From Motilimonas sp. E26 (lineage in GTDB: Bacteria > Pseudomonadota > Gammaproteobacteria > Enterobacterales > CBDFNC01), in contig NZ_JAIBHJ010000005.1 of the NCBI RefSeq assembly GCF_021278025.1, positions 1 through 64,000 on the forward strand: a stretch of DNA of 64,000 nt. Reading direction: 5' to 3'. Below are positions 1-64,000 of the stretch, one piece after another; the first letter of the stretch is position 1; each line of letters opens with the position of its first letter. A model generated the notes under the pieces. The model ran no database searches, was not told the DNA's origin, and was given only the letters and a program-made list of their open reading frames with translations. A program made the translations under genes and the position numbers.

Positions 1-68
1 CGCTCGACTTGCATGTGTTAAGCCTGCCGCCAGCGTTCAATCTGAGCCATGATCAAACTCTTCAATTA
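1..68 (-). rRNA. rrs: 16S ribosomal RNA, 5' end only (runs off the left edge)
   Basis: Read on the minus strand, the first 68 bases are the conserved 5' end of 16S rRNA, including the universal 27F primer site (AGAGTTTGATCATGGCTCAG). The mature end is placed near 68 by comparison with the enteric 16S start. The rest of the rRNA operon lies outside the window. An open frame on the plus strand here is only a shadow of the rRNA and its leader. Confidence 0.97.
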
Positions 69-250
69 AAGTTTTTTTGGTCCGAAGACCTGCTCAATGA
101 ATTCTGTTTTGAACATCACCTAAGTGATATTCGATTTGTTCTGTATGAACACTCAGAAATTACATTGATAAATAAATCGTTTTGGCGATTCGTTACCATT
201 GCGTTGTTAGCCGTGGCTTTCAACATGAGTATTCACACAGATTGCATGAT

Positions 251-266
251 TAAATTGTTAAAGAGC
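251..266 (-). promoter_or_regulatory. rRNA leader boxA antitermination site
   Basis: The minus strand reads GCTCTTTAACAATTTA, matching the conserved boxA core (GCTCTTTAACA) of gammaproteobacterial rRNA leaders. It lies about 180 bases upstream of the 16S start and downstream of both promoters, where the NusB-NusE antitermination complex is known to load. Confidence 0.88.
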
Positions 267-307
267 GTTGACTGGGTTGCTTTCGCTTTACCTCGTCAGG
301 GCTGCGC

Positions 308-335
308 ATTCTACGCTAGCCGATTTGAAAGTCAA
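308..335 (-). promoter_or_regulatory. rRNA operon promoter P2
   Basis: The minus strand carries TTGACT (330-335), a 16-bp spacer and TAGAAT (308-313), followed by GCGC. The 16-bp spacer and GC-rich discriminator are typical of growth-rate controlled rRNA promoters. It is the promoter nearer the 16S gene. Confidence 0.85.
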
Positions 336-443
336 TCGTTAATTTCGAGAAATTTTCGATTTATCTTTCTGGTTAGAAACCGCAGCTTCTTAACCACCTG
401 ATGTTGCGTTGCGCCTTGCGCTGTGCCGTCTCAGTGGTTGCGC

Positions 444-471
444 ATTATAGGGAGATTCGATTCTGGCGCAA
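444..471 (-). promoter_or_regulatory. rRNA operon promoter P1 with upstream A/T-rich (UP-like) tract
   Basis: The minus strand carries TTGCGC (466-471), a 16-bp spacer and a perfect TATAAT (444-449). The stretch CTCCCTATAATGCGC followed by ACCACTGA closely resembles the enteric rrn P1 core. A/T-rich sequence at about 472-500 is in the place of an UP element. Transcription should start near 437, giving a leader of about 370 bases. Confidence 0.88.
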
Positions 472-579
472 GGCTTTTTTTAAGAAAAGTTACAGTTTTC
501 ACTATTTCGAGGTAATTTGCTCATAAAACACACATAAATAGCACTTAAGGCTACAAGGCAGCCTATTTTTTATACACAG

Positions 580-1098
580 TTATAAGCAATTAAAATCTTT
601 ACCGAACGTTTCCACACGCTGCCAATCAGTAAACTCTAGGTCTTTGGTTTTATCCGTACTACCGCCAGTCATCTTCATGATTAGCTGGATAATCAATGTT
701 TGCCACCAGTTATACTTCGAGTAGGTTAGTGCACCAGCAAACACCCCTTTCATTTTTGGTTGCCATTCACATAAGCGATCAAACTTCATCATATAAGCAC
801 TTGTTGCGGGGCTGGCCTTTTCAGGTTTCCGCGCAGTTAAACAAACAACAAAAAAAGCATTTGGTTTTTTGTGTAGCTCATCTTTGTGTTTATTCAAAAA
901 AGGGATAACACTTGATTCAAAATTACCGTAACGTATCGATGCTCCTACCAGCACTTTTGTGTACTGGGTAAAATCAATTGTAGCCGCCTCATTGATATTG
1001 ACCAAATCGGAGTCTTGATCTAATTCAGACTGGATCTTCTTGATTATTTTTAATGTTTGGCCGTCACGGCTTGAAAACAAGATTAATACTTTTGACAT
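580..1098 (-). CDS. hemG: Menaquinone-dependent protoporphyrinogen IX dehydrogenase HemG
   Basis: HemG oxidises protoporphyrinogen IX to protoporphyrin IX, the penultimate step of haem synthesis, passing electrons through FMN to the respiratory quinone pool. The 172-residue product is a long-chain flavodoxin-like protein: the FMN phosphate loop SSRDGQT is near residue 10 and the basic C-terminal region is typical of the family. The start at 1098 is chosen because AAGGAAG lies just upstream; an in-frame ATG ten codons earlier has no such site. It follows trkH by 30 bp and precedes the rRNA operon, the same order as in E. coli (trkH-hemG-rrsA). It is probably cotranscribed with trkH. Confidence 0.93.
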   Translation of the reverse strand: MSKVLILFSSRDGQTLKIIKKIQSELDQDSDLVNINEAATIDFTQYTKVLVGASIRYGNFESSVIPFLNKHKDELHKKPNAFFVVCLTARKPEKASPATSAYMMKFDRLCEWQPKMKGVFAGALTYSKYNWWQTLIIQLIMKMTGGSTDKTKDLEFTDWQRVETFGKDFNCL

Positions 1099-1128
1099 TT
1101 GCTTCCTTAAAATACATTTAAGCTGCAA

Positions 1129-2586
1129 TCAGCTTTTCCAATAAACAGGCGTGAACAAGACCAGTAGCGTAAATATTTCTAAACGGCCAAATAACATAGC
1201 TAAAACTAAAATCCATTTACTCGCATCAGATGTTTCACCAAAGTGCACAGCTACCTCACCCAAGCCCGGCCCCAAGTTATTGAGAGTCGCCACAACAGCA
1301 GAAAACGCAGAAAGCTCCTCCATACCCGTTGCAATTAACGCTAACATACAAATAACAAACACCAAGGCATAAGCCGAGAAAAACCCCCATACCGCTTCCA
1401 CAACCTTATCTGGAACTGCTTTTTTGCCAAGTTTAATTTTGTAGATAGCACGAGGGTGCACCAATCGCTTCAATTCGCGAAACCCCTGCAAATTTAAAAG
1501 TAATACCCTAATCACCTTCATTCCACCGCCAGTAGAGCCCGCGCAGCCACCGATAAAAGACGAGAAGACCAAGAGCACAGGTAAAAACAGGGGCCAATCG
1601 GCGAAGCTTGTGGTGCTAAAGCCAGCGGTTGTTGATATTGATACCGCTTGAAATAATGCTTGATCTAAACTCTGCTCAAGAGTGTCATATGTCTGATGTA
1701 CAGCCAGCACAGTAAAGCAAACCAGCGTCAGCCCCAGTTGTATGAAAAGAAACGCGCGCACTTCGGGATCTTTCAAATACACCTTCAAGCGCATACCATG
1801 ATTACCAAAAGCAGCGAAGTGTAAAGCAAAATTAAAACCTGAAATAATCAGGAAAACCACAGTAATAAGGTTGATAAGCGGGCTATTGAAAAAACCCATA
1901 CTGGCATCGTGAGTGGAAAAACCGCCAATTGCCACCGTCGCAAACGAATGACAGATCGCGTCAAACAAGGTCATACCAGCCAGCCAAAACGCCAACATAC
2001 AGGCAATGGTCAAACACAAATAGATATACCAAAGCGCTTTAGCCGTCTCGGCTATCCTCGGCGTCATTTTAGAATCTTTAACAGGCCCAGGTGTTTCTGC
2101 GCGATAAAGCTGCATCCCACCAATTCCTAGAATAGGGAGCACAGCAACGGCAAGTACGATGATCCCCATCCCGCCCAACCATTGCAGCATTTGTCGGTAA
2201 AATAGAATAGCCTTGGGCAAGTTATCTAGCCCAGTGATCACCGTTGCTCCAGTAGTTGTTAAACCCGAGAATGATTCAAAAAAAGATTCGGCTACATTCA
2301 TTTGCGGCTGTTCACTGATTAAGAAAGGCAATGAACCCACACTGCCCAGTACAGTCCAAAACAACACCACAATCAAAAAGCCATCTTTTGCTTTTAATTC
2401 ACTTTTGTAATATCGATTAGGGAACCATAATGAAAGACCGGAAAATAGAGCAATCAAAAATGCACTAATAAAATCACGACCGGCACCATCTTTGTAGATT
2501 ACCGCGACTAACGCTGGCGCCAACATAGTGACGCTAAACAAGGCAACCAATAAACCAACAATACGTAAAATAGCCCTAAACTGCAT
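1129..2586 (-). CDS. trkH: Trk system potassium uptake protein TrkH
   Basis: TrkH is the K+-translocating inner-membrane subunit of the Trk system and works with the cytosolic NAD-binding protein TrkA, which is not in this window. The 485-residue protein is highly hydrophobic with the four M1-P-M2 repeats of the superfamily. Their filter segments can be recognised as TTTGATVITG, ATVAIGGFST, ISTTAGFST and ATLNNLGPGLG. The length equals that of the enteric homologue. The start has an AGGTGA-like ribosome site about 9 bases upstream. It sits between yigZ and hemG in a leftward operon. Confidence 0.95.
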   Translation of the reverse strand: MQFRAILRIVGLLVALFSVTMLAPALVAVIYKDGAGRDFISAFLIALFSGLSLWFPNRYYKSELKAKDGFLIVVLFWTVLGSVGSLPFLISEQPQMNVAESFFESFSGLTTTGATVITGLDNLPKAILFYRQMLQWLGGMGIIVLAVAVLPILGIGGMQLYRAETPGPVKDSKMTPRIAETAKALWYIYLCLTIACMLAFWLAGMTLFDAICHSFATVAIGGFSTHDASMGFFNSPLINLITVVFLIISGFNFALHFAAFGNHGMRLKVYLKDPEVRAFLFIQLGLTLVCFTVLAVHQTYDTLEQSLDQALFQAVSISTTAGFSTTSFADWPLFLPVLLVFSSFIGGCAGSTGGGMKVIRVLLLNLQGFRELKRLVHPRAIYKIKLGKKAVPDKVVEAVWGFFSAYALVFVICMLALIATGMEELSAFSAVVATLNNLGPGLGEVAVHFGETSDASKWILVLAMLFGRLEIFTLLVLFTPVYWKS

Positions 2587-2628
2587 TTAATGTGTCACCT
2601 GTGTTTGTTCCAACATAACTTATCCATA

Positions 2629-3242
2629 TCATTCGATGAGAGCAAACTGCAGTTCACCTTGGCTTTTATCTTTTAAACTCTGTTTTAATATACTCACATT
2701 ACGGCTATCAATACTTACCTTTAACCCCACCATTTCACCATAATCACTGCTGACAACTGCACCACCTAACTGAGCTAATAAAATCTCAATCCAACTAATT
2801 TGCGGATAATGGCAAAAAATATACCCTAAAGCCTGAGGAACTTTCTCAGTCACTTCAATTTGTTTCAGAGCAGCCTGTACCCCTCCACCATAGGCCCGTA
2901 CTAACCCCCCTGTCCCAAGCTTTATCCCTCCTGAATAGCGAACGACTACAGCAGTAACCTCTCCCAAGCCACTTCCTTGTAACGCCGCTAAAATAGGTTT
3001 ACCAGCTGTGCCGCTGGGCTCACCATCATCACTAAATCCAAGCTCAACACTATTATTTGGCGCAGCAGCCACAAATGCCCAACAGTGATGTCTAGCACTT
3101 GGGTGCTGCTTTTTCACCATTTGAATGAAAGCTGTTGCTTGCTCTCGCCCGTTGGTATGAGCAAGCATAGTAATAAAACGGCTTTTCTTGATTTCCTCTA
3201 CAAACTCAACTTGTTCGACAATGATAGGGTAAGGCTGAAGCA

Positions 3243-3243
<1 letters not shown>
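2629..3243 (-). CDS. yigZ: YigZ/IMPACT family protein
   Basis: A 204-residue member of the YigZ/IMPACT (UPF0029) family. The N-terminal domain carries the family stretch HCWAFV and the loop FSDDGEPSGTAG around residues 70-80, followed by VVRYSGGIKLGTGGL; the C-terminal part is the small ferredoxin-like domain. The biochemical role is not settled; eukaryotic IMPACT relatives act on translational control. Its ATG overlaps the pepQ stop by one base (TAATG), so the two are translationally coupled. The neighbours are the same as in enterics. Confidence 0.9.
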
Positions 3244-4673
<1,430 letters not shown>

Positions 4674-4837
4674 TCACAGTAAACCATCATTTGCTAGTAA
4701 TAACTCAGGGCTGCAACTAATATCTAATCAATCAGGTATTAGAACTTAGGTCGCTTTTTTAATTTTCCTAAGCTAGGAGTGGTTAGATTAAAGGCATAGT
4801 CCTGCCTATCGACATTACCCAAATACAGGAGGGATTG

Positions 4838-5773
4838 ATGACGAAGCCAACCGACACCTTACGAAAACATCGCAAGTACATAGCTGTACACATCCTGATT
4901 TGGGTAATCGGTTGCTTTATCTTAATCAGCTTAACTCGTGTTTCCGCCCCATTTCAGCTCATTGACTTTTACATGGAAGGACTTTTTTTCTTTGCCTGCT
5001 TAAGCACATTTATTGAGATCATGCGTTTACGCCTTGGCTGGTTAATGAGTGTAGGATGGGGCACTTTTACTTCTGCTCTCGCACTAGATGTGCTCGATGA
5101 ATTCTCACCAGAATCCCAATATATGACGCTTCACGATATACTGGAGCACTTTTTACAGTTTGGCCTCATTCTGATATGTATCGCCTTCCTTCAAGCTATT
5201 GTTACCAAAAGGCGATTAATCAAAGCGTTTGAACGTGAAATAGAGTTTAGGCGTCAGCTAGAAATTCGGCTGAAAAAAATAGCTCATCAAGATGCGTTAA
5301 CTGAGTTATTTAATCGCCGTGCTTTTTTTGAGAAATATGCAAACTTATTGATCCGCTATAAACAACCCACTCTTATCTATATTGATTTGGATAATTTCAA
5401 GCAGCTAAATGATAGCCAAGGTCACGAAGCAGGCGACGAGTACCTCGTCAACTTTGCTAGTAGACTAAAGCGAATTTTAGCTAGTCAGGGCGCCGCATTC
5501 CGATTCGGTGGCGACGAGTTCGTGGTTATTTTTGGCGGTGCCAGCGCAGAGCACTTTATAATAGAGTTGCGTAAACAACTAACACCGATAAATAAAGAAT
5601 CGGGAGTAGATCTCAGCTATGGACTCATTAACATCAGTGGAAACATTGCCGCAGACCAATTAATAAAAGAAGCCGATGAGCTAATGTATCGCAACAAACA
5701 AGAAAAAAAACAAAGACAAGCTAGGGCCAAGCAACCTAGACCAAGGCCAATACCAGACCAAGCTAAAGACTAA
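4838..5773 (+). CDS. Membrane-bound diguanylate cyclase (GGDEF domain)
   Basis: Predicted to make cyclic di-GMP from two GTP. The N-terminal 125 residues hold about four hydrophobic helices, a membrane sensor region of no recognised family. A short basic, coiled linker leads to a C-terminal GGDEF domain whose active motif FGGDEFVVIF is intact, with DLDNFKQLND upstream as the metal/GTP loop. The RxxD inhibitory site is absent, so product inhibition is doubtful. The ATG at 4838 is chosen over TTG at 4835 because AGGAGG at 4827-4832 gives better spacing. The 3' end overlaps the convergent di-haem gene by 4 bp. The basic Pro/Arg-rich tail is poorly conserved in this family. Confidence 0.9.
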   Translation: MTKPTDTLRKHRKYIAVHILIWVIGCFILISLTRVSAPFQLIDFYMEGLFFFACLSTFIEIMRLRLGWLMSVGWGTFTSALALDVLDEFSPESQYMTLHDILEHFLQFGLILICIAFLQAIVTKRRLIKAFEREIEFRRQLEIRLKKIAHQDALTELFNRRAFFEKYANLLIRYKQPTLIYIDLDNFKQLNDSQGHEAGDEYLVNFASRLKRILASQGAAFRFGGDEFVVIFGGASAEHFIIELRKQLTPINKESGVDLSYGLINISGNIAADQLIKEADELMYRNKQEKKQRQARAKQPRPRPIPDQAKD

Positions 5774-6852
5774 CGCAATTTTGCATTCGCTTGCTCATTA
5801 GGTGCTGAAAAGCGAGGGTTTTGTATGAACTTGCTATCCGTTAAAGCGGCTAAAAAAGCGATCAATTGGTTTTTTTCTTGTTCCGTCAACCCAAAACCAG
5901 AGACTAACTCACTTTTGTTAGGGTTGAGCCTACCATCGCCTTGCACACCTTTTAAATTTAAACTGCCGCCACGGCTGTAATGGCCTATCACTTGCGCCAA
6001 GTGAGCCATGCTTCCGTCATGCATATAAGGAGCGGTTAAGGTTACATTTCGCAAAGAAGGTGCCCTGAACTTACCATTATCCGATTGTTCAAACGAGACT
6101 TCATAAAGACCTAAGTCCGATTCGGGATAGCCCATATCACTGTAATACAAGCCGGTATTGTGAAACTCATTTAGCTGCACTCGCCCTTGTGCATCCAAGG
6201 TTTGATTAAAATTCATCCCGCCGTGACAACGACGACAACCTAATCGCTCGGATTCAAAAAGCACCATCCCAGCGATAGCCTCATCACTGAGCGCCTGTTT
6301 ATTACCTGCTAAATATTGATCATAAGGACTATTGTAAGACTGCAACGTCATTTGAAAAGCCGCTAATGCAGCAGTAATCCGAGTAAGCGAAATCTCAGTA
6401 TCGCCAAAAGCAGCATTAAACAATGGAGCATAATCATACTGCGATAAAGTTAAATTTTGCGCCAACACATCAATTTCAGAAGCCGCCATTTCAACGGGAT
6501 CATCGCTAAACAATGGTATCAACGCTTGAAAGGCAAGCTCAGTCTGTAACGGGTTCGCCCAAGTAAAGCTGTCGTAACTGGCCAAATTGAACAGCGCCAA
6601 ACTGTTGCGTCGACCCGCTTTACCATGAGTGTTAAAAGATAAGCGTCGACTGTCGGCAAAAGCATAAGCTTGTTGATGACAGTCACTGCAGGCTAAGTTG
6701 TTATTGGCTGATAAACGTTTGTCATAAAATAAATGACGCCCCAACTCGGCCAAAGCTTGCTGCTCTTGCCCACTTTGCTGTTTATTCCAACTCCAAACAC
6801 TTAAAGCCAACAAACCTAAGCATAGAGCGAAGCTCAAGGCAAAACGCCTCAT
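5770..6852 (-). CDS. Di-haem cytochrome c peroxidase-family enzyme, MbnH-like
   Basis: A 360-residue periplasmic protein with an N-terminal signal anchor or signal peptide (residues 1-25) and two CxxCH haem c sites, CSDCH near residue 56 and CRRCH near residue 207, as in the CcpA/MauG superfamily. The upstream gene encodes an MbnP-type protein, and this pairing is diagnostic for MbnH-like enzymes, which are known to oxidise a tryptophan of MbnP to kynurenine. An ordinary cytochrome c peroxidase is the alternative. ATG at 6852 overlaps the TGA of the partner by one base (TGATG), so the two are coupled. TTG at 6855 is less likely. Confidence 0.85.
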   Translation of the reverse strand: MRRFALSFALCLGLLALSVWSWNKQQSGQEQQALAELGRHLFYDKRLSANNNLACSDCHQQAYAFADSRRLSFNTHGKAGRRNSLALFNLASYDSFTWANPLQTELAFQALIPLFSDDPVEMAASEIDVLAQNLTLSQYDYAPLFNAAFGDTEISLTRITAALAAFQMTLQSYNSPYDQYLAGNKQALSDEAIAGMVLFESERLGCRRCHGGMNFNQTLDAQGRVQLNEFHNTGLYYSDMGYPESDLGLYEVSFEQSDNGKFRAPSLRNVTLTAPYMHDGSMAHLAQVIGHYSRGGSLNLKGVQGDGRLNPNKSELVSGFGLTEQEKNQLIAFLAALTDSKFIQNPRFSAPNEQANAKLR

Positions 6853-7598
6853 CAAGCCCCCAGTCTAAATATACGCTGCGGCGCATCTTGTAAACCAAGT
6901 AAATTAAATAACGTATCACATCCCTTGTCTTGCGGCTTACCAAAGCAACGGGCGTGAGGAAGCTCGGTAAAAAACTGGCGTAACTCTAATTTAATTGGTT
7001 GGCCTAACTGATAACTCGGCAACACAATCTCAGGCCGATTTTGATACTTACATTGGATATCATCACCGATATTGCCAACACAGCCGCTGCTACCTAGGTG
7101 ATGCTTTACTGTTTGCTCCCGCCAAGCAAGATCAAAGTAGGCAAACTTATAGCCTACCGTCCAATGCCATTGTAGCTGGTTGATATCCAAAGGCGCTCTG
7201 GCAAGTTGAGGGTCTTGATGGTTGAGCGCTTCCGGCACACCTATTCTAAAGCGTACCCCTCGATATTGTCCGGGCTTAACCTTCATTACAACAGAGGTTA
7301 AACCCATTTGATTGGTTTGACAGGGCGCCAAGTCCAACAGCGCAATTGACTCATTTTGCCAAGGGCTATTTAGAGCGTTATCTAACTCAACTTTTTGCCA
7401 CTGACCCGACAACTCTTGTAGCGCCAAATCGTGAATATACAACGTCAGCGCATTTACTTGTAAAGCGCTACTACATGTCACCTCTTGCCCTTCAAAGTTG
7501 AGAGAGAATGGCAAAATGACCGTTTCTGTTTTAGATTCAGCGCAGCCAAACAACCACAAGCAGGCAATTACCAGCATCATCTGTTTCATTGTTACCAT
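6852..7598 (-). CDS. MbnP-family putative copper-binding lipoprotein (metallo-mystery pair, WxW/four-Cys type)
   Basis: A 248-residue lipoprotein: the signal peptide ends in the lipobox LFGC (Cys19). The mature part has the hallmarks of the MbnP-like family: the WHWTVGYKFAYFDL segment with a WxW motif, the following HHLGSSGC segment and several conserved Cys (about 42, 93, 173, 183, 217, 228). Family members bind copper through a kynurenine made by the partner di-haem enzyme, here the next gene. Either ATG 7598 or ATG 7589 could be the start. No methanobactin gene is visible, so the physiological role is open, perhaps periplasmic copper handling. Confidence 0.83.
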   Translation of the reverse strand: MVTMKQMMLVIACLWLFGCAESKTETVILPFSLNFEGQEVTCSSALQVNALTLYIHDLALQELSGQWQKVELDNALNSPWQNESIALLDLAPCQTNQMGLTSVVMKVKPGQYRGVRFRIGVPEALNHQDPQLARAPLDINQLQWHWTVGYKFAYFDLAWREQTVKHHLGSSGCVGNIGDDIQCKYQNRPEIVLPSYQLGQPIKLELRQFFTELPHARCFGKPQDKGCDTLFNLLGLQDAPQRIFRLGA

Positions 7599-7690
7599 CC
7601 ATAGTAAACTCCATTAGCGCTGAGCATAAAGCCAAAGCTACCCTATGGTAAAGCCTGTCAGCTTATTGCAAAATTCCCTATTCTTTAAAG

Positions 7691-7963
7691 ATGAGAAAAC
7701 TCATGACTTATTCCAGCAAAGATGTTGCACTATATCACTTCACCGCTTGCCCCTATTGCCGCAAAGTGCGTGATAGCCTAAACGAACAAAAACTTAACAT
7801 TGAACTCAGAGATGTCCGCAAACACACCCATTACCACCAAGAATTAATCAGCAAAGGCGGCAAGGCAACTGTACCTTGTTTACGCATCAAAGAAGCCGAT
7901 GGTTATCGTTGGCTATATGAGTCCAACGACATCATTAAGTTTCTAAAGCAACAGGTAAAATAA
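7691..7963 (+). CDS. Glutaredoxin-like protein (CPYC)
   Basis: A 90-residue single-domain thioredoxin-fold protein with the dithiol glutaredoxin motif CPYC at about residues 20-23, the cis-proline segment TVPCL near residue 61 and a C-terminal ESNDIIKFL helix, matching the GST-N/glutaredoxin family. It should reduce disulfides or glutathione mixed disulfides in the cytosol. The start is either ATG 7691 or the ATG four codons later. It stands alone, divergent from the MbnP/MbnH pair, with a short hairpin after it. The exact substrate cannot be told from sequence. Confidence 0.85.
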   Translation: MRKLMTYSSKDVALYHFTACPYCRKVRDSLNEQKLNIELRDVRKHTHYHQELISKGGKATVPCLRIKEADGYRWLYESNDIIKFLKQQVK

Positions 7964-7979
7964 TTATTATAAAACGCTG

Positions 7980-8001
7980 AAAATTGATCTTGCTCAATTT
8001 T
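7980..8001 (+). terminator. Candidate rho-independent terminator after the glutaredoxin gene
   Basis: AAAATTGA, a 6-base loop, then TCAATTTT; the downstream arm provides the T run. The stem is A/T rich, so it is weak. Confidence 0.4.
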
Positions 8002-8128
8002 TGGTTCAACTTAACTCCCCAACACGGTATCATTAATTGGAAATGCGCCTAAAAATGATACCAACATGAATAGCTTACCAACCAATTACATTGCTACCTT
8101 TATAATCCCACCGCCAGGTATCGCTAAC

Positions 8129-8260
8129 ATGTTATCATTTTTAAAAAGTGACGATTATAATCAAAGAGTTAAAGAACTTGCTTACCAAGAATTAGCCAAT
8201 AAATACGGTATTAGCCGCCAACAAGCCGACCAACTTTGCCAACAAAACAATGAGCTGTAA
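8129..8260 (+). CDS. Small hypothetical protein (43 residues, possibly 64)
   Basis: An open frame in the gap between the glutaredoxin and carbonic anhydrase genes. The ATG at 8129 has CCAGG about 8 bases upstream; a longer reading from ATG 8066 adds 21 residues. The product is polar and helix-prone with a segment (ANKYGISRQQADQL) that resembles a helix-turn-helix-like stretch. A TATAAT lies at about 8102, just upstream of the shorter start. I do not recognise the family; coding status is plausible but unproven. Confidence 0.4.
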   Translation: MLSFLKSDDYNQRVKELAYQELANKYGISRQQADQLCQQNNEL

Positions 8261-8385
8261 AAACGTTATTACTGGTTAGTGAGTATTTATAATTCGCGTT
8301 TGAGTTAACTCAGGTGCAGCCTAACCCTTAACATCAAATTAATGTAATATACAGTTATCAACCTATAACGAGATAAAGGACATTT

Positions 8386-9180
8386 ATGAATAAGGTTTTC
8401 TGGTTCGCAGCCATCGTATTATTAATCGATATCATTGACGTGGCACTGTCCGATGCCCCCGCCCCAATCACACATGGCCAGTCACAATCAGCCACGCAAC
8501 ACGAAAAAACTCACTCTTGGGGTTATACCGGTGAAACAGGGCCTGACGCTTGGGGAGACATTTCAAAAACCTGTGAAAACGGCAAACAACAATCACCCAT
8601 TGATATTGTCAGTGCGCACCCCAGCCAACTAGAAGAAATTGAGTGGGACTATGAGCCCAAATTCCAAAACATCGTTCACAATGGTCATACAATACAAGTC
8701 AATCTACAACCTGGCAGTGAAATAGAGGTTAATGATACAGATTACCAATTGAAACAATTCCACTTTCATACCCCCAGTGAAAACCATTTAAATGGTAAGA
8801 GTTACCCGTTAGAAGCACATTTTGTTCATGCCGACAAAAAAGGCAATTTAGCCGTGGTTGGCGTATTCTTTGAACACGGCCCAGCTAATCCAGCCTTAAC
8901 GGCTTTATGGCAACAAATGCCAACGCAAGCAGGGACCAAGCAATCATTAAAGAAAGCAAAATTAAACCTTAATGAATTATTGCCTGCAGATAGAGGCTAT
9001 TACAGCTTTAAGGGATCATTAACCACTCCACCTTGCAGTGAAGGCGTGCAATGGTTAGTCATGCAGCAAGCAATTACAGCCTCTCCTGAGCAAATAGCAG
9101 CATTCAAAGCGGTATTGCCTAGCCACAACAACCGCCCAATTCAAGCACAGAACCAACGCAAAATTAGTGTGAGTAAATAA
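8386..9180 (+). CDS. Periplasmic alpha-class carbonic anhydrase
   Basis: Interconverts CO2 and bicarbonate in the periplasm. The 264-residue product has an N-terminal signal peptide (about 1-22) and all the class features: zinc ligands His126, His128 (FHFHTPSE) and His145 (EAHFVH), the proton-shuttle His101 (NGHTI), the SPIDI segment and the TTPPCSEG loop. Cys63 and the Cys of TTPPCSE are the pair that forms a disulfide in bacterial members. A good ribosome site (GATAAAGGA) precedes ATG 8386. It is monocistronic and ends before a shared hairpin terminator. Confidence 0.95.
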   Translation: MNKVFWFAAIVLLIDIIDVALSDAPAPITHGQSQSATQHEKTHSWGYTGETGPDAWGDISKTCENGKQQSPIDIVSAHPSQLEEIEWDYEPKFQNIVHNGHTIQVNLQPGSEIEVNDTDYQLKQFHFHTPSENHLNGKSYPLEAHFVHADKKGNLAVVGVFFEHGPANPALTALWQQMPTQAGTKQSLKKAKLNLNELLPADRGYYSFKGSLTTPPCSEGVQWLVMQQAITASPEQIAAFKAVLPSHNNRPIQAQNQRKISVSK

Positions 9181-9198
9181 CCGAGAATAAAATAAAAA

Positions 9199-9217
9199 CG
9201 GGAGCCAATGGCTCCCG
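9199..9217. terminator. Bidirectional terminator hairpin between carbonic anhydrase and the ABM-domain gene
   Basis: CGGGAGCC, AAT, GGCTCCCG forms a perfect 8-bp stem. On the minus strand it is followed by a T-rich tract, so it is strongest for the leftward gene ending at 9240; the plus-strand tail is weaker. Confidence 0.8.
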
Positions 9218-9239
9218 ATTTCTACTTGCTTGTAAGGTA

Positions 9240-9563
9240 TTAATAGCCTTGGTCGGTATAAGCTGTTACTTGTGCATCAGCCACTAAACCATCTTCATCC
9301 ACCACGTGTTGCTGGAAGAAATCTTGAATTTCTTTACGCTCACCGTGAGCCGTCCAGCTAGCAGCATCTGCCCACACTTCATTAAACAAAATACTGTAAT
9401 CAGAACGCGTGGCGCTTGGGTGATCTATTTGACGCGTTAAAATATATTGTAAACAGCCTTCCTCTTCACGCGAGCTGGGCTCTAACGCCTTCAGTACTTC
9501 AAACAACTCCTGCTCTTTACCTTCTTTAGCGCGAAACTGGGCAATTACATACACCTTAGACAT
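9240..9563 (-). CDS. Antibiotic biosynthesis monooxygenase (ABM) domain protein, YgiN-like
   Basis: A 107-residue single ABM-fold (dimeric ferredoxin-like) protein, with the family pattern of an N-terminal AQFRAKEGKEQEL segment, EEGCLQY near residue 38 and NEVWADAASW near residue 62. Relatives include quinol monooxygenase YgiN and small stress-linked dimeric proteins; the substrate cannot be assigned here. The gene is monocistronic, with terminators on both sides. AAGGAAAG lies upstream of the ATG. Confidence 0.85.
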   Translation of the reverse strand: MSKVYVIAQFRAKEGKEQELFEVLKALEPSSREEEGCLQYILTRQIDHPSATRSDYSILFNEVWADAASWTAHGERKEIQDFFQQHVVDEDGLVADAQVTAYTDQGY

Positions 9564-9639
9564 TATCTTTCCTTACTTTAGACATAATAAAAACGAGTAT
9601 ATCGCTAACCATCAGCAATTAAAGGGTAGCAACAAAAAA

Positions 9640-9655
9640 GGGAGCCGCAGCTCCC
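9640..9655 (-). terminator. Rho-independent terminator of the arg operon
   Basis: GGGAGC, CGCA, GCTCCC hairpin; on the minus strand it is followed by TTTTTTGTT. It lies 29 bases past the argHA stop. Confidence 0.85.
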
Positions 9656-9683
9656 AGTTTAATCCAGTAAAAAAGCCAAAGGA

Positions 9684-11543
9684 TTACTTCTTAATTCGAG
9701 TATTAAAAATCAGCTCTAATGCCACTTCATCACACGAATGTTGACGGAAGCAATCATCACAATCTTTTAACACTTTTTCTGGCAACATCGCTTTACTGGT
9801 TGGACTAAAACCAAGCTGCATAAAGAATTCAGATGCACGGGTCAGCACAAATAAACGTTGGATCGCCATCTTCTGTGCTTTCTTAATTAAGAACTCAACC
9901 AAGGCTTGATCTTGACCTTGGTCTGCAAACTCAACATCGACACCGAGTGAGCGTACTTCAGCTAAACCCGTATCGTAAACATAAAGAGAAGCGCAACCCG
10001 TTACTTTACCATTCACTTCGGTAACAGCAAATTCACCCACAGCTGACACTAATTCAGAGCGAGAGCGTGGTAGGTTTTCGCCCGCATTTGACCAGTAATT
10101 GACCAAACGTTCAATATCGTCTAAATCCGTTAAACGCGCCGCACGTGCATACACGCCAGAGGTATCACGCTTATTTAAACGTTTTTCGGCAGAGCTTAAG
10201 GCAAATTCAACCTGCTCAGGAGCTACACCGCCCAACGCTTGACGCGCGGCTAATGTAGCTTCTAAGGTCAACACTGGGTAAACATCCGCTTCAATCACGT
10301 TAGAGAACACTTTAAATTCTTCAACCGTTAAGTCTTCTAGTGGTACGCCCTTTTCAATGGCACCTACCACAGCAGCTCCCACAATATGGTGCGCTTCACG
10401 AAATGGAATGCCTTTAGCCACTAAGTAATCAGCTAACTCGGTGGCATTAGCATAACCGCCTTGCGCCGCTTCTTTAGTACGCTCTTCGTTTACTTTCAGG
10501 TCGGTTAGGGCCATTTCCGCCATTTCTAAACAGTCGCCCCACGTATCAAGCGCATCAAATAAGCCTTCTTTATCTTCTTGCATATCTTTGTTATAGGCCA
10601 AAGGCAAGGCTTTTAGGGTCATCATCATCCCCGACAGAGAGCCGTAAACACGACCCGCTTTACCACGGATCAGCTCCATCGCATCAGGGTTTTTCTTTTG
10701 CGGCATTAATGACGAACCAGATGTCACTTGGTCTGACATTTCAATAAAGCCAGACTCACCTGAGTTGTAAAAAATCAAATCTTCAGCCATACGAGAAAGG
10801 TGCAGCATAGAAAGAGATGCGGTACTCATTAACTCAACCACGTGATCACGATCAGATACACTGTCTAAGCTGTTACGAGTGGCACGGCGAAACCCTAAGT
10901 TGTGCGCCAATATAGTACGGTCCATCGGGTAACCGGTCCCCGCTAATGCGCCACTGCCTAATGGGCTAGTATCAAGACGCTTTAAACAATCTTTCATACG
11001 GCCATAGTCACGCTCAAACATTTCAACATAAGCTAGACACCAATGAGAGAAAGTCACCGGCTGAGCACGTTGCAAGTGGGTATAACCCGGTAATACCACT
11101 TGCTGGTGAATGCGCGCTAGCTCAACCAATTTCTGTTGTAGGCGATCCAATAACACGATCAACTCTTGGGCGCGCTCTTTACACCAGAGCTTTAAATCTG
11201 TTGCTACTTGGTCATTTCGGCTACGACCTGTGTGCAGCTTTTTACCTAAGTCGCCCACTTTTTGAATCAGCTGCGTTTCAACCCACGAGTGAATATCTTC
11301 GGCATCAGACTCCAAAATTTGCTCAGGGTTTGCCACCACTGACTCTTTTAATTCGTTCAGCGCCACTTCCAAACGCTGCTGCTCATCAGCGGTCAGTACG
11401 TTCACTTCTAACAGTGATTTTGACCAGGCAATCGAGCCAACTATATCCTGCTTAGCCAGACGATAGTCAAACCGCAAGGAATCATTAAATAACTTAAATT
11501 TTGCGTCTGCTGCTTGGCTAAAACGCCCGCCCCAAAGTGCCAT
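9684..11543 (-). CDS. argHA: Bifunctional argininosuccinate lyase / N-acetylglutamate synthase ArgHA
   Basis: A 619-residue fusion. Residues 1 to about 460 are argininosuccinate lyase, which splits argininosuccinate to arginine and fumarate, with the superfamily signature [12 protein letters not shown] and the THLQRAQP loop. Residues about 470-619 are a GNAT acetyltransferase domain that would acetylate glutamate at the head of the pathway; [13 protein letters not shown] is the acetyl-CoA loop region, with an unusual Gln-rich form. Fused argH(A) genes are known from Moritella, Vibrio and Alteromonas relatives. AGGAGA lies upstream of the ATG. It is last in the argCBFG-argHA array, 130 bp past argG. 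Confidence 0.95.
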
Positions 11544-11619
11544 GAGCTTTTCTCTCCTGAAATATTTTTACAATCGGTCTTTTTTGTCAGAGTAAGTGAC
11601 CAATCAAGTCTTTAAAACG

Positions 11620-11651
11620 ACAAAATAGCCACTCAAGAGCAGCTATTTTGT
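11620..11651 (-). terminator. Hairpin between argG and argHA, possible partial terminator
   Basis: ACAAAATAGC and GCTATTTTGT form a 10-bp stem around a 12-base loop. On the minus strand CGTTTT follows. It could reduce read-through into argHA or protect the upstream mRNA end. Confidence 0.45.
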
Positions 11652-11673
11652 TTGATGCTAATTAAAACAAAAC

Positions 11674-12885
11674 TTACTTGTTTTTAGCATTTAACGAACG
11701 AATACGACTCGCTAAAGAATACAGACGAATAAAACCTTCTGCATGCTTTTGGTTGTAAACATCGTCAGCACCAAAAGTCGCAAACTCTTCAGAGTATAAG
11801 CTGTTTGGTGATTTTTTCTTCACTGCAACCGCTTGGCCTTTGTAAAGACGTACAACCACTTCACCATTGGCATCTTTTGCTAACGACTCAGAAGCAGAAA
11901 GTAACGACTCACAAAGCGGTGTAAACCAACGACCGTCATAGACTAAGTGAGCAAATTCTTGACCCACTTGATCACGCCAGCGACGTGATGGTTTGTCATG
12001 CACTAGTTCATCGATACCACGCAGCGCAGTAACCATTACTGTACCACCTGGAGTTTCGTAACAACCACGAGACTTCATACCCACAGTACGGTTTTCAGTG
12101 ATATCAACACGGCCCACGCCATGTTTAGCTGCTTTTTCATTTAACAGCATAAGCGCTTGATAAGGTGATAACTCAACACCATCAACTGCAGTAACACGTG
12201 CATTTTCAACGGTTAGCGTCACGTATTCAGGCTCGTTTGGTGCATCTAATGGATCAACCGTCATGGTCCAAACACCCTTGCTTGGCTCATTGTACGGGTC
12301 TTCTAACTCGCCACCTTCGTGAGAAATATGCCATGCGTTAGCATCGCGGCTGTAAATTTTAGTCGCTGAAGCACTGGTTTTGATGTTACGTTCTGCCAAG
12401 TAATCAAGCAGGTCTTCACGAGAAACCATGTCCCACTCACGCCAAGGTGCAATTACTTTAAGCTCAGGCGCTAACGCCGCAAAACAGCTTTCAAAACGGA
12501 TTTGGTCATTACCTTTACCCGTACAACCGTGACATACTGCATCCGCACCAACTTTCAATGCTACTTCAACCTGCGCTTTAGCGATGATTGGACGCGCCAT
12601 TGAGGTACCTAATAGATACGTGCCTTCATATACCGCACCCGTTGCAATGGTTGGGTAGATGTAGTCTTTTACAAATTCTTCTTTCAGGTCAACAATGTGA
12701 CACTCTGAAGCACCTGACGCCAAGGCTTTCTCTTCTAAGCCGACTAGCTCTTCTGCGCCTTGACCTACGTCAGCACAGAACGCAACAATTTCACAATCAT
12801 CATAGGTTTCTTTCAACCATGGAATGATCGCCGAAGTATCTAAACCACCTGAATAAGCCAGTACTACTTTTTTTACCTTGCTCAT
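11674..12885 (-). CDS. argG: Argininosuccinate synthase ArgG
   Basis: Joins citrulline and aspartate with ATP to form argininosuccinate in the cytosol. The 403-residue type I enzyme begins with the ATP pyrophosphatase P-loop AYSGGLDTS at residues 10-18; [12 protein letters not shown] near residue 120 holds aspartate- and citrulline-binding residues. The ATG overlaps the argF stop by one base (TAATG), so translation is coupled to argF. ArgG is full length with no oddities. Confidence 0.97.
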
Positions 12886-13802
12886 TAAAAATCTCCTTTC
12901 ATCAATGTCAGCATGATGGCATTTTGGATATGCATTCTGTTTTCTGCTTGTTGGAATATTAGTGAAACATTCTCGTCGTCCATCACTTCTGATGTGATAT
13001 CCAACTCACGATGTGCCGGCTGACAATGTAACACATGTTTAATGCCGGTATTATCCAGCAATGCCCTATTTATTTGATAAGGCATAAATTTATCTTTTAC
13101 TGCTTGTAATGGTGTGTCGTCACCCATGGATACCCAAGTATCACCGTAAACGACATCGTATCCCTTGATATCATCCATTGAGTTAGTCACGCGAATGGTC
13201 GCACCTGACTTTTCAGCAATGTCTTCAACCTGTTTTAAAATTTGCGCATCTGGGCTTGAGCCAATCGGACATACCGCTGTCACTTCCGCTCCCACAATCG
13301 CACCAACAATAAATAAAGAGTGGGTAACATTATTGCCATCACCGACGTAAGCCAATTTTACTTTGGAAAGATCATCATAGTGTTCAGCAATGGTCATAAA
13401 GTCGGCTAAACCTTGGCATGGGTGATACAAATCACAAAGGGAATTAATCACAGGTACATTAGAGTACTCAGCCAACTCTTCCAGTGTTTTATGGGACATG
13501 ACTCGCGCCACAATACAATCGGCCCAACGCGTTAAATTCGATGCAAAATCTTTCACCGTTTCACGCTCACCAATCGCACCATTTTGTGAATCAAGGTAGA
13601 CCGCATGACCGCCCATTTTATGAATACCAATATCAAAGGTCACGCGAGTACGCAGCGATTGCTTTTCAAAAATGGTAACGATGCTTTTCCCTTTTAGGGC
13701 ATCAGCATATTTTTTCGGGTTCGCTTTTAAGTCCTTACCCAAGTTAATGAGATCAATGACCTGCTGCTTACTGGCTTCTTTACCTGTTAATAAATGTTCC
13801 AT
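12885..13802 (-). CDS. argF: Ornithine carbamoyltransferase ArgF
   Basis: Transfers the carbamoyl group from carbamoyl phosphate to ornithine, making citrulline. The start at 13802 (305 residues) follows a strong AGGGAGGG site; a frame from 13880 adds 26 residues not expected in the family. The carbamoyl-phosphate loop reads SLRTR rather than STRTR, and the ornithine-loop motif usually HCLP reads HCQPAHR, a change at a substrate-contacting position. The alternatives, acetyl- or succinylornithine transcarbamylase, are unlikely because argE (acetylornithine deacetylase) is present next door. It lies between argB and argG, unlike the separate argF of E. coli. Confidence 0.93.
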
Positions 13803-13848
13803 GCTCCCTCCCTCTTGCTGGCAGCTTTTAGCCACCAGCGTAAATGCG

Positions 13849-14622
13849 TTATTTAAGTACCTTAGTACCTTTATTGTCACCTTTTAATAAGGCAATTAAA
13901 TTTTCCGGTTGTTTCCAACTTGCTAACATAACGTGACCTAGGGTTTCAGCCGCTTCTAATGCTGCTTGTACTTTCACCGTCATGCCATCACGGATCACGC
14001 CAGCTGCAATCAATTCATTGGCGAGCGTGGTATTAAGTTCAGGAATAAGCTGTTGATTACCATCAAGCACACCATCAACATCAGACAGGAACACTAACTC
14101 GGCGCCTACTAACTCACAAATCGCGATAGCCGCTTGGTCAGCATTAACATTATACAAACGGCCGTCTTCACCAATGCCAATAGATGAAATAACCGGTAAT
14201 TGGTTCGCCGCTAATAACACCTTAAGCAAGGTTGGATCATTTGGCTCACATTGACCAACAGCACCAAGCTCAGGATCAAGTTGAGTCACCTTAGTACTAA
14301 AGCCATCGGCTAAAGAAAGGCCAACAGCACTCAGGCCTGCTTGCAGCGCTTTCGCCATTAATAGCTTATTTGAGGTGCCCGCCAATGCCCCTGCCACGTA
14401 AGGAATTTGCTCAAATGGGGTAATACGTAAGCCGTTTTTCTTTTCGCTTTTGATGCCCATTTTACTCAGCACATCTTCTACCACTATTCCGCCGCCATGC
14501 ACCAAAATCAATGGACGTTGGTTATCTGTTAAATAGCGCGTTAACGCATCAAATAAGTTTGCAAGGGCAGTGTTATTCTCAAGTACTGCACCGCCAAGTT
14601 TAATTAACAGTGGTTTATTCAT
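13849..14622 (-). CDS. argB: Acetylglutamate kinase ArgB
   Basis: Phosphorylates N-acetylglutamate, the second step of arginine synthesis. The 257-residue amino acid kinase fold protein starts with the Lys-Gly-Gly loop ([10 protein letters not shown], residues 6-15), followed by LVHGGG near residue 40 and NVNADQAA near residue 158, all typical of the family. The short length lacks the N-terminal helix of arginine-inhibited hexameric kinases, so it resembles the arginine-insensitive enteric dimer. It lies 97 bp after argC and 46 bp before argF. Confidence 0.96.
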
Positions 14623-14719
14623 GCTGTTGTTATTTCCTTACGGCCAATGGCCAACAAAACTCGCTATTCTATGTGTTTTTCAGCATCACTTAAAAGTCAC
14701 GCTTCACAGAACCGAGGGT

Positions 14720-15730
14720 TTAAATCAACGAGGTGGTCATTGGGAAACCAAATTTGATATTAATGCACTGCATAGCTTGTGATGATGCGCCTTTCAACAA
14801 GTTATCTGTTGCACTAAAAATCACTAAGTCTTCACCATCTTGTGCCCAAGCAATATCACAGAAAGGCGTACCTTCAACATTTTTAATTGCTGGGTATGAA
14901 CCTTTAAGTAAACGAACAATAGGCTCGTCTTGATAAGCTTGTTCATACACCTCTTGCACTTGCTCGGGTGTCACGCCTTCTTTTAGTACCACATTAATGG
15001 TGGCTAAAATACCACGCTTATAGCTACCTAAGTGCGGCGTAAATACCACTGGCGTACCAAGATGACTATCAATTTCAGGCTTGTGTCTGTGGGTAAACAC
15101 ACCATAAGGTTGTAAGCTCACCTCGCAAAAGCTCGAAGTGGTTGACGCTTTGCGCCCTGCACCACTGACACCACTCGTCGCGTTAATGGTTGGCTTAACA
15201 CCAGCCTTAATCAAACCTGCTACTTGTAATGGTTTAAGCGCCAGCAAAGAAGTAGTGGTATAACAACCAGGAACGGCAATCAAATCAGTATCTTTTACCG
15301 CTTCGGCATTCCATTCGGCTAAGCCATACACCGCTTTTTCTAGTAGCGCTGAGTGTTGATGAGTAAAGCCGTAGAATTTTTCATAGAAGGCTGAGTCTTT
15401 AACACGAAATGCACCAGATAAATCAAACACTGTGGTATTGGCCGCTAAAAAATGTGGCGCTAAGTCATGGCTTACTTCGTGCGCCGTGGCTAACACTACA
15501 ATATCAATGCCGTCGCAAGTAGCGGGAATATCTGCAATCGCTAATGGCTGTATGGTTTGATCAACCACCCCTAGCAGTTTACCGTATAGATCAGAAATAG
15601 GCTTTCCTTGATCTTGGCTGTTCTCTGATACGTACAAGCCCGCTAATTCAAGACCAGGATGTTTAGCAATATAAAGGGCTAATTCGGCACCAGTATAACC
15701 ACTGGCCCCCACTATAATTGTTTTCAACAT
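14720..15730 (-). CDS. argC: N-acetyl-gamma-glutamyl-phosphate reductase ArgC
   Basis: Reduces N-acetylglutamyl phosphate to the semialdehyde using NADPH. The 336-residue product has the nucleotide-binding start [13 protein letters not shown] (residues 5-17), the active-site Cys in VPGCYTT near residue 155 and the catalytic His region HRHKPEI near residue 218. It is the first gene of the leftward argCBFG-argHA array and is divergent from argE across 225 bp that hold the ArgR sites. Confidence 0.96.
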
Positions 15731-15899
15731 ATCGAATTCCGTTTGATTTCAGCTGTTTAAATGAGATTAAGACTAACAAAATGCGCGCCTAAAAGCGCCT
15801 TGATTAAAGGTGAGATCGTCGTCGCGAATTGTGGGAAAAATTAGTCTTCATTATCGGGCATAATTTGTTATGTTAATTCAGGCTGAAATGCTAGCCGAA

Positions 15900-15938
15900 T
15901 CTAACTTTTTATGCAATATTTCTGCATTAATATTTATT
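15900..15938. promoter_or_regulatory. Two tandem ARG boxes (ArgR operator) in the argC-argE control region
   Basis: Box 1 (15900-15917) and box 2 (15921-15938) are each 18 bp and separated by 3 bp, the arrangement ArgR hexamers are known to bind. Scored by eye against WNTGAATWWWWATTCANW, box 1 matches 13 and box 2 matches 14 of 16 defined positions. They lie just upstream of argE and could repress both directions, as in the enteric argE-argCBH bipolar operator. Confidence 0.72.
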
Positions 15939-15955
15939 TTTAATTTTGAGGCCCT

Positions 15956-17104
15956 ATGTCATTACCTGGATTTATTGAAACATATCGCGAATTGATCGCC
16001 ACGCCTTCTATTAGTTCTACTGATTCCGCTTGGGATCAGAGTAATCAACAGGTAATCACAAAACTGGCTAGTTGGTTTGAAACCGCTGGTTTTCAAGTTG
16101 AAGTGACACCGCTACCTGGCCTAGCAGGCAAGTACAATATGGTTGCCACAATAGGCCAAGGTGAAGGCGGTCTACTGCTTGCAGGCCATACAGATACCGT
16201 ACCTTTTGACGATGGCCAGTGGAGCAAAGATCCCTTTAAACTCACTGAAGATGGTAATCGCTTATATGGCCTTGGTACCATCGATATGAAAGGCTTCTTT
16301 GCATTTATTCTTGAAGCCGTAAAAGGCTTAGATTTAACAAAAATGAACAAGCCACTACGCATCCTAGCCACTGCCGATGAAGAAACCACCATGGCTGGCG
16401 CTCGCGACATTGCTAGTCGTCAACATATCAAGCCAGACTATGCTGTCATTGGCGAGCCGACGGGATTGGTTCCTGTATTTATGCACAAAGGCCATATGTC
16501 GGAAGCCATTCGTATTACCGGGCGCAGTGGCCATAGTTCAGATCCCAGTAAAGGACTAAACGCGATAGAGGTTATGCACAAGGTACTGGCCGAGTTATTA
16601 AAAGTGCAGCAGCTGTTTAAAGAAAAGTACAATTGCCCACATTTTGAAGTGCCAGCCCCCACCCTAAACTTTGGTCATATTCATGGTGGCGACAGCCCAA
16701 ATCGTATTTGTGGTTGTTGCGAGCTGCATATTGATATGCGCCCCATTCCGGGGGTCAGCCCTAACGAACTATTCATTACCTTGAAATCGGCATTAGCGGG
16801 CATTGAGCAACAATACCCTGGCGCTGTAGATGTATTTCATTTACACGAGCCGATCCCTGCTTATTCATGTAGTGAAACCTCTGATTTAGTACAAACCGCC
16901 GAGCAGTTAAGCGGGAATAAAGCTGAAGCGGTTAACTACTGCACTGAGGCGCCTTTTATTCAACAACTTGGCTGTGACACCATCGTCATGGGCCCAGGCC
17001 ATATTGGCCAAGCACACCAGCCTGATGAATATTTGGATCTTTCTTTTGTTAAGCCGACCAGTGAACTGCTTAGCTCACTGATAAAGCGCTTTTGCTTAGC
17101 CTAA
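15956..17104 (+). CDS. argE: Acetylornithine deacetylase ArgE
   Basis: Removes the acetyl group from N-acetylornithine to give ornithine, the linear version of the pathway. This M20-family zinc enzyme has 382 residues with the metal ligands in HTDTVPFD (near 79), TIDMKGFF (near 110) and DEETTMAGA (catalytic Glu pair near 143), and the dimerisation-domain His in KGHMSE and GRSGHSS. It is divergent from argC and shares its ArgR boxes. The presence of both ArgE and the fused acetyltransferase argues against acetyl recycling by ArgJ. Confidence 0.96.
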
Positions 17105-17517
17105 TCTGCCGTAAAAGTTAAGCTTAGAGCTGACAACAGCTAGATGTAGTTGCTAATTAGAGGCTTGCTTGAATTTGGTTATTGAAGCACAGATTGGTGA
17201 CTAATTGTGGTATGAATATACAACAATCTAACAGCAGCGCTGCGGGCTAATTGATTGAATCAGCAGTTGGTTTTATGTCCAGCCTTAACAAAAATGTAAG
17301 AAAGTTACACAAAAAACCATGAATTACTCATGGGTTATTGGTCAAATAAATCGACTGAGTAAATTTGACCCAATGCCCATTTTGCGTATAGATTAGACAC
17401 AAGTTAACGATAAGTTTAGCGTTATTAGGTTTTAAATGGGTTTTATTGAACTGATTCGAAACACGAACAGAAAAATAAAAAAGTTGTAAAAACACAACAA
17501 ATGTAAGGACAACAGCG
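17105..17517 (+). promoter_or_regulatory. argE-ppc intergenic region with a probable ppc promoter
   Basis: This 413-bp gap has no convincing gene. A sigma-70 promoter is seen: TTGACC (17365-17370), 16-bp spacer, TATAGA (17387-17392), giving a ppc leader of about 120 bases. A small hairpin, CCATGA-loop-TCATGG, lies near 17319-17335 upstream of it and may end argE transcripts, though it lacks a T run. Confidence 0.65.
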
Positions 17518-20151
17518 ATGAACGACAAGTATGCTGCTCTACGCAGTAACGTAGGCTTACTAGGTCAGCTATTAGGGCAAACTATCTCCAACCATCTAGG
17601 TGAAGAGTTTCTAGAAAAAATTGAAACCATTAGACAATTGTCTAAATCATCTCGTGCGGGTAATGATGCTGATGGAGAACTACTCGTAGCTATGCTTGCA
17701 GGCCTGTCGGACGATGAACTGTTACCTGTAGCTCGTGCCTTCACCCACTTTTTAAACCTCGCTAATATTGCAGAGCAGTTTCATACCACTTCACGCCACT
17801 GTGAAGAGCAAGTTTGCGCACCAGATCCAATTGATGAGTTGTTCGGCAAATTAAAAGCGTCAGATGCGAGCCCAGAGGCGATTAAAGCCGCCATTGAAGA
17901 AATGAAAATGGACTTGGTACTGACTGCGCATCCAACAGAAATTACCCGCCGAACCCTGATCCATAAGCACGTTGCCATCAACAGTTGCTTAGCTTCATTA
18001 GAGCTAAGTGATATCTCTGAGCGCGAAAAAGAAAAATTACTTTACCGCTTGGAAGAGCTAATCACCCAAGCTTGGCACACTGATGAAATTCGTAAGCAAC
18101 GTCCAACTCCAGTTGATGAAGCAAAATGGGGCTTCGCCGTGGTTGAAAACAGCCTATGGCAAGCGGTACCAGATTATATTCGTAATCTCGATGAACGCGT
18201 GCAAAAGAACTTTGGCTTTGCCCTACCTATTGATGCTGCGCCAATCACTTTTACTTCATGGATGGGGGGCGACCGTGATGGCAACCCATTTGTGACCAGT
18301 AAAGTAACGGAAGAAGTATTACTATCAAGCCGTTGGGTGGGTGTTAGCTTGTTCCTTAAAGACATCAAGCAGCTGACTAGCGAACTATCAATGATGGACT
18401 GTAACGACGCGCTACGCGAAGTGGCAGGCGACGTGCATGAACCTTATCGTGAATTACTAAAAGGCCTGCGTGGTGATCTCAAAGAGACGCTAAACTACCT
18501 TAGCGCAACGCTGCAAGGCGAATATACCGAAGCACGCGACCTTATCAATCGCACCGAACAACTGACCCAGCCACTAACCCTATGTTATGAATCACTACAT
18601 GACTGCGGCATGGGCATTATTGCAGATGGCTTGTTGTTAGACGTGCTGCGCCGCGTAGCTTGTTTTGGTATCAACCTTGTTAAACTCGATATCCGCCAAG
18701 ACGGCGAACGTCACGGCGATGTGATCGCTGAACTAACTCGTTACCTCGGTATTGGTGACTACGCCAGCTGGAACGAAGAAGAAAAACAAACCTTCTTATT
18801 ACAAGAACTGAACAGCAAGCGTCCGCTGATCCCACAAGATTGGCAACCAATGCCTGACAACCAAGAAGTTCTAGACACTTGCCGTGTGGTGGCAAAAACC
18901 GATCCACAAGCCTTAGGTATCTATATTATCTCCATGGCGCGCCAAGCGTCAGACGTGCTAGCAGTGCAACTATTGTTAAAAGAATGTGGTTGCCCATTCC
19001 GCATTGCTGTCGCACCTTTGTTTGAAACCTTAGACGATTTAAACAACGCAGAACAAGTGATCAAACGCTTATTCGCTGTCGATTGGTACCGAGGTTATAT
19101 CAACGGCCAACAACACGTGATGATCGGCTACTCTGACTCAGCCAAAGATGCCGGCGTATTGGCTGCTAACTGGGCACAATATCGCGCGCAAGAGGCATTG
19201 GTCGCCCTTTGTGAAGCAAACAATGTGTGCTTAACCTTATTCCACGGCCGTGGTGGTACCATAGGTCGCGGTGGTGCACCAGCACACGCAGCCTTGTTAT
19301 CACAACCACCAGGTTCACTCAAAGGTGGCCTACGGGTAACTGAGCAAGGCGAAATGATCCGCTTTAAGTTCGGCTTATCAAGCATTGCTCAGCAATCACT
19401 GAACCTTTACACCGCGGCCATTTTAGAAGCTAACTTATTACCACCACCGGCGCCAAAACAAGAATGGCGCGACATGATGGATCAATTATCGGAAGATTCA
19501 TGTACTGAGTACCGTGGCATGGTGCAACACGAGCCAGACTTTGTACCTTATTTCCGCAGTGTAACGCCTGAACTTGAGCTTGGTAAACTGCCATTAGGTA
19601 GCCGCCCTGCAAAACGTAAACCAAACGGCGGCGTTGAAAGCCTACGTGCTATTCCATGGATTTTTGCTTGGTCACAAAACCGCTTCATGCTACCAGCATG
19701 GCTCGGTGCCGGCGATGCCATGGGCCGAGCCCTAGAGCAAGGCAAACAAGAACTGCTAACAGAAATGTACCAAAGCTGGCCTTTCTTTCATACCCGTCTA
19801 GAAATGTTCGAAATGGTATTTATGAAAGCCGATGAAGCATTGGCTAAGTTCTATGAAGAGCGTCTTGTACCAGAAGAGCTACACAGCCTAGGTTTAAGCT
19901 TACGCAACAAGCTAAAACAAACCCGTGATTGTGTACTACAAACCATTCCTAAGCATAAGCTAATGGAAGACCAGCCTTGGATCAAAGAGTCGATTAATCT
20001 ACGTAACCCGTACATTGATCCCCTTAACTTGTTACAAGCCGAGCTACTAAGCCGCTCACGTGCTAATGGTGAAGAGATTTGCCCAACTATTGACCAAGCA
20101 TTAATGGTGACCATTGCCGGTATCGCAGCAGGTTTACGCAATACAGGCTAA
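17518..20151 (+). CDS. ppc: Phosphoenolpyruvate carboxylase
   Basis: Anaplerotic enzyme making oxaloacetate from phosphoenolpyruvate and bicarbonate, feeding aspartate-family and arginine synthesis. The 877-residue protein is of normal length for the bacterial enzyme (883 in E. coli). Key motifs are intact: the catalytic His in [11 protein letters not shown] near residue 141, GGDRDGNP near 259, [10 protein letters not shown] near 540, [13 protein letters not shown] near 577, and the C-terminal NTG allosteric-site tail. ATGTAAGGA precedes the ATG. It has its own promoter and a strong terminator. In enterics ppc also lies beside argE. Confidence 0.97.
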
Positions 20152-20180
20152 TGTGAACAAGCTTAAAAACGGCTAATATA

Positions 20181-20210
20181 AAGCGGACAGATTGATTGTC
20201 CGCTTTTTTA
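20181..20210 (+). terminator. Rho-independent terminator of ppc
   Basis: AAGCGGACA, 7-base loop, TGTCCGCTT, then a T run. A 9-bp perfect stem 30 bases past the stop. Confidence 0.93.
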
Positions 20211-20317
20211 TACCTGCTAGTTAGCGCTTTTATTGAAAACAAATTTACCTCATATCTGAGCTTTTACGCTTACTACCGCCAAGATTTTGCCTAGTGTTAA
20301 AGCTGGGGGATAAATAA

Positions 20318-21103
20318 ATGAAAAAATGGCTTACCTTACTATGGCTATTGTGTCCTTTTGCTTATGCGGCAGAGTCAATCGAGTTAATTCTACCTGCTAG
20401 TAAAGATGGTAGTCATGAGTATTTTCATGAGTTACTTCTGCGTTCATTATCAGCTCAGGGTATCGAAGTCACAATTATCGCGCCATATAGTCACTTGCCA
20501 CAAAAGCGCGCAGTGCGCTTATTGGAAAGCCAAGCGATCTCATTATTTTGGATGATTGAAACGCCAAGGCGTAACCAAAAGTTCACTAAAGTAAATATGG
20601 GCCTGACCAAAGGTTTAATTGGCAAACGCATTCTACTGGTACCGAAAGAAGACAAAATGCGCTATGCCAAAGTCACCAACTTAGACGATTTTCGCCAGCT
20701 AAATGTCACGGGGGGCTTTGGTGCAAATTGGTTTGACATCGAAGTCTGGCAAGCAAACCAACTACGCTATATCGTCAGAGATGGAGAATGGCGTGCGCTA
20801 TACGATATGTTATCAAGCAACGGTGGAGTAAATTACTTTTCTCGCGGGGTTAACGAAATCCTATCAGAGCAACAGCAGCATCCCTACCTAGTGGTAGAGC
20901 CCCATTTATTGTTTGAATATCAACGAGACTTCGTCTTCTACCTAAGTAGCCAAAATGCTTACCATAAAACGATGATCGAATCAGCCCTGATCAAAGCAAA
21001 CAAATCCGGGCTAATGGATCAGTTGATAAAAGAGTATTGGAGCCAATACTTTGACTCACTAGGGTTAGAGCAGCGAGTCAAGCTTAAATTACTTACTCCC
21101 TAA
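20318..21103 (+). CDS. Periplasmic substrate-binding-like protein of unknown ligand
   Basis: A 261-residue protein with a clear signal peptide (cleavage after AYA near residue 18). The mature part looks like a family 3 solute-binding fold: ESIELILPASKDGS at the start, an internal GGFGANWFDIEVWQ hinge region and a helical end (ALIKANKSGLMDQLIKEYW) common in this fold. There is no transporter next to it, so it may instead serve as a sensory partner or a degenerate amino-acid binder. It ends 9 bp from the convergent APE flavoenzyme gene, and need not belong to that cluster. Confidence 0.7.
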   Translation: MKKWLTLLWLLCPFAYAAESIELILPASKDGSHEYFHELLLRSLSAQGIEVTIIAPYSHLPQKRAVRLLESQAISLFWMIETPRRNQKFTKVNMGLTKGLIGKRILLVPKEDKMRYAKVTNLDDFRQLNVTGGFGANWFDIEVWQANQLRYIVRDGEWRALYDMLSSNGGVNYFSRGVNEILSEQQQHPYLVVEPHLLFEYQRDFVFYLSSQNAYHKTMIESALIKANKSGLMDQLIKEYWSQYFDSLGLEQRVKLKLLTP

Positions 21104-21112
21104 AGCATTAAG

Positions 21113-22342
21113 CTAAGAGGCACATAAATTCGCGAGCGCAGCCAAACGTTCTCTTGGCTTTGCCACATAAGGGTTTTGCTTATCCCATGCATACCCAGCC
21201 AAAATAGAGCACACCATTTGTTTAATTTTAGGCTCTGGATTTGGATAAAAAATCACGTCTTGTAACTCACCGCTATACCAAGCTTCGACATAACAGCGAA
21301 AAGTATTAACCCCTAGCATTAATGGCTCAGCGTAATCCTGTTGCCAGTCCATTGGCTCGCCAGCAAATTTTTTCACTAGTGCTGCACAGGCTAATTGTGC
21401 CGAGCGCAATGCAATGGTGACACCCGATGAAAATACAGGGTCGAGAAACTCCCCAGCGTTACCAAGTAATGCAAACTGCTCACTGCATAGTTGGCTCACA
21501 TTCGCCGAATAACCGCCAATCTCACCGACCTCTTGCTGGTATTGTGCGTTGCGCAGCAATCTGCCTAATGACGGCTCTTGCTCTATCAATTGTTGCAATA
21601 CCGCCAATTTATCACCTGAGCATTGCGCTAAAAAACTAGGCTTAGCAACCACCCCCACAGAACTGGTGCCATTGCTAAAAGGGATCAGCCAATACCACAC
21701 TTCAGGGCATTCTGGGTGCACGGATATGAGAATTTTATTGCGATCATAATTCGCATCGTCAATACCATCAACAATATGGGTAAATAAAGCATGACGGGCA
21801 GGCAAACAAGACGGCTGCTCTAAATCTAGCAATCTTGGTAATACGCGACCAAAACCACTGGCATCTAATACAAAATCGGCATTGATTTGATATTCACCTT
21901 GCGCATTAGCGATAGTTAGCTGCGCCACAGACTCGCTCAAATCCACCGCCAACACGGTTTCTTGATAACGAATATCCACGCCTTGTGCCGCTGCCCCATC
22001 GGCAAGAATTTGATCAAAACAAGCCCGCTGTACTTGAAAGGTTGTACCAGCGCCAACGCTGAATTTATCGGTAAAATCAAACTGGGTATATTGCTGCTGA
22101 TATTGAAAAGCTGCACCATTTTTAAATTGAAAGCCCGCTTGCTCTACCAAGTGATCTAACTTGGCCAACTTCAGCACTTCCATACAGGCAGGCAATAAAC
22201 TTTCACCAATGGAAAAACGTGGAAAAGTCGATTTTTCTATGATCACCGACTTTATTCCTTGTTGCTTTAGCAATGCACCAGCGACAGCACCTGAAGGCCC
22301 GGCGCCAATAATTACGACTTGAACATGCTGGATATCAGCCAC
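21113..22342 (-). CDS. FAD-dependent oxidoreductase of the halogenase/hydroxylase type in the APE cluster
   Basis: A 409-residue flavoprotein with the N-terminal dinucleotide fold (VIIGAGPSGAVAG, residues 10-22) and FPRFSIGESLLPA near residue 42, the pattern of the tryptophan halogenase and geranylgeranyl reductase superfamily. It keeps a WYWLIP segment equivalent to the halogenase WxWxIP, but the catalytic Lys of true halogenases was not located, so it may be a hydroxylase. The start is GTG 22342 with AGGA 7 bases upstream. It follows the methyltransferase by 14 bp on the same strand and probably decorates the aryl head or chain of the pigment. Confidence 0.8.
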   Translation of the reverse strand: MADIQHVQVVIIGAGPSGAVAGALLKQQGIKSVIIEKSTFPRFSIGESLLPACMEVLKLAKLDHLVEQAGFQFKNGAAFQYQQQYTQFDFTDKFSVGAGTTFQVQRACFDQILADGAAAQGVDIRYQETVLAVDLSESVAQLTIANAQGEYQINADFVLDASGFGRVLPRLLDLEQPSCLPARHALFTHIVDGIDDANYDRNKILISVHPECPEVWYWLIPFSNGTSSVGVVAKPSFLAQCSGDKLAVLQQLIEQEPSLGRLLRNAQYQQEVGEIGGYSANVSQLCSEQFALLGNAGEFLDPVFSSGVTIALRSAQLACAALVKKFAGEPMDWQQDYAEPLMLGVNTFRCYVEAWYSGELQDVIFYPNPEPKIKQMVCSILAGYAWDKQNPYVAKPRERLAALANLCAS

Positions 22343-22356
22343 TATGTATTCCTAAC

Positions 22357-23439
22357 TTAACCTGAAATGGGTTTTAAGCGACAACACAGTAAGGTATGAC
22401 CCAGCCCTAACTCATCACGGCTTTCATCAACATACAATCCGGCTTGTTGCAGTAAATCCAGCATATCCCTGGAGTGATACATGCGGCTGTTGCCATTGGC
22501 AATCGCCGTAAAATAAATAGAAGTCGCATTAACACAATAGGCTCCGGCAGCAAACGGCTGACGATCCCAAAATGTTTCTAATATATATAAACGACAATCA
22601 AAACTCATTACCTTGGCTGCGCGCTTTAAAATACTCAAAATTTGTGGAGGGCTAAAGCAATCTAAAAATTGGCTCATCCAAATAGTGTCAGCACCTTGAT
22701 AAAACCCTCGGTCCTCATCCAACAAATCGGTGGCAAAGCCAAACACACGATCACTAACCTGTGCCTGCTCAGCATTGTCCATCGCAATTTTTAGTTGGCC
22801 AGGTAAGTCCATAATAGTCACTTTTACGGTGGCATCATAGCCAGTACAAGCAAGCGCCCACTTACCCGTATTCCCTCCAACATCTAGAATATGTTGCGGT
22901 TTATGAGCAAATAATAATGGCAAAACTTCCGGAAAAGCGCGATCAGAATAAAAATGGTCAAATTCAAACCAGCTGGCTTTTATCTGCTCAGGCAACTGAC
23001 TCAAACCGGGGTATATGGTGTCCCAGTCACCGAGTGCTTTTAGCCCCGCGGGCTTACCAGTTTCAATCGCTTTATCTAAATCGAATAGACCTTGATAACA
23101 AACATCATGACTAAAATTGAGGTTCTTTTGTGCCATTTCATCATGCAACAAAAAATGACCAATTTTGTCCAAGTAGAAACGCCCATCCTGTTGCCACACC
23201 AGGCCCATACTTAATCCCATATCAAGTAGGACGCTCACACCATATTCACTGACCTCCGTTTGTGAAGCTAATTCAGTTAAACTACATCCTTGCCCATCCG
23301 CACTGTCTACCAGCGCAAGAATATTAAATTTCAGCAAACAACGCGCTACTTGAAAAGTAATAGGTGCAAATGCAATTTTCTGCGCCTCAAACTTGGCATC
23401 AAATGCAGATATCGGCATGGGTTTTTCGTAAAAAGCCAT
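22357..23439 (-). CDS. SAM-dependent methyltransferase of the aryl polyene cluster
   Basis: A 360-residue class I methyltransferase of the O-methyltransferase (methyltransferase_2) type. The first 100 residues look like the winged-helix dimerisation domain (SLTELASQTEVSEYGVSVLLD), followed by the SAM-binding glycine motif ILDVGGNTGKWAL near residue 188 and the acidic motif VTIMDLPGQ near residue 210. In APE clusters the methyltransferase modifies the aryl head group (ring methyl or O-methyl groups are known); this gene is the likely apeB counterpart. GAGG precedes the ATG. It lies between the flavoenzyme and the lipoprotein gene in a leftward arm. Confidence 0.82.
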   Translation of the reverse strand: MAFYEKPMPISAFDAKFEAQKIAFAPITFQVARCLLKFNILALVDSADGQGCSLTELASQTEVSEYGVSVLLDMGLSMGLVWQQDGRFYLDKIGHFLLHDEMAQKNLNFSHDVCYQGLFDLDKAIETGKPAGLKALGDWDTIYPGLSQLPEQIKASWFEFDHFYSDRAFPEVLPLLFAHKPQHILDVGGNTGKWALACTGYDATVKVTIMDLPGQLKIAMDNAEQAQVSDRVFGFATDLLDEDRGFYQGADTIWMSQFLDCFSPPQILSILKRAAKVMSFDCRLYILETFWDRQPFAAGAYCVNATSIYFTAIANGNSRMYHSRDMLDLLQQAGLYVDESRDELGLGHTLLCCRLKPISG

Positions 23440-23458
23440 TAAGAAACCTCAATTTAAA

Positions 23459-23854
23459 CTACTGACTTACTGATAAATTCTTATTTATCTCACGGTCTAG
23501 CAACGTCACCCATTTATTGTAATTACGATGAATTTGGTCACCGCTTTGTTGCAAGTTAACGCTGTTACGTAAGGAAATGCTATAACGAGTAGCAGAGTAA
23601 CGCACATCAATACTTGCTTGGTGTGAGCGCACTGTAATATTGCCTTGAATCAAGCCCGGCTCGACAACCTTCATGGTCCATTTTTTATACTCACCGGCCC
23701 GTACAATCGCCGTTTCAACCTGACTTAGTGTTAAGTTTTGCTGAGATATGTCTTGTTCGATATTATTAATTCTTTGGCTTGAGCTGCATCCAGAAATAAC
23801 CAAAGTACTTAATACAGTAATCAATAACCAACCAAAAACTTTTAACATAATCAT
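23459..23854 (-). CDS. Small lipoprotein at the left end of the aryl polyene cluster
   Basis: A 131-residue protein with a lipoprotein signal (lipobox VISGC, Cys near residue 23). The mature part has a short coiled N-terminus (RINNIEQDISQQNLTLSQVETAI) and a beta-rich middle. I do not recognise a named family, but small lipoproteins occur at this position in APE loci. Its start is 129 bp from the divergent apeC-like gene, so this gap should hold promoters for both arms. AAAGGA precedes the ATG. A role at the outer membrane in pigment placement is an inference. Confidence 0.65.
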   Translation of the reverse strand: MIMLKVFGWLLITVLSTLVISGCSSSQRINNIEQDISQQNLTLSQVETAIVRAGEYKKWTMKVVEPGLIQGNITVRSHQASIDVRYSATRYSISLRNSVNLQQSGDQIHRNYNKWVTLLDREINKNLSVSQ

Positions 23855-23983
23855 TAATTCCTTTTAACAAAAAACACTTAAAACAAACAGTTAAGCTGAT
23901 ATATTTAATCAGAAAGGATACCTTTACCTTGCGCCCTTGCAAAGTTAAAATATCGCTCTCATTTTTGACCCAAAGCGAGCAAC

Positions 23984-24742
23984 GTGCTAACTATCATCAT
24001 TGATAATTGGATTGCATTAGCCCCCAGCCTGCAAACACAAGCAGATTGGCGCAGCTGGTTACACCGCCCCTATACGTTAGCAAATGACTGGCAAGCCCCC
24101 GCGACTAAGGTACCCACAATGCAGCGCCGCCGATTCAGCAACCTAAGCCGATTGGTGCTCAGCTGTGTGCAAGAATTACCGCAAGCAAGTCAAGCGGACT
24201 TCAGTGTGTTTGCTAGCCGTCATGGCGAAATTGTCACCACTTATTCCTTGCTCGAAAATTTAGTGCAACAACAACCCATTTCTCCAATTGGCTTTTCACA
24301 ATCGGTACATAATACTTCGGCGGGATTATTTACTTTAATTGAAAAGATCCAGCAAGCTTCAACGACCATCGCCGCACAGCAAGATACCTTTGCGGTAGGC
24401 TTAATTGAAGCGGCTTGCTATCTCAACGCACACCCAGAGCAAAAAGTCTTATTGGTGTGTTTTGACTCTACCTTGGTTGCTCCCTACCAAACATTTTTGC
24501 CGCAAACTCCATTTGACTATTGCGTGGCTTTTTTACTGTCACGGCCACAACAAGAAGTTGGCAACCATGTCTTGTCGCTCACGTTAACGCCTAACGGCAA
24601 AACAACGGAATCGCCTCACTTAGCCAAATACCCTGCTGTTTGCCATTTTTTACAATGGTGGTTAGCAGAATCGGACACATCATTAGACCAAGCCAATTTT
24701 AGCTTACCTTGCAGTGGGCAAATGTTGCATGTTACGCGCTAA
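23984..24742 (+). CDS. apeC: Ketosynthase-like chain length factor, ApeC type
   Basis: A 252-residue protein of the beta-ketoacyl synthase N-terminal-like family that lacks the active-site Cys and the second half of a ketosynthase. The segment SQSVHNTSAGLFT occupies the place where true ketosynthases carry the nucleophile. In characterised APE systems such a protein pairs with the ApeO ketosynthase as a chain length factor, setting polyene length. It starts with GTG at 23984, behind a weak GAG site, and its end overlaps the acyltransferase gene by 14 bp. It is first in a rightward operon of 18 genes. Confidence 0.82.
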   Translation: MLTIIIDNWIALAPSLQTQADWRSWLHRPYTLANDWQAPATKVPTMQRRRFSNLSRLVLSCVQELPQASQADFSVFASRHGEIVTTYSLLENLVQQQPISPIGFSQSVHNTSAGLFTLIEKIQQASTTIAAQQDTFAVGLIEAACYLNAHPEQKVLLVCFDSTLVAPYQTFLPQTPFDYCVAFLLSRPQQEVGNHVLSLTLTPNGKTTESPHLAKYPAVCHFLQWWLAESDTSLDQANFSLPCSGQMLHVTR

Positions 24743-25484
24743 ACTCAACCAAGCTTGGCGCTTATTCGGCACCGCGGTTAGCTTTGCCTTTTTTGGCGTA
24801 GGTGGTTTAATCCTGTCGCTGTTATTACTGCTGATCACATTCATAATAAAGCCATCCGCTAAACGGATTTATATTAGTCGTTACTTGATTCAGCGAACTT
24901 TTCGTTTCTTCGTTTTTTTAATGAAAAGCTTAGGTGTATTACGTTGCCATATTGATTTGCCCTTGGTTGCCCCTAAACGCGGCGTACTCATCACCCCAAA
25001 TCATCCTAGTTTAATTGATGTAGTACTACTCATTGCCCATATTGAACAGGTAAACTGCGTCGTTAAAGCAAGTTTATGGCGCAGTCCCTTTGTCGGCCTG
25101 ATTGTCCGCTCAGCTGGATATATACCTAACTCAGCAGGTGAAGAAGTGTTATCTCTTTGCCGCCAGAGCTTTGCGGCCGGGCAATCTGTGATTGTCTTTC
25201 CTGAAGGAACGCGTACTGAGCCAAATTCGCCATTGAAATTACAGCGCGGCGCCGCCAACATCGCATTGCGCGCCGAAGCCGACATTGTATTAGTTCACAT
25301 TAGCGTTAGCCCAAGAACCCTAGCCAAGGCGGACGCTTGGTATCAAATACCAATACAACAGCCTTGTTTTAAGGTTGTCCTAGGCGCCACGGTAGACGCC
25401 AAGCAGGTAACCAAAGATTGCTCCAGCATTAGCTTGGCAGCGCGAGTGTTAACACGCTATTTAACAAAGGCGTTAAGCCAATAA
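24729..25484 (+). CDS. apeD: Lysophospholipid-type acyltransferase (PlsC family), ApeD type
   Basis: A 251-residue membrane protein with an N-terminal hydrophobic segment and the PlsC motifs NHPSLIDV (HX4D) near residue 89 and FPEGTRTE near residue 155. It would transfer an acyl group to a lipid-like acceptor, possibly the glycerol anchor of the pigment. ATG 24729 overlaps the apeC-like gene by 14 bp; an in-frame GTG at 24714 is possible but less likely. Confidence 0.85.
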   Translation: MLRAKLNQAWRLFGTAVSFAFFGVGGLILSLLLLLITFIIKPSAKRIYISRYLIQRTFRFFVFLMKSLGVLRCHIDLPLVAPKRGVLITPNHPSLIDVVLLIAHIEQVNCVVKASLWRSPFVGLIVRSAGYIPNSAGEEVLSLCRQSFAAGQSVIVFPEGTRTEPNSPLKLQRGAANIALRAEADIVLVHISVSPRTLAKADAWYQIPIQQPCFKVVLGATVDAKQVTKDCSSISLAARVLTRYLTKALSQ

Positions 25485-25525
25485 TTAGATTTTACATTTA
25501 CTGAAATATGCAGGAAAAGTTTGTT

Positions 25526-25783
25526 ATGACAGAGCTAGCGCTTGAAATAAAAGAGTTAATTATTGAGGCCCTCAACCTTGAAGATATCACCCCTGACGAT
25601 ATCGTTGCCGATGAACCTTTGTTCGGCGACGGCCTTGGTCTAGATTCTATCGATGCGTTAGAGCTAGGTATGGCATTAGCTAAAAAGTACCAAGTTAAAC
25701 TGAATGCGGATTCAAAAGAAAACAAAGCACATTTTTATAGCGTTAATACTATCGCAGCCTTTATTCAAGCTAATCAAGAGTAA
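25526..25783 (+). CDS. apeE: Acyl carrier protein, ApeE type
   Basis: An 85-residue acyl carrier protein with the 4'-phosphopantetheine site GLGLDSIDALEL (Ser near residue 39). ATG 25526 is chosen because an AGGAAAAG site precedes it; an earlier in-frame ATG at 25508 sits upstream of that site. In known APE pathways one carrier holds the starter and one the growing chain. It is the first of two adjacent carriers, 5 bp before the next. Confidence 0.88.
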   Translation: MTELALEIKELIIEALNLEDITPDDIVADEPLFGDGLGLDSIDALELGMALAKKYQVKLNADSKENKAHFYSVNTIAAFIQANQE

Positions 25784-25788
25784 TTTCC

Positions 25789-26049
25789 ATGTCTGACAAA
25801 CAAGCCTTATTTGAAAAAATCAGTGAAACCATGCAAGAAATGTTTGAGCTGACACCTGAGCAAGTTACTCCAGAGGCGCACTTATTTCACGATCTGGATT
25901 TAGACAGTATCGATGCGGTGGATTTAATTGTGACATTACAAGACATCACAGGCTACAAGCTCAAGCCAGATCAATTTAAAACCGTGCGCACCGTCAATGA
26001 TGTGGTTAATGCGGTAGACGAGCTATTAAAAGAACAACAAGGCGAATAG
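25789..26049 (+). CDS. apeF: Acyl carrier protein, ApeF type
   Basis: An 86-residue acyl carrier protein with the pantetheine site HDLDLDSIDAVDL (Ser near residue 40) and the acidic helix II expected for partner binding. It differs clearly from the preceding carrier, so the two probably have separate partners: one for starter loading, one for elongation. Spacing to both neighbours is 5 bp or less. Confidence 0.88.
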   Translation: MSDKQALFEKISETMQEMFELTPEQVTPEAHLFHDLDLDSIDAVDLIVTLQDITGYKLKPDQFKTVRTVNDVVNAVDELLKEQQGE

Positions 26050-26053
26050 CGAC

Positions 26054-26623
26054 TTGTTCAATATCTTTGTGGCCGCTGCCCTAGTACTCTACCCCGTGCT
26101 GGTATTTTTTGGTTTAGGTTATTTCAGCATCCAAACCTTAGTGATGGTGTTAGCGGCGCTCTTACTGCTGCGCCATTGGCACGCCAAAAAAACGCAGCAA
26201 GCCAGCTTACCTGGCATATTTCCCTTAGTCATGCTAGGCGGCAGCTTATTGCTGCTAAGCCTCAGCGCTATCACAGATAACTTAATCGGTATGCGTTTAT
26301 ATCCAGTCTGGATCAACCTCAGTCTACTGGCAGTGTTCGCATTTAGTTTAATACATCCACCAACAATCATAGAGCGCTTTGCCCGTCTGACCGAGCCCAA
26401 TCTGACCCCCTTTGCTTTAACCTATATTCGCCGAGTAACTCAAATGTGGTGCGGCTTTTTTTTCATCAATGCCAGTATCGCTTTTTATACTGCTGTATTT
26501 TGCAGCCTAGCTACGTGGACTTGGTATAACGGCATGGCCAGCTATCTAGCAATCGGCCTCTTATTTGCGATTGAGTTCATCGTCCGTCAATGGCTTAAAA
26601 AGCGCGACCCCGGCCATGTTTAA
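26054..26623 (+). CDS. apeG: Polytopic membrane protein of APE clusters, ApeG type (COG4648-like)
   Basis: A 189-residue integral membrane protein with about five hydrophobic helices and a short basic C-terminus (RQWLKKRDPGHV). It matches in size and position the membrane protein found between the carriers and the AMP ligase in APE loci; its reaction is unknown. The start is TTG at 26054, with AAGGCGA about 10 bases upstream inside the apeF-like gene, which implies coupling and modest translation. The end overlaps the ligase start by 8 bp. Confidence 0.75.
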   Translation: MFNIFVAAALVLYPVLVFFGLGYFSIQTLVMVLAALLLLRHWHAKKTQQASLPGIFPLVMLGGSLLLLSLSAITDNLIGMRLYPVWINLSLLAVFAFSLIHPPTIIERFARLTEPNLTPFALTYIRRVTQMWCGFFFINASIAFYTAVFCSLATWTWYNGMASYLAIGLLFAIEFIVRQWLKKRDPGHV

Positions 26624-27950
26624 ACTAAACCTACCTTTAACAGCCTCTCAGATCATTGCCTTTAACGCAGATGGTTCCCAGATCACCGTGGGCGAGTGGC
26701 AACCAAAGTTACAAGCGCTAGTGGTACAATTACAAGCTCATCGCGCGCAGCGATGGTTGCTTAACGTACAACAGCCATTAGACTTTTTGACAGCCTTGCT
26801 CGCGCTGTGGCATACAGGTAAAACGCCGGTTTTATTACCCAATAATGCAGCAGGTACAGTGGCGCAAATGAGCGCTCATTTTGACGTGGTACTAAGTGCA
26901 CCGGAGTGCTCGCTGACTGGTAAATATCAGCAGCTGATATTACCAATGACACCAACTGCCAATATCGAATTGCCCTTACCAGCCATTAGCGAAAATGTTG
27001 GAGTTTATTTCTACACCTCTGGCTCGACTGGTACGCCCAAAAAAGAGCATAAGACGTGGCCGCAGTTACTGGCCGAGATATCCCAATTAGAGCGCACCTT
27101 TGGCACTAACATGGCATCGCAACCTGTCTACGCCAGTGTTCCTTGCCAACATATTTATGGTTTTTTATTTCGTTTGCTATGGCCTTGGCTAAGCCTGCGA
27201 CCCTTCGCGAACTTTGAACTAGAATATCCTGAGCAATTGACGCACATCAGCCAGCCTTATATTTTCATCACTAGCCCAGCACTGCTCAAGCGTTTGGCAC
27301 AAATAGAACCCTGTCAAACCACACCAAGTCATGTGTTTAGCTCAGGAGGAGCATTAAGTCTTGCAGGCGCACACTTATGTCAGCAACAGCTACAGCAAGA
27401 CGCAATAGAAGTTTTAGGCAGCACTGAAACCGGTGGTGTGGCATGGCGACAACAACGTAGAAATAGCCTGTGGCGACGCTTTGATAACGTCGACATCAGC
27501 CTAAATTGCGACGGTTTTTTACAGGTAAGATCCCCATATTTTAGTGCTAACAGCGTTACCATGGGCGATACCGCTAAGCTTATCGACCAAGATCATTTTG
27601 AACTACTCGGCCGCGGTGATCGCATTGTCAAAGTGGAAGAAAAGCGCATTTCTTTAGTCGCTATCGAACAACATTTAATGACCCACCCTTGGATTGAAGA
27701 AGCCTGCGCCTGCGCCCTTGAACTGACCCATCGCCAAGCTATTGGCTGCGCTTTAGTACTCACCGCTAGCGGTCAACAAGCTCTGAAAACTCAAGGCAAA
27801 CGCGCTCTCAGTCAAATTTTTAATCACAGCATCAGCCCCTATATTGAAGCTATTGCACGACCAAAAAAATACCGCTACCTGGCCAGCTTGCCTTACAATA
27901 GCCAAGGCAAATTAACCCATGCAGCCTTGCAAGAAGTATTTCATGACTGA
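26616..27950 (+). CDS. apeH: AMP-dependent aryl-acid ligase of the APE cluster, ApeH type
   Basis: A 444-residue ANL-superfamily adenylating enzyme. It has the phosphate loop YTSGSTGTPKK near residue 130, the GSTETGG motif (A5) near residue 268, GDTAKL and the GRGDRIVKVEEKRIS hinge, with a shortened C-terminal domain. In APE pathways this enzyme activates the aryl starter acid and loads it on an acyl carrier. ATG 26616 overlaps the apeG-like gene by 8 bp; an in-frame ATG at 26565 would extend deep into it. Its end overlaps the dehydratase by 8 bp (ATGACTGA). Confidence 0.88.
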   Translation: MFKLNLPLTASQIIAFNADGSQITVGEWQPKLQALVVQLQAHRAQRWLLNVQQPLDFLTALLALWHTGKTPVLLPNNAAGTVAQMSAHFDVVLSAPECSLTGKYQQLILPMTPTANIELPLPAISENVGVYFYTSGSTGTPKKEHKTWPQLLAEISQLERTFGTNMASQPVYASVPCQHIYGFLFRLLWPWLSLRPFANFELEYPEQLTHISQPYIFITSPALLKRLAQIEPCQTTPSHVFSSGGALSLAGAHLCQQQLQQDAIEVLGSTETGGVAWRQQRRNSLWRRFDNVDISLNCDGFLQVRSPYFSANSVTMGDTAKLIDQDHFELLGRGDRIVKVEEKRISLVAIEQHLMTHPWIEEACACALELTHRQAIGCALVLTASGQQALKTQGKRALSQIFNHSISPYIEAIARPKKYRYLASLPYNSQGKLTHAALQEVFHD

Positions 27951-28287
27951 TTATCCAGAACTTATTCACACTAAAATTATCAATGAGCACCAAGCGGAGC
28001 TTAGTTTAACTATGCCCACTAGCTTACGTTATTTTGACGGACACTTTGCAGCAAGCCCCATCCTACCCGGCGTAGCACAAATTGAGTTTGTGATGTTTTA
28101 TGGCCGTACTGTATTGCTTTTGGACCGAACCTTTGCCGGTATGGAAGTGATCAAATTTCAACAACTGATTAAGCCAGACACACAGATCCAGCTGGATTTA
28201 AAGTTTGATCCACGCAAAAGTAAGTTGTACTTCTGTTATCACTCTGATCAGGGGCTACATGCTTCGGGTCGAATCTTATTAAGTTAA
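27943..28287 (+). CDS. apeI: Hotdog-fold 3-hydroxyacyl-ACP dehydratase, ApeI type
   Basis: A 114-residue FabZ-like hotdog protein: YFDGHFAASPILPG near residues 34-47 carries the dehydratase His and the HFxxxPxxPG pattern. In characterised systems ApeI forms a heterodimer with ApeP, here encoded 8.9 kb downstream, and introduces the trans double bonds of the polyene. The ATG overlaps the ligase stop, so translation is coupled. Confidence 0.85.
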   Translation: MTDYPELIHTKIINEHQAELSLTMPTSLRYFDGHFAASPILPGVAQIEFVMFYGRTVLLLDRTFAGMEVIKFQQLIKPDTQIQLDLKFDPRKSKLYFCYHSDQGLHASGRILLS

Positions 28288-28293
28288 CTCAGC

Positions 28294-29070
28294 ATGATGT
28301 CGACGGTGCCATTTAAGCCTTGTTTTATTGTGCCCTTGTATAATCATGGTGCAACCTTAACGGCGACCTTAAACGCACTGAGCCAATTCAATTTACCAAT
28401 CTTGGTGGTCGATGACGGCAGTAATGACGAAACCAAAGCTATCTTAGCCAAACAGGTGGCTGCTCATCCACTATGCCAAAGCTTGACTCTTGCGCAAAAC
28501 CTCGGCAAAGGCGGTGCAGTAATGGCTGGTATGCGCCACCAATTTAAAGCAGGTTTTAGCCATGCACTGCAAATAGATGCCGATGGCCAACATAATTTAG
28601 CTGATATTCCAGCAATGTTAGCCAGTGCCGAACTTAATCCCTGCGACCTTATTGCTGGCGTGCCTGTGTATGATAATTCCATCCCAAAGGGACGCTTATA
28701 TGGCCGCTATGTCACACATGTTTGGGTTTGGATTGAAACGCTTTCGCTAGAGCTAAAAGATACCATGTGTGGTTTTCGCGTTTACCCCCTTGCTCCTTGC
28801 TGTCAATTATTGACGCAACAAAAGTTAGGCCAACGAATGGACTTCGATATTGAAATTATGGTGCGTTTATATTGGCAAGGGATTGCTTTTAAACAGCTTC
28901 CCACACAGGTCATCTACCCTAAAGATGGCATTTCACACTTTCGAGGCTGGGCCGACAACGTATTGATCAGCAAAATGCACACTAAATTGTTCTTTGGTAT
29001 GTTGATACGAATCCCTAAATTACTCGCGATGAAATGGCAACGTTACCAGCAGCCTCAAGGAATAGACTAG
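28294..29070 (+). CDS. Family 2 glycosyltransferase of the APE cluster
   Basis: A 258-residue GT-A fold enzyme with the nucleotide-binding VVDDGSNDET near residue 34 and the metal site IDADGQHN near residue 93 (DxD). The C-terminal part has the FRGWADN stretch seen in dolichol-phosphate-mannose-synthase-like enzymes. In some APE loci this domain is fused to the acyltransferase that follows; here the two are separate genes 2 bp apart, together representing the ApeJ function. It probably glycosylates the pigment anchor or a lipid carrier. Confidence 0.85.
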   Translation: MMSTVPFKPCFIVPLYNHGATLTATLNALSQFNLPILVVDDGSNDETKAILAKQVAAHPLCQSLTLAQNLGKGGAVMAGMRHQFKAGFSHALQIDADGQHNLADIPAMLASAELNPCDLIAGVPVYDNSIPKGRLYGRYVTHVWVWIETLSLELKDTMCGFRVYPLAPCCQLLTQQKLGQRMDFDIEIMVRLYWQGIAFKQLPTQVIYPKDGISHFRGWADNVLISKMHTKLFFGMLIRIPKLLAMKWQRYQQPQGID

Positions 29071-29072
29071 TA

Positions 29073-29975
29073 ATGAGCAAAAGTCATTGGTCAAAACGCA
29101 AAGAGCGCGGCGCCAGTTGGGGCTTAAGCTTTATGCTAACGATGTATAAATTAGTGGGGCCAAGAGTCACCGCTTGGTTTTTATACCCTGTGATTGGTTA
29201 TTTTTATTTAACATCAAAGCAAAGTAAGCAAGCCTCTCGTGATTATCTAGCCCGCATTAGCCCGCATCAGCAGCTATCTAGCTTTAAGCATTTTATGTGC
29301 TTTGGCCACGCCGCTCTCGACAAGGTATCGGTATGGTGTGGCTTGATTAACCAACAACACCTGAAAAGCTATGGTAACGCTGATGTGCTCAAGATGCTTG
29401 AAAGAGGCCAAGGCGGCGTATTTCTCTGCGCTCACTTAGGCAACATTGAAATCTGTCGCGCCTTAAGTGATGTGTTACCAGGGCTAAAAATAAATGCATT
29501 GGTGTTTACTAAAAACGCAGTCAAATTTAATAACATGCTGGCAAAAATTGCGCCAACAGCCAACCTTAATTTGATCCAACTGGATAATGTCGGCCCCGAT
29601 ACTGCTATCATGCTGGCAGAAAAAATAGCCGCGGGTGAGTTTATCGCCATCATGGCGGATCGCACCTCAACGCAGGTTCCCGAACGAAGTATTGGCGCGC
29701 CGTTTCTTGGAGAAACAGCCTATTTTCCGCAAGGACCTTTTATTCTAGCAAGCTTACTCAAGTGCCCTGTGTTTAGTTTATTTTGTCAGCGCATCGATCA
29801 ACACTTTGAAATCAACGCCCAATTGCTAAGCCCTAAGCTAGTGTTAAGACGCCAGCAGCGGCAACAAGACTTAGCGGTCGCGGTAGGACACTATGCCGAG
29901 CAACTAGAAATAGCCGCTCGTAAAACACCGTATCAATGGTTTAACTTTTTCAACTTTTGGCAGAAAACACCTTAA
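29073..29975 (+). CDS. LpxL/HtrB-type lipid A-like acyltransferase of the APE cluster
   Basis: A 300-residue inner-membrane acyltransferase with one N-terminal hydrophobic segment, the family HX4E motif in CAHLGNIE near residue 122, and MADRTSTQVPERS downstream (acceptor loop). It would attach an acyl chain, likely the polyene or a fatty acid, to the glycosylated anchor. ATG 29073 begins 2 bp after the glycosyltransferase stop; an in-frame ATG at 29034 lies inside that gene. The stop overlaps the next ATG by one base (TAATG). Confidence 0.85.
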   Translation: MSKSHWSKRKERGASWGLSFMLTMYKLVGPRVTAWFLYPVIGYFYLTSKQSKQASRDYLARISPHQQLSSFKHFMCFGHAALDKVSVWCGLINQQHLKSYGNADVLKMLERGQGGVFLCAHLGNIEICRALSDVLPGLKINALVFTKNAVKFNNMLAKIAPTANLNLIQLDNVGPDTAIMLAEKIAAGEFIAIMADRTSTQVPERSIGAPFLGETAYFPQGPFILASLLKCPVFSLFCQRIDQHFEINAQLLSPKLVLRRQQRQQDLAVAVGHYAEQLEIAARKTPYQWFNFFNFWQKTP

Positions 29976-31522
29976 TGACTCCTTCTCCGATCCTGTTTGG
30001 CGAGCAGCCAATTACTATTGAACAAGTCGTGCAACTGGCGCAAAGTCAAGGCCAAGTGCAGCTAAGCAAACAAACCAGCTTTATCAGCAAAATAAATCAA
30101 GGAAGCCAATTTTTAGACCGGTTACTAGCGGAAGACGGGGTTATCTATGGTGTGACCACAGGTTATGGCGACTCGTGCACCGTGACTATACCTCCGCACT
30201 TAGTCACTGAACTCCCCATGCATTTAACCCGTTTTCACGGCTGTGGTTTGGGTAAAAATTTAACCCCCATCCAAGCACGCGCGGTCATGGTCGCACGCTT
30301 AAATTCACTGACCCAAGGCGCCTCAGGCGTCAGTATGGCGCTGCTAGAGCAGTTAGTGGCGTTCATTAATTTAGATTTAGTTCCACGTATTCCAGAGGAA
30401 GGATCGGTTGGGGCCAGTGGTGATTTAACCCCTTTATCTTATCTAGCGGGAGCCTTAATTGGTGAGCGCGAGGTGTACTATCAAGGCCAGTTAATGGCCG
30501 CGAAACAAGCCATGACTCTTGCCGGTATTAGGCCACACACGTTGCGACCAAAAGAAGGCTTAGCCTTAATGAACGGCACCGCAGTAATGACAGCACTAGC
30601 CTGCATTGCTTTCGATCGCGCACGCTATTTAGCCAAATTAGCCAGCCGTATTACCGCCATGGCCAGCGTTGCACTTAAGGGCAATGCCTTCCATTTTGAT
30701 GAAAAATTATTTGCGGTGAAACCCCACCCCGGTCAAGCTCAAATTGCCTCCTGGATCCGAAGCGATCTTGAGCATCTCGATATGCCGCGGAACTCAGATC
30801 GATTGCAAGATCGTTATTCACTGCGCTGCGCTCCTCATGTGATCGGAGTACTCCAAGACGCGTTACCCTTCTTACGTCAGTTTATCGAAACAGAGCTTAA
30901 CAGCGCTAACGACAACCCTATTATCGACGGTGTTGACGAACATGTGCTTCATGGCGGTCACTTTTATGGTGGTCACATTGCCTTTGCGATGGACTCACTG
31001 AAAAACGCGGTCGCAAATATCGCAGATCTGTTAGATCGTCAACTGGCGCTGTTAATGGATACGAAATTCAACAACGGCTTACCCGCTAACCTATCAGGCG
31101 CTAGTGCCGAGCGCAGTATGATCAATCACGGCTTCAAAGCAGTACAAATTGGCGCCTCAGCATGGACTGCCGAAGCCCTGAAACTAACCATGCCAGCGAG
31201 CGTATTCTCACGCTCTACCGAATGCCATAATCAAGACAAAGTCAGTATGGGCACCATTGCAGCGCGAGATTGCTTACGAGTGTTAGAGCTAACCGAGCAA
31301 GTCACCGCAGCCAGTTTACTGGCTGTCAGCCAAGGCATCTCATTACGTAATAGCCAAGGCGAATTGACACCGCAACAACTAACACCAGCGCTGGCACAAT
31401 TTAAAGATCGCATTTTTGAGCAGTTTGAGTTTGTCAGTGAAGATCGACCATTGGAAGACGACTTACGCCGAACCTTAAGTCAAATCCAACAAAAACACTG
31501 GGAGCTTTACGGTGACCGATAA
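29975..31522 (+). CDS. MIO-dependent aromatic amino acid ammonia lyase (HAL/PAL/TAL family) of the APE cluster
   Basis: A 515-residue lyase that should deaminate an aromatic amino acid to a cinnamate-type acid, a starter for the polyene. The MIO cofactor triad Ala147-Ser148-Gly149 is present in GSVGASGDLTP, with the catalytic Tyr58 in VIYGVTTGYG and ERSMINHGF later. The substrate loop reads RFHGCG: the pair Phe87-His88 stands where histidine lyase has Ser-His, tyrosine lyase His-Leu and phenylalanine lyase Phe-Leu, so the substrate cannot be read off. The start is ATG 29975, coupled to the upstream gene. Such genes mark a subset of APE and flexirubin clusters. Confidence 0.88.
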   Translation: MTPSPILFGEQPITIEQVVQLAQSQGQVQLSKQTSFISKINQGSQFLDRLLAEDGVIYGVTTGYGDSCTVTIPPHLVTELPMHLTRFHGCGLGKNLTPIQARAVMVARLNSLTQGASGVSMALLEQLVAFINLDLVPRIPEEGSVGASGDLTPLSYLAGALIGEREVYYQGQLMAAKQAMTLAGIRPHTLRPKEGLALMNGTAVMTALACIAFDRARYLAKLASRITAMASVALKGNAFHFDEKLFAVKPHPGQAQIASWIRSDLEHLDMPRNSDRLQDRYSLRCAPHVIGVLQDALPFLRQFIETELNSANDNPIIDGVDEHVLHGGHFYGGHIAFAMDSLKNAVANIADLLDRQLALLMDTKFNNGLPANLSGASAERSMINHGFKAVQIGASAWTAEALKLTMPASVFSRSTECHNQDKVSMGTIAARDCLRVLELTEQVTAASLLAVSQGISLRNSQGELTPQQLTPALAQFKDRIFEQFEFVSEDRPLEDDLRRTLSQIQQKHWELYGDR

Positions 31523-31937
31523 CATTGTGCTCAGCGCCGCAATCAATCATCAAGTCACTTTTTTTGACTGCGACCCGATGGGCATCACTTGGCATGGCAA
31601 CTATCTAAAATATTTTGAATTAGCGCGCTGTGCTTTATTTGAAAAAATTGATTTTAGTTACAGCGCGATGGCTGCATCCGATTTTGTGTGGCCGATCGTT
31701 GATGTTAGGGTTAAGTATGTTCGCCCCACTCGATTTGAACAACATATCGTCATTTATGCCGATTTAGTCGAGTATGAGCATAGAGTTAAAATTAACTACC
31801 GAGTTTGCGATAAAATCAGTGGCGAGGTGTTGACCAAAGGGCACACCTTGCAAGTGGCGGTAGAACAAAGCAGCCAAGAAATGTGCTATGTATCGCCGTC
31901 GATCTTAATCGAAAAACTGCAACCCTACATAGGCTAA
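31512..31937 (+). CDS. apeK: Hotdog-fold acyl thioesterase, ApeK type
   Basis: A 141-residue 4-hydroxybenzoyl-CoA thioesterase-family protein with the catalytic-Asp segment DCDPMGITWHGNYLKYFE near residues 19-36. It could free stalled or wrong chains from the acyl carriers. The start is GTG at 31512, overlapping the ammonia lyase stop by 11 bp; it is followed by a LolA-like gene after 3 bp. Confidence 0.84.
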   Translation: MTDNIVLSAAINHQVTFFDCDPMGITWHGNYLKYFELARCALFEKIDFSYSAMAASDFVWPIVDVRVKYVRPTRFEQHIVIYADLVEYEHRVKINYRVCDKISGEVLTKGHTLQVAVEQSSQEMCYVSPSILIEKLQPYIG

Positions 31938-31940
31938 TAT

Positions 31941-32603
31941 ATGTTTAAAACCTTTAGCTCCAGCCTGCTGTTGTGGGTACTTACTAGCTTGAGTTTGCCA
32001 GCCCAAGCCAATCAGCAAGTGTTACCAGAAGATAAGCTATTTAGCCCTAAATTTGCGTTAACTGAGCCAAGTGCACAGCAACAGCAAATGAGCCAAGTTC
32101 TGACGCAGTTGTCACAGTACTCACAGCTCCAAGGTCGCTTTGTCCAGCATCGTCATCTGGCCCTTCTCAGTCAGCCCTTAGTTTCATCGGGAAACTTTAG
32201 TTTATCGGCCAGCGCAGGGCTGCATTGGCAACAAATCACTCCTTTTGCCAGTCAACTTAGCTTAAACAACACCCAGCTCAGCCAACAAATTGCCGACGGT
32301 CCAGTGCAAGTGATCAGCGCACAAGAGCAACCTGCACTATTTGCTTTTTCAAGTTTGTTCTTAGGCTTGTTTCGCGGCGATGAAATCAGCCTAAAACAAA
32401 ACTTTCAGCTCTATTTTACAGGCGACATTAATGCTTGGCAGCTAGGAGGGGTCCCATTGGGGAGCCCTTTAAATCAAGCAATTAAAAGCATTCGTCTGCA
32501 AGGAAACAAGCACATAAATTACTTTGAGTTAATCGATAGCAATCAAGATAAGCTAACCATTGAATTTTCTGATGTGGTAAGCAGTAACACCGTGGAGCCT
32601 TAA
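31941..32603 (+). CDS. apeL: LolA-like periplasmic carrier, ApeL type
   Basis: A 220-residue secreted protein with a signal peptide (cleavage near AQA, residue 23). The mature beta-rich sequence has LQGRFVQHRHL, the stretch at the start of the LolA/outer-membrane lipoprotein carrier fold. In APE clusters it is thought to ferry the lipid-linked polyene across the periplasm, working with the MMPL exporter encoded next. It is 6 bp upstream of that gene. Confidence 0.83.
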   Translation: MFKTFSSSLLLWVLTSLSLPAQANQQVLPEDKLFSPKFALTEPSAQQQQMSQVLTQLSQYSQLQGRFVQHRHLALLSQPLVSSGNFSLSASAGLHWQQITPFASQLSLNNTQLSQQIADGPVQVISAQEQPALFAFSSLFLGLFRGDEISLKQNFQLYFTGDINAWQLGGVPLGSPLNQAIKSIRLQGNKHINYFELIDSNQDKLTIEFSDVVSSNTVEP

Positions 32604-32608
32604 CTCGT

Positions 32609-34981
32609 ATGCTGCACTTGTCGTTGCGTATCCGCGCGAGTCTTGTCTTACTATTACTGCTAGCAAGTGTCGTTACTTTGCTGGTTAAAGCCGACCAAGG
32701 CCCTCTGTTCGAGGCAAACTTTCTCACCCTGTTGCCGCAGCAACAACAAGGGAAGTTACCCAGCGCAACCTTAGCCGCCGCGCAACACCAAGTGAATAAA
32801 CAACTGGGTAATCAAGTGATATTTTTGATTGGTCAGCCCGATCTCAAACAAGCGCAGCAAGCTGCCAGCACCCTAAGCTCGTTGCTGCAACAAGCGCCGC
32901 AAATAGCTAAGGTAAACCTCACTATTAATACAGAACAACAACGTCAATTAGGTCAATTTTACTTTCCGCTGCGCAGCTATTTACTCAGCCCAGCACAACA
33001 ACAAGCTATTAATGTCGATTTCGGCCAACAAGTTGCACAACAAGCTCTAATGGCGTTATACGGTCCAATGGCCGCAACGAACTCACAATTGTTACAGCAA
33101 GACCCCTTTTTCTTATTCGCCACCAGCCTTAGCCAACTATTACCCAAACCTAATCATGGGCAGTTAGCTCAAGGTTACATTAGTTTTCACTATCAAGGAT
33201 TACATTATGTGCTGGTGACTGCTCATACACACAGTGACCATTTTTCGTTACAACAACAAGCCAGCTTGAGTGAGTACATTGACGACATTTTGCAGCAAGT
33301 TGAACAAACATACTCAGTAACCACGCTAAAATCTGGCGCACTGTTTTACAGCCAAGCAGGAGCAAACTCAGCCAAAACTGAAATATCCAGCATAGGCTTA
33401 GGCTCATTATTGGGCGTTATTTTACTTGTCTTAATCTGCTTTCGCAGTATCACACCGCTAATACTTACCTTTAGCGCGATTGCTTGTGGCTGCCTAGTTG
33501 CCCTTGCCACAACCGTATTGGTATTTGGTCAAATCCACCTTTTCACTCTAGTGATTGGCGCGAGTTTAATTGGAGTTTCAGTTGATTACTCGTTTCACTA
33601 CTTGGTCGAAGCTCAGCAAAAACAACCCCTACAGCGGGTTTATCACGGTATTACTGCTGGCTTATGTACCAGTGTGACAGCTTATTTAACCATGGCATTA
33701 GCGCCTTTCCCTGGGTTGCAGCAACTGGCGGTATTTGCCAGCAGTGGCCTGATATTTTGTTATTTATTCGTGCTAGGTATTTTTCCACTTATTAAGTGGC
33801 AACATCGCCCGCCAACATTAGGCATGCATTATTTGCCTTGGCTACTAAAACCCGCTCAGCGCTTATCCCAACGCGCCACACTTGTTTCTGCTGCATTACT
33901 GCTTGCTTGTAGCGCTTGGCTGTTAACCAGCAATGACGATATCCGTCAGCTGCAGCAGCTACCAGCGGAATTAACAGCGCAAGAAAAACAAATAAAAACC
34001 ATTACACAACAGCAATTAGAGTCTTACTATTTATTGATTCAAGGGCAAAGCGAAGCCGATTTATTAACGCTAAATCAAGTAGTGTCAGTGCAATTAGATA
34101 AGTTGAAACAGCAGCAAACACTGGACGGATACCAAAGTATTAGCCAATGGGTTCCCAGCCCCAATCAGCAACAGCAAAGTCATCTCGCTTGGCAACAGCT
34201 GATCAACCATCAGCTCAGCCTGTACTTAACTCAGCTCGGGATGACGCAAGCCGAGCAGAACAAAATTACGCAAACCTTAATGACATCGCCAGCCCCACTC
34301 ACACTCACTCAGTGGTTGGCTTCACCTGTGAGCGAGCAATTTGGTTGGTTGGCATTGCCGCAACAGCATGCCAGTTTAGTCATTTTATCCGGGGTCAAAG
34401 ATAAAGCCCGCTTACAACAGTTAGTCGATAGCTTGCCCAAAGTAGAGTTAGTAGATCAGCGCGCTCAGCTATCAGCATTATTTAAACAATATCGACAGTT
34501 AATGACGCTATTGCTGGTACTAGCTTATGGCATTATTTTGTTAGCCTTATGGGGATACTTTGGTAGACAGGTCGCCACTAAAATCATACTCGCGCCCATT
34601 TTAGCCGCACTAAGCAGCTTAGCTGTATTAGCTTTGACAGGCCAAGCCATTAATTTATTTCACGTTATTGCATTAATTTTGGTGCTAGGTATCGGTATAG
34701 ATTACACCTTATTTTTTGCCGCCCAACAGGGGATTTTAATACCTAAGCGCCAGCAGGAAAAAATGAAACCTATGTCAAACAAGCAACGCAATATTTATCC
34801 AACTCACTTAGCCATCACTTTGTCTGCACTAACCACCATATTGTCATTTGGTTTACTGGCATTAAGCGATACTTACGCCATTGCTTCATTTGGCACAACA
34901 GTACTAATAGGCATTATTGCCGCCTATGGCTTTGCTCCCATTGCATTACAGTCTTGGCGCAGCGCCGAGGAGCAATCATGA
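32609..34981 (+). CDS. apeM: MMPL/RND-type exporter of the APE cluster, ApeM type
   Basis: A 790-residue inner-membrane transporter with one N-terminal helix, a large periplasmic loop, a five-to-six-helix bundle (about 255-400), a second loop and a second bundle (about 630-785). GVSVDYSFHYL and GIGIDYTLFFA are the paired helix-IV motifs with the proton-relay Asp of the MMPL family. It likely extracts the finished lipid-pigment and hands it to the LolA-like carrier. Its stop overlaps the next start (ATGA). Confidence 0.9.
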   Translation: MLHLSLRIRASLVLLLLLASVVTLLVKADQGPLFEANFLTLLPQQQQGKLPSATLAAAQHQVNKQLGNQVIFLIGQPDLKQAQQAASTLSSLLQQAPQIAKVNLTINTEQQRQLGQFYFPLRSYLLSPAQQQAINVDFGQQVAQQALMALYGPMAATNSQLLQQDPFFLFATSLSQLLPKPNHGQLAQGYISFHYQGLHYVLVTAHTHSDHFSLQQQASLSEYIDDILQQVEQTYSVTTLKSGALFYSQAGANSAKTEISSIGLGSLLGVILLVLICFRSITPLILTFSAIACGCLVALATTVLVFGQIHLFTLVIGASLIGVSVDYSFHYLVEAQQKQPLQRVYHGITAGLCTSVTAYLTMALAPFPGLQQLAVFASSGLIFCYLFVLGIFPLIKWQHRPPTLGMHYLPWLLKPAQRLSQRATLVSAALLLACSAWLLTSNDDIRQLQQLPAELTAQEKQIKTITQQQLESYYLLIQGQSEADLLTLNQVVSVQLDKLKQQQTLDGYQSISQWVPSPNQQQQSHLAWQQLINHQLSLYLTQLGMTQAEQNKITQTLMTSPAPLTLTQWLASPVSEQFGWLALPQQHASLVILSGVKDKARLQQLVDSLPKVELVDQRAQLSALFKQYRQLMTLLLVLAYGIILLALWGYFGRQVATKIILAPILAALSSLAVLALTGQAINLFHVIALILVLGIGIDYTLFFAAQQGILIPKRQQEKMKPMSNKQRNIYPTHLAITLSALTTILSFGLLALSDTYAIASFGTTVLIGIIAAYGFAPIALQSWRSAEEQS

Positions 34982-35628
34982 CACTTCTTTGCCGCTTGCT
35001 CTCCCACATAGCCTTGATAATACTGTTATCGGCCTGTAGTCAGCTCACTTCAGTGCCTGCAGACAGTATACGGCTCAGCCGCCAATTAGCCTTGCAGCTG
35101 CCCGCTCCGAACGCCTTAGGCCAACCTTTTCACGCCACTCAGTTAGTTACTGGGCAATACGGCAACCAAGACTTTAATGGCCAGTTTCAGCTTGAACTCA
35201 CCGAAAATAAACTGGTATTACTTGCCCTTGCCCCTTGGGGCCCCTCGCTGTTCAGCGCCACGCTTACGCCAAATAACTTGACCACCAGCCAAACCAGTGT
35301 CGCGCAAGTTGATGTGAGGTATATGCTGGCTGATTTCTTACTAACCTATTTGCCTTACGATGCCTTGAAGCAATCATTGCACGGTAAGGAGATCACGATC
35401 AAAGAGTCAGCAACACGACGTGAGATTTGGCTCGCACAAACATTAATCATTGCCATTGACTACGCGCCAAACCCGAATGTAACAGCAGCGAAAAGCCGCT
35501 GGCAAAACCATATCCACTTCCACAACCATTTACGCGGTTATCAGCTGGAGATTAAAACCTTAACATTTACACCTGCGCCATTAGCTCAATCCATCATGGC
35601 TGAACCCCAACCTAACGCTGAGCCATAG
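34978..35628 (+). CDS. apeN: DUF3261-type lipoprotein of the APE cluster, ApeN type
   Basis: A 216-residue lipoprotein with lipobox LLSAC (Cys near residue 20) and a mature domain resembling outer-membrane lipoprotein receptor LolB, as proteins at this position do. ATG 34978 overlaps the exporter stop by 4 bp. It is likely the outer-membrane acceptor for the pigment delivered by the LolA-like protein; the function is inferred from position. Confidence 0.78.
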   Translation: MTLLCRLLSHIALIILLSACSQLTSVPADSIRLSRQLALQLPAPNALGQPFHATQLVTGQYGNQDFNGQFQLELTENKLVLLALAPWGPSLFSATLTPNNLTTSQTSVAQVDVRYMLADFLLTYLPYDALKQSLHGKEITIKESATRREIWLAQTLIIAIDYAPNPNVTAAKSRWQNHIHFHNHLRGYQLEIKTLTFTPAPLAQSIMAEPQPNAEP

Positions 35629-35637
35629 GAGCAAACA

Positions 35638-36867
35638 GTGCAACCTGAACGTGCGCCTTTATATCTAAACCATTTTGCCATCACTAGCCCGTTGGGAGTT
35701 AACGCAGCCCAAGTGCTTGAACACCTATTGGAGCCACCTGCTAATTTGTTACGCCCGTATGGTCCCTTAGTGTCGGGAAAAACCGTATTAGTCGGTCAAG
35801 TTTGTGATCCCTTACCTCACTTACCCGAATACCTAGTATCTTACCAAACGCGTAATAATCAATTATTACTCAGTGCCTTAAGCCAAATCGCCAAGCCAAT
35901 AGCTGCAGCCAAAAAACGCTATGGTGCCGATCGCATCGCCATTATTTTAGGGACCAGTACATCGGGCATTGCCGATGGTGAAACGGCACTAACACAGCAA
36001 ATACACACAGGAAACTGGCCTGACGATTATAATTATACGCAGCAAGAAATCGGTCACTTATCTGCCTTTGCCGCCACTTATTTAGGCCTCACCGGCGTGA
36101 GCTATACCATTTCAACAGCTTGTTCCAGCTCAGGCAAGGTTCTCGCCAGTGCACAGCGATTACTGCATGCCGATTTGGCAGATATGGTGATAGTGGGCGG
36201 CTGTGACACACTCTCTGGTCTTACGCTCAACGGCTTTGATGGGTTAGAGTCTTTAGCAACAGATATCTGCTTACCGTTTTCCCCCCAGCGTGACGGCATA
36301 AACATAGGTGAAGCAGCCGCTTTAGCCTGCCTAAGCAAAGAACCTTCCGAGATCCAGCTGTTAGGTGTCGGCGAAGCATCCGATGGCTTTCATATTTCAT
36401 CGCCCGATCCACAAGGCCGGGGAGCCGAGCTCGCGATTCAACAAGCCTTAGAGCAAGCGAAAGTGACTCCAGCACAGATTGGTTACATCAATCTACACGG
36501 CACCGCCACCATTAAAAACGATGCAATGGAAAGCCACCTCATCAATCGTATTTTTGGCACGAATACACCTTGCAGCTCAACCAAACCGTTGACGGGCCAT
36601 GCCTTAGGGGCAGCAGGCGCTCAAGAATGGTTATTATGCGCGCTGCTATTAAGTAGCCAAAACCCGCGTCGCATTTTGCCACAACAACAAGGTAGTACTG
36701 ACTATGATCCTGATTTGCCTCCCATAGGGCTGATCCGCCAAGCACAAACTTGGCAATCGGGCATCTTTATGAGTAACTCATTTGCCTTTGGCGGCAGCAA
36801 TGTTTCCGTTATTATAGGCCGTCATTCATTAACCCCAGTGCAAACAGAGCCTCCTCATGACCGTTAA
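35638..36867 (+). CDS. apeO: Beta-ketoacyl-ACP synthase, ApeO type
   Basis: A 409-residue condensing enzyme with the full catalytic triad: Cys162 in STACSSSGK, His in NLHGTATIK and His in TGHALGAAGA. In known systems ApeO pairs with the ApeC chain length factor and extends the aryl starter with malonyl units. The start is GTG at 35638 with a GGAGCAA site upstream. It overlaps the dehydratase gene by 11 bp. Confidence 0.9.
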   Translation: MQPERAPLYLNHFAITSPLGVNAAQVLEHLLEPPANLLRPYGPLVSGKTVLVGQVCDPLPHLPEYLVSYQTRNNQLLLSALSQIAKPIAAAKKRYGADRIAIILGTSTSGIADGETALTQQIHTGNWPDDYNYTQQEIGHLSAFAATYLGLTGVSYTISTACSSSGKVLASAQRLLHADLADMVIVGGCDTLSGLTLNGFDGLESLATDICLPFSPQRDGINIGEAAALACLSKEPSEIQLLGVGEASDGFHISSPDPQGRGAELAIQQALEQAKVTPAQIGYINLHGTATIKNDAMESHLINRIFGTNTPCSSTKPLTGHALGAAGAQEWLLCALLLSSQNPRRILPQQQGSTDYDPDLPPIGLIRQAQTWQSGIFMSNSFAFGGSNVSVIIGRHSLTPVQTEPPHDR

Positions 36868-37345
36868 ACCAACCTCGTTAGCCCAATTTGATGCTGAGCA
36901 CTTTATCCCTCATCGCCGTAGCATGGTGCTATTGGATAAGATCATATTTGCCGATGAAACGCGCTGCATTAGCCAATTAGAGATCCATGCAAACTCATTG
37001 TTTGCCAACGAGCAAGGTGTACCAAGCTGGGTAGGTATCGAATACATGGCGCAAACCATTGCCGCCTTCGCAGGCGTACAAGCCAGAGCTAAAGCACAAG
37101 AGCCTGAAATCGGTTTTTTACTCGGTACGCGCAGTTATCAAGTACAGACGCCACTATTTAAGATTGGGCAAAAACTGCAAATTAGCGCCACTCATGTGCT
37201 AACCGACAATTCGCTTACCGTATTTGCTTGTTCTTTGCATCAAGGGGTTGATGAGCCATGGTCAGGCTTAGGTACTTTAATCGCTGAGGCGCGGATCAAT
37301 GCATATTTGCCCGACCCCGACACCTTAAAAACTTATTTAGCCTAA
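36857..37345 (+). CDS. apeP: Second hotdog dehydratase of the APE cluster, ApeP type
   Basis: A 162-residue FabA/FabZ-related protein with HFIPHRRSMVLLDKI near residue 15 and GIEYMAQTIAAFAG near residue 57. In the characterised pathway ApeP dimerises with ApeI to form the active dehydratase. It overlaps the ketosynthase stop by 11 bp and is followed by a 62-bp gap before the ketoreductase. Confidence 0.85.
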   Translation: MTVKPTSLAQFDAEHFIPHRRSMVLLDKIIFADETRCISQLEIHANSLFANEQGVPSWVGIEYMAQTIAAFAGVQARAKAQEPEIGFLLGTRSYQVQTPLFKIGQKLQISATHVLTDNSLTVFACSLHQGVDEPWSGLGTLIAEARINAYLPDPDTLKTYLA

Positions 37346-37407
37346 TAAGGCTAGCGCTGCCCCTGTGATGCAGCATTGATTGAATTTAAGTAGTAGGAAC
37401 AATTTTT

Positions 37408-38130
37408 ATGCGCAGAGTATTAGTCACCGGAGCCAGCAAAGGGATTGGCCGCGCCATCGCCATTGAATTAAGTCAGCAAGGTTTTACAGTTATTGTACAC
37501 TATCACACTGACTTAGCCGGCGCGCGAGCAACCCAAGCAGACATCGCAGCGCTTGGACAGTCATCTCAATTGCTCCAGTTTGATATCAGTGATCGCGAAC
37601 AAACTAAACAAGTCATTGAAGCCGATATTGCCGAACACTGTGCTTATTATGGCGTGGTGAACAATGCCGGGATCGCGCGCGACAATGCCTTTCCAGCAAT
37701 GCCAGGCGACGAGTGGGATAGCGTTATCCACACCAACTTAGACAGTTTTTATAACGTACTACACCCTTGTATTATGCCCATGATCCGCACCAGAAAAGGC
37801 GGCCGGATCGTCACCTTAGCTTCGGTTTCTGGGATCATGGGTAATCGCGGTCAAGTAAACTATAGCGCAGCAAAAGCAGGGGTGATTGGCGCAACCAAAG
37901 CCCTAGCGGTCGAGCTAGCAAAGCGCAAAATCACTGTTAACTGTGTTGCCCCAGGGCTCATAGAAACCGACATGTTAGATCAAGAAACCCTAGAGCACGC
38001 CTTAACCTTAGTACCCAGCCAACGCGCCGGCAAGCCGGAAGAGGTAGCAGGCTTAGTCGCCTATTTGATGTCTGATAAAGCGGCGTATGTTACACGCCAA
38101 GTGATTTCAATCAATGGAGGCATGCTATGA
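37408..38130 (+). CDS. apeQ: 3-ketoacyl-ACP reductase (FabG family), ApeQ type
   Basis: A 240-residue short-chain dehydrogenase with the NADPH motif TGASKGIGR (residues 7-15), NNAG near 85-88, and the catalytic Tyr152 and Lys156 (NYSAAKAG) with Ser near 139. It reduces the ketone after each condensation in polyene extension. AGTAGGAAC precedes the ATG. The 3' end overlaps the next gene by 4 bp (ATGA). Confidence 0.92.
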   Translation: MRRVLVTGASKGIGRAIAIELSQQGFTVIVHYHTDLAGARATQADIAALGQSSQLLQFDISDREQTKQVIEADIAEHCAYYGVVNNAGIARDNAFPAMPGDEWDSVIHTNLDSFYNVLHPCIMPMIRTRKGGRIVTLASVSGIMGNRGQVNYSAAKAGVIGATKALAVELAKRKITVNCVAPGLIETDMLDQETLEHALTLVPSQRAGKPEEVAGLVAYLMSDKAAYVTRQVISINGGML

Positions 38131-39371
38131 CTCGCATTAAAGGCCACCGTGTTGTTATTACTGGCTTTGGTGCTATCACCTCATTAGGCCAAACTCCAGA
38201 ATCCATTTTAGCTAATGTACTCGCAAATAAGTCGGGCATAAAACGGATGGAACAATGGCAAGACATAGCAGGATTAAATACTCAACTCGGGGGGCCAGTG
38301 CTAGAGTTCAGCCTACCGAAACATTACAGCCGAAAAAAAATCCGCGCCATGGGCCGTGTCGCCAAATTTGCGACGTTAGCCACCGAACACGCATTAATCG
38401 ATGCCGATTTACTTGGTAAAGATGTTTTAAGCAATGGCCAAACTGGCATCGCTTATGGCTCTTGTGGTGGCAGTTCATCGCCACTGGCAGCTTTTTCCGA
38501 TGTGTTAGAAAAACGCACTACCGCGGGCATCACTGCCACCACCTATATCAAGCTAATGAGCCACACCACAGCTGTCAATGCGGCACTATTTTTCGGCTTA
38601 AAAGGCCGTGTAATCACCACCAGCAGTGCCTGTACTTCTAGCTCACAAGCTATAGGTTACGCTTACGAAGCCATAAAATACGGCCAACAACAAGTGATGA
38701 TAGCAGGAGGTGCTGAAGAGTTATGCCCGACGCAAGCAGCAATATTTGACACACTCTACGCCACTAGTTTACAAAATGACGAACCAACAACCACCCCAAA
38801 GCCCTTTGATCACCAGCGTGATGGCTTAGTCATTGGTGAAGGCGGTTGTACCCTTATTTTAGAAAATCGCGATCATGCCTTGGCTCGCGGAGCTCGCATT
38901 TACGCTGAAGTGATAGGCTTTGGCACCAACTGCGATGCAGAGCATGTGACTCAGCCCACAGCCGAGACCATGCAACAAGCCATGCAGCTGGCATTAAACG
39001 ATGCCATCATCGAGCCCTCCGCCATTCAATATGTCTGCGCCCACGGCACCGCTACCGAGCGCGGCGATATTGCCGAAAGTAATGCGACGGCGGCATTGTT
39101 TAACCCAACAACGGCTATCAGCTCGTTTAAAGGCCACTTTGGTCATACCCTGGGGGCATGTGGCTCACTCGAGTCCATGTTAAGTATCAAAATGATGTTA
39201 GCAGGGCAATTTGCCGCCACACGTAATTTACAACAGGTGGATCCCGCTTGCGGTGCGTTACATTACATTAAAGACCAACCATTGGAATTAGCGTGCGACA
39301 CTATCATGAGCAATAACTTTGCGTTTGGTGGGATTAATACATCACTGATTTTCAAAAAACACATCGAATAA
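38127..39371 (+). CDS. apeR: Beta-ketoacyl-ACP synthase, ApeR type
   Basis: A 414-residue FabF-like condensing enzyme with catalytic Cys169 (SSACTSSSQ), His in CAHGTATERGD and His in GHFGHTLGACG, all intact. A second full ketosynthase besides the ApeO-type enzyme is standard in APE loci; it may start chains or handle a distinct primer. It ends the rightward operon at 39371. No terminator is evident right after it. Confidence 0.9.
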   Translation: MTRIKGHRVVITGFGAITSLGQTPESILANVLANKSGIKRMEQWQDIAGLNTQLGGPVLEFSLPKHYSRKKIRAMGRVAKFATLATEHALIDADLLGKDVLSNGQTGIAYGSCGGSSSPLAAFSDVLEKRTTAGITATTYIKLMSHTTAVNAALFFGLKGRVITTSSACTSSSQAIGYAYEAIKYGQQQVMIAGGAEELCPTQAAIFDTLYATSLQNDEPTTTPKPFDHQRDGLVIGEGGCTLILENRDHALARGARIYAEVIGFGTNCDAEHVTQPTAETMQQAMQLALNDAIIEPSAIQYVCAHGTATERGDIAESNATAALFNPTTAISSFKGHFGHTLGACGSLESMLSIKMMLAGQFAATRNLQQVDPACGALHYIKDQPLELACDTIMSNNFAFGGINTSLIFKKHIE

Positions 39372-39647
39372 TAACGCGATATTTTGATTGGAAATTAGGG
39401 GGGTCTTCACGGGCTTGTATAGCTGGACGAAAAAGATACCAATTTGGTGCTTTATCGAAACCTGGAACGCTAACAAGGAACCTTACACGACCACCTCCGC
39501 TTATGCGAGATCCAGATGACTAGACAGATTACGATTCAATTAGGAGCGACGAACATAATTGGCTAAAACCATGCAAAGTGAGCTCTCGTCCCACTACATG
39601 GATAGCATCATGCATAAGGCAAGGGTGACTATGTCGCCTTGGCCGCC
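39372..39647. other. Unexplained 276-bp block after the APE cluster
   Basis: No start-initiated gene or terminator is evident. From about 39395 to 39522 open frames exist on both strands without start codons: the plus strand reads peptides such as GLYSWTKKIPIWCFIETW, then stops near 39518; the minus strand reads RFLVSVPGFDKAPNWYLF within a longer open frame. A run of six G (39398-39403) marks the left side. No inverted terminal repeat pair was found. It may be a mobile-element remnant or a conserved noncoding piece. Confidence 0.4.
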
Positions 39648-39839
39648 TTACCTATGCTCTTGGATCTGATACAACACCCGATGCTCGGCGCACACTTGTT
39701 GGCAATCACAACTGGGCTCAATATCAATACTGGCGAGACCACCACAACTGCCTTGAATGGCGCGGCGCTTAAAAATTACGCCCAACGCCATGGCCAGCGA
39801 GATGAATAAAAAAATCACAAAAGCTAGCGCATATTCCAT
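39648..39839 (-). CDS. NqrM-like small Cys-rich membrane protein
   Basis: A 63-residue protein: one hydrophobic helix (about 4-24), a basic KRR, then the Cys motif GSCGGL, CDC and VC. This is the pattern of NqrM, the factor needed to mature the iron centre of the Na+-translocating NADH:quinone reductase. The usual nqr operon is not in the window; instead the gene follows a NifX-like and a DUF134 gene, with overlapping stop and start (TAATG). The C-terminal tail is longer than the core motif needs. It may be a second copy adapted to another metal enzyme. Confidence 0.8.
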   Translation of the reverse strand: MEYALAFVIFLFISLAMALGVIFKRRAIQGSCGGLASIDIEPSCDCQQVCAEHRVLYQIQEHR

Positions 39840-40240
39840 TAGTGACAACCATTTATGTGGCCATGGCAACCAGCATGCTGACAGCTGCCATTTTGAGGGA
39901 GTACGCCTTGATCAGGGCAAGTCAGTGAATGGCTTCGAGCCTTCGCTTGCGCCAATAACTCAGTAACCGAATGACGAGTATTGCCTTGCTCTACCTCTAT
40001 CCCCGCCATTAAAAGCTTAGCTAAGGTTTTTTGGCCTATCTTTCTGACGATGACCGTTTTACAGCCCATGGTAGTAAGCATATTAATTAACTGCGCTTTG
40101 CCCTGACAACCCGATGTAGTAAGTGCCGGATTCTCAATCCGCGCTAAACACAGCCCCTGTTGGTCATAAAAATCGAAGCTCTCAGACTGAGAAAAACGAT
40201 GAGATAACTTTTCATTACTTGTCGCGATGGCATAAATCAT
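39839..40240 (-). CDS. NifX/NifB-type dinitrogenase cofactor-family protein with Cys/His-rich tail
   Basis: A 133-residue protein. The N-terminal 100 residues match the NifX/NafY/NifB C-domain fold (small metal-cofactor carrier): AIATSNEKLSHRFSQSE at the start and GCKTVIVRKIGQKTLAKL in the middle. The tail is rich in metal ligands (CPDQG, CQHAGCHGH, GCH). Such proteins outside nitrogen-fixation loci include the orange protein (ORP) of Desulfovibrio, which binds a Mo-Cu cluster. No nif genes are seen. It overlaps the upstream DUF134 gene by 4 bp and the downstream NqrM-like gene by 1 bp. Confidence 0.82.
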   Translation of the reverse strand: MIYAIATSNEKLSHRFSQSESFDFYDQQGLCLARIENPALTTSGCQGKAQLINMLTTMGCKTVIVRKIGQKTLAKLLMAGIEVEQGNTRHSVTELLAQAKARSHSLTCPDQGVLPQNGSCQHAGCHGHINGCH

Positions 40241-40548
40241 CTTGATTCCTTTTGTTCAATTATTGGTCGGTTTTCGCCAAGAGCCAAAGCCTCGCCATGC
40301 ACCAAGGCGTGAGTGATCTTATGCCGAGCCTGCTTCAGAATGTTGGCGAATGTTTGCCGCGATACTTGCATTTGCTTAGCGGCATCTTGCTGAGATAAGC
40401 CTTCAAGATCCACCAGCCGAATGGCTTCAAACTCATCCACCGCAATACTGACTTGGTTTAACTCACTCGTGGGGATGCCATTCGGTTTAAAAAATCGATA
40501 GGGCGAGCCATGATGTGGACAAATATGACGTTTGATTTTGGGTCTCAT
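40237..40548 (-). CDS. DUF134 family helix-turn-helix protein
   Basis: A 103-residue UPF0251/DUF134 member. The N-terminus has a small CPHHG segment, followed by VSIAVDEFEAIRLVDLEGLSQ and the helix-turn-helix QQDAAKQMQVSRQTFANILKQAR near residues 54-76. Family members are usually encoded beside NifX-like metal-cofactor proteins and are presumed regulators. It is the first gene of a coupled three-gene leftward operon and is divergent from a PaaI thioesterase (84 bp between the starts). Confidence 0.88.
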   Translation of the reverse strand: MRPKIKRHICPHHGSPYRFFKPNGIPTSELNQVSIAVDEFEAIRLVDLEGLSQQDAAKQMQVSRQTFANILKQARHKITHALVHGEALALGENRPIIEQKESR

Positions 40549-40632
40549 TATTGGTGCTCTTTGCTAAGTACTTATGCTATCCTAATTCAGTTATTAGCAT
40601 ATGCCAATAACTTTTTTTCAAAGGAGCAACTA

Positions 40633-41121
40633 ATGAGTAGTCAGCTTAGGACTGCAACTGCAACACTACAGAACTTAATTAAACATGCTCAGCCCAATGA
40701 TAGCGGTCAGCAACTCTTGCCCGTCGCCAAACAGCCAAGCCACCAACACTGTGTTTTGTGCAGCCCAAACGCCCTGATGGGCTTAAAGATTAATTTTTTC
40801 AGTTCCGAAAATTCAGTGTGGGCACACACTAAGGGCAGCCAACATCAACAGGGCTATCAGAACATTATTCATGGCGGCGTATTAGCTGCGTTAGTGGACG
40901 CAACTATGTGCCAGACCTTATTCAGCCACGAAATAACGGCCGTCACTGCTGAAATGTGTGTTCGTTATTTGCATCCCGTTCCCGTAGGCAGTGAAATTTT
41001 AATGCAGGGAAGCCTAGTTACCAGCCATCCGCCCTTATTTAACGTGCAGGCCAAATTATTTGTTAACGGCCAATTAGTGGTTAAAGCGCGGGCTAAGTTT
41101 TTTCAATCAAAGGCGAGATAA
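40633..41121 (+). CDS. PaaI-family acyl-CoA thioesterase
   Basis: A 162-residue hotdog thioesterase with the family segment NIIHGGVLAALVDATM near residue 77 and CVRYLHPVPVG near residue 120. A CxxC pair (HCVLCSP) precedes the domain. Start ATG 40633 has AAGGAG at 40621-40626; a frame reaching 40510 is not supported. Its stop overlaps the next start by one base (TAATG), so it is coupled to an MBL-fold gene. The acyl substrate is unknown. Confidence 0.86.
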   Translation: MSSQLRTATATLQNLIKHAQPNDSGQQLLPVAKQPSHQHCVLCSPNALMGLKINFFSSENSVWAHTKGSQHQQGYQNIIHGGVLAALVDATMCQTLFSHEITAVTAEMCVRYLHPVPVGSEILMQGSLVTSHPPLFNVQAKLFVNGQLVVKARAKFFQSKAR

Positions 41122-41966
41122 TGGCGCAATACAGCACACGCATAACCGTATTAGCAGACAATATCGCAACACCGCCTTTGCTCAGCGAACATGGCTTTGC
41201 TGTATTAATTGAACGCGATCAAGAACGAATTTTATTTGATACGGGGCAAGGGCTCGCCCTATTTGAAAACGCAGATCAACTCGGCATCCCCTTAGACAAC
41301 CTAACAGCCATTGCACTTAGCCATGGTCACTACGACCATACCGGCAACCTTGCTCAACTATTGGATTTAAATCCGCACTGTCGGTTATATCTGCATCCTG
41401 ACTGCATCATTGAGCGATATGTGTTGCACGATAACCAGCCAGTGAAAATGATCGGCATGCCTAAATCGGCCAAACAAGCGATCGCCAAGCACGATCCAGC
41501 CTTGATCCACTTAACTGATCAAGCATGCAAGCTCACAGCAGAAATCAGCTTAACTGGCACTATCCCCAAATTTCACCCCTTGGAAAATACCAGCGGTCCG
41601 TTCTATTTAGATCAAAAAAGATTGCATATTGATCAACTAGGGGATGATCAAAGCTTATGGCTAATAACTAAACACGGCATCTGCGTGATCACGGGCTGTT
41701 GTCACACAGGTTTAATCAACACCTTGGCGTTTATCCAGCAACAAGAGCCAAACGCCCCACTAACTCACTTAATCGGCGGCCTACATTTAGCTAACGCGAC
41801 GAGTGAGCGGCTTGATGCCAGTGTCCAATATCTTCATCAACAACCTTGGCAGCACTTGTACCTTTCCCACTGCACGGGCGCACGAGCCACTGATGCTATC
41901 GGTCAACACCCCTCACTGATAAATAAAGTCACATCTACTTATGTGGGACGAGTCATAAACGTTTAG
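41121..41966 (+). CDS. MBL-fold metallo-hydrolase, TM0207/RFAP-synthase-like
   Basis: A 281-residue metallo-beta-lactamase fold protein with the metal motif SHGHYDHTG near residue 70, ITGCCHTG near residue 192 and a later GGLHLANA. This set matches the 7,8-dihydropterin-6-methyl-4-(beta-D-ribofuranosyl)aminobenzene 5'-phosphate synthase-like group, a name that reflects an old archaeal assignment, so the reaction here is unknown. These genes recur beside NifX-like and DUF134 genes. It is coupled to the PaaI gene and ends before a hairpin terminator. Confidence 0.82.
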   Translation: MAQYSTRITVLADNIATPPLLSEHGFAVLIERDQERILFDTGQGLALFENADQLGIPLDNLTAIALSHGHYDHTGNLAQLLDLNPHCRLYLHPDCIIERYVLHDNQPVKMIGMPKSAKQAIAKHDPALIHLTDQACKLTAEISLTGTIPKFHPLENTSGPFYLDQKRLHIDQLGDDQSLWLITKHGICVITGCCHTGLINTLAFIQQQEPNAPLTHLIGGLHLANATSERLDASVQYLHQQPWQHLYLSHCTGARATDAIGQHPSLINKVTSTYVGRVINV

Positions 41967-42103
41967 TAGATAATAATTTGGCGAGCGCTAAAAGCTACCT
42001 TTAAGGTGGGATAAGTGAGTTTTCTACTGCTGAATGCGGTTTAAGCTTAAAATAGCCCAAACGGCGTCATAGAGATCTGCTGTGACAAACAAGCTCACTT
42101 TAT

Positions 42104-42140
42104 AAAAAAGCGTTTATTGGTTAACCAATAACGCTTTTTT
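42104..42140. terminator. Bidirectional rho-independent terminator
   Basis: AAAAAAGCGTT(T)ATTGG, then TTAACCAATAACGCTTTTTT: a near-perfect stem with a T run on both strands, serving the MBL gene on the plus strand and the alpha/beta hydrolase gene on the minus strand. Confidence 0.9.
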
Positions 42141-42158
42141 ACACTCAGTTATTAGTCT

Positions 42159-43634
42159 TTAAAAGTGCTGATTCAACATCACTGGATGCGGCTTAAGCGC
42201 TGTGTTACCTGCGCTACGCGCTAATGTGGAACCATCACATACTAGCTCATTACTCGCTGAACTTGGATCTAATAGGTAAGCTGTACTGGCATTATCAATA
42301 CAGCGATTACCACGATAACTAAAGCCATGCTCCACAATATTTTCCACTCTGATCAATCGGGTTAAGCTAGCAAAGCTTTCGCTCATTGCTTCAGTCCAAA
42401 TATAAGGAGTACGCGGATCATACTGGCCACCGAGGATCAACACAGGCTGTTGTAACTTAGCATCCATGTATTCAACTGGCTGCACTGGATCTAACTGACC
42501 AGGCCAATCAGCACACATACCCGCATTAGCATAATTAACAACACCAAAGATACCCGACGCTTGTATATAGTTAGCGTAAGCGTTAGCGACATCATTAGTT
42601 GACAATGCGCTTGAACCATCAGCACAAACTACCGCTGTAAACATCGCGTTGGAACGCTGAGCATCTACGGGATCATTTGCTTGATTCCAAGATGTTGAGT
42701 CTACAAGACGCTTTAATAATGCTACGTTACCATTATCAAGTAACTCAAACACACCTGGTTTTTGATGCTGCCAGTAGCCATAGACTTCCAGTGATCGCAG
42801 CGAATATAAAGCATCAAGGGCTGTATTAACGGAAAGATCGCCATCAAGCCCTTGAAATACACCATTAGCATCTAATATGCTGACACCACTGATTAGCGCT
42901 TGCTTTCTGGCAACAGTACCAAGGCGATATTCCGCTACAACATCATATCCGGCCGCATTATCTTGCGCGATGTCGATATAGTTTAAGGTAGTTGGTGACA
43001 TAGGAGAATCAAGGATCAACGCACGAACCCGCTCTGGAAAAAAATCAGCGTAAACGCTGCCAACACGGGTACCGTAGGAATAACCTAAAAAGCTAATTTG
43101 CTCTTCGCCTAAATGGGCGCGTAACGCATCGATGTCTTTCACTAAGGTATTAGTGCTAATATTCACCGCAGACTTTGTATTAAACTCATCACATGTATTC
43201 ACATTGTTGGCCAGCTCAACCGCACATTGCTTTAACTCTTTGGCATAGGCACTCTGACCTGAGCCACGTGGATCTAACGCCACAATATCAAAACGCTCAA
43301 CAATTGCTTGATCAAACAAGCCTGCATTAACCATCCAAGCCAAACTAGCTTGCGCTTCTTGACCAGGGCCCCCAAAATTGACAAATAAGGTACCGATTCG
43401 ATTGTTAGTATCCGTTGCTTTATGAATGGCATAAAACACTTTTACTTTGCTGCCGTCATCATTAATGTAGCTAGCAGGCACTTCTAATTGCTGGCATTCC
43501 AAGCCAGTCGCACATATTGGTGAGTCTTCTGACTTATCGGCCCCAACACTAAAGCCGTCGCCACCGCCACCGCCGCCACAGCCAGCGAGTAAAATGGCCG
43601 ACACTGCACTTGCTAATATTGCTTTTTTCATCAT
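42159..43634 (-). CDS. Lipoprotein alpha/beta hydrolase, S33 (proline iminopeptidase/tripeptidyl aminopeptidase-like)
   Basis: A 491-residue exported lipoprotein: lipobox LLAGC (Cys19) then a glycine run. The alpha/beta-hydrolase fold has the nucleophile elbow LGYSYGTRVG near residue 186, the Asp in LGGQYDPRTP and the His in EHGFSYRG, plus TAP-like C-terminal domain features and paired Cys. It likely trims peptides at the cell surface or in the periplasm. It has its own near-consensus promoter (43676-43704). A lux-type site lies further upstream but a small ORF stands between. Confidence 0.87.
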   Translation of the reverse strand: MMKKAILASAVSAILLAGCGGGGGGDGFSVGADKSEDSPICATGLECQQLEVPASYINDDGSKVKVFYAIHKATDTNNRIGTLFVNFGGPGQEAQASLAWMVNAGLFDQAIVERFDIVALDPRGSGQSAYAKELKQCAVELANNVNTCDEFNTKSAVNISTNTLVKDIDALRAHLGEEQISFLGYSYGTRVGSVYADFFPERVRALILDSPMSPTTLNYIDIAQDNAAGYDVVAEYRLGTVARKQALISGVSILDANGVFQGLDGDLSVNTALDALYSLRSLEVYGYWQHQKPGVFELLDNGNVALLKRLVDSTSWNQANDPVDAQRSNAMFTAVVCADGSSALSTNDVANAYANYIQASGIFGVVNYANAGMCADWPGQLDPVQPVEYMDAKLQQPVLILGGQYDPRTPYIWTEAMSESFASLTRLIRVENIVEHGFSYRGNRCIDNASTAYLLDPSSASNELVCDGSTLARSAGNTALKPHPVMLNQHF

Positions 43635-43675
43635 ATCCCTATTTCTTATCTGTTATAAACGATAAAGTCACCAGT

Positions 43676-43704
43676 AAAATACCCATAGCGACATATTATG
43701 TCAA
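43676..43704 (-). promoter_or_regulatory. Promoter of the S33-type lipoprotein gene
   Basis: TTGACA (43699-43704), 17-bp spacer, TATTTT (43676-43681) on the minus strand: perfect -35, ideal spacing and a good -10, about 40 bases upstream of the start at 43634. Confidence 0.75.
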
Positions 43705-43805
43705 CACTGATTATTTATATTTATTTGACTTAAATCATGATTTTTTAATCTATCTTGCTGCAACCCATGTCATTCACAGACTACTCTTATTCCTAGCCAT
43801 ACTGA

Positions 43806-43940
43806 CTAACCCCGTTTAAATAAGTAATACCTGCTTATCTCGCCCAATTTAAAGCGAGAAGGTTGCCAATTCTTTAGCTTTCTAGCATGGAAAATAATCA
43901 TTACGACTGAAAAATTGTCAGAGAATACACGTTCAGGCAT
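43806..43940 (-). CDS. Candidate 44-residue protein downstream of a lux-box promoter
   Basis: A short open frame between luxR and the S33 gene. The ATG at 43940 has AAAAGG with 5-7 bases spacing and lies about 20 bases past the predicted transcription start of the lux-box promoter. The product is basic, with MPERVFSDNFSVVMIIFHAR at the start and a tail rich in Lys, Arg and Tyr (RYYLFKRG). No known family is recognised, and it is not LuxI-like. Position and signals favour a real small gene, but codon evidence is thin; a remnant of a lost luxI is the alternative. Confidence 0.45.
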   Translation of the reverse strand: MPERVFSDNFSVVMIIFHARKLKNWQPSRFKLGEISRYYLFKRG

Positions 43941-43967
43941 GTTTACCTTTTAAGTAGAACAGCAGTG

Positions 43968-44014
43968 AATATATATTTTTATTACGGATTTTTAACCTGT
44001 CAGATAAAGCAGGT
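43968..44014 (-). promoter_or_regulatory. Lux-box-like dyad and -10 element (putative LuxR-activated promoter)
   Basis: The 20-bp dyad at 43995-44014 (plus strand ACCTGTCAGATAAAGCAGGT) matches 14 of 20 positions of the Vibrio fischeri lux box, including all outer arms. On the minus strand 21 bases separate it from TATATT (43968-43973), the same gap as in the luxI promoter, and no good -35 is present, as expected when LuxR replaces it. It starts 36 bp beyond the luxR stop. Confidence 0.6.
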
Positions 44015-44050
44015 TTATAGTTACTTGATCAAAAAGTGAATAAACTGACT

Positions 44051-44776
44051 TTAGAAAGAAGGGGAAATAAGGCCTGACATAATCGCTTTAGATATGGCTT
44101 GATACCGGTTTGACGCATTTAGTTTGCTACATACATTCGATAAATGGAAAATGACCGTGCGCTCAGCGCAGCCAATAATATGAGATATTTCCCAGGCACT
44201 TTTTCCCTCTGAAGCCCAGAGCAAACATTCATTCTCGCGCTTAGTTAATTTTATTTTTTGCTGATGCGTTTTATTATTAATGCGATGAATCGCTTCCTGT
44301 AACGCGGGAGTAAGCAACTGCATAATGGGTAAAATATCGTTAAGCTTTGCTTCATCATAGTCAGAGGATAGCGCCATACTTAGCATACCAAATTCGCCCT
44401 GCATACCATGTACAGGGATAGTAAACCCGGTCTTTAATCCAATTGAGGCTGCTTCTTTCATCACATCAACACCGCCCTTTTTCTTTGGGCTCACTTTTTG
44501 GATATGTGACCAAGTTGCGGGTAAGTAGTTGTCATATGAATAAGCAACCACTGGATCAAGATTAATCAACTTTTCTTCGTCATATGATTTACGCCATTCA
44601 CTTGGGTAATTATCCACAATAAAGGTGCTTCTCTTAGTAATGCTTTGCACAGAAGAGAGTCCAAATAGGTAATACTCAAGTTCAATCAAAGCTGCCGCTT
44701 TTTCCAATACTAGGTTAATAGCTTCAAACGTATCTGCACGTTTGAGCTCGAGGATTAAATCTAACACAGCATTCAC
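44051..44776 (-). CDS. LuxR-type acyl-homoserine-lactone receptor/regulator
   Basis: About 241 residues. The N-terminal autoinducer-binding domain keeps the family's ligand pocket residues: Trp and Tyr in SEWRKSYDEE, Asp-Pro in NLDPVV, Trp in PATWSHI and the Gly of GEFGMLS. The C-terminal LuxR helix-turn-helix is in LTKRENECLLWASEGKSAW and ERTVIFHLSNVCSKL. The likely start is GTG 44776 with AAGG 8 bases upstream; TTG 44797 lacks a site. No luxI synthase is in the window, so it is an orphan (solo) receptor here. A lux-box-like site lies just past its stop. Confidence 0.86.
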   Translation of the reverse strand: MNAVLDLILELKRADTFEAINLVLEKAAALIELEYYLFGLSSVQSITKRSTFIVDNYPSEWRKSYDEEKLINLDPVVAYSYDNYLPATWSHIQKVSPKKKGGVDVMKEAASIGLKTGFTIPVHGMQGEFGMLSMALSSDYDEAKLNDILPIMQLLTPALQEAIHRINNKTHQQKIKLTKRENECLLWASEGKSAWEISHIIGCAERTVIFHLSNVCSKLNASNRYQAISKAIMSGLISPSF

Positions 44777-44888
44777 ACTCTTTACCTTGTGCTTCAAAGG
44801 AGGACGTAACTTATCATATAACCTCAGCTTTGTTTGAGCCTATCGTCATAATGTGAATGATCTTTACAGTAAAATGATCGCTAAACAA

Positions 44889-45416
44889 CTACCCTTTACG
44901 CCCATGTTTAATCCGACTCAATGCCACTGGGGTGATCCCTAAATAACGGGCGATGTCGTTCTGGGTAATGCGATGGAGTAAATCCGGTTGGTGCTGCATT
45001 AATTGCTGATAACGGGTGGTGGCATCTAAACACAGAAACTCGTATTCACGACGCTCCTTTTTCTGTGCCAGCTTGATTAATGATGCGAGCATAAAGCGAC
45101 TTAATTCAAGATCATCTAAGGTATGTTGGTAAAGCGAATCAAAGTCGACCTTGACCAACGCTGCTGGCTCTAAGGCCAGCAAACTAAAAGTACAGGGCTC
45201 ACGCTCAAATACCGCTGATAAATTCGTGATCACATCACCTTCAGCAATAAAAGACTTCACCAGCTCTTTACCGTCTTGGCATAAATAATAAGCTTTAAAT
45301 AACCCTTGTTTAACAAAATATAACGCGTCTTCCATCTCGCCTTGACGGAATAAGTGCTGCCCCGCAGCTAAATTCACTTGGCGGCCATGCTCGATGACGT
45401 ATTGTTTAATATCCAT
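44889..45416 (-). CDS. Crp/Fnr-family transcription regulator
   Basis: A 175-residue protein with an N-terminal cyclic-nucleotide-binding fold (AAGQHLFRQGEMEDALYFV, residues 18-36, and the long dimer helix near 120) and a short C-terminal HTH (ITQNDIARYLGITPVALSRI). It lacks the Fnr Cys cluster. It is divergent from an SDR gene with 132 bp between starts, so it probably controls the SDR-TVP38 pair. GGAG lies 10 bases upstream of the ATG at 45416. Confidence 0.85.
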   Translation of the reverse strand: MDIKQYVIEHGRQVNLAAGQHLFRQGEMEDALYFVKQGLFKAYYLCQDGKELVKSFIAEGDVITNLSAVFEREPCTFSLLALEPAALVKVDFDSLYQHTLDDLELSRFMLASLIKLAQKKERREYEFLCLDATTRYQQLMQHQPDLLHRITQNDIARYLGITPVALSRIKHGRKG

Positions 45417-45548
45417 ATTATTTCTACTCCGCAACCATCACAAATACGAACCAAGACAATGCTCCGATCTATTATCAGCGTTTTAACCTAGGTTAATTAC
45501 CTCGGCTAACTTTCTACTTACAGTGAGCTTAAATCGAAAGGAGCTCAC

Positions 45549-46316
45549 ATGTTACAAAGTAATACGCGGTCTAAAAAGAAACAGATGCAACTGACCAATA
45601 AAACCATCGTCATCACTGGCGGCACCGCTGGGATTGGAAGGCAGTTAGTACAGCTGCTTGCCCCAGCGAATCACCTTTATGTGATTGGCCGCAGCGTTGC
45701 AAAACTCAACGATTTACAGCAAAAGTACCCAAATGTTATTGGCATTCACGCCGATTTGAACGACACCACGTTGCTCGAAACTAAGCTAGCTCAGTTATTA
45801 AAGCAAGTATCTAAAGTCGATGTACTCATTAACAATGCCGCTGTGCAACACACTGCAACATACATAGATCCCAATTTCCAATATCAACAAATAGCAAGTG
45901 AGATTAACGTCAATTTTACCGCTATTTGCCAGCTCACTTATCTGCTGCTGCCCACATTAATGGCCAGTGAGTCTGCTCGGATCGTCAATATCAATTCGGG
46001 CCTTGCCATCGCGCCAAAAGCCCAATCTGCCATTTACTGCGCCAGTAAAAGTGCACTGAACAGCTTTAGTTTATCGTTACGTTATCAGCTCGAACACACC
46101 TCGGTGTTAGTGCAACAAGCCTTATTGCCATTGGTGGATACCGCCATGACAGAAGGTAGAGGATCAGGGAAGCTAGTTGCTCGAGAGGCCGCTCAACATA
46201 TTATTCGTGGCATTGAGCGCGGCACCTTAGATAACGACATCGGCAAAGTTAAATTACTGCGTTTGCTGATGCGCTTTGCGCCCAACATGGCTTACAAACT
46301 GATGAAAGCTTCCTGA
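45549..46316 (+). CDS. Short-chain dehydrogenase/reductase
   Basis: A 255-residue classical SDR with the nucleotide motif TGGTAGIGR near residue 24, NNAA near 98 (a variant of NNAG), the catalytic Ser in INSG and the YCASK active site near 162. It resembles DltE-like and acyl-lipid-handling SDRs, but the substrate is unknown. AAAGGAG precedes ATG 45549. It is followed by a membrane protein gene after 29 bp and divergent from a Crp-like regulator. Confidence 0.84.
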   Translation: MLQSNTRSKKKQMQLTNKTIVITGGTAGIGRQLVQLLAPANHLYVIGRSVAKLNDLQQKYPNVIGIHADLNDTTLLETKLAQLLKQVSKVDVLINNAAVQHTATYIDPNFQYQQIASEINVNFTAICQLTYLLLPTLMASESARIVNINSGLAIAPKAQSAIYCASKSALNSFSLSLRYQLEHTSVLVQQALLPLVDTAMTEGRGSGKLVAREAAQHIIRGIERGTLDNDIGKVKLLRLLMRFAPNMAYKLMKAS

Positions 46317-46345
46317 AACTGAATTCCTATAGAAAGGACAACAAT

Positions 46346-47017
46346 ATGAAATCGTTATTTAAAGTGATGTTAATTTTAGCCCTAGGCTTTGCTTCTACCT
46401 TTATTTTCCTCAAGCTTGCGGGGATACTTAGCTTGGCAGATATATCGCGCTGGTTAGAGCAAGCCAGCGCCCTACCCCATGGTTATTTATTTGCACTGGT
46501 GATCGGCTTACTATTTTTAGACTTGTTTATCGCCATGCCGACGCTCACTATTATTATTCTATCCGGTTATTTTCTCGGCTTTAGCCAAGGCGCATTAGCA
46601 GCAAGTACTGGCCTATTGTTAGCAGGTTTAGGTGGATATATTTTGAGTCAGTATTTTGGTCAACCATTCGTTCGCCTGCTCATCCGCGATCCAGCAAAGC
46701 GAACAGAGATGATCGATGGCTTTGATCGCTACGGCGCCATGATGATCTTACTGTCACGCGCGATGCCAATTTTACCGGAAGTGAGCGCTTGCATGGCAGG
46801 ACTGACAAAAATGCCGTTTTGGCGTTTTCTCGGAATTTGGATCGCCAGCGCAGTGCCTTACGCAACCATCGCCGCTTATGCTGGATCCATTAGTACCCTG
46901 CAAAATCCAAAGCCAGCGATTCTCACTGCCGTAGGCTTAAGTGTATTTTTCTGGTTGGGTTGGTATTTGTTTACTAAGCAACAACGAAAAGCTTCATCAC
47001 TATCAAATGGCGCTTAA
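46346..47017 (+). CDS. TVP38/TMEM64 (DedA-like) family membrane protein
   Basis: A 223-residue polytopic inner-membrane protein with the SNARE-associated (VTT) domain: LGGYILSQYFG near residue 97 and the proline-containing MPILPEVSACMAGLTKMPFWRF segment near residue 147, typical of the family. Members are linked to membrane lipid scrambling or flipping. AAAGGAC precedes the ATG. It probably forms an operon with the SDR gene. Confidence 0.87.
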   Translation: MKSLFKVMLILALGFASTFIFLKLAGILSLADISRWLEQASALPHGYLFALVIGLLFLDLFIAMPTLTIIILSGYFLGFSQGALAASTGLLLAGLGGYILSQYFGQPFVRLLIRDPAKRTEMIDGFDRYGAMMILLSRAMPILPEVSACMAGLTKMPFWRFLGIWIASAVPYATIAAYAGSISTLQNPKPAILTAVGLSVFFWLGWYLFTKQQRKASSLSNGA

Positions 47018-47135
47018 ACTCTTCCCTCTACGATTACTTCACGGCTCGCCGTTGTAAGTACTGCTTGTTAATTTGGTCCAGCGCGGCACATTATGGGTGC
47101 GTCTGGACTCAGTCCACTGCTGCAAAGCTAGTCTT

Positions 47136-48323
47136 TCAATCGAGCAAACGAGGTACATAACGCTTTATAATGTATTCAACTAGTGAGACGCCGCCCAAAT
47201 CATTAAAACCTTCATGGTCACCATTGATCGCTATCGTGGCTTTAAGCTCAGGAATAACCAAAATAAACTGCCCCTTAAACCCTCTTGCAGCCATAACAGT
47301 GATATCTTTCCCCTTCAATTTAAACACATTACTCCACCAATAATAACCATATTGGCTCCATGTTGATCTTGTCGAGATATGGGGCGCGATTGAACTCTTT
47401 ATCCAATGCGCATTCACTAGTTGATCACCAGACCATGCGCCATTATTTTGCACAAGTTCACCAATTTTAAGCATATCCCAGCTTGTTAGTACTAACCCAC
47501 CTGCGGTGTTTGCACTGCCGTCAGCGAGTAGGTGCCACTCAAAATACTTAATTCCCATTGGCAGAAATAAGTTCTGCTTGGCAAATTCAACCACACTGAC
47601 TCCAGTCGCATTTGCTATGATCCGCCCCACCAGCGTGGCTGGGCCTTCACCATAATTAAAACCTTCAATGCCACTTTCGGCAGCGCCAAATCCTAGAATA
47701 AATTCGACAGGGTCTGGCGCTGCGAAATATGCCTCTAATTGAGGTGAAAAAGCACTTTGACCATCATTAACCGCAAATAGAGGCATATTGCCAATCGGTG
47801 ATTTCATCAGCAGTAGATCTTCAATCGTAACCGTTTTACCATACTCGCCAAGCAGGTGAGTATGATCCGGTAAATACATGGCAATGGAATCATGAACTGA
47901 GTGAATAAAACCTTTATCTATCGCAATTCCTACCAGCAAAGATGTGACACTTTTTGTCACGGAATTTAACCCATAAAGCTCAAGCTTGGACTCACCGTTA
48001 GCAAAGCAGTTAAACCGAATAGTACCCGCAACACTAACAATCATCGCTTTAAGCTCATCACCGGAGCGTATTCTGTTAAGGCAAAGCCGAGCTAAGAATG
48101 GTTCGTCATAATCAATAAAAACTTCAGGCACAATAACATCAGATGGAGAGCCTTCCACCCAATATTCGTCGTTATGGGCTTCATTAGTCAGCTCATAAGC
48201 GCTAAGTACGTCATCATATATACTGGTATAAATTGACGCAGTGAAAATTAAAGCAAATATAAACATTATTAGGCCCAAACCAAAGAAGTTAGAATGATAG
48301 AGTTTTTTAATCAACAATCTCAC
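47136..48323 (-). CDS. Membrane-anchored serine hydrolase (class C beta-lactamase fold)
   Basis: A 395-residue protein with one N-terminal hydrophobic helix (about 14-34) and a beta-lactamase/penicillin-binding-type domain. The SVTK motif (SxxK) near residue 124 gives the nucleophile; FNYGEGP offers the Tyr and ARGFKGQF stands at the KTG position. It most resembles esterases/6-aminohexanoate-dimer-hydrolase-like enzymes rather than a resistance beta-lactamase. It stands alone; the substrate is unknown. Confidence 0.84.
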   Translation of the reverse strand: MRLLIKKLYHSNFFGLGLIMFIFALIFTASIYTSIYDDVLSAYELTNEAHNDEYWVEGSPSDVIVPEVFIDYDEPFLARLCLNRIRSGDELKAMIVSVAGTIRFNCFANGESKLELYGLNSVTKSVTSLLVGIAIDKGFIHSVHDSIAMYLPDHTHLLGEYGKTVTIEDLLLMKSPIGNMPLFAVNDGQSAFSPQLEAYFAAPDPVEFILGFGAAESGIEGFNYGEGPATLVGRIIANATGVSVVEFAKQNLFLPMGIKYFEWHLLADGSANTAGGLVLTSWDMLKIGELVQNNGAWSGDQLVNAHWIKSSIAPHISTRSTWSQYGYYWWSNVFKLKGKDITVMAARGFKGQFILVIPELKATIAINGDHEGFNDLGGVSLVEYIIKRYVPRLLD

Positions 48324-48475
48324 AAAGCAATCCTAACAATATTCAGCCACCTGAATTCAATGGCGACTTGACCTTCAACTATGTATGGAAAGTAGCTTAC
48401 TTACCATTGTAAAAAATATCTAATAATGACAAATGAAAATTAAGTACTGATATCAGTATGTAGTCCTGAAAAAAA

Positions 48476-48946
48476 TCACCTCGACCAAAGGCTATAAGGC
48501 TGCTGCATTAATTGCGAGTTGTAATAGCGCTTATCGCCCGTCACTTCTTCGCCGAGCCAGCTGGGCTTGGCAAAGGCTTCATCAACACTTGTTAACTCGA
48601 CTTCTGCGACCACCAGACCAGCGTTGTCACCGTAGAATTCATCTACTTCAAAGGTGTGCAGGCCTGCTTTCACCAAATAACGGGTTTTATCAATCACACC
48701 CGGTTCACATAAGGCCAATAAAGCTTGCGCTTCCGCGACGGGGATTTCTCGCTCCCACTCAAAACGACTTAATCCTGCAGCATCACTGATGCCTTTAATG
48801 GTTAAAAACCCTTGCTCACCTTTAATTCGCACCCGCACGCAGCGCTCAGGGGCAGAGTTTAAGTAACCTTGGGTAATGCGCTGAGCTTTAAAGGCGTCAT
48901 TCTTATAATCACCTGTCACTAAAAATTTACGCTCTATCTCTTGCAT
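48476..48946 (-). CDS. CYTH-domain triphosphatase-like protein
   Basis: A 156-residue single CYTH (triphosphate tunnel) domain. It begins with the signature EIERKFL (ExExK) and has paired basic/acidic strands RVRIKG, FLTIKG, RFEWEREI, DKTRYLV, TFEVDEF, VAEVEL. Family members hydrolyse tripolyphosphate or thiamine triphosphate; the exact substrate is unknown. It is monocistronic and divergent from an AraC gene (103 bp). Confidence 0.9.
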   Translation of the reverse strand: MQEIERKFLVTGDYKNDAFKAQRITQGYLNSAPERCVRVRIKGEQGFLTIKGISDAAGLSRFEWEREIPVAEAQALLALCEPGVIDKTRYLVKAGLHTFEVDEFYGDNAGLVVAEVELTSVDEAFAKPSWLGEEVTGDKRYYNSQLMQQPYSLWSR

Positions 48947-49049
48947 CTATACTGATCCTTTTCGGGTAATTTGGCTTAAACTGCGCAAACATTATCAAAT
49001 AAACCTGACATATGCTGAAACCGTCAACTAATTAGCGAGAGAAAAAAAG

Positions 49050-49943
49050 ATGAAAGCCAGTACGCAGCAGGGATATCAACAACGTCTAATCAAGGTGGTG
49101 GATTATATGTATCAACACTTAGATGCACCACTAGATGTGAATACCTTAGCCGATGTGGCCTGTATGTCACCGTATCACTTTCATCGTATCTATCGTTTGA
49201 TGACGGGTGAAACGATTAATACCACAGTGAGAAGGCTGCGTTTATTTCTATCTGCCGCCGAATTAATTCGCACTCAAGCGCCCATTGCAGAAGTAGCGAA
49301 AAAGTTTAACTACAGCACGTTAGAAGCTTATAGCCGCGCCTTCGCTCAGTTATTTAATCAGCCGCCCAGTGAGTATCGCCAACAAAATAGCCAAGGCAAT
49401 ACCACACCAGAACCGCTGTCACCCCAGTCGTGGATGCAGTTTCAGCCCTTTTATGATCAGGAGATCCACCTTATGTATCCAGTTGAAGTTACCGAAATAC
49501 CACAACTTAACTTTATCGGCATCAAACATCACGGCGATTATATGAAGATCGGCCAAGCCTTCGATAAGTTGTGTATGTATGCTGGCAGTCGAAACTTATT
49601 TACACCACAAACCCGTAGCTTTGGCATCTATTATCAGGATCCTAAAACCGTTGCGACGGAAGATCTGGAATCCATGGCTTGTATTACCATTGACGATCCG
49701 AATTTGGTACTGGAGGATGAGCAGATCCAACACTTGTCGATCCCAGCGAGTAAAGCTGCTGCTTTGATGTTTAAAGGGCCTTATGCCGAATTAGAGCAGC
49801 CCTACGCTTGGCTATTTGGCCAATGGTTGCCGCAAAGCGGCCGTACCCTTAAAGATCATCCCGCATTTGAAGAATACCTCAACAATCCACAAGACACAGC
49901 GCCAAAAGATCTACTCACAAGGATCTATTGCTTGGTTGAATAG
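49050..49943 (+). CDS. AraC-family regulator with GyrI-like effector domain
   Basis: A 297-residue regulator: the double helix-turn-helix is N-terminal (LADVACMSPYHFHRIYRLMTG; VAKKFNYSTLEAYSRAFAQ) and the C-terminal half (from about 150) is a GyrI-like small-molecule-binding fold, as in Rob/MarR-associated effectors. This order is usual for GyrI-AraC proteins. GAGAG precedes the ATG. The regulon and ligand cannot be inferred; it lies next to a terminator. Confidence 0.87.
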   Translation: MKASTQQGYQQRLIKVVDYMYQHLDAPLDVNTLADVACMSPYHFHRIYRLMTGETINTTVRRLRLFLSAAELIRTQAPIAEVAKKFNYSTLEAYSRAFAQLFNQPPSEYRQQNSQGNTTPEPLSPQSWMQFQPFYDQEIHLMYPVEVTEIPQLNFIGIKHHGDYMKIGQAFDKLCMYAGSRNLFTPQTRSFGIYYQDPKTVATEDLESMACITIDDPNLVLEDEQIQHLSIPASKAAALMFKGPYAELEQPYAWLFGQWLPQSGRTLKDHPAFEEYLNNPQDTAPKDLLTRIYCLVE

Positions 49944-49970
49944 CTTTATTAATCTTCTACACCAATAAAA

Positions 49971-49997
49971 AAAGCAGATCCTGATGGGATCTGCTTT
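49971..49997 (+). terminator. Rho-independent terminator after the AraC-GyrI gene
   Basis: AAAGCAGATCC, a TGATG loop, GGATCTGCTTT: an 11-bp perfect stem with a short A-rich approach; the T run is inside the arm end. Confidence 0.8.
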
Positions 49998-50031
49998 AGC
50001 AATTGAGACTGCAACACTCAAGGGTGAGTTT

Positions 50032-50097
50032 GTTTCACGAGCCGCCGTGAATACATCCATGTAGGCTGAAACAAGGCATCCCTGCCTTGTATACTCG
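50032..50097. repeat. REP-like palindromic element (copy 1)
   Basis: A compact structure of nested dyads: GTTTCA...TGAAAC, TACATCCATGTA and ACAAGGC-6-GCCTTGT, flanked by CGAG...CTCG. A related layout with the CATGGATG core is at 55383-55424, suggesting a dispersed repeat. A 63-residue frame through it is not a gene. Confidence 0.4.
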
Positions 50098-50149
50098 CTC
50101 AATCAAACCCACCCTTTCACGATTAGCTCAGCGAGAAGGCTAGTGATGA

Positions 50150-51046
<897 letters not shown>

Positions 51047-51085
51047 TTAAATTCAAGCAAAGACGAAACTGTGACTAAAACAAAT

Positions 51086-51101
51086 AGCCGTTTAGCCGTC
51101 T
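51086..51101. promoter_or_regulatory. Two tandem met boxes upstream of metF (MetJ operator)
   Basis: On the minus strand AGACGGCT and AAACGGCT are contiguous 8-mers matching 7 and 6 of 8 positions of AGACGTCT. They are 52 bp from the metF start, and the second 8-mer recurs in the metB operator. Confidence 0.7.
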
Positions 51102-51330
51102 GAATGGCTTAATTTAATGAATTATGAATTAATGTCAACAACTTTGATTTAACATGAAATTTACTCATAAATATGGTGAAATTTACTCATCTTCATGATT
51201 TATAGGTAAATCAATTTGCACTTACTTGGCAACAAACGTTGGAAATAGAAGGTATTACTGGAGACTGGTGTTTTTGTTTCGCTATACCTGTGGCATCCTG
51301 AACAAAACATTGCCACTAGGACTTTTCAAT

Positions 51331-52860
51331 ATGGATCACAATACTCCCAAGCTTTCCTTACGTACCATAGAATTAAGTGACTATACCCAAATAGCTGAAT
51401 TAATGGACTTAGTTTTTCCTGACGTGGGGGGAGCATGGCCAAAAACGACCATTATGGATCTTATTAAACAGTTTCCAGATGGACAAATTTGTATTGTAGA
51501 TAGCGATAAAATAGTCGGTGTTGCCCTCACTATTAAGGTCAGTTACAACCGCTATTCTTTACCTCATACTTACAATGACATCATAGATGAGAACAATGTA
51601 ATACAAAATAACCCAACGGGTGATGCCATGTACGGACTGGATGTGTTCGTGCATCCTGACTATCGCGGATTACGCTTAGGTCGCAGACTTTATGATGCGC
51701 GCAAAGAGCTGTGCCGAAATAAGAATTTTAAAGCTATCCTAGCGGGCGGCCGCATTCCTTTGTACTACAAACATGCCGATAAGTTGAGCGTGCCAGAATA
51801 CATAGACAAAGTTAAGCGCCGCGAATTACACGACCCTATTTTGTCATTTCAGTTGGCCAACGACTTTGATGTTAAGCGTTTGATGCGAGGCTACCTACCC
51901 GAAGATGATGCTTCAAAGGGCTATGGCACATTATTGGAGTGGGATAACTTTTTTTATGAAGAAGATATTACATCCGTCCACGATATTGAAAAAACCTTAG
52001 TACGTCTTGGCGTGATCCAATGGCAAATGCGTACCATGCACGATCTTGACGATTTAATGGATCAAGCCGAGTATTTTGTGTCTTCACTTTCTAACTATAA
52101 AGCCGATTTTGCGCTGTTTCCCGAGTTCTTCAATGCGCCACTAATGGGCTTACAAGAAGGGCAGAATTCAGTGGAGGCCATACGCTTTCTGGCCAGCTTC
52201 AGTGACGAGATAAAAAATCGCTTTTCACAAATGGCGGTTACCTACAATATAAACATCATTGCTGGCAGCGTTCCTGTTATCGAAGGCGAAAAGCTCTACA
52301 ACGTCTCTTATCTGCTGCACCGTGATGGTCAAATTGACGCTCAATACAAAATTCATATTACCCCTCACGAAGAGAAAGACTGGGTTATTGATGGTGGTAA
52401 TAGTGTCAAAGTATATGATACCGATGCCGGAAGAGTGGGCATATTAATCTGTTATGACAGTGAATTTCCTGAGCTAGGTCGAATGATGGCAGAGCAAGGC
52501 GTACAAATTATCTTTGTCCCGTTTTGGACCGACACCAAAAATGGTTACCAACGTGTGCGAATTTGCTCGCAAGCTCGTGCTATTGAGAACGAATGTTATG
52601 TTGCCATTGGCGGCAGTGTTGGCAACTTACCACGGGTTGATAACGTTGATATTCAATATGCCCAATCGGCGGTGTTTTCACCATCAGACATTTACTTTCC
52701 TCACGATGCCACTCTAACTGAAGCCAGTGCCAATACCGAGATGATCATCTTTGCCGATGTTGACCTCACCAAGTTAAAACAGCTTAATACCGAGGGGTCG
52801 GTGACCAATCTTAAACATCGTAGAAAGGACATTTACGGCTCGTTTATTAAAGCCGATTAA
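51331..52860 (+). CDS. Fusion of a GNAT acetyltransferase and a carbon-nitrogen hydrolase (nitrilase family)
   Basis: A 509-residue two-domain protein. Residues about 1-200 are a GNAT domain (VHPDYRGLRLGRRLYDAR is the acetyl-CoA loop near residue 107). Residues about 220-509 are nitrilase-like with the triad Glu in FPEFFNAP, Lys in YKIHITPHEE and Cys in ICYDSEFPEL. ATG 51331 has AGGA upstream; a TTG start at 51226 adds 35 residues without support. Homologues with this fusion occur in marine gammaproteobacteria; the substrate of either domain is unknown. The gene is alone, with divergent metF upstream. Confidence 0.88.
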   Translation: MDHNTPKLSLRTIELSDYTQIAELMDLVFPDVGGAWPKTTIMDLIKQFPDGQICIVDSDKIVGVALTIKVSYNRYSLPHTYNDIIDENNVIQNNPTGDAMYGLDVFVHPDYRGLRLGRRLYDARKELCRNKNFKAILAGGRIPLYYKHADKLSVPEYIDKVKRRELHDPILSFQLANDFDVKRLMRGYLPEDDASKGYGTLLEWDNFFYEEDITSVHDIEKTLVRLGVIQWQMRTMHDLDDLMDQAEYFVSSLSNYKADFALFPEFFNAPLMGLQEGQNSVEAIRFLASFSDEIKNRFSQMAVTYNINIIAGSVPVIEGEKLYNVSYLLHRDGQIDAQYKIHITPHEEKDWVIDGGNSVKVYDTDAGRVGILICYDSEFPELGRMMAEQGVQIIFVPFWTDTKNGYQRVRICSQARAIENECYVAIGGSVGNLPRVDNVDIQYAQSAVFSPSDIYFPHDATLTEASANTEMIIFADVDLTKLKQLNTEGSVTNLKHRRKDIYGSFIKAD

Positions 52861-52879
52861 CCTCGGCTTTAGATATCGC

Positions 52880-52908
52880 GACGCGTTCAAATGCCACTTG
52901 AACGCGTC
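52880..52908. terminator. Strong hairpin between convergent genes
   Basis: GACGCGTTCAA, ATGCCAC, TTGAACGCGTC: an 11-bp perfect stem without a T run. It overlaps the stop of the DMT gene and may stabilise or end both transcripts. Confidence 0.55.
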
Positions 52909-53815
52909 ATGATACCCCAACGGCTAGTTTCTGTTTACGCCGCCATAAAGGTTTAGCTGTACGTGCCACTACATTCCCCAAAATAACTAACGCTAGACCT
53001 AGACTAGAATAGATAGTCCAGTGGTATGACTCAAACACGCTAGAGACTACCAACGCCACAATTGGCGTAATGAGTAAAACATACGAGGCGGTGTTAGCCC
53101 CAATGCGATCCACCAAGATCAAATATAAGGTAAACCCCATCACCGTTGCGGGTACCGCTAGATAAAATAAACTGCCGAGGTATTTCACTTGTAAATCGAT
53201 ATTAAAAGGCAAATCACGTAAGTAAATAATCACCAATAACGCTGCGCAGCCATACAACATGCCATAGCTAGTAGCGGTGTAAGGTTTAATATTATCGCGT
53301 GTGTTACGCATACTGATCATATTACCCATAGAGAAACACCAAGTGCCCATTAGCGCATAACCAAGGCCAATTAACACATCCATTGACCATGTTGTCGCCA
53401 ATAAATCAGCGCCAAAGAGTAGCCCGATACCTGACAAGCCAATCGCCACGCCTAGCCAAAAATTAGCGGTAATGGGCGTTTTGAAAAATAAGCGACCATG
53501 TAACGCATTAAAAATGGGGGCCGTTGCCATAATTACCGCGGTTAAGCCACTGGCGATATAATGGGTGGCGCTGTAAAAGGCCAAGAAATTACAACAAAAC
53601 AAGCACAGCCCCTGCAAAGCAAAAAAGCGATGTTGTGATAACTTAGGTTGTTGCAACTGGTTAAACAACTTACCAAAAACAAACATCAACAAGGCAGCTA
53701 ACGCGAAGCGATAGAAGATTGACACTTCCGTTGCTACCAGGCCTTGCTGCCATTTAATAGCGATCCATGAAAAGCCCCACAAGCCTATCATCAGCACATA
53801 TATCAACGCCGACAT
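52907..53815 (-). CDS. EamA-family (DMT superfamily) transporter
   Basis: A 302-residue integral membrane protein with about ten helices in two EamA repeats: the first starts with WGFSWIAIKWQQG near residue 14, the second GLGYALMGTWCFS near residue 150, with a small-residue AVPATVMGF motif later. Family members export amino acids or metabolites; the substrate cannot be told. It is divergent from an AraC gene, which may regulate it. Confidence 0.87.
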   Translation of the reverse strand: MSALIYVLMIGLWGFSWIAIKWQQGLVATEVSIFYRFALAALLMFVFGKLFNQLQQPKLSQHRFFALQGLCLFCCNFLAFYSATHYIASGLTAVIMATAPIFNALHGRLFFKTPITANFWLGVAIGLSGIGLLFGADLLATTWSMDVLIGLGYALMGTWCFSMGNMISMRNTRDNIKPYTATSYGMLYGCAALLVIIYLRDLPFNIDLQVKYLGSLFYLAVPATVMGFTLYLILVDRIGANTASYVLLITPIVALVVSSVFESYHWTIYSSLGLALVILGNVVARTAKPLWRRKQKLAVGVS

Positions 53816-53965
53816 CTTACCGCTCCCATATCGATTTAAGATTGTTTGGTTTTAAGCAATAGCATGGCGTAAAGCTGTCCCGATAGCGCGGCTTTTAACA
53901 CGATCTTGCGGTTTTAATTGTCGCTAAAGATTGAGCGCCACCGTTGAAGCCTTTATTATTTTGTT

Positions 53966-54832
53966 ATGAACGAAAACATCCGCTATATGAGCTTTTTTAA
54001 ATCATCAAAAGTGTGCCATCGCCAGCAAGGGATCACGCCGAAATTGGCGTGGGCGCAATATAGCAATGCTTATGATCGTTTGTATTACCAAAACGATAAA
54101 TTTCATACCTTGAGCTTATATCTATCAGGTGGTGAGCAAACCCATCGTACCGATATACGCTCTGAATTAGGCGGTGCCGGTAAATTTTGCTTAATGCCAC
54201 AAGGCAGTGAAAGTCGCTGGCAGCTTGGCGATCCACAACAATTTATGCACCTATATTTTACGGATAGCCACCTAAAGCAATTAGCCTTGCAAGTGTTTGA
54301 CACTGACCCACGGCAACTCGCCCTGCCCGACCTAACCTTTTTTAGCCAGCCAGCGCTTGAAGCCATGTATCGCCAGCAAATGCTGTTAATGGATTGGTCG
54401 GCGCCGGAAAGCCATTTGGCCATGGCGCAAATGAGCGACACCATTTTAGTTAACTTATTACAAAGTACTGGGCTCACTAAACCACTGGGGATTATTAAAG
54501 GTGGACTGGCACCGAAAGTTGCCAAGCAAGTACAAGACTTTATGCAGGCAAATTTCCATCGCCAAATTTATTTACATGAATTAGCCGAGTTAGCGCAGCT
54601 TAGTGAATACCACTTTACCCGCATGTTTAAGGCTCACTTTGCCCGCACGCCGCAAGAATACTTAATGCAGCTGCGTATCGAGCAGGTTAAGCACTTACTC
54701 ACAGGCCCAATGAAGCTAGCCGACATCGCCCTCGCCTGCGGCTTTTCCAATCAAAGCCACATGGGGCGTTTCTTTAAACAATTAGTGGGCATGACGCCTA
54801 CGGCCTATCAAAAGTGTTTGGGGGTGAGATGA
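53966..54832 (+). CDS. AraC-family transcription regulator
   Basis: A 288-residue regulator with an N-terminal cupin-like arm (HTLSLYLSGGEQTHR) and a C-terminal AraC double helix-turn-helix (LAELAQLSEYHFTRMFKAHF; LADIALACGFSNQSHMGRFFK). It is 150 bp from the divergent EamA transporter gene, a common pairing in which the regulator controls the exporter. GCC TTTATTATTTTGTT lies before the ATG without a strong site, so the start is moderately sure. Confidence 0.88.
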   Translation: MNENIRYMSFFKSSKVCHRQQGITPKLAWAQYSNAYDRLYYQNDKFHTLSLYLSGGEQTHRTDIRSELGGAGKFCLMPQGSESRWQLGDPQQFMHLYFTDSHLKQLALQVFDTDPRQLALPDLTFFSQPALEAMYRQQMLLMDWSAPESHLAMAQMSDTILVNLLQSTGLTKPLGIIKGGLAPKVAKQVQDFMQANFHRQIYLHELAELAQLSEYHFTRMFKAHFARTPQEYLMQLRIEQVKHLLTGPMKLADIALACGFSNQSHMGRFFKQLVGMTPTAYQKCLGVR

Positions 54833-54895
54833 TAGGCGCTCACTTCAGCGCAGTCGCTATGAAGTTAACTTTAATTGCTACTTTGGAACACTTAC

Positions 54896-55363
54896 ATGGA
54901 ATATTTGGGGTACAAGACTCAAGAAATGCTGCTTGAATACTTGGACATTGCTTTCCCGTATGTCCCAAAACCATCTGAAAATGATCTTCTCATCTTCAGC
55001 GATGAAGATATTCCATGCCGCTGTATTCGCTTAGCAATGAAGTCCTATCAAGATGAACGCTTACCTAAATCTGGAGTGCGATATCTTCATAGCGAATTAA
55101 GTAATTTATCCAGTAAAGGAATGCAGTGGCTCTTACCCTCTTACCTAAGAGCTGCGATATGTTGTGAAGACCAATTTGACACGTTAACGAGCGAGGTGAT
55201 TTATGACTTTGAATTATCAAGCGACGCGAGCTTGAGATCACGTTATGCATTCCTGAACAAAGAACAAATTCATTGCCTTGCGGCCATTTTTGAATATCTA
55301 TCAGAAATACATGGGCATAGGATCGCCGAAGCACTTGATAAGCTGGAAAGGCTAAGTGAATAA
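54896..55363 (+). CDS. Hypothetical protein, DUF6714-like
   Basis: A 155-residue soluble protein. It has acidic helices, MQWLLPSYLRAAICCED near the middle (in the pattern W-LP-YL) and a C-terminal LNKEQIHCLAAIFEYLSE helix. This resembles small DUF6714-type proteins by pattern, which is a tentative link. ATG 54896 has GGAA 8 bases upstream; a TTG at 54875 is possible. There is no operon partner; the function is unknown. Confidence 0.55.
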   Translation: MEYLGYKTQEMLLEYLDIAFPYVPKPSENDLLIFSDEDIPCRCIRLAMKSYQDERLPKSGVRYLHSELSNLSSKGMQWLLPSYLRAAICCEDQFDTLTSEVIYDFELSSDASLRSRYAFLNKEQIHCLAAIFEYLSEIHGHRIAEALDKLERLSE

Positions 55364-55382
55364 ACGCTAATCAGCAGATATC

Positions 55383-55424
55383 AAAAGGCATGGATACCTT
55401 TTGCTAAGCGACCATGGATGGCTT
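55383..55424. repeat. REP-like palindromic element (copy 2)
   Basis: Two small dyads, AAAAGG-8-CCTTTT and AAGC-11-GCTT, around CATGGATA and CCATGGATGG. The core resembles the CATCCATG of the element at 50032-50097 on the other strand. It lies between the DUF6714-like gene and the metL terminator. Confidence 0.35.
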
Positions 55425-55484
55425 GAGCGCGCTGCAGAATAGCGTTTATTTGTTTACCGCGGACGAAAACATACCGCCACAAAA

Positions 55485-55504
55485 AAGCCACCCGAAGGTG
55501 GCTT
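55485..55504 (-). terminator. Rho-independent terminator of metBL
   Basis: AAGCCACC-CGAA-GGTGGCTT, read on the minus strand with a TTCG tetraloop and then TTTTTT. It lies 25 bases past the metL stop. Confidence 0.93.
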
Positions 55505-55528
55505 AGTACATATCGTGTTACGCGCCAG

Positions 55529-57949
55529 TTACGCGAGCTTTTCACATAGGCTAATTAAGTCAGCTTGGATCGCGCCAGCCGTCACTTCACGACCCGCCCC
55601 CGGACCTTGGATGATCAGTGGATTAGTGCGATACCAATTAGTCTCGATGGCAAAAATGTTGTCACATGGCAACAGATTAGCAAAGGCGTGGTTATCCGCT
55701 AAGGCTTCAAGGCCCACGGTGGCTTTACCTTCAGCATCAAAACGCGCCACGTAACGCAACACTTTACCCTGCTTAGTGGCTTTCGCTAACTTCTCGGCTA
55801 ATAGCTCATCTAACAAATGCGTTTTTTGCATAAAATCATCGGCTGAGCCTTGTTGCAATTCCTCAGGCACCAAAGATTGCAGCTCGATGTCTTTCTCTTC
55901 AATGTTAAGACCGGCTTCACGCGCCAATATCAGCAATTTGCGCATAACATCGTTACCCGATAGATCTTCACGCGGGTCTGGCTCAGTTAAGCCTTGTTGC
56001 CACGCCTGATCAAGTAGTTCAGAAAATGCAATGGAACCATCATATTGCTGGAATAACCAAGACAGCGTGCCAGAGAAAATACCACTGATGCCTTGAATGG
56101 TGTCACCCGAACCTTGCAACATGGCTAAGGTTGGCTGGATTGGTAAACCAGCACCTACCGTTGCGTTATATAGCCAATGGCTACCATGATCAGCAAAGCT
56201 TTGTTTTACTTCATTGTAAAACGCTAACTCAGCAGAGCCAGCAAATTTATTTGCCGCAATTACATGGAAGTGACGCGATGCAAACTCAGGGTAATAACGA
56301 CTAACACTTTCGCTGGCGGTGATATCCAGCACGACAAGATCATCAAATGGATGACGCTTGAGCTTGGATAGCATTTCTTCCCAAATGAACGGCTCTGGGG
56401 TAAAACCATTACTGATTTCTTGCGGCTCAAAACCATCAAAATCGACGATGCCACCAAGGTGGTTAAACACACCACATAGAGTGAGTTTTTGATTAAAGCG
56501 TTGCTCTACTTTGGCCTTTTCAACTTGGATAAGCTTGAGCCATTGGCCACCTATGTTACCGGTGCCAAATAACACTAAGCCAATGCGCTTAGGACGTTTG
56601 AATAAAGCCTCATGTAAGGTTTTAAGTAACGGCTCAAGTAAAATCTCACGCGTCACGGCGACCAGAGACAGCTTGCGTTCACAAGCTTGGATAAATTCCA
56701 GTGGCTGAGTCGATAAAGCGCGGTAGAAACGATAGCACTGCTCAGCGTTGTCACTCACACCATTACCAACAAGACCGACCATGCTATAACCAGCACGTAG
56801 CTCGACACTTTTTATTTCAGGCAGTGGATGGGCGTAGGCTTTAGCCACATCAAAAGCAGAGTCCGCCACTTCTGGAGTGTAAACCAAACGAATGATATTT
56901 TTCTTTTTGTCTTGATGTACCACCAGTGGAGCAACAAAATGCGCGCTAAGGTCGGCTTGTAGCGCCGTATTAGCCAACGCTAGATCTTGATCTGCTTCGA
57001 GCTCAACTTCAATAATACATGCCTGCTCGAGGCCAGTAACAATTTTAGCCGCGCCCAGCTTGTGCTGACGGCGTACAATTTGTGTCGAGCCTTCATCAGG
57101 CGCATAGCTTGAACGTAAGCTCAGGCGCTGTGAGCTTTCAATCACAGGCAATAACGTGCGAGCATGGAGCACTGGCGAGCCTAAGCGTGATAATTCAGCT
57201 GCTTCATCAAGGGATAAGCGCTCCATTAACACGGCGTTTTTCACTTTACGCGGATCAGCACTGAATACCCCCGCTACATCACTCCAGATAGTGGTCGAAA
57301 CCGCATTCGCGATGGCGCCAGTGACGGTTGCTGAGTAATCACTGCCGTTACGACCTAATGTCACGGTATGGCCTTCGCTGTCGGCAGCAAAGAAGCCGGT
57401 GATAACAACGCGATCTTGCTCCCGCCCCAATAACTGCTGGGTGAGTTTTTCACGAGACAAGTTAATATCAACCACTGGCTGCACGCTCATTTCGGCACTT
57501 AAGTAAGTACGAGAGTCTAACCAACTGGCTTTCAAACCAAGTTGCTTTAAATAAGTCGCAAGTAAACGTGCCGACCACACTTCACCAAAACTTAGTATTT
57601 CGTTGGTTTGATAACGGTCTAATTTGTTTTCGAGGATTAACGCCAAACGAGTGAGATCGTTGTCCAATGCAGCTAAGGCGTCAGCCTGAAGCTCACCATC
57701 CAACAAATCTGTTGCCAGATTGCGCTGAAAGTCTGATAGAGAAGCAAGGGATTCAGCTGCGGCGTTATCGCCATCTTTGGCATATTCAATAATTTCTATC
57801 AAACGGTTGGTGGTTTTACCTGCGGCCGACACTACGATCAAGTCGGTGCTACTTGAGTGCTTATCAATAATATTCGCCACTCGACGAAAACAGTTGGGAT
57901 CAGCTAAGCTGCTGCCACCAAATTTATGCACATGTCTTGTTTGTTTCAC
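55529..57949 (-). CDS. metL: Bifunctional aspartokinase / homoserine dehydrogenase II MetL
   Basis: An 806-residue fusion that phosphorylates aspartate (first step) and reduces aspartate semialdehyde to homoserine (later step), committing carbon to methionine. The kinase half starts with HKFGGSSLAD near residue 8; ACT-type regulatory sequence follows near 300-450; the dehydrogenase half begins LVLFGTGNIGGQWLK near residue 464. The start is GTG at 57949, two bp after the metB stop. The size matches enteric MetL (810) and its place after metB supports metL over thrA. Confidence 0.95.
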   Translation of the reverse strand: MKQTRHVHKFGGSSLADPNCFRRVANIIDKHSSSTDLIVVSAAGKTTNRLIEIIEYAKDGDNAAAESLASLSDFQRNLATDLLDGELQADALAALDNDLTRLALILENKLDRYQTNEILSFGEVWSARLLATYLKQLGLKASWLDSRTYLSAEMSVQPVVDINLSREKLTQQLLGREQDRVVITGFFAADSEGHTVTLGRNGSDYSATVTGAIANAVSTTIWSDVAGVFSADPRKVKNAVLMERLSLDEAAELSRLGSPVLHARTLLPVIESSQRLSLRSSYAPDEGSTQIVRRQHKLGAAKIVTGLEQACIIEVELEADQDLALANTALQADLSAHFVAPLVVHQDKKKNIIRLVYTPEVADSAFDVAKAYAHPLPEIKSVELRAGYSMVGLVGNGVSDNAEQCYRFYRALSTQPLEFIQACERKLSLVAVTREILLEPLLKTLHEALFKRPKRIGLVLFGTGNIGGQWLKLIQVEKAKVEQRFNQKLTLCGVFNHLGGIVDFDGFEPQEISNGFTPEPFIWEEMLSKLKRHPFDDLVVLDITASESVSRYYPEFASRHFHVIAANKFAGSAELAFYNEVKQSFADHGSHWLYNATVGAGLPIQPTLAMLQGSGDTIQGISGIFSGTLSWLFQQYDGSIAFSELLDQAWQQGLTEPDPREDLSGNDVMRKLLILAREAGLNIEEKDIELQSLVPEELQQGSADDFMQKTHLLDELLAEKLAKATKQGKVLRYVARFDAEGKATVGLEALADNHAFANLLPCDNIFAIETNWYRTNPLIIQGPGAGREVTAGAIQADLISLCEKLA

Positions 57950-57951
57950 CT

Positions 57952-59115
57952 TTACTTCTCCTGCGCCACAGCCTTAAAGGCATGATCTAAATCGGCGATT
58001 AAATCGTCGGCGTCTTCCAAGCCAACGGATAAACGAATAAGGGTACTGAATATGCCCGCTTCTGCTTGCGCCTCATCACTCATGGCGCGGTGTGTCATGG
58101 TAGCGGGATGCGCCACCAAACTCTCAACCCCGCCAAGGGATTCGGCGAGTGAGAATAATTGTAAATTTTCAAAGAATATCTGCAGCCCCTGCTCATCAGC
58201 GTCCAGATCAAAGCTAAACATAGAGCCAAAATCTTTTTGCTGGCGTTTTGCTATTTCATGGCCCGGATGGTCAGGCAAACTTGGATGATAAATCGTTTTA
58301 ACCAGTGGTTGAGTTTGCAAAAAGGCAATGATGGCATTAGCGTTTTCTTGATGGTTACGAATACGCGCACCCAAGGTGCGAATACCGCGTAGGGTCATGT
58401 ATGAATCAAATGCTGAGCCGGTTAAACCCAAACAGTTAGCCCACCAAGCTAAATCCTGACCTAAGGTTTCATCTTTCGTGACCACTGCGCCAGCCACCAC
58501 ATCTGAGTGCCCATTGATGTATTTGGTGGTTGAGTGAACGACTATATCTGCACCTAAATCAAGCGGCTGTTGCAGCGCTGGTGAAAGAAAGGTGTTATCA
58601 ACCACGACTAACGCACCGACCGCTTTGGCTTGCTGACAGATTTTTTCAATATCGACTACACGTAATAATGGGTTACTCGGTGTTTCTAACCAAACAATCT
58701 TAGGTTTTTTTGCAATCGCAGCGGCCATTAACTCATCGTTACCTTGATCAATAAAGCTGACTTCAAAGGCATTTTTCTTAGCGCAACAATCAAATAAACG
58801 GTAACTGCCACCGTAGCAATCGTGAGGCGCAATTAATAAGTCGCTGGGGCCAAGTAACGCTGTCACCAAGTTTACTGCAGCCATGCCTGAGCAGGTAATA
58901 ACACCAGTGGTGCCATTTTCTAATTTAGCAATCGCATCACCTAAGATGGCGCGAGTTGGATTACCTGATCTGCTGTAGTCAAAGCCACGAATTTTATCGT
59001 AGCCCTCAAAGGTATAATTGGTACTTAAATAAATAGGCGGTACCACCGAGCCATGCTGGGTATCTGATTCAATGCCGGTTCTTACAGCTTGAGTGGCTTG
59101 TTTATACTGCGCCAT
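57952..59115 (-). CDS. metB: Cystathionine gamma-synthase MetB
   Basis: A PLP enzyme that joins succinylhomoserine and cysteine to make cystathionine in methionine synthesis. The 387-residue protein has the family phosphate-site region YSRSGNPTR near residue 47 and the PLP Lys in VHSTTKYINGHSD near residue 200. MetB is divergent from metJ with 326 bp between, holding four met boxes. GGAG lies 11 bases before the ATG. Cotranscribed with metL (2-bp gap). Confidence 0.95.
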   Translation of the reverse strand: MAQYKQATQAVRTGIESDTQHGSVVPPIYLSTNYTFEGYDKIRGFDYSRSGNPTRAILGDAIAKLENGTTGVITCSGMAAVNLVTALLGPSDLLIAPHDCYGGSYRLFDCCAKKNAFEVSFIDQGNDELMAAAIAKKPKIVWLETPSNPLLRVVDIEKICQQAKAVGALVVVDNTFLSPALQQPLDLGADIVVHSTTKYINGHSDVVAGAVVTKDETLGQDLAWWANCLGLTGSAFDSYMTLRGIRTLGARIRNHQENANAIIAFLQTQPLVKTIYHPSLPDHPGHEIAKRQQKDFGSMFSFDLDADEQGLQIFFENLQLFSLAESLGGVESLVAHPATMTHRAMSDEAQAEAGIFSTLIRLSVGLEDADDLIADLDHAFKAVAQEK

Positions 59116-59149
59116 TATTTAAAAACTCCAATAAAAATCATATATGGCA

Positions 59150-59178
59150 ACTTTAAGCTAGCGAGAATAAGACGTCAA
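59150..59178 (-). promoter_or_regulatory. metB promoter
   Basis: TTGACG (59173-59178), a 17-bp spacer, TAAAGT (59150-59155) on the minus strand. The -35 overlaps the first two met boxes, so bound MetJ would block RNA polymerase. Confidence 0.6.
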
Positions 59179-59201
59179 CACTTCTGGACGTCTAAACGGC
59201 T
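59170..59201. promoter_or_regulatory. Four contiguous met boxes (MetJ operator) between metB and metJ
   Basis: Contiguous 8-mers AGACGTCA, ACACTTCT, GGACGTCT and AAACGGCT match 7, 6, 7 and 6 of 8 positions of AGACGTCT. MetJ dimers are known to bind such arrays cooperatively, one per box. The array probably serves both metBL and metJ. Confidence 0.88.
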
Positions 59202-59441
59202 CATTATTGTCATGGGTTGTGTTTTGATGAGTTAGTCTACCTGAGCAGGAGGAATGACAAAAATAAAACTTAACAGCCTGAACAACTTCTCATTTCAAGG
59301 ATTAGCAACAGGAGTAATAAAGATCGAGCTTGGCACAAGGTAAAATTATGAATACAGCCTTCTAAACATCTTTACCGATAGATTGCCTATGCTTGGCCTA
59401 GGGGTTAGAATAACCCTGATTTTTGTAACGGGTAGTGAATA

Positions 59442-59765
59442 ATGACGACGAAATGGAACGGTGAATACCTCAGCCCTTATGCTGAGCACGGCAAAAAAAG
59501 TGAGCAAGTTAAGAAGATCACTGTATCCATCCCACTTAAGGTATTAAAAATCTTAACTGATGAACGCACTCGCCGTCAGGTCAATAACCTACGCCACGCC
59601 ACTAACAGTGAGCTATTATGTGAAGCCTTCTTGCATGCTTATACTGGTCAGCCACTTCCTGAAGACAGTGATTTACGTAAAGATCAAAATGATGGCCTGC
59701 CCGAGCAAGTGAAAAAAATTATGCTTGAGAAAGGCATCAGCATCGACGAATACGAAACCGAATAA
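59442..59765 (+). CDS. metJ: Methionine repressor MetJ
   Basis: A 107-residue ribbon-helix-helix repressor that uses S-adenosylmethionine as corepressor. The DNA-contacting beta strand KKITVSIPL near residues 24-32 and the following helix [23 protein letters not shown] match enteric MetJ closely (length 105). It is divergent from metBL and is likely autoregulated through the shared met boxes, and should also act on metF in this window. Confidence 0.97.
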
Positions 59766-59920
59766 CATTTGTGATGCGCTGGTAAGTTACTCTCTCCGGC
59801 GCTATTGCCCCCCTGCATTTAACCCCTCTCGCAAAAAACACATTTTTAATTTTCACCACTTCTCAGCCCGATTGTATCCTGTTAGATTAACAACACTAGA
59901 ATAAAAGCAGGGAGCTTATT

Positions 59921-60328
59921 GTGCGACTTTTCGCTGTTGTAATATGCAGTACATTATCGTTACCACTGATGGCGTTTGCGACCACTAACGAGTGTGCCGA
60001 AGAATCGATTAAAATGGTGGCAAAATCAGATGCTACCGCTGGTATTGTACGTTATCAAAATTTAGTAATTGACTACGAGCAGTGCGAGGACATGGACGAG
60101 AGCTATGCTAAAGAGCTATATGACTTTAGCTATGATTTAACCTATAGCCAAGTATGCCACGGTGAAGAAGGATTTAAACTGGGTAAAGCGGGCAAAGGGC
60201 CAAATCCGGTATGTAAAGATTACGTCAATGCCGGTTACTATCGCCACCGCCATGCTCAAGGCATTGAGCGCTATAAAGAAGATGTGCTAAGAAAAGCCAA
60301 GAAAGAAGCCGCAGCCAAAGCGGAATAG
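59921..60328 (+). CDS. Small secreted protein, function unknown
   Basis: A 135-residue protein with a signal peptide (about 1-20, AFA). The mature part has conserved-looking Cys residues (ECAEE, EQCED, VCHGEEG, VCKDY) and a C-terminal repetitive Lys/Ala helix (RKAKKEAAAKAE). The GEEGFKLGKAGKG and CKDYVNAGYYRHRHAQGIERY stretches recall DUF2799-type proteins, a tentative link. The start is GTG with GGGAG upstream. No operon partner is seen; a periplasmic role is likely. Confidence 0.65.
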   Translation: MRLFAVVICSTLSLPLMAFATTNECAEESIKMVAKSDATAGIVRYQNLVIDYEQCEDMDESYAKELYDFSYDLTYSQVCHGEEGFKLGKAGKGPNPVCKDYVNAGYYRHRHAQGIERYKEDVLRKAKKEAAAKAE

Positions 60329-60470
60329 TCAGATCAGGCCAATGACCATGGTTGTTGGCCAACTTTACACAGCCTTTCATTTACACCAATCAACTTGAAG
60401 ATGCATTTTTTTAAAGCACCTCATGATGCAATCTTTCGTTCGTTTAAATTCAGCATAATTTTTAGGCATT

Positions 60471-60494
60471 AAAAAAGGCCGCCGAAGCGACCTT
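60471..60494 (-). terminator. Rho-independent terminator of tuf
   Basis: On the minus strand AAGGTCGC-TTCG-GCGGCCTT (one G-U pair) then TTTTTT. It lies about 27 bases past the tuf stop. Confidence 0.92.
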
Positions 60495-60520
60495 GTTAGC
60501 GTGTTCTTAATCAATCGAAC

Positions 60521-61705
60521 TTATTCGATGATTGAAGATACAACACCAGCGCCTACTGTACGGCCACCTTCACGGATAGCGAAACGTAGACCTTCATCCA
60601 TTGCTACTGGAGCGATTAGCTCTACAACGAATTTAAGGTTGTCACCAGGCATTACCATTTCTACACCTTCTGGAAGCTCTACAGCACCAGTGATGTCAGT
60701 TGTACGGAAGTAGAACTGTGGACGGTAACCTTTGAAGAATGGAGTATGACGGCCACCTTCATCTTTGCTTAGTACGTATACTTCTGATTCGAACTTAGTG
60801 TGTGGCGTGATTGAACCAGGCTTAGCTAGTACTTGACCACGTTCAACGTCTTCACGCTTAGTACCACGTAGAAGGATACCACAGTTCTCACCTGCACGAC
60901 CTTCGTCAAGCAGTTTACGGAACATTTCAACACCCGTACAAGTCGTCTTAGTTGTTTCTTTGATACCAACGATTTCTACTTCGTCTTGTACACGAACGAT
61001 ACCCGCTTCGATACGACCAGTTACAACAGTACCACGACCTTGGATAGAGAATACGTCTTCGATAGGCATGATGAATGGCTTATCGATTTCACGCTCTGGC
61101 TCTGGGATGTAAGTGTCTAGTGCTTCTGCAAGCTCAAGTACTTTCGCTTCCCATGCTTCGTCGCCTTCAAGTGCTTTAAGCGCAGAACCTTGGATTAACG
61201 GCAGGTCATCACCTGGGAAATCGTACTCAGATAGCAGTTCACGAACTTCCATTTCTACTAGCTCTAGTAGTTCTTCGTCGTCAACCATGTCACATTTGTT
61301 CATGAATACGATGATGTATGGAACACCAACTTGACGAGAAAGTAGGATGTGCTCACGCGTTTGTGGCATTGGGCCATCAGTCGCAGCTACTACTAGGATA
61401 GCGCCGTCCATTTGAGCAGCACCAGTGATCATGTTTTTAACATAATCGGCGTGTCCTGGACAGTCTACGTGTGCGTAGTGACGAGTCGGTGTGTCGTACT
61501 CGATGTGAGAAGTATTGATTGTAATACCGCGCTCACGCTCTTCAGGTGCATTATCGATAGATGCGAAATCTTTAGTTTCACCACCGTAAGCTTTGGTAAG
61601 AACCGATGAAATAGCAGCGGTTAGAGTTGTTTTACCATGGTCAACGTGACCAATGGTGCCCACGTTTACGTGAGGCTTATTACGTTCAAATTTAGCTTTA
61701 GACAC
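60521..61705 (-). CDS. tuf: Translation elongation factor Tu
   Basis: Delivers aminoacyl-tRNA to the ribosome as a GTP complex. The 394-residue protein carries the GTPase motifs GHVDHGKT (residues 19-26), DCPGHADY near 81 and NKCD near 136, all intact, and standard domains 2 and 3. The start is GTG. It lies 89 bp after fusA, the usual end of the str operon, and is followed by a terminator with a UUCG loop. Confidence 0.98.
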
Positions 61706-61794
61706 GACGTGTACCTTCTTTTCTAAGTGTTAGCCCATGTTGTTATGGGCCATCAAATTACATAAAACAGAGACGGGATAATTCCCTGCTCCGA

Positions 61795-63888
61795 TTACTT
61801 CGCTTCAATGATAGCGTCAGCGATGTTTTTAGGTGCTTCATTATACTCTTTGAATTCCATAGAGTATGAAGCGCGGCCCTGTGTGGCAGAACGCACGTCG
61901 GTAGCATAACCGAACATTTCTGCTAACGGAACCTTAGCTCGGATGATTTTTAAGCCAGCTGGACCTTCATCCATGCCTTCAATCATACCGCGACGACGGT
62001 TCAAGTCACCAACTACATCACCCATCCAATCTTCAGGGGTAGTCACTTCAACCTTCATCATAGGCTCTAGAATAACCGGATCAGCTTCTAACGCACCGTT
62101 TCTAAAGCCCATTGCTCCAGCGATCTTAAACGCCATTTCATTGGAGTCAACATCGTGGAATGAACCATCAAACAGGGTTACTTTAACGTCTAGCATTGGA
62201 AAACCAGCCAGTACCCCTTGGTCCATTTGTTCTTTACAGCCTTTGTCAACGGCAGGGATAAAGTCCTTTGGAACAGTGCCCCCAACAATTTCGTTAACAA
62301 ATTCGTAACCAGTACCCGCTGGTAATGGTTCCATCTTCAACCAAACGTGGCCATACTGACCTTTACCGCCTGATTGACGAATGAACTTGCCTTCAACTTT
62401 TACCGTTTTACGGATAGCTTCACGATAAGCAACCTGAGGTTTACCTACGTTACAGTCAACGCTGAATTCACGCTTCATTCGATCAACGATGATATCTAGG
62501 TGTAGCTCACCCATGCCAGAAATCAATGTCTGGCCCGATTCAGCATCGGTTTCAACGCGAAATGATGGATCTTCTGCTGCTAGTTTCTGCAGCGCAATAC
62601 CCATTTTCTCTTGGTCAGCCTTGGTTCTTGGCTCAACCGCAATCTGGATCACCGGATCAGGAAACTCCATGCGTTCTAAGATAACTTTGTTATCCATATC
62701 ACATAGCGTGTCACCGGTAGTGACATCTTTGAGCCCAATAGCAGCAGCTATGTCGCCCGCATGGATTTGTTTTAATTCTTTTCTGTCGTTGGCATGCATT
62801 TGTACAATGCGGCCAAAGCGCTCACGCTTTTGTTTTACTGAGTTGTAAACAGCATCACCTGTATTTACCACACCAGAATACACACGCAAAAAGGTCAACG
62901 TGCCCACAAACGGATCTGTTGCAATTTTGAATGCAAGCGCTGCAAACGGTTCGTCATCGGAAGAAATACGCGTTACTTCGTTATCATGCTCATCAACACC
63001 TGTGATGGCTTTAACTTGGTTAGGAGCAGGAAGATATTCCACCACTGCATCCAATACTGCTTGCACACCTTTGTTTTTAAAGGCACTACCACAACAAGCA
63101 AGAACGATTTCGTTATTGATTGTACGTTGACGAAGTCCGGCTTTGATTTCTTGTTCTGACAGTTCACCTTCTTCAAGGTATTTTTCCATCAGCTCATCAG
63201 ATGCTTCAGCTGCACTTTCTACCATGTATTCACGCATTTCTTCAGCTTTTGCTTGAAGGTCAGCAGGAATATCGGAGTATTCAAAAGTCATGCCCTGATC
63301 ATCTTCATTCCAGTTAATCGCCTTCATTTTTACTAAGTCGATTACACCGTGAAAATCTTCTTCAGAACCAATATTTAATTGAATTGGTACACATACTGCG
63401 CCCAAACGATTGCGAATTTGCTCGACAACACGTTCAAAGTTGGCACCCGCACGGTCCATCTTGTTAACAAATACCATGCGAGGCACTTCGTATTTGTCAG
63501 CTTGACGCCAAACGGTTTCTGATTGAGGTTCCACACCAGACGAACCACAAAACACCACAACAGCACCATCGAGTACACGCAAAGAGCGTTCTACTTCAAT
63601 CGTAAAGTCAACGTGTCCTGGAGTATCGATGATATTAATACGATGTTCATCGAATTGAGCTTCCATACCACGCCAGAATGTGGTGGTAGCAGCAGAAGTG
63701 ATAGTAATACCACGCTCTTGCTCTTGCTCCATCCAGTCCATGGTCGCAGCGCCGTCATGTACTTCACCAATTTTGTGAGACAAGCCGGTATAAAAAAGCA
63801 CGCGTTCGGTAGTGGTAGTTTTGCCTGCGTCAACATGAGCACAAATACCAATATTCCGGTAACGCTCTAAGGGAGTTGTACGAGCCAC
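61795..63888 (-). CDS. fusA: Translation elongation factor G
   Basis: A 697-residue GTPase that drives translocation on the ribosome. Motifs [13 protein letters not shown] (P-loop near 17), DTPGHVDF near 90 and NKMDRAGA near 144 are intact. Its upstream gene is rpsG, so this is the str-operon copy of EF-G. The start is GTG with GAGGAA 7 bases upstream. The size is a few residues shorter than the E. coli factor (704). Confidence 0.97.
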
Positions 63889-63907
63889 AATATTTCCTCT
63901 TAACTAA

Positions 63908-63936
63908 AGGAACGCTTAATAAATAAGCGCTCCTTC
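63908..63936 (-). other. Hairpin in the rpsG-fusA gap
   Basis: AAGGAACGCTTA-loop-TAAGCGCTCCTT: a 12-bp stem with one mismatch, 20 bases from the fusA start codon. It may affect fusA expression or processing of the str mRNA. Confidence 0.45.
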
Positions 63937-63950
63937 AGATAACAACTAAC

Positions 63951-63969
63951 GGCGTGGACTAGCCACGCC
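63951..63969 (-). other. Second hairpin just past rpsG
   Basis: GGCGTGG-ACTAG-CCACGCC, a 7-bp GC-rich stem 7 bases after the rpsG stop, without a T run, so it is not a clear terminator. Together with the hairpin at 63908-63936 it makes a two-stem linker in the str mRNA. Confidence 0.45.
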
Positions 63970-63975
63970 ATAATA

Positions 63976-64000
63976 TTACCAGCGGTAATGTGCAAACGCT
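63976..64000 (-). CDS. rpsG: 30S ribosomal protein S7, last codons only (runs off the right edge)
   Basis: On the minus strand the last bases read Ala-Phe-Ala-His-Tyr-Arg-Trp-stop, the conserved C-terminus of enteric S7. The gene continues beyond the window. Its position before fusA and tuf is that of the str operon. Confidence 0.85.

Follow-up and report, generated by a model that had tools for sequence, protein, structure and literature searches.

In the window analysed here, a 64,000-nucleotide stretch of the genome of the marine bacterium Motilimonas sp. E26, a LuxR solo is followed by what is most likely its own lux box, and we tentatively propose, with confidence a little short of even, that the lux-box promoter of this LuxR solo controls a neighbouring hydrolase gene by read-through. 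In this scheme, whose direction of gain, binding, ligand, transcription and target we infer, a probably horizontally acquired LuxR solo would have brought its own lux-box promoter with it. Bound to an acyl-homoserine lactone of other bacteria, LuxR would occupy the box at 43995-44014 and, judging from the geometry, recruit RNA polymerase to the TATATT hexamer 21 nt away. The transcript would head leftward through an untranslated leader, in which a 44-codon open reading frame (ORF) appears to be a chance occurrence, and would enter the lipoprotein-like hydrolase gene at 43634, so that this gene would have a second, signal-dependent promoter beside a sigma-70-like one. The features are arranged as follows.

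42159-43634, minus strand: lipoprotein-like alpha/beta hydrolase gene (491 aa; Abhydrolase_1 and TAP-like domains), 360 nt past the lux box
43676-43704, minus strand: sigma-70-like promoter of the hydrolase gene (TTGACA, 17 nt, TATTTT), overlapping a 13-base palindrome
43806-43940, minus strand: 44-codon ORF, which exists as a frame and is unsupported as a gene
43946-43951, minus strand: AAAAGG, a possible ribosome-binding site read from the sequence, 5 nt ahead of the ATG
43968-43973, minus strand: -10-like hexamer TATATT, 21 nt beyond the lux box
43995-44014, minus strand: lux-box dyad, the window's best site by a matrix of relatives' boxes
44051-44797, minus strand: luxR-type regulator gene (248 aa, TTG start as listed; PF03472 and GerE helix-turn-helix PF00196)
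43728-44896, no strand: AT-rich segment (38% G+C) with luxR, box and ORF, missing between the homologous hydrolase gene and crp of congener G002

The luxR-type gene runs from 44797 to 44051 on the minus strand, and the dyad ACCTG-N10-CAGGT (minus-strand sequence ACCTGCTTTATCTGACAGGT) lies 36 nt past its stop codon. Further along the minus strand, 21 nt separate the dyad from TATATT (43973-43968), 16 nt separate TATATT from AAAAGG (43951-43946) and 5 nt separate AAAAGG from the ATG at 43940, which stands 54 nt from the box and opens the ORF that ends at 43806. A preliminary description of this DNA had reported a dyad just past the stop of an orphan luxR gene, TATATT after a 21-base gap like that of the luxI promoter, and then AAAAGG and the 44-codon ORF, all of which we found in the sequence; its count of 14 of 20 positions matching the Vibrio fischeri lux box was reproduced.

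The regulator protein matched PF03472 (104.5 bits) and PF00196 (63.4 bits), both above cut-off. Its gene is uninterrupted, and its autoinducer-binding domain was the sole PF03472 match of the genome. The protein retains W68, Y72, D81, P82 and W96, invariant across 10 aligned proteins including its own, as well as ERT-x-x-FH in the helix-turn-helix; we take W68 and Y72 to be the equivalents of W57 and Y61 in the family alignment. The predicted ligand is an acyl-homoserine lactone that would be made by other bacteria. The best relatives, 40-49% identical, came from Pseudoalteromonas, Vibrio, Aliivibrio and Psychromonas. In the scan of named genomes, the single LuxR protein as query gave no relative and a 7-row alignment gave 76 loci. 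A tree of 44 LuxR proteins placed the window protein on a long branch in an open group of 31 rows, mostly Vibrionaceae, and the LuxR relatives present in phage and plasmid searches were all below 60% identity.

The search for LuxI elsewhere in the genome, which the preliminary description had proposed, gave no PF00765 protein above cut-off, in a setting where none of 14 control genomes matched either and a separate LuxI profile recovered LuxI in 30 of 37 related loci. The one match, on another contig, scored 23.2 bits against a cut-off of 24 and is a PEP-CTERM/exosortase-associated acyltransferase (TIGR03694, 241 bits; L066 5434-6327, G000:C24). The gene beside it presumably encodes a PEP-CTERM protein, going by its motif. 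Acyltransferases of the TIGR03694 type can mislead luxI searches. LuxM/AinS-type synthases (PF17327) gave 0 matches in this genome and likewise 0 in the control genomes. As far as PF00765 goes, the regulator is a LuxR solo with conserved ligand-pocket residues, which upholds the term orphan.

The next question is whether the dyad is a lux box. It is a 20-bp dyad in the CTG-N10-CAG frame, and TATATT stands exactly 21 nt from it, where LuxR-type promoters have about 21 nt. When the 416-bp spacer was dinucleotide-shuffled 2000 times, the exact arms never occurred, and across the whole window they are expected by chance 0.05 times; arms with up to two mismatches were found at 17 sites in the window against 19.7 expected, so solely the exact dyad is exceptional. 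We built a matrix from six different boxes of related luxR/luxI loci together with the V. fischeri box. With this matrix the dyad ranked first among 63,981 window positions at 11.2 bits (runner-up, 5.7), and it scored under all seven training boxes (22.8-31.8 bits). In the 87 other loci (766,842 positions), 32 sites scored at least as high, seven of them training boxes or their copies; 30 of the 32 were no more than 170 nt from luxI or luxR, and the other two, both in L060, were 5.9 kb off. The spacing was assessed on 29 of these sites, many of them orthologues and hence not independent, and 18 had a -10 element matching at least five of six positions at exactly 21 nt on one side or the other. 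Within the spacer, matches of at least 5/6 to TATAAT occurred at 6 of 411 positions, which gives the background rate, and the AT-rich region held 8 promoter-like sites against 4.5 expected (sd 1.8).

It is improbable, in our estimate, that the dyad is something other than a lux box, namely a chance match, a LexA-type operator or a hairpin. A match of at least 14/20 to the V. fischeri box, on either strand, was reached in 15 of 2000 dinucleotide shuffles of the spacer. Exact-arm sites numbered 3 in this genome and 2, 4 and 5 in three congeners (1, 0, 1 and 1 for the reversed pattern), and three of these four genomes have no luxR at E 1e-20; exact dyads are not enriched in the genome that bears luxR. 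The LexA operator has the CTG-N10-CAG frame as well, and one exact-arm site of this genome resembles such an operator ahead of genes that we take to be umuDC-like. The arms by themselves prove nothing, and the weight rests on adjacency to luxR and on spacing: the site is 36 nt from luxR, has the best matrix score of the window and is followed by a -10 element at the canonical distance. As for a hairpin, the plus strand as RNA folds to -9.5 kcal/mol, a value equalled by 10 of 200 shuffles, but the minus strand folds weakly (-6.8 kcal/mol, equalled by 23 of 200 shuffles), and a terminator scan called nothing at the dyad on either strand. A hairpin or terminator was dismissed on these grounds, and the dyad is most likely a true lux box.

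What a promoter at this box would transcribe was considered first for the 44-codon ORF, which according to the preliminary description the box drives and which, it suggested, could be a quorum-controlled small protein. The AAAAGG is well spaced from the ATG, and the 54 nt between box and ATG are close to the 55 nt that separate box and luxI where Vibrio sp. HA2012 has the two genes in tandem. The codon score of the ORF, however, was -0.22 per codon, where a non-coding model gave -0.35 (sd 0.16) and a coding model +0.34 (sd 0.15); a fraction of 0.217 of 5000 non-coding draws scored as high and 0 of 5000 coding draws as low. The ORF scored under all five 44-codon luxR stretches examined (-0.07 to 0.25) and all 11 hydrolase stretches of that length (0.14 to 0.63). 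Its length is within chance: among 2000 shuffles of the 360 nt past the box, an ORF of at least 44 codons starting within 150 nt of the box arose in 125 with ATG and in 242 with any start. Relatives were sought in 394 genomes of the order, a search that so short a query (44 aa) may escape, and the only match at E 0.01 was in its own genome; the best plasmid match had E 7, and there was no Pfam or NCBIfam match. With non-coding-like codon use, no relative in the other 393 genomes and an unexceptional length, the small-protein claim found no support. The ORF looks like chance, and that the box serves a small protein is very unlikely.

The same description had also offered the ORF as a possible trace of a lost synthase. 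A LuxI profile run on the six frames of the spacer gave a best E of 0.59, where a same-sized stretch of the intact HA2012 tandem locus (L094) gave 2e-32, and tblastn of LuxI proteins gave a best E of 0.03 over 14 residues. Past the box we thus detected no luxI and no remains of it, and a LuxI remnant in the spacer was rejected. A structured leader RNA was likewise rejected (z -1.14; 15 of 100 shuffles fold equally well), and the single match to a known RNA family in 41900-45500, to a microRNA family and under the cut-off, was taken as chance.

A box without a gene to serve could be a relic, the remainder of a luxR-luxI locus that lost its synthase gene by deletion; LuxR might then still act on it, with nothing useful transcribed. 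We examined 37 of the 76 named loci for the position of LuxI: 5 have it in tandem downstream of luxR, 17 in convergent and 8 in divergent orientation, and in the other 7 the flanks examined yielded none. One of these seven, L093, shares its contig with a separate LuxI locus (L091). LuxI thus stands beside luxR in 30 of the 37. The statement that the ORF sits in place of luxI is weakened by these counts, in which luxI was found in that tandem position in five loci. In V. proteolyticus (L099), a lux box lies 32 nt past luxR with no LuxI within about 4 kb, and the gene past the box, which we take to be MOSC-like, is the one that V. mexicanus and V. aestivus have on the far side of luxI; in V. proteolyticus luxI was likely lost and the box left behind. 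Vibrio sp. HA2012 has, in L094, a second luxR (2958-3707, minus strand) with a lux box at 2925-2944, 13 nt past its stop, and no luxI on the box side, which matches the arrangement in the window. The likely loss of luxI with the box kept in V. proteolyticus and the box of the second HA2012 luxR make a relic the main rival, although a box right after a luxR stop, as in HA2012, favours relic and read-through equally. In 14 convergent Vibrio loci, moreover, the box is found on the far side of luxI, with a good -10 that faces away from luxR at a distance of 21 nt, as in the window. Against a relic stand the missing LuxI trace in the spacer, the outward -10 of V. proteolyticus itself, which is poor (3/6), and the intact arms, spacing and -10 of the window box, which go beyond what a relic requires. 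We regard a relic as a real but doubtful possibility.

Lux-like boxes were also noted at three further loci. In Shewanella nanhaiensis (L135), a lux-like box (14/20) at luxR stop +32 leads into a long region that holds no convincing ORF and extends to a probable terminator; the luxI-like gene of this locus is on the opposite side. In L063 (G291), a lux-like palindrome, ACCTGTCTGATCAGACAGTA, stands at luxR stop +11 and precedes a codirectional 112-aa lipoprotein-like ORF. In L060, two lux-box-like sites 39 bp apart (12561 and 12600) lie 5.9 kb from the luxR of G119, with minus-strand ORFs of 546 and 887 aa in between, and precede an apparent short minus-strand ORF; this locus is possibly a quorum-controlled peptide cluster.

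The outward-facing -10 elements mark a conserved stretch in Vibrio. Of the 17 convergent loci, 14, every one from Vibrio, carry a -10 (TATTAT or TATGAT; TAAAAT in one) exactly 21 nt from the luxI lux box, on the side that faces away from luxI. The 112-134 nt past this element are conserved in the 14 loci with 62% mean identity; TCAGTTG or TTAGTTG is found in 14/14, and a hairpin with a T-run end in 12/14, counted by eye. The sequences suggest a conserved small-RNA candidate of about 120 nt, transcribed away from luxI off the same lux box.

About 5397-5634, plus strand: small-RNA candidate in L080, L082-L084, L086-L090, L092, L096, L101, L104 and L107; also in L168 and L169

On two predicted helices, the covariation score was 0.328 against 0.234 in shuffles, a value that none of the 500 shuffles attained; pairs with changes on both sides were no commoner than in shuffles (176 of 500), and there are none in the first helix. 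In the 8 of the 14 loci where Rfam was searched, no family reached its cut-off on this stretch. A model of the candidate matched 14 of 247 Vibrionaceae genomes, of which 12 appear by score to be training species and two, G586 and G544, are not, and all 14 places were beside a LuxI gene. A lux box was found at 13 of the matches by script, and that of L168 is readable in the sequence, with TAAAAT at 21. The best model match in 42100-45000 of the window, 11.9 bits at E 0.25 on the opposite strand, gave no homologue there. No description of such a Vibrio RNA was found in a literature search that included parts of PMC11443567 and PMC3496712.

The history of the segment was read from the genus, in which luxR is present in one of four genomes, its own. 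Two sister strains, Motilimonas sp. Spo1_1 and 1_MG-2023 G1M02, are named in PMC13182010, where OrthoANI among these two and E26 is 98.32-98.72%. In congener G002, which has no luxR, a homologous hydrolase gene (61% identical) adjoins crp with 30 nt between the matched parts, and 43728-44896 is missing. This segment of about 1.17 kb has 38% G+C, which puts it at the 0.2 percentile among stretches of its size in the window. Congener G001, 96% and 99% identical on the two sides, lacks 41988-44885, everything between hydrolase and luxR inclusive, and has roughly 140 nt of different sequence there. This filler has a 15-nt AT-rich word in common with 43966-43980 (2 of 200 shuffles score equal), which is only a hint that it is what remains of the segment. 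On the simplest reading, luxR was imported with its box beside a pre-existing hydrolase gene and was probably acquired horizontally; loss of the segment from G002 instead of gain here is conceivable.

The hydrolase gene is the likeliest target of the lux box. By sequence, the hydrolase's nearest solved structures are Hip1 and carboxylesterase A, and it scored 28.2 bits against the proline iminopeptidase family TIGR01249 (cut-off 259.75). The terminator scan listed none on the minus strand between the lux box and the hydrolase gene, and it is for this reason that read-through control of the hydrolase is favoured. The box as the best site of the window, the location of 30 of 32 comparable sites near luxI or luxR, the -10 at 21 nt, the conserved pocket and helix-turn-helix residues, and the hydrolase beside crp without luxR in G002 all argue in the same direction. 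A precedent may be seen in LuxR solos of the OryR/XccR type, which control an adjacent peptidase gene according to excerpts of PMC10134790 and PMC4338825.

Other features speak against read-through. The leader of 360 nt is long, and the box matches at 14 of 20 positions only and falls under every training box. The promoter-like sequence TTGACA-17-TATTTT before the hydrolase lies outside the segment, in DNA 76% alike in luxR-less G002; with this promoter-like sequence of its own, the hydrolase would not need new control. By tblastn (E up to 1e-3, all loci examined), the hydrolase was found outside its own genome in luxR-less congener loci alone, and no LuxR locus of other genera has it as a neighbour. 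A 13-base palindrome, GACATAwTATGTC (43690-43702), covers the -35 of the hydrolase promoter; it recurs ahead of the G002 hydrolase as well as between acyltransferase-like and esterase-like genes at G001:C55:33288-33333, and may be an operator.

The locus offers a compact case of a signal receptor without a recognisable synthase and with a likely operator still alongside. Since the luxR-less site is visible in a congener, the gain of eavesdropping and the choice of a target are testable on one gene. If the Vibrio small-RNA candidate is transcribed, the classical LuxR/LuxI feedback loop would include an RNA. More speculatively, and with low confidence, the outward lux-box promoter could be an old functional part, and no by-product, of such loci, one that drives a conserved small RNA divergent from luxI in Vibrio and that here, after loss of luxI, drives a lineage-specific regulatory leader or RNA tying a cell-surface hydrolase to the signals of other species.

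Compared with known systems, the window resembles the OryR, XccR, PsoR and PipR solos with pip in that a LuxR solo adjoins an alpha/beta-hydrolase, peptidase-like gene (PMC10134790, in part). Plant-associated solos with pip carry W57M and Y61W in the ligand pocket, according to excerpts of PMC4338825, whereas the window LuxR has the canonical W68 and Y72 in those places. With this canonical pocket, and a hydrolase that by its TIGR01249 score is no pip, a plant-associated solo with proline iminopeptidase was discarded as a model. In Aliivibrio fischeri (L098), the LuxR is 41% identical and a 20-bp dyad is likewise 21 nt from a -10 (TATAGT) on the luxI side, but luxI is divergent from luxR there, whereas the window box is 3' of luxR with no synthase found. 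In Vibrio sp. HA2012, whose luxR and luxI are in tandem (L094), the box follows luxR by 73 nt on the same strand and precedes the next start codon by 55 nt, as against 36 and 54 nt in the window; what comes after the box is luxI there and only a non-coding-looking ORF here. V. proteolyticus (L099) shares a box shortly past the luxR stop (32 nt) and no LuxI within about 4 kb, and differs in its poor outward -10, probable terminator and convergent gene, where the window has a good -10 and a codirectional hydrolase gene.
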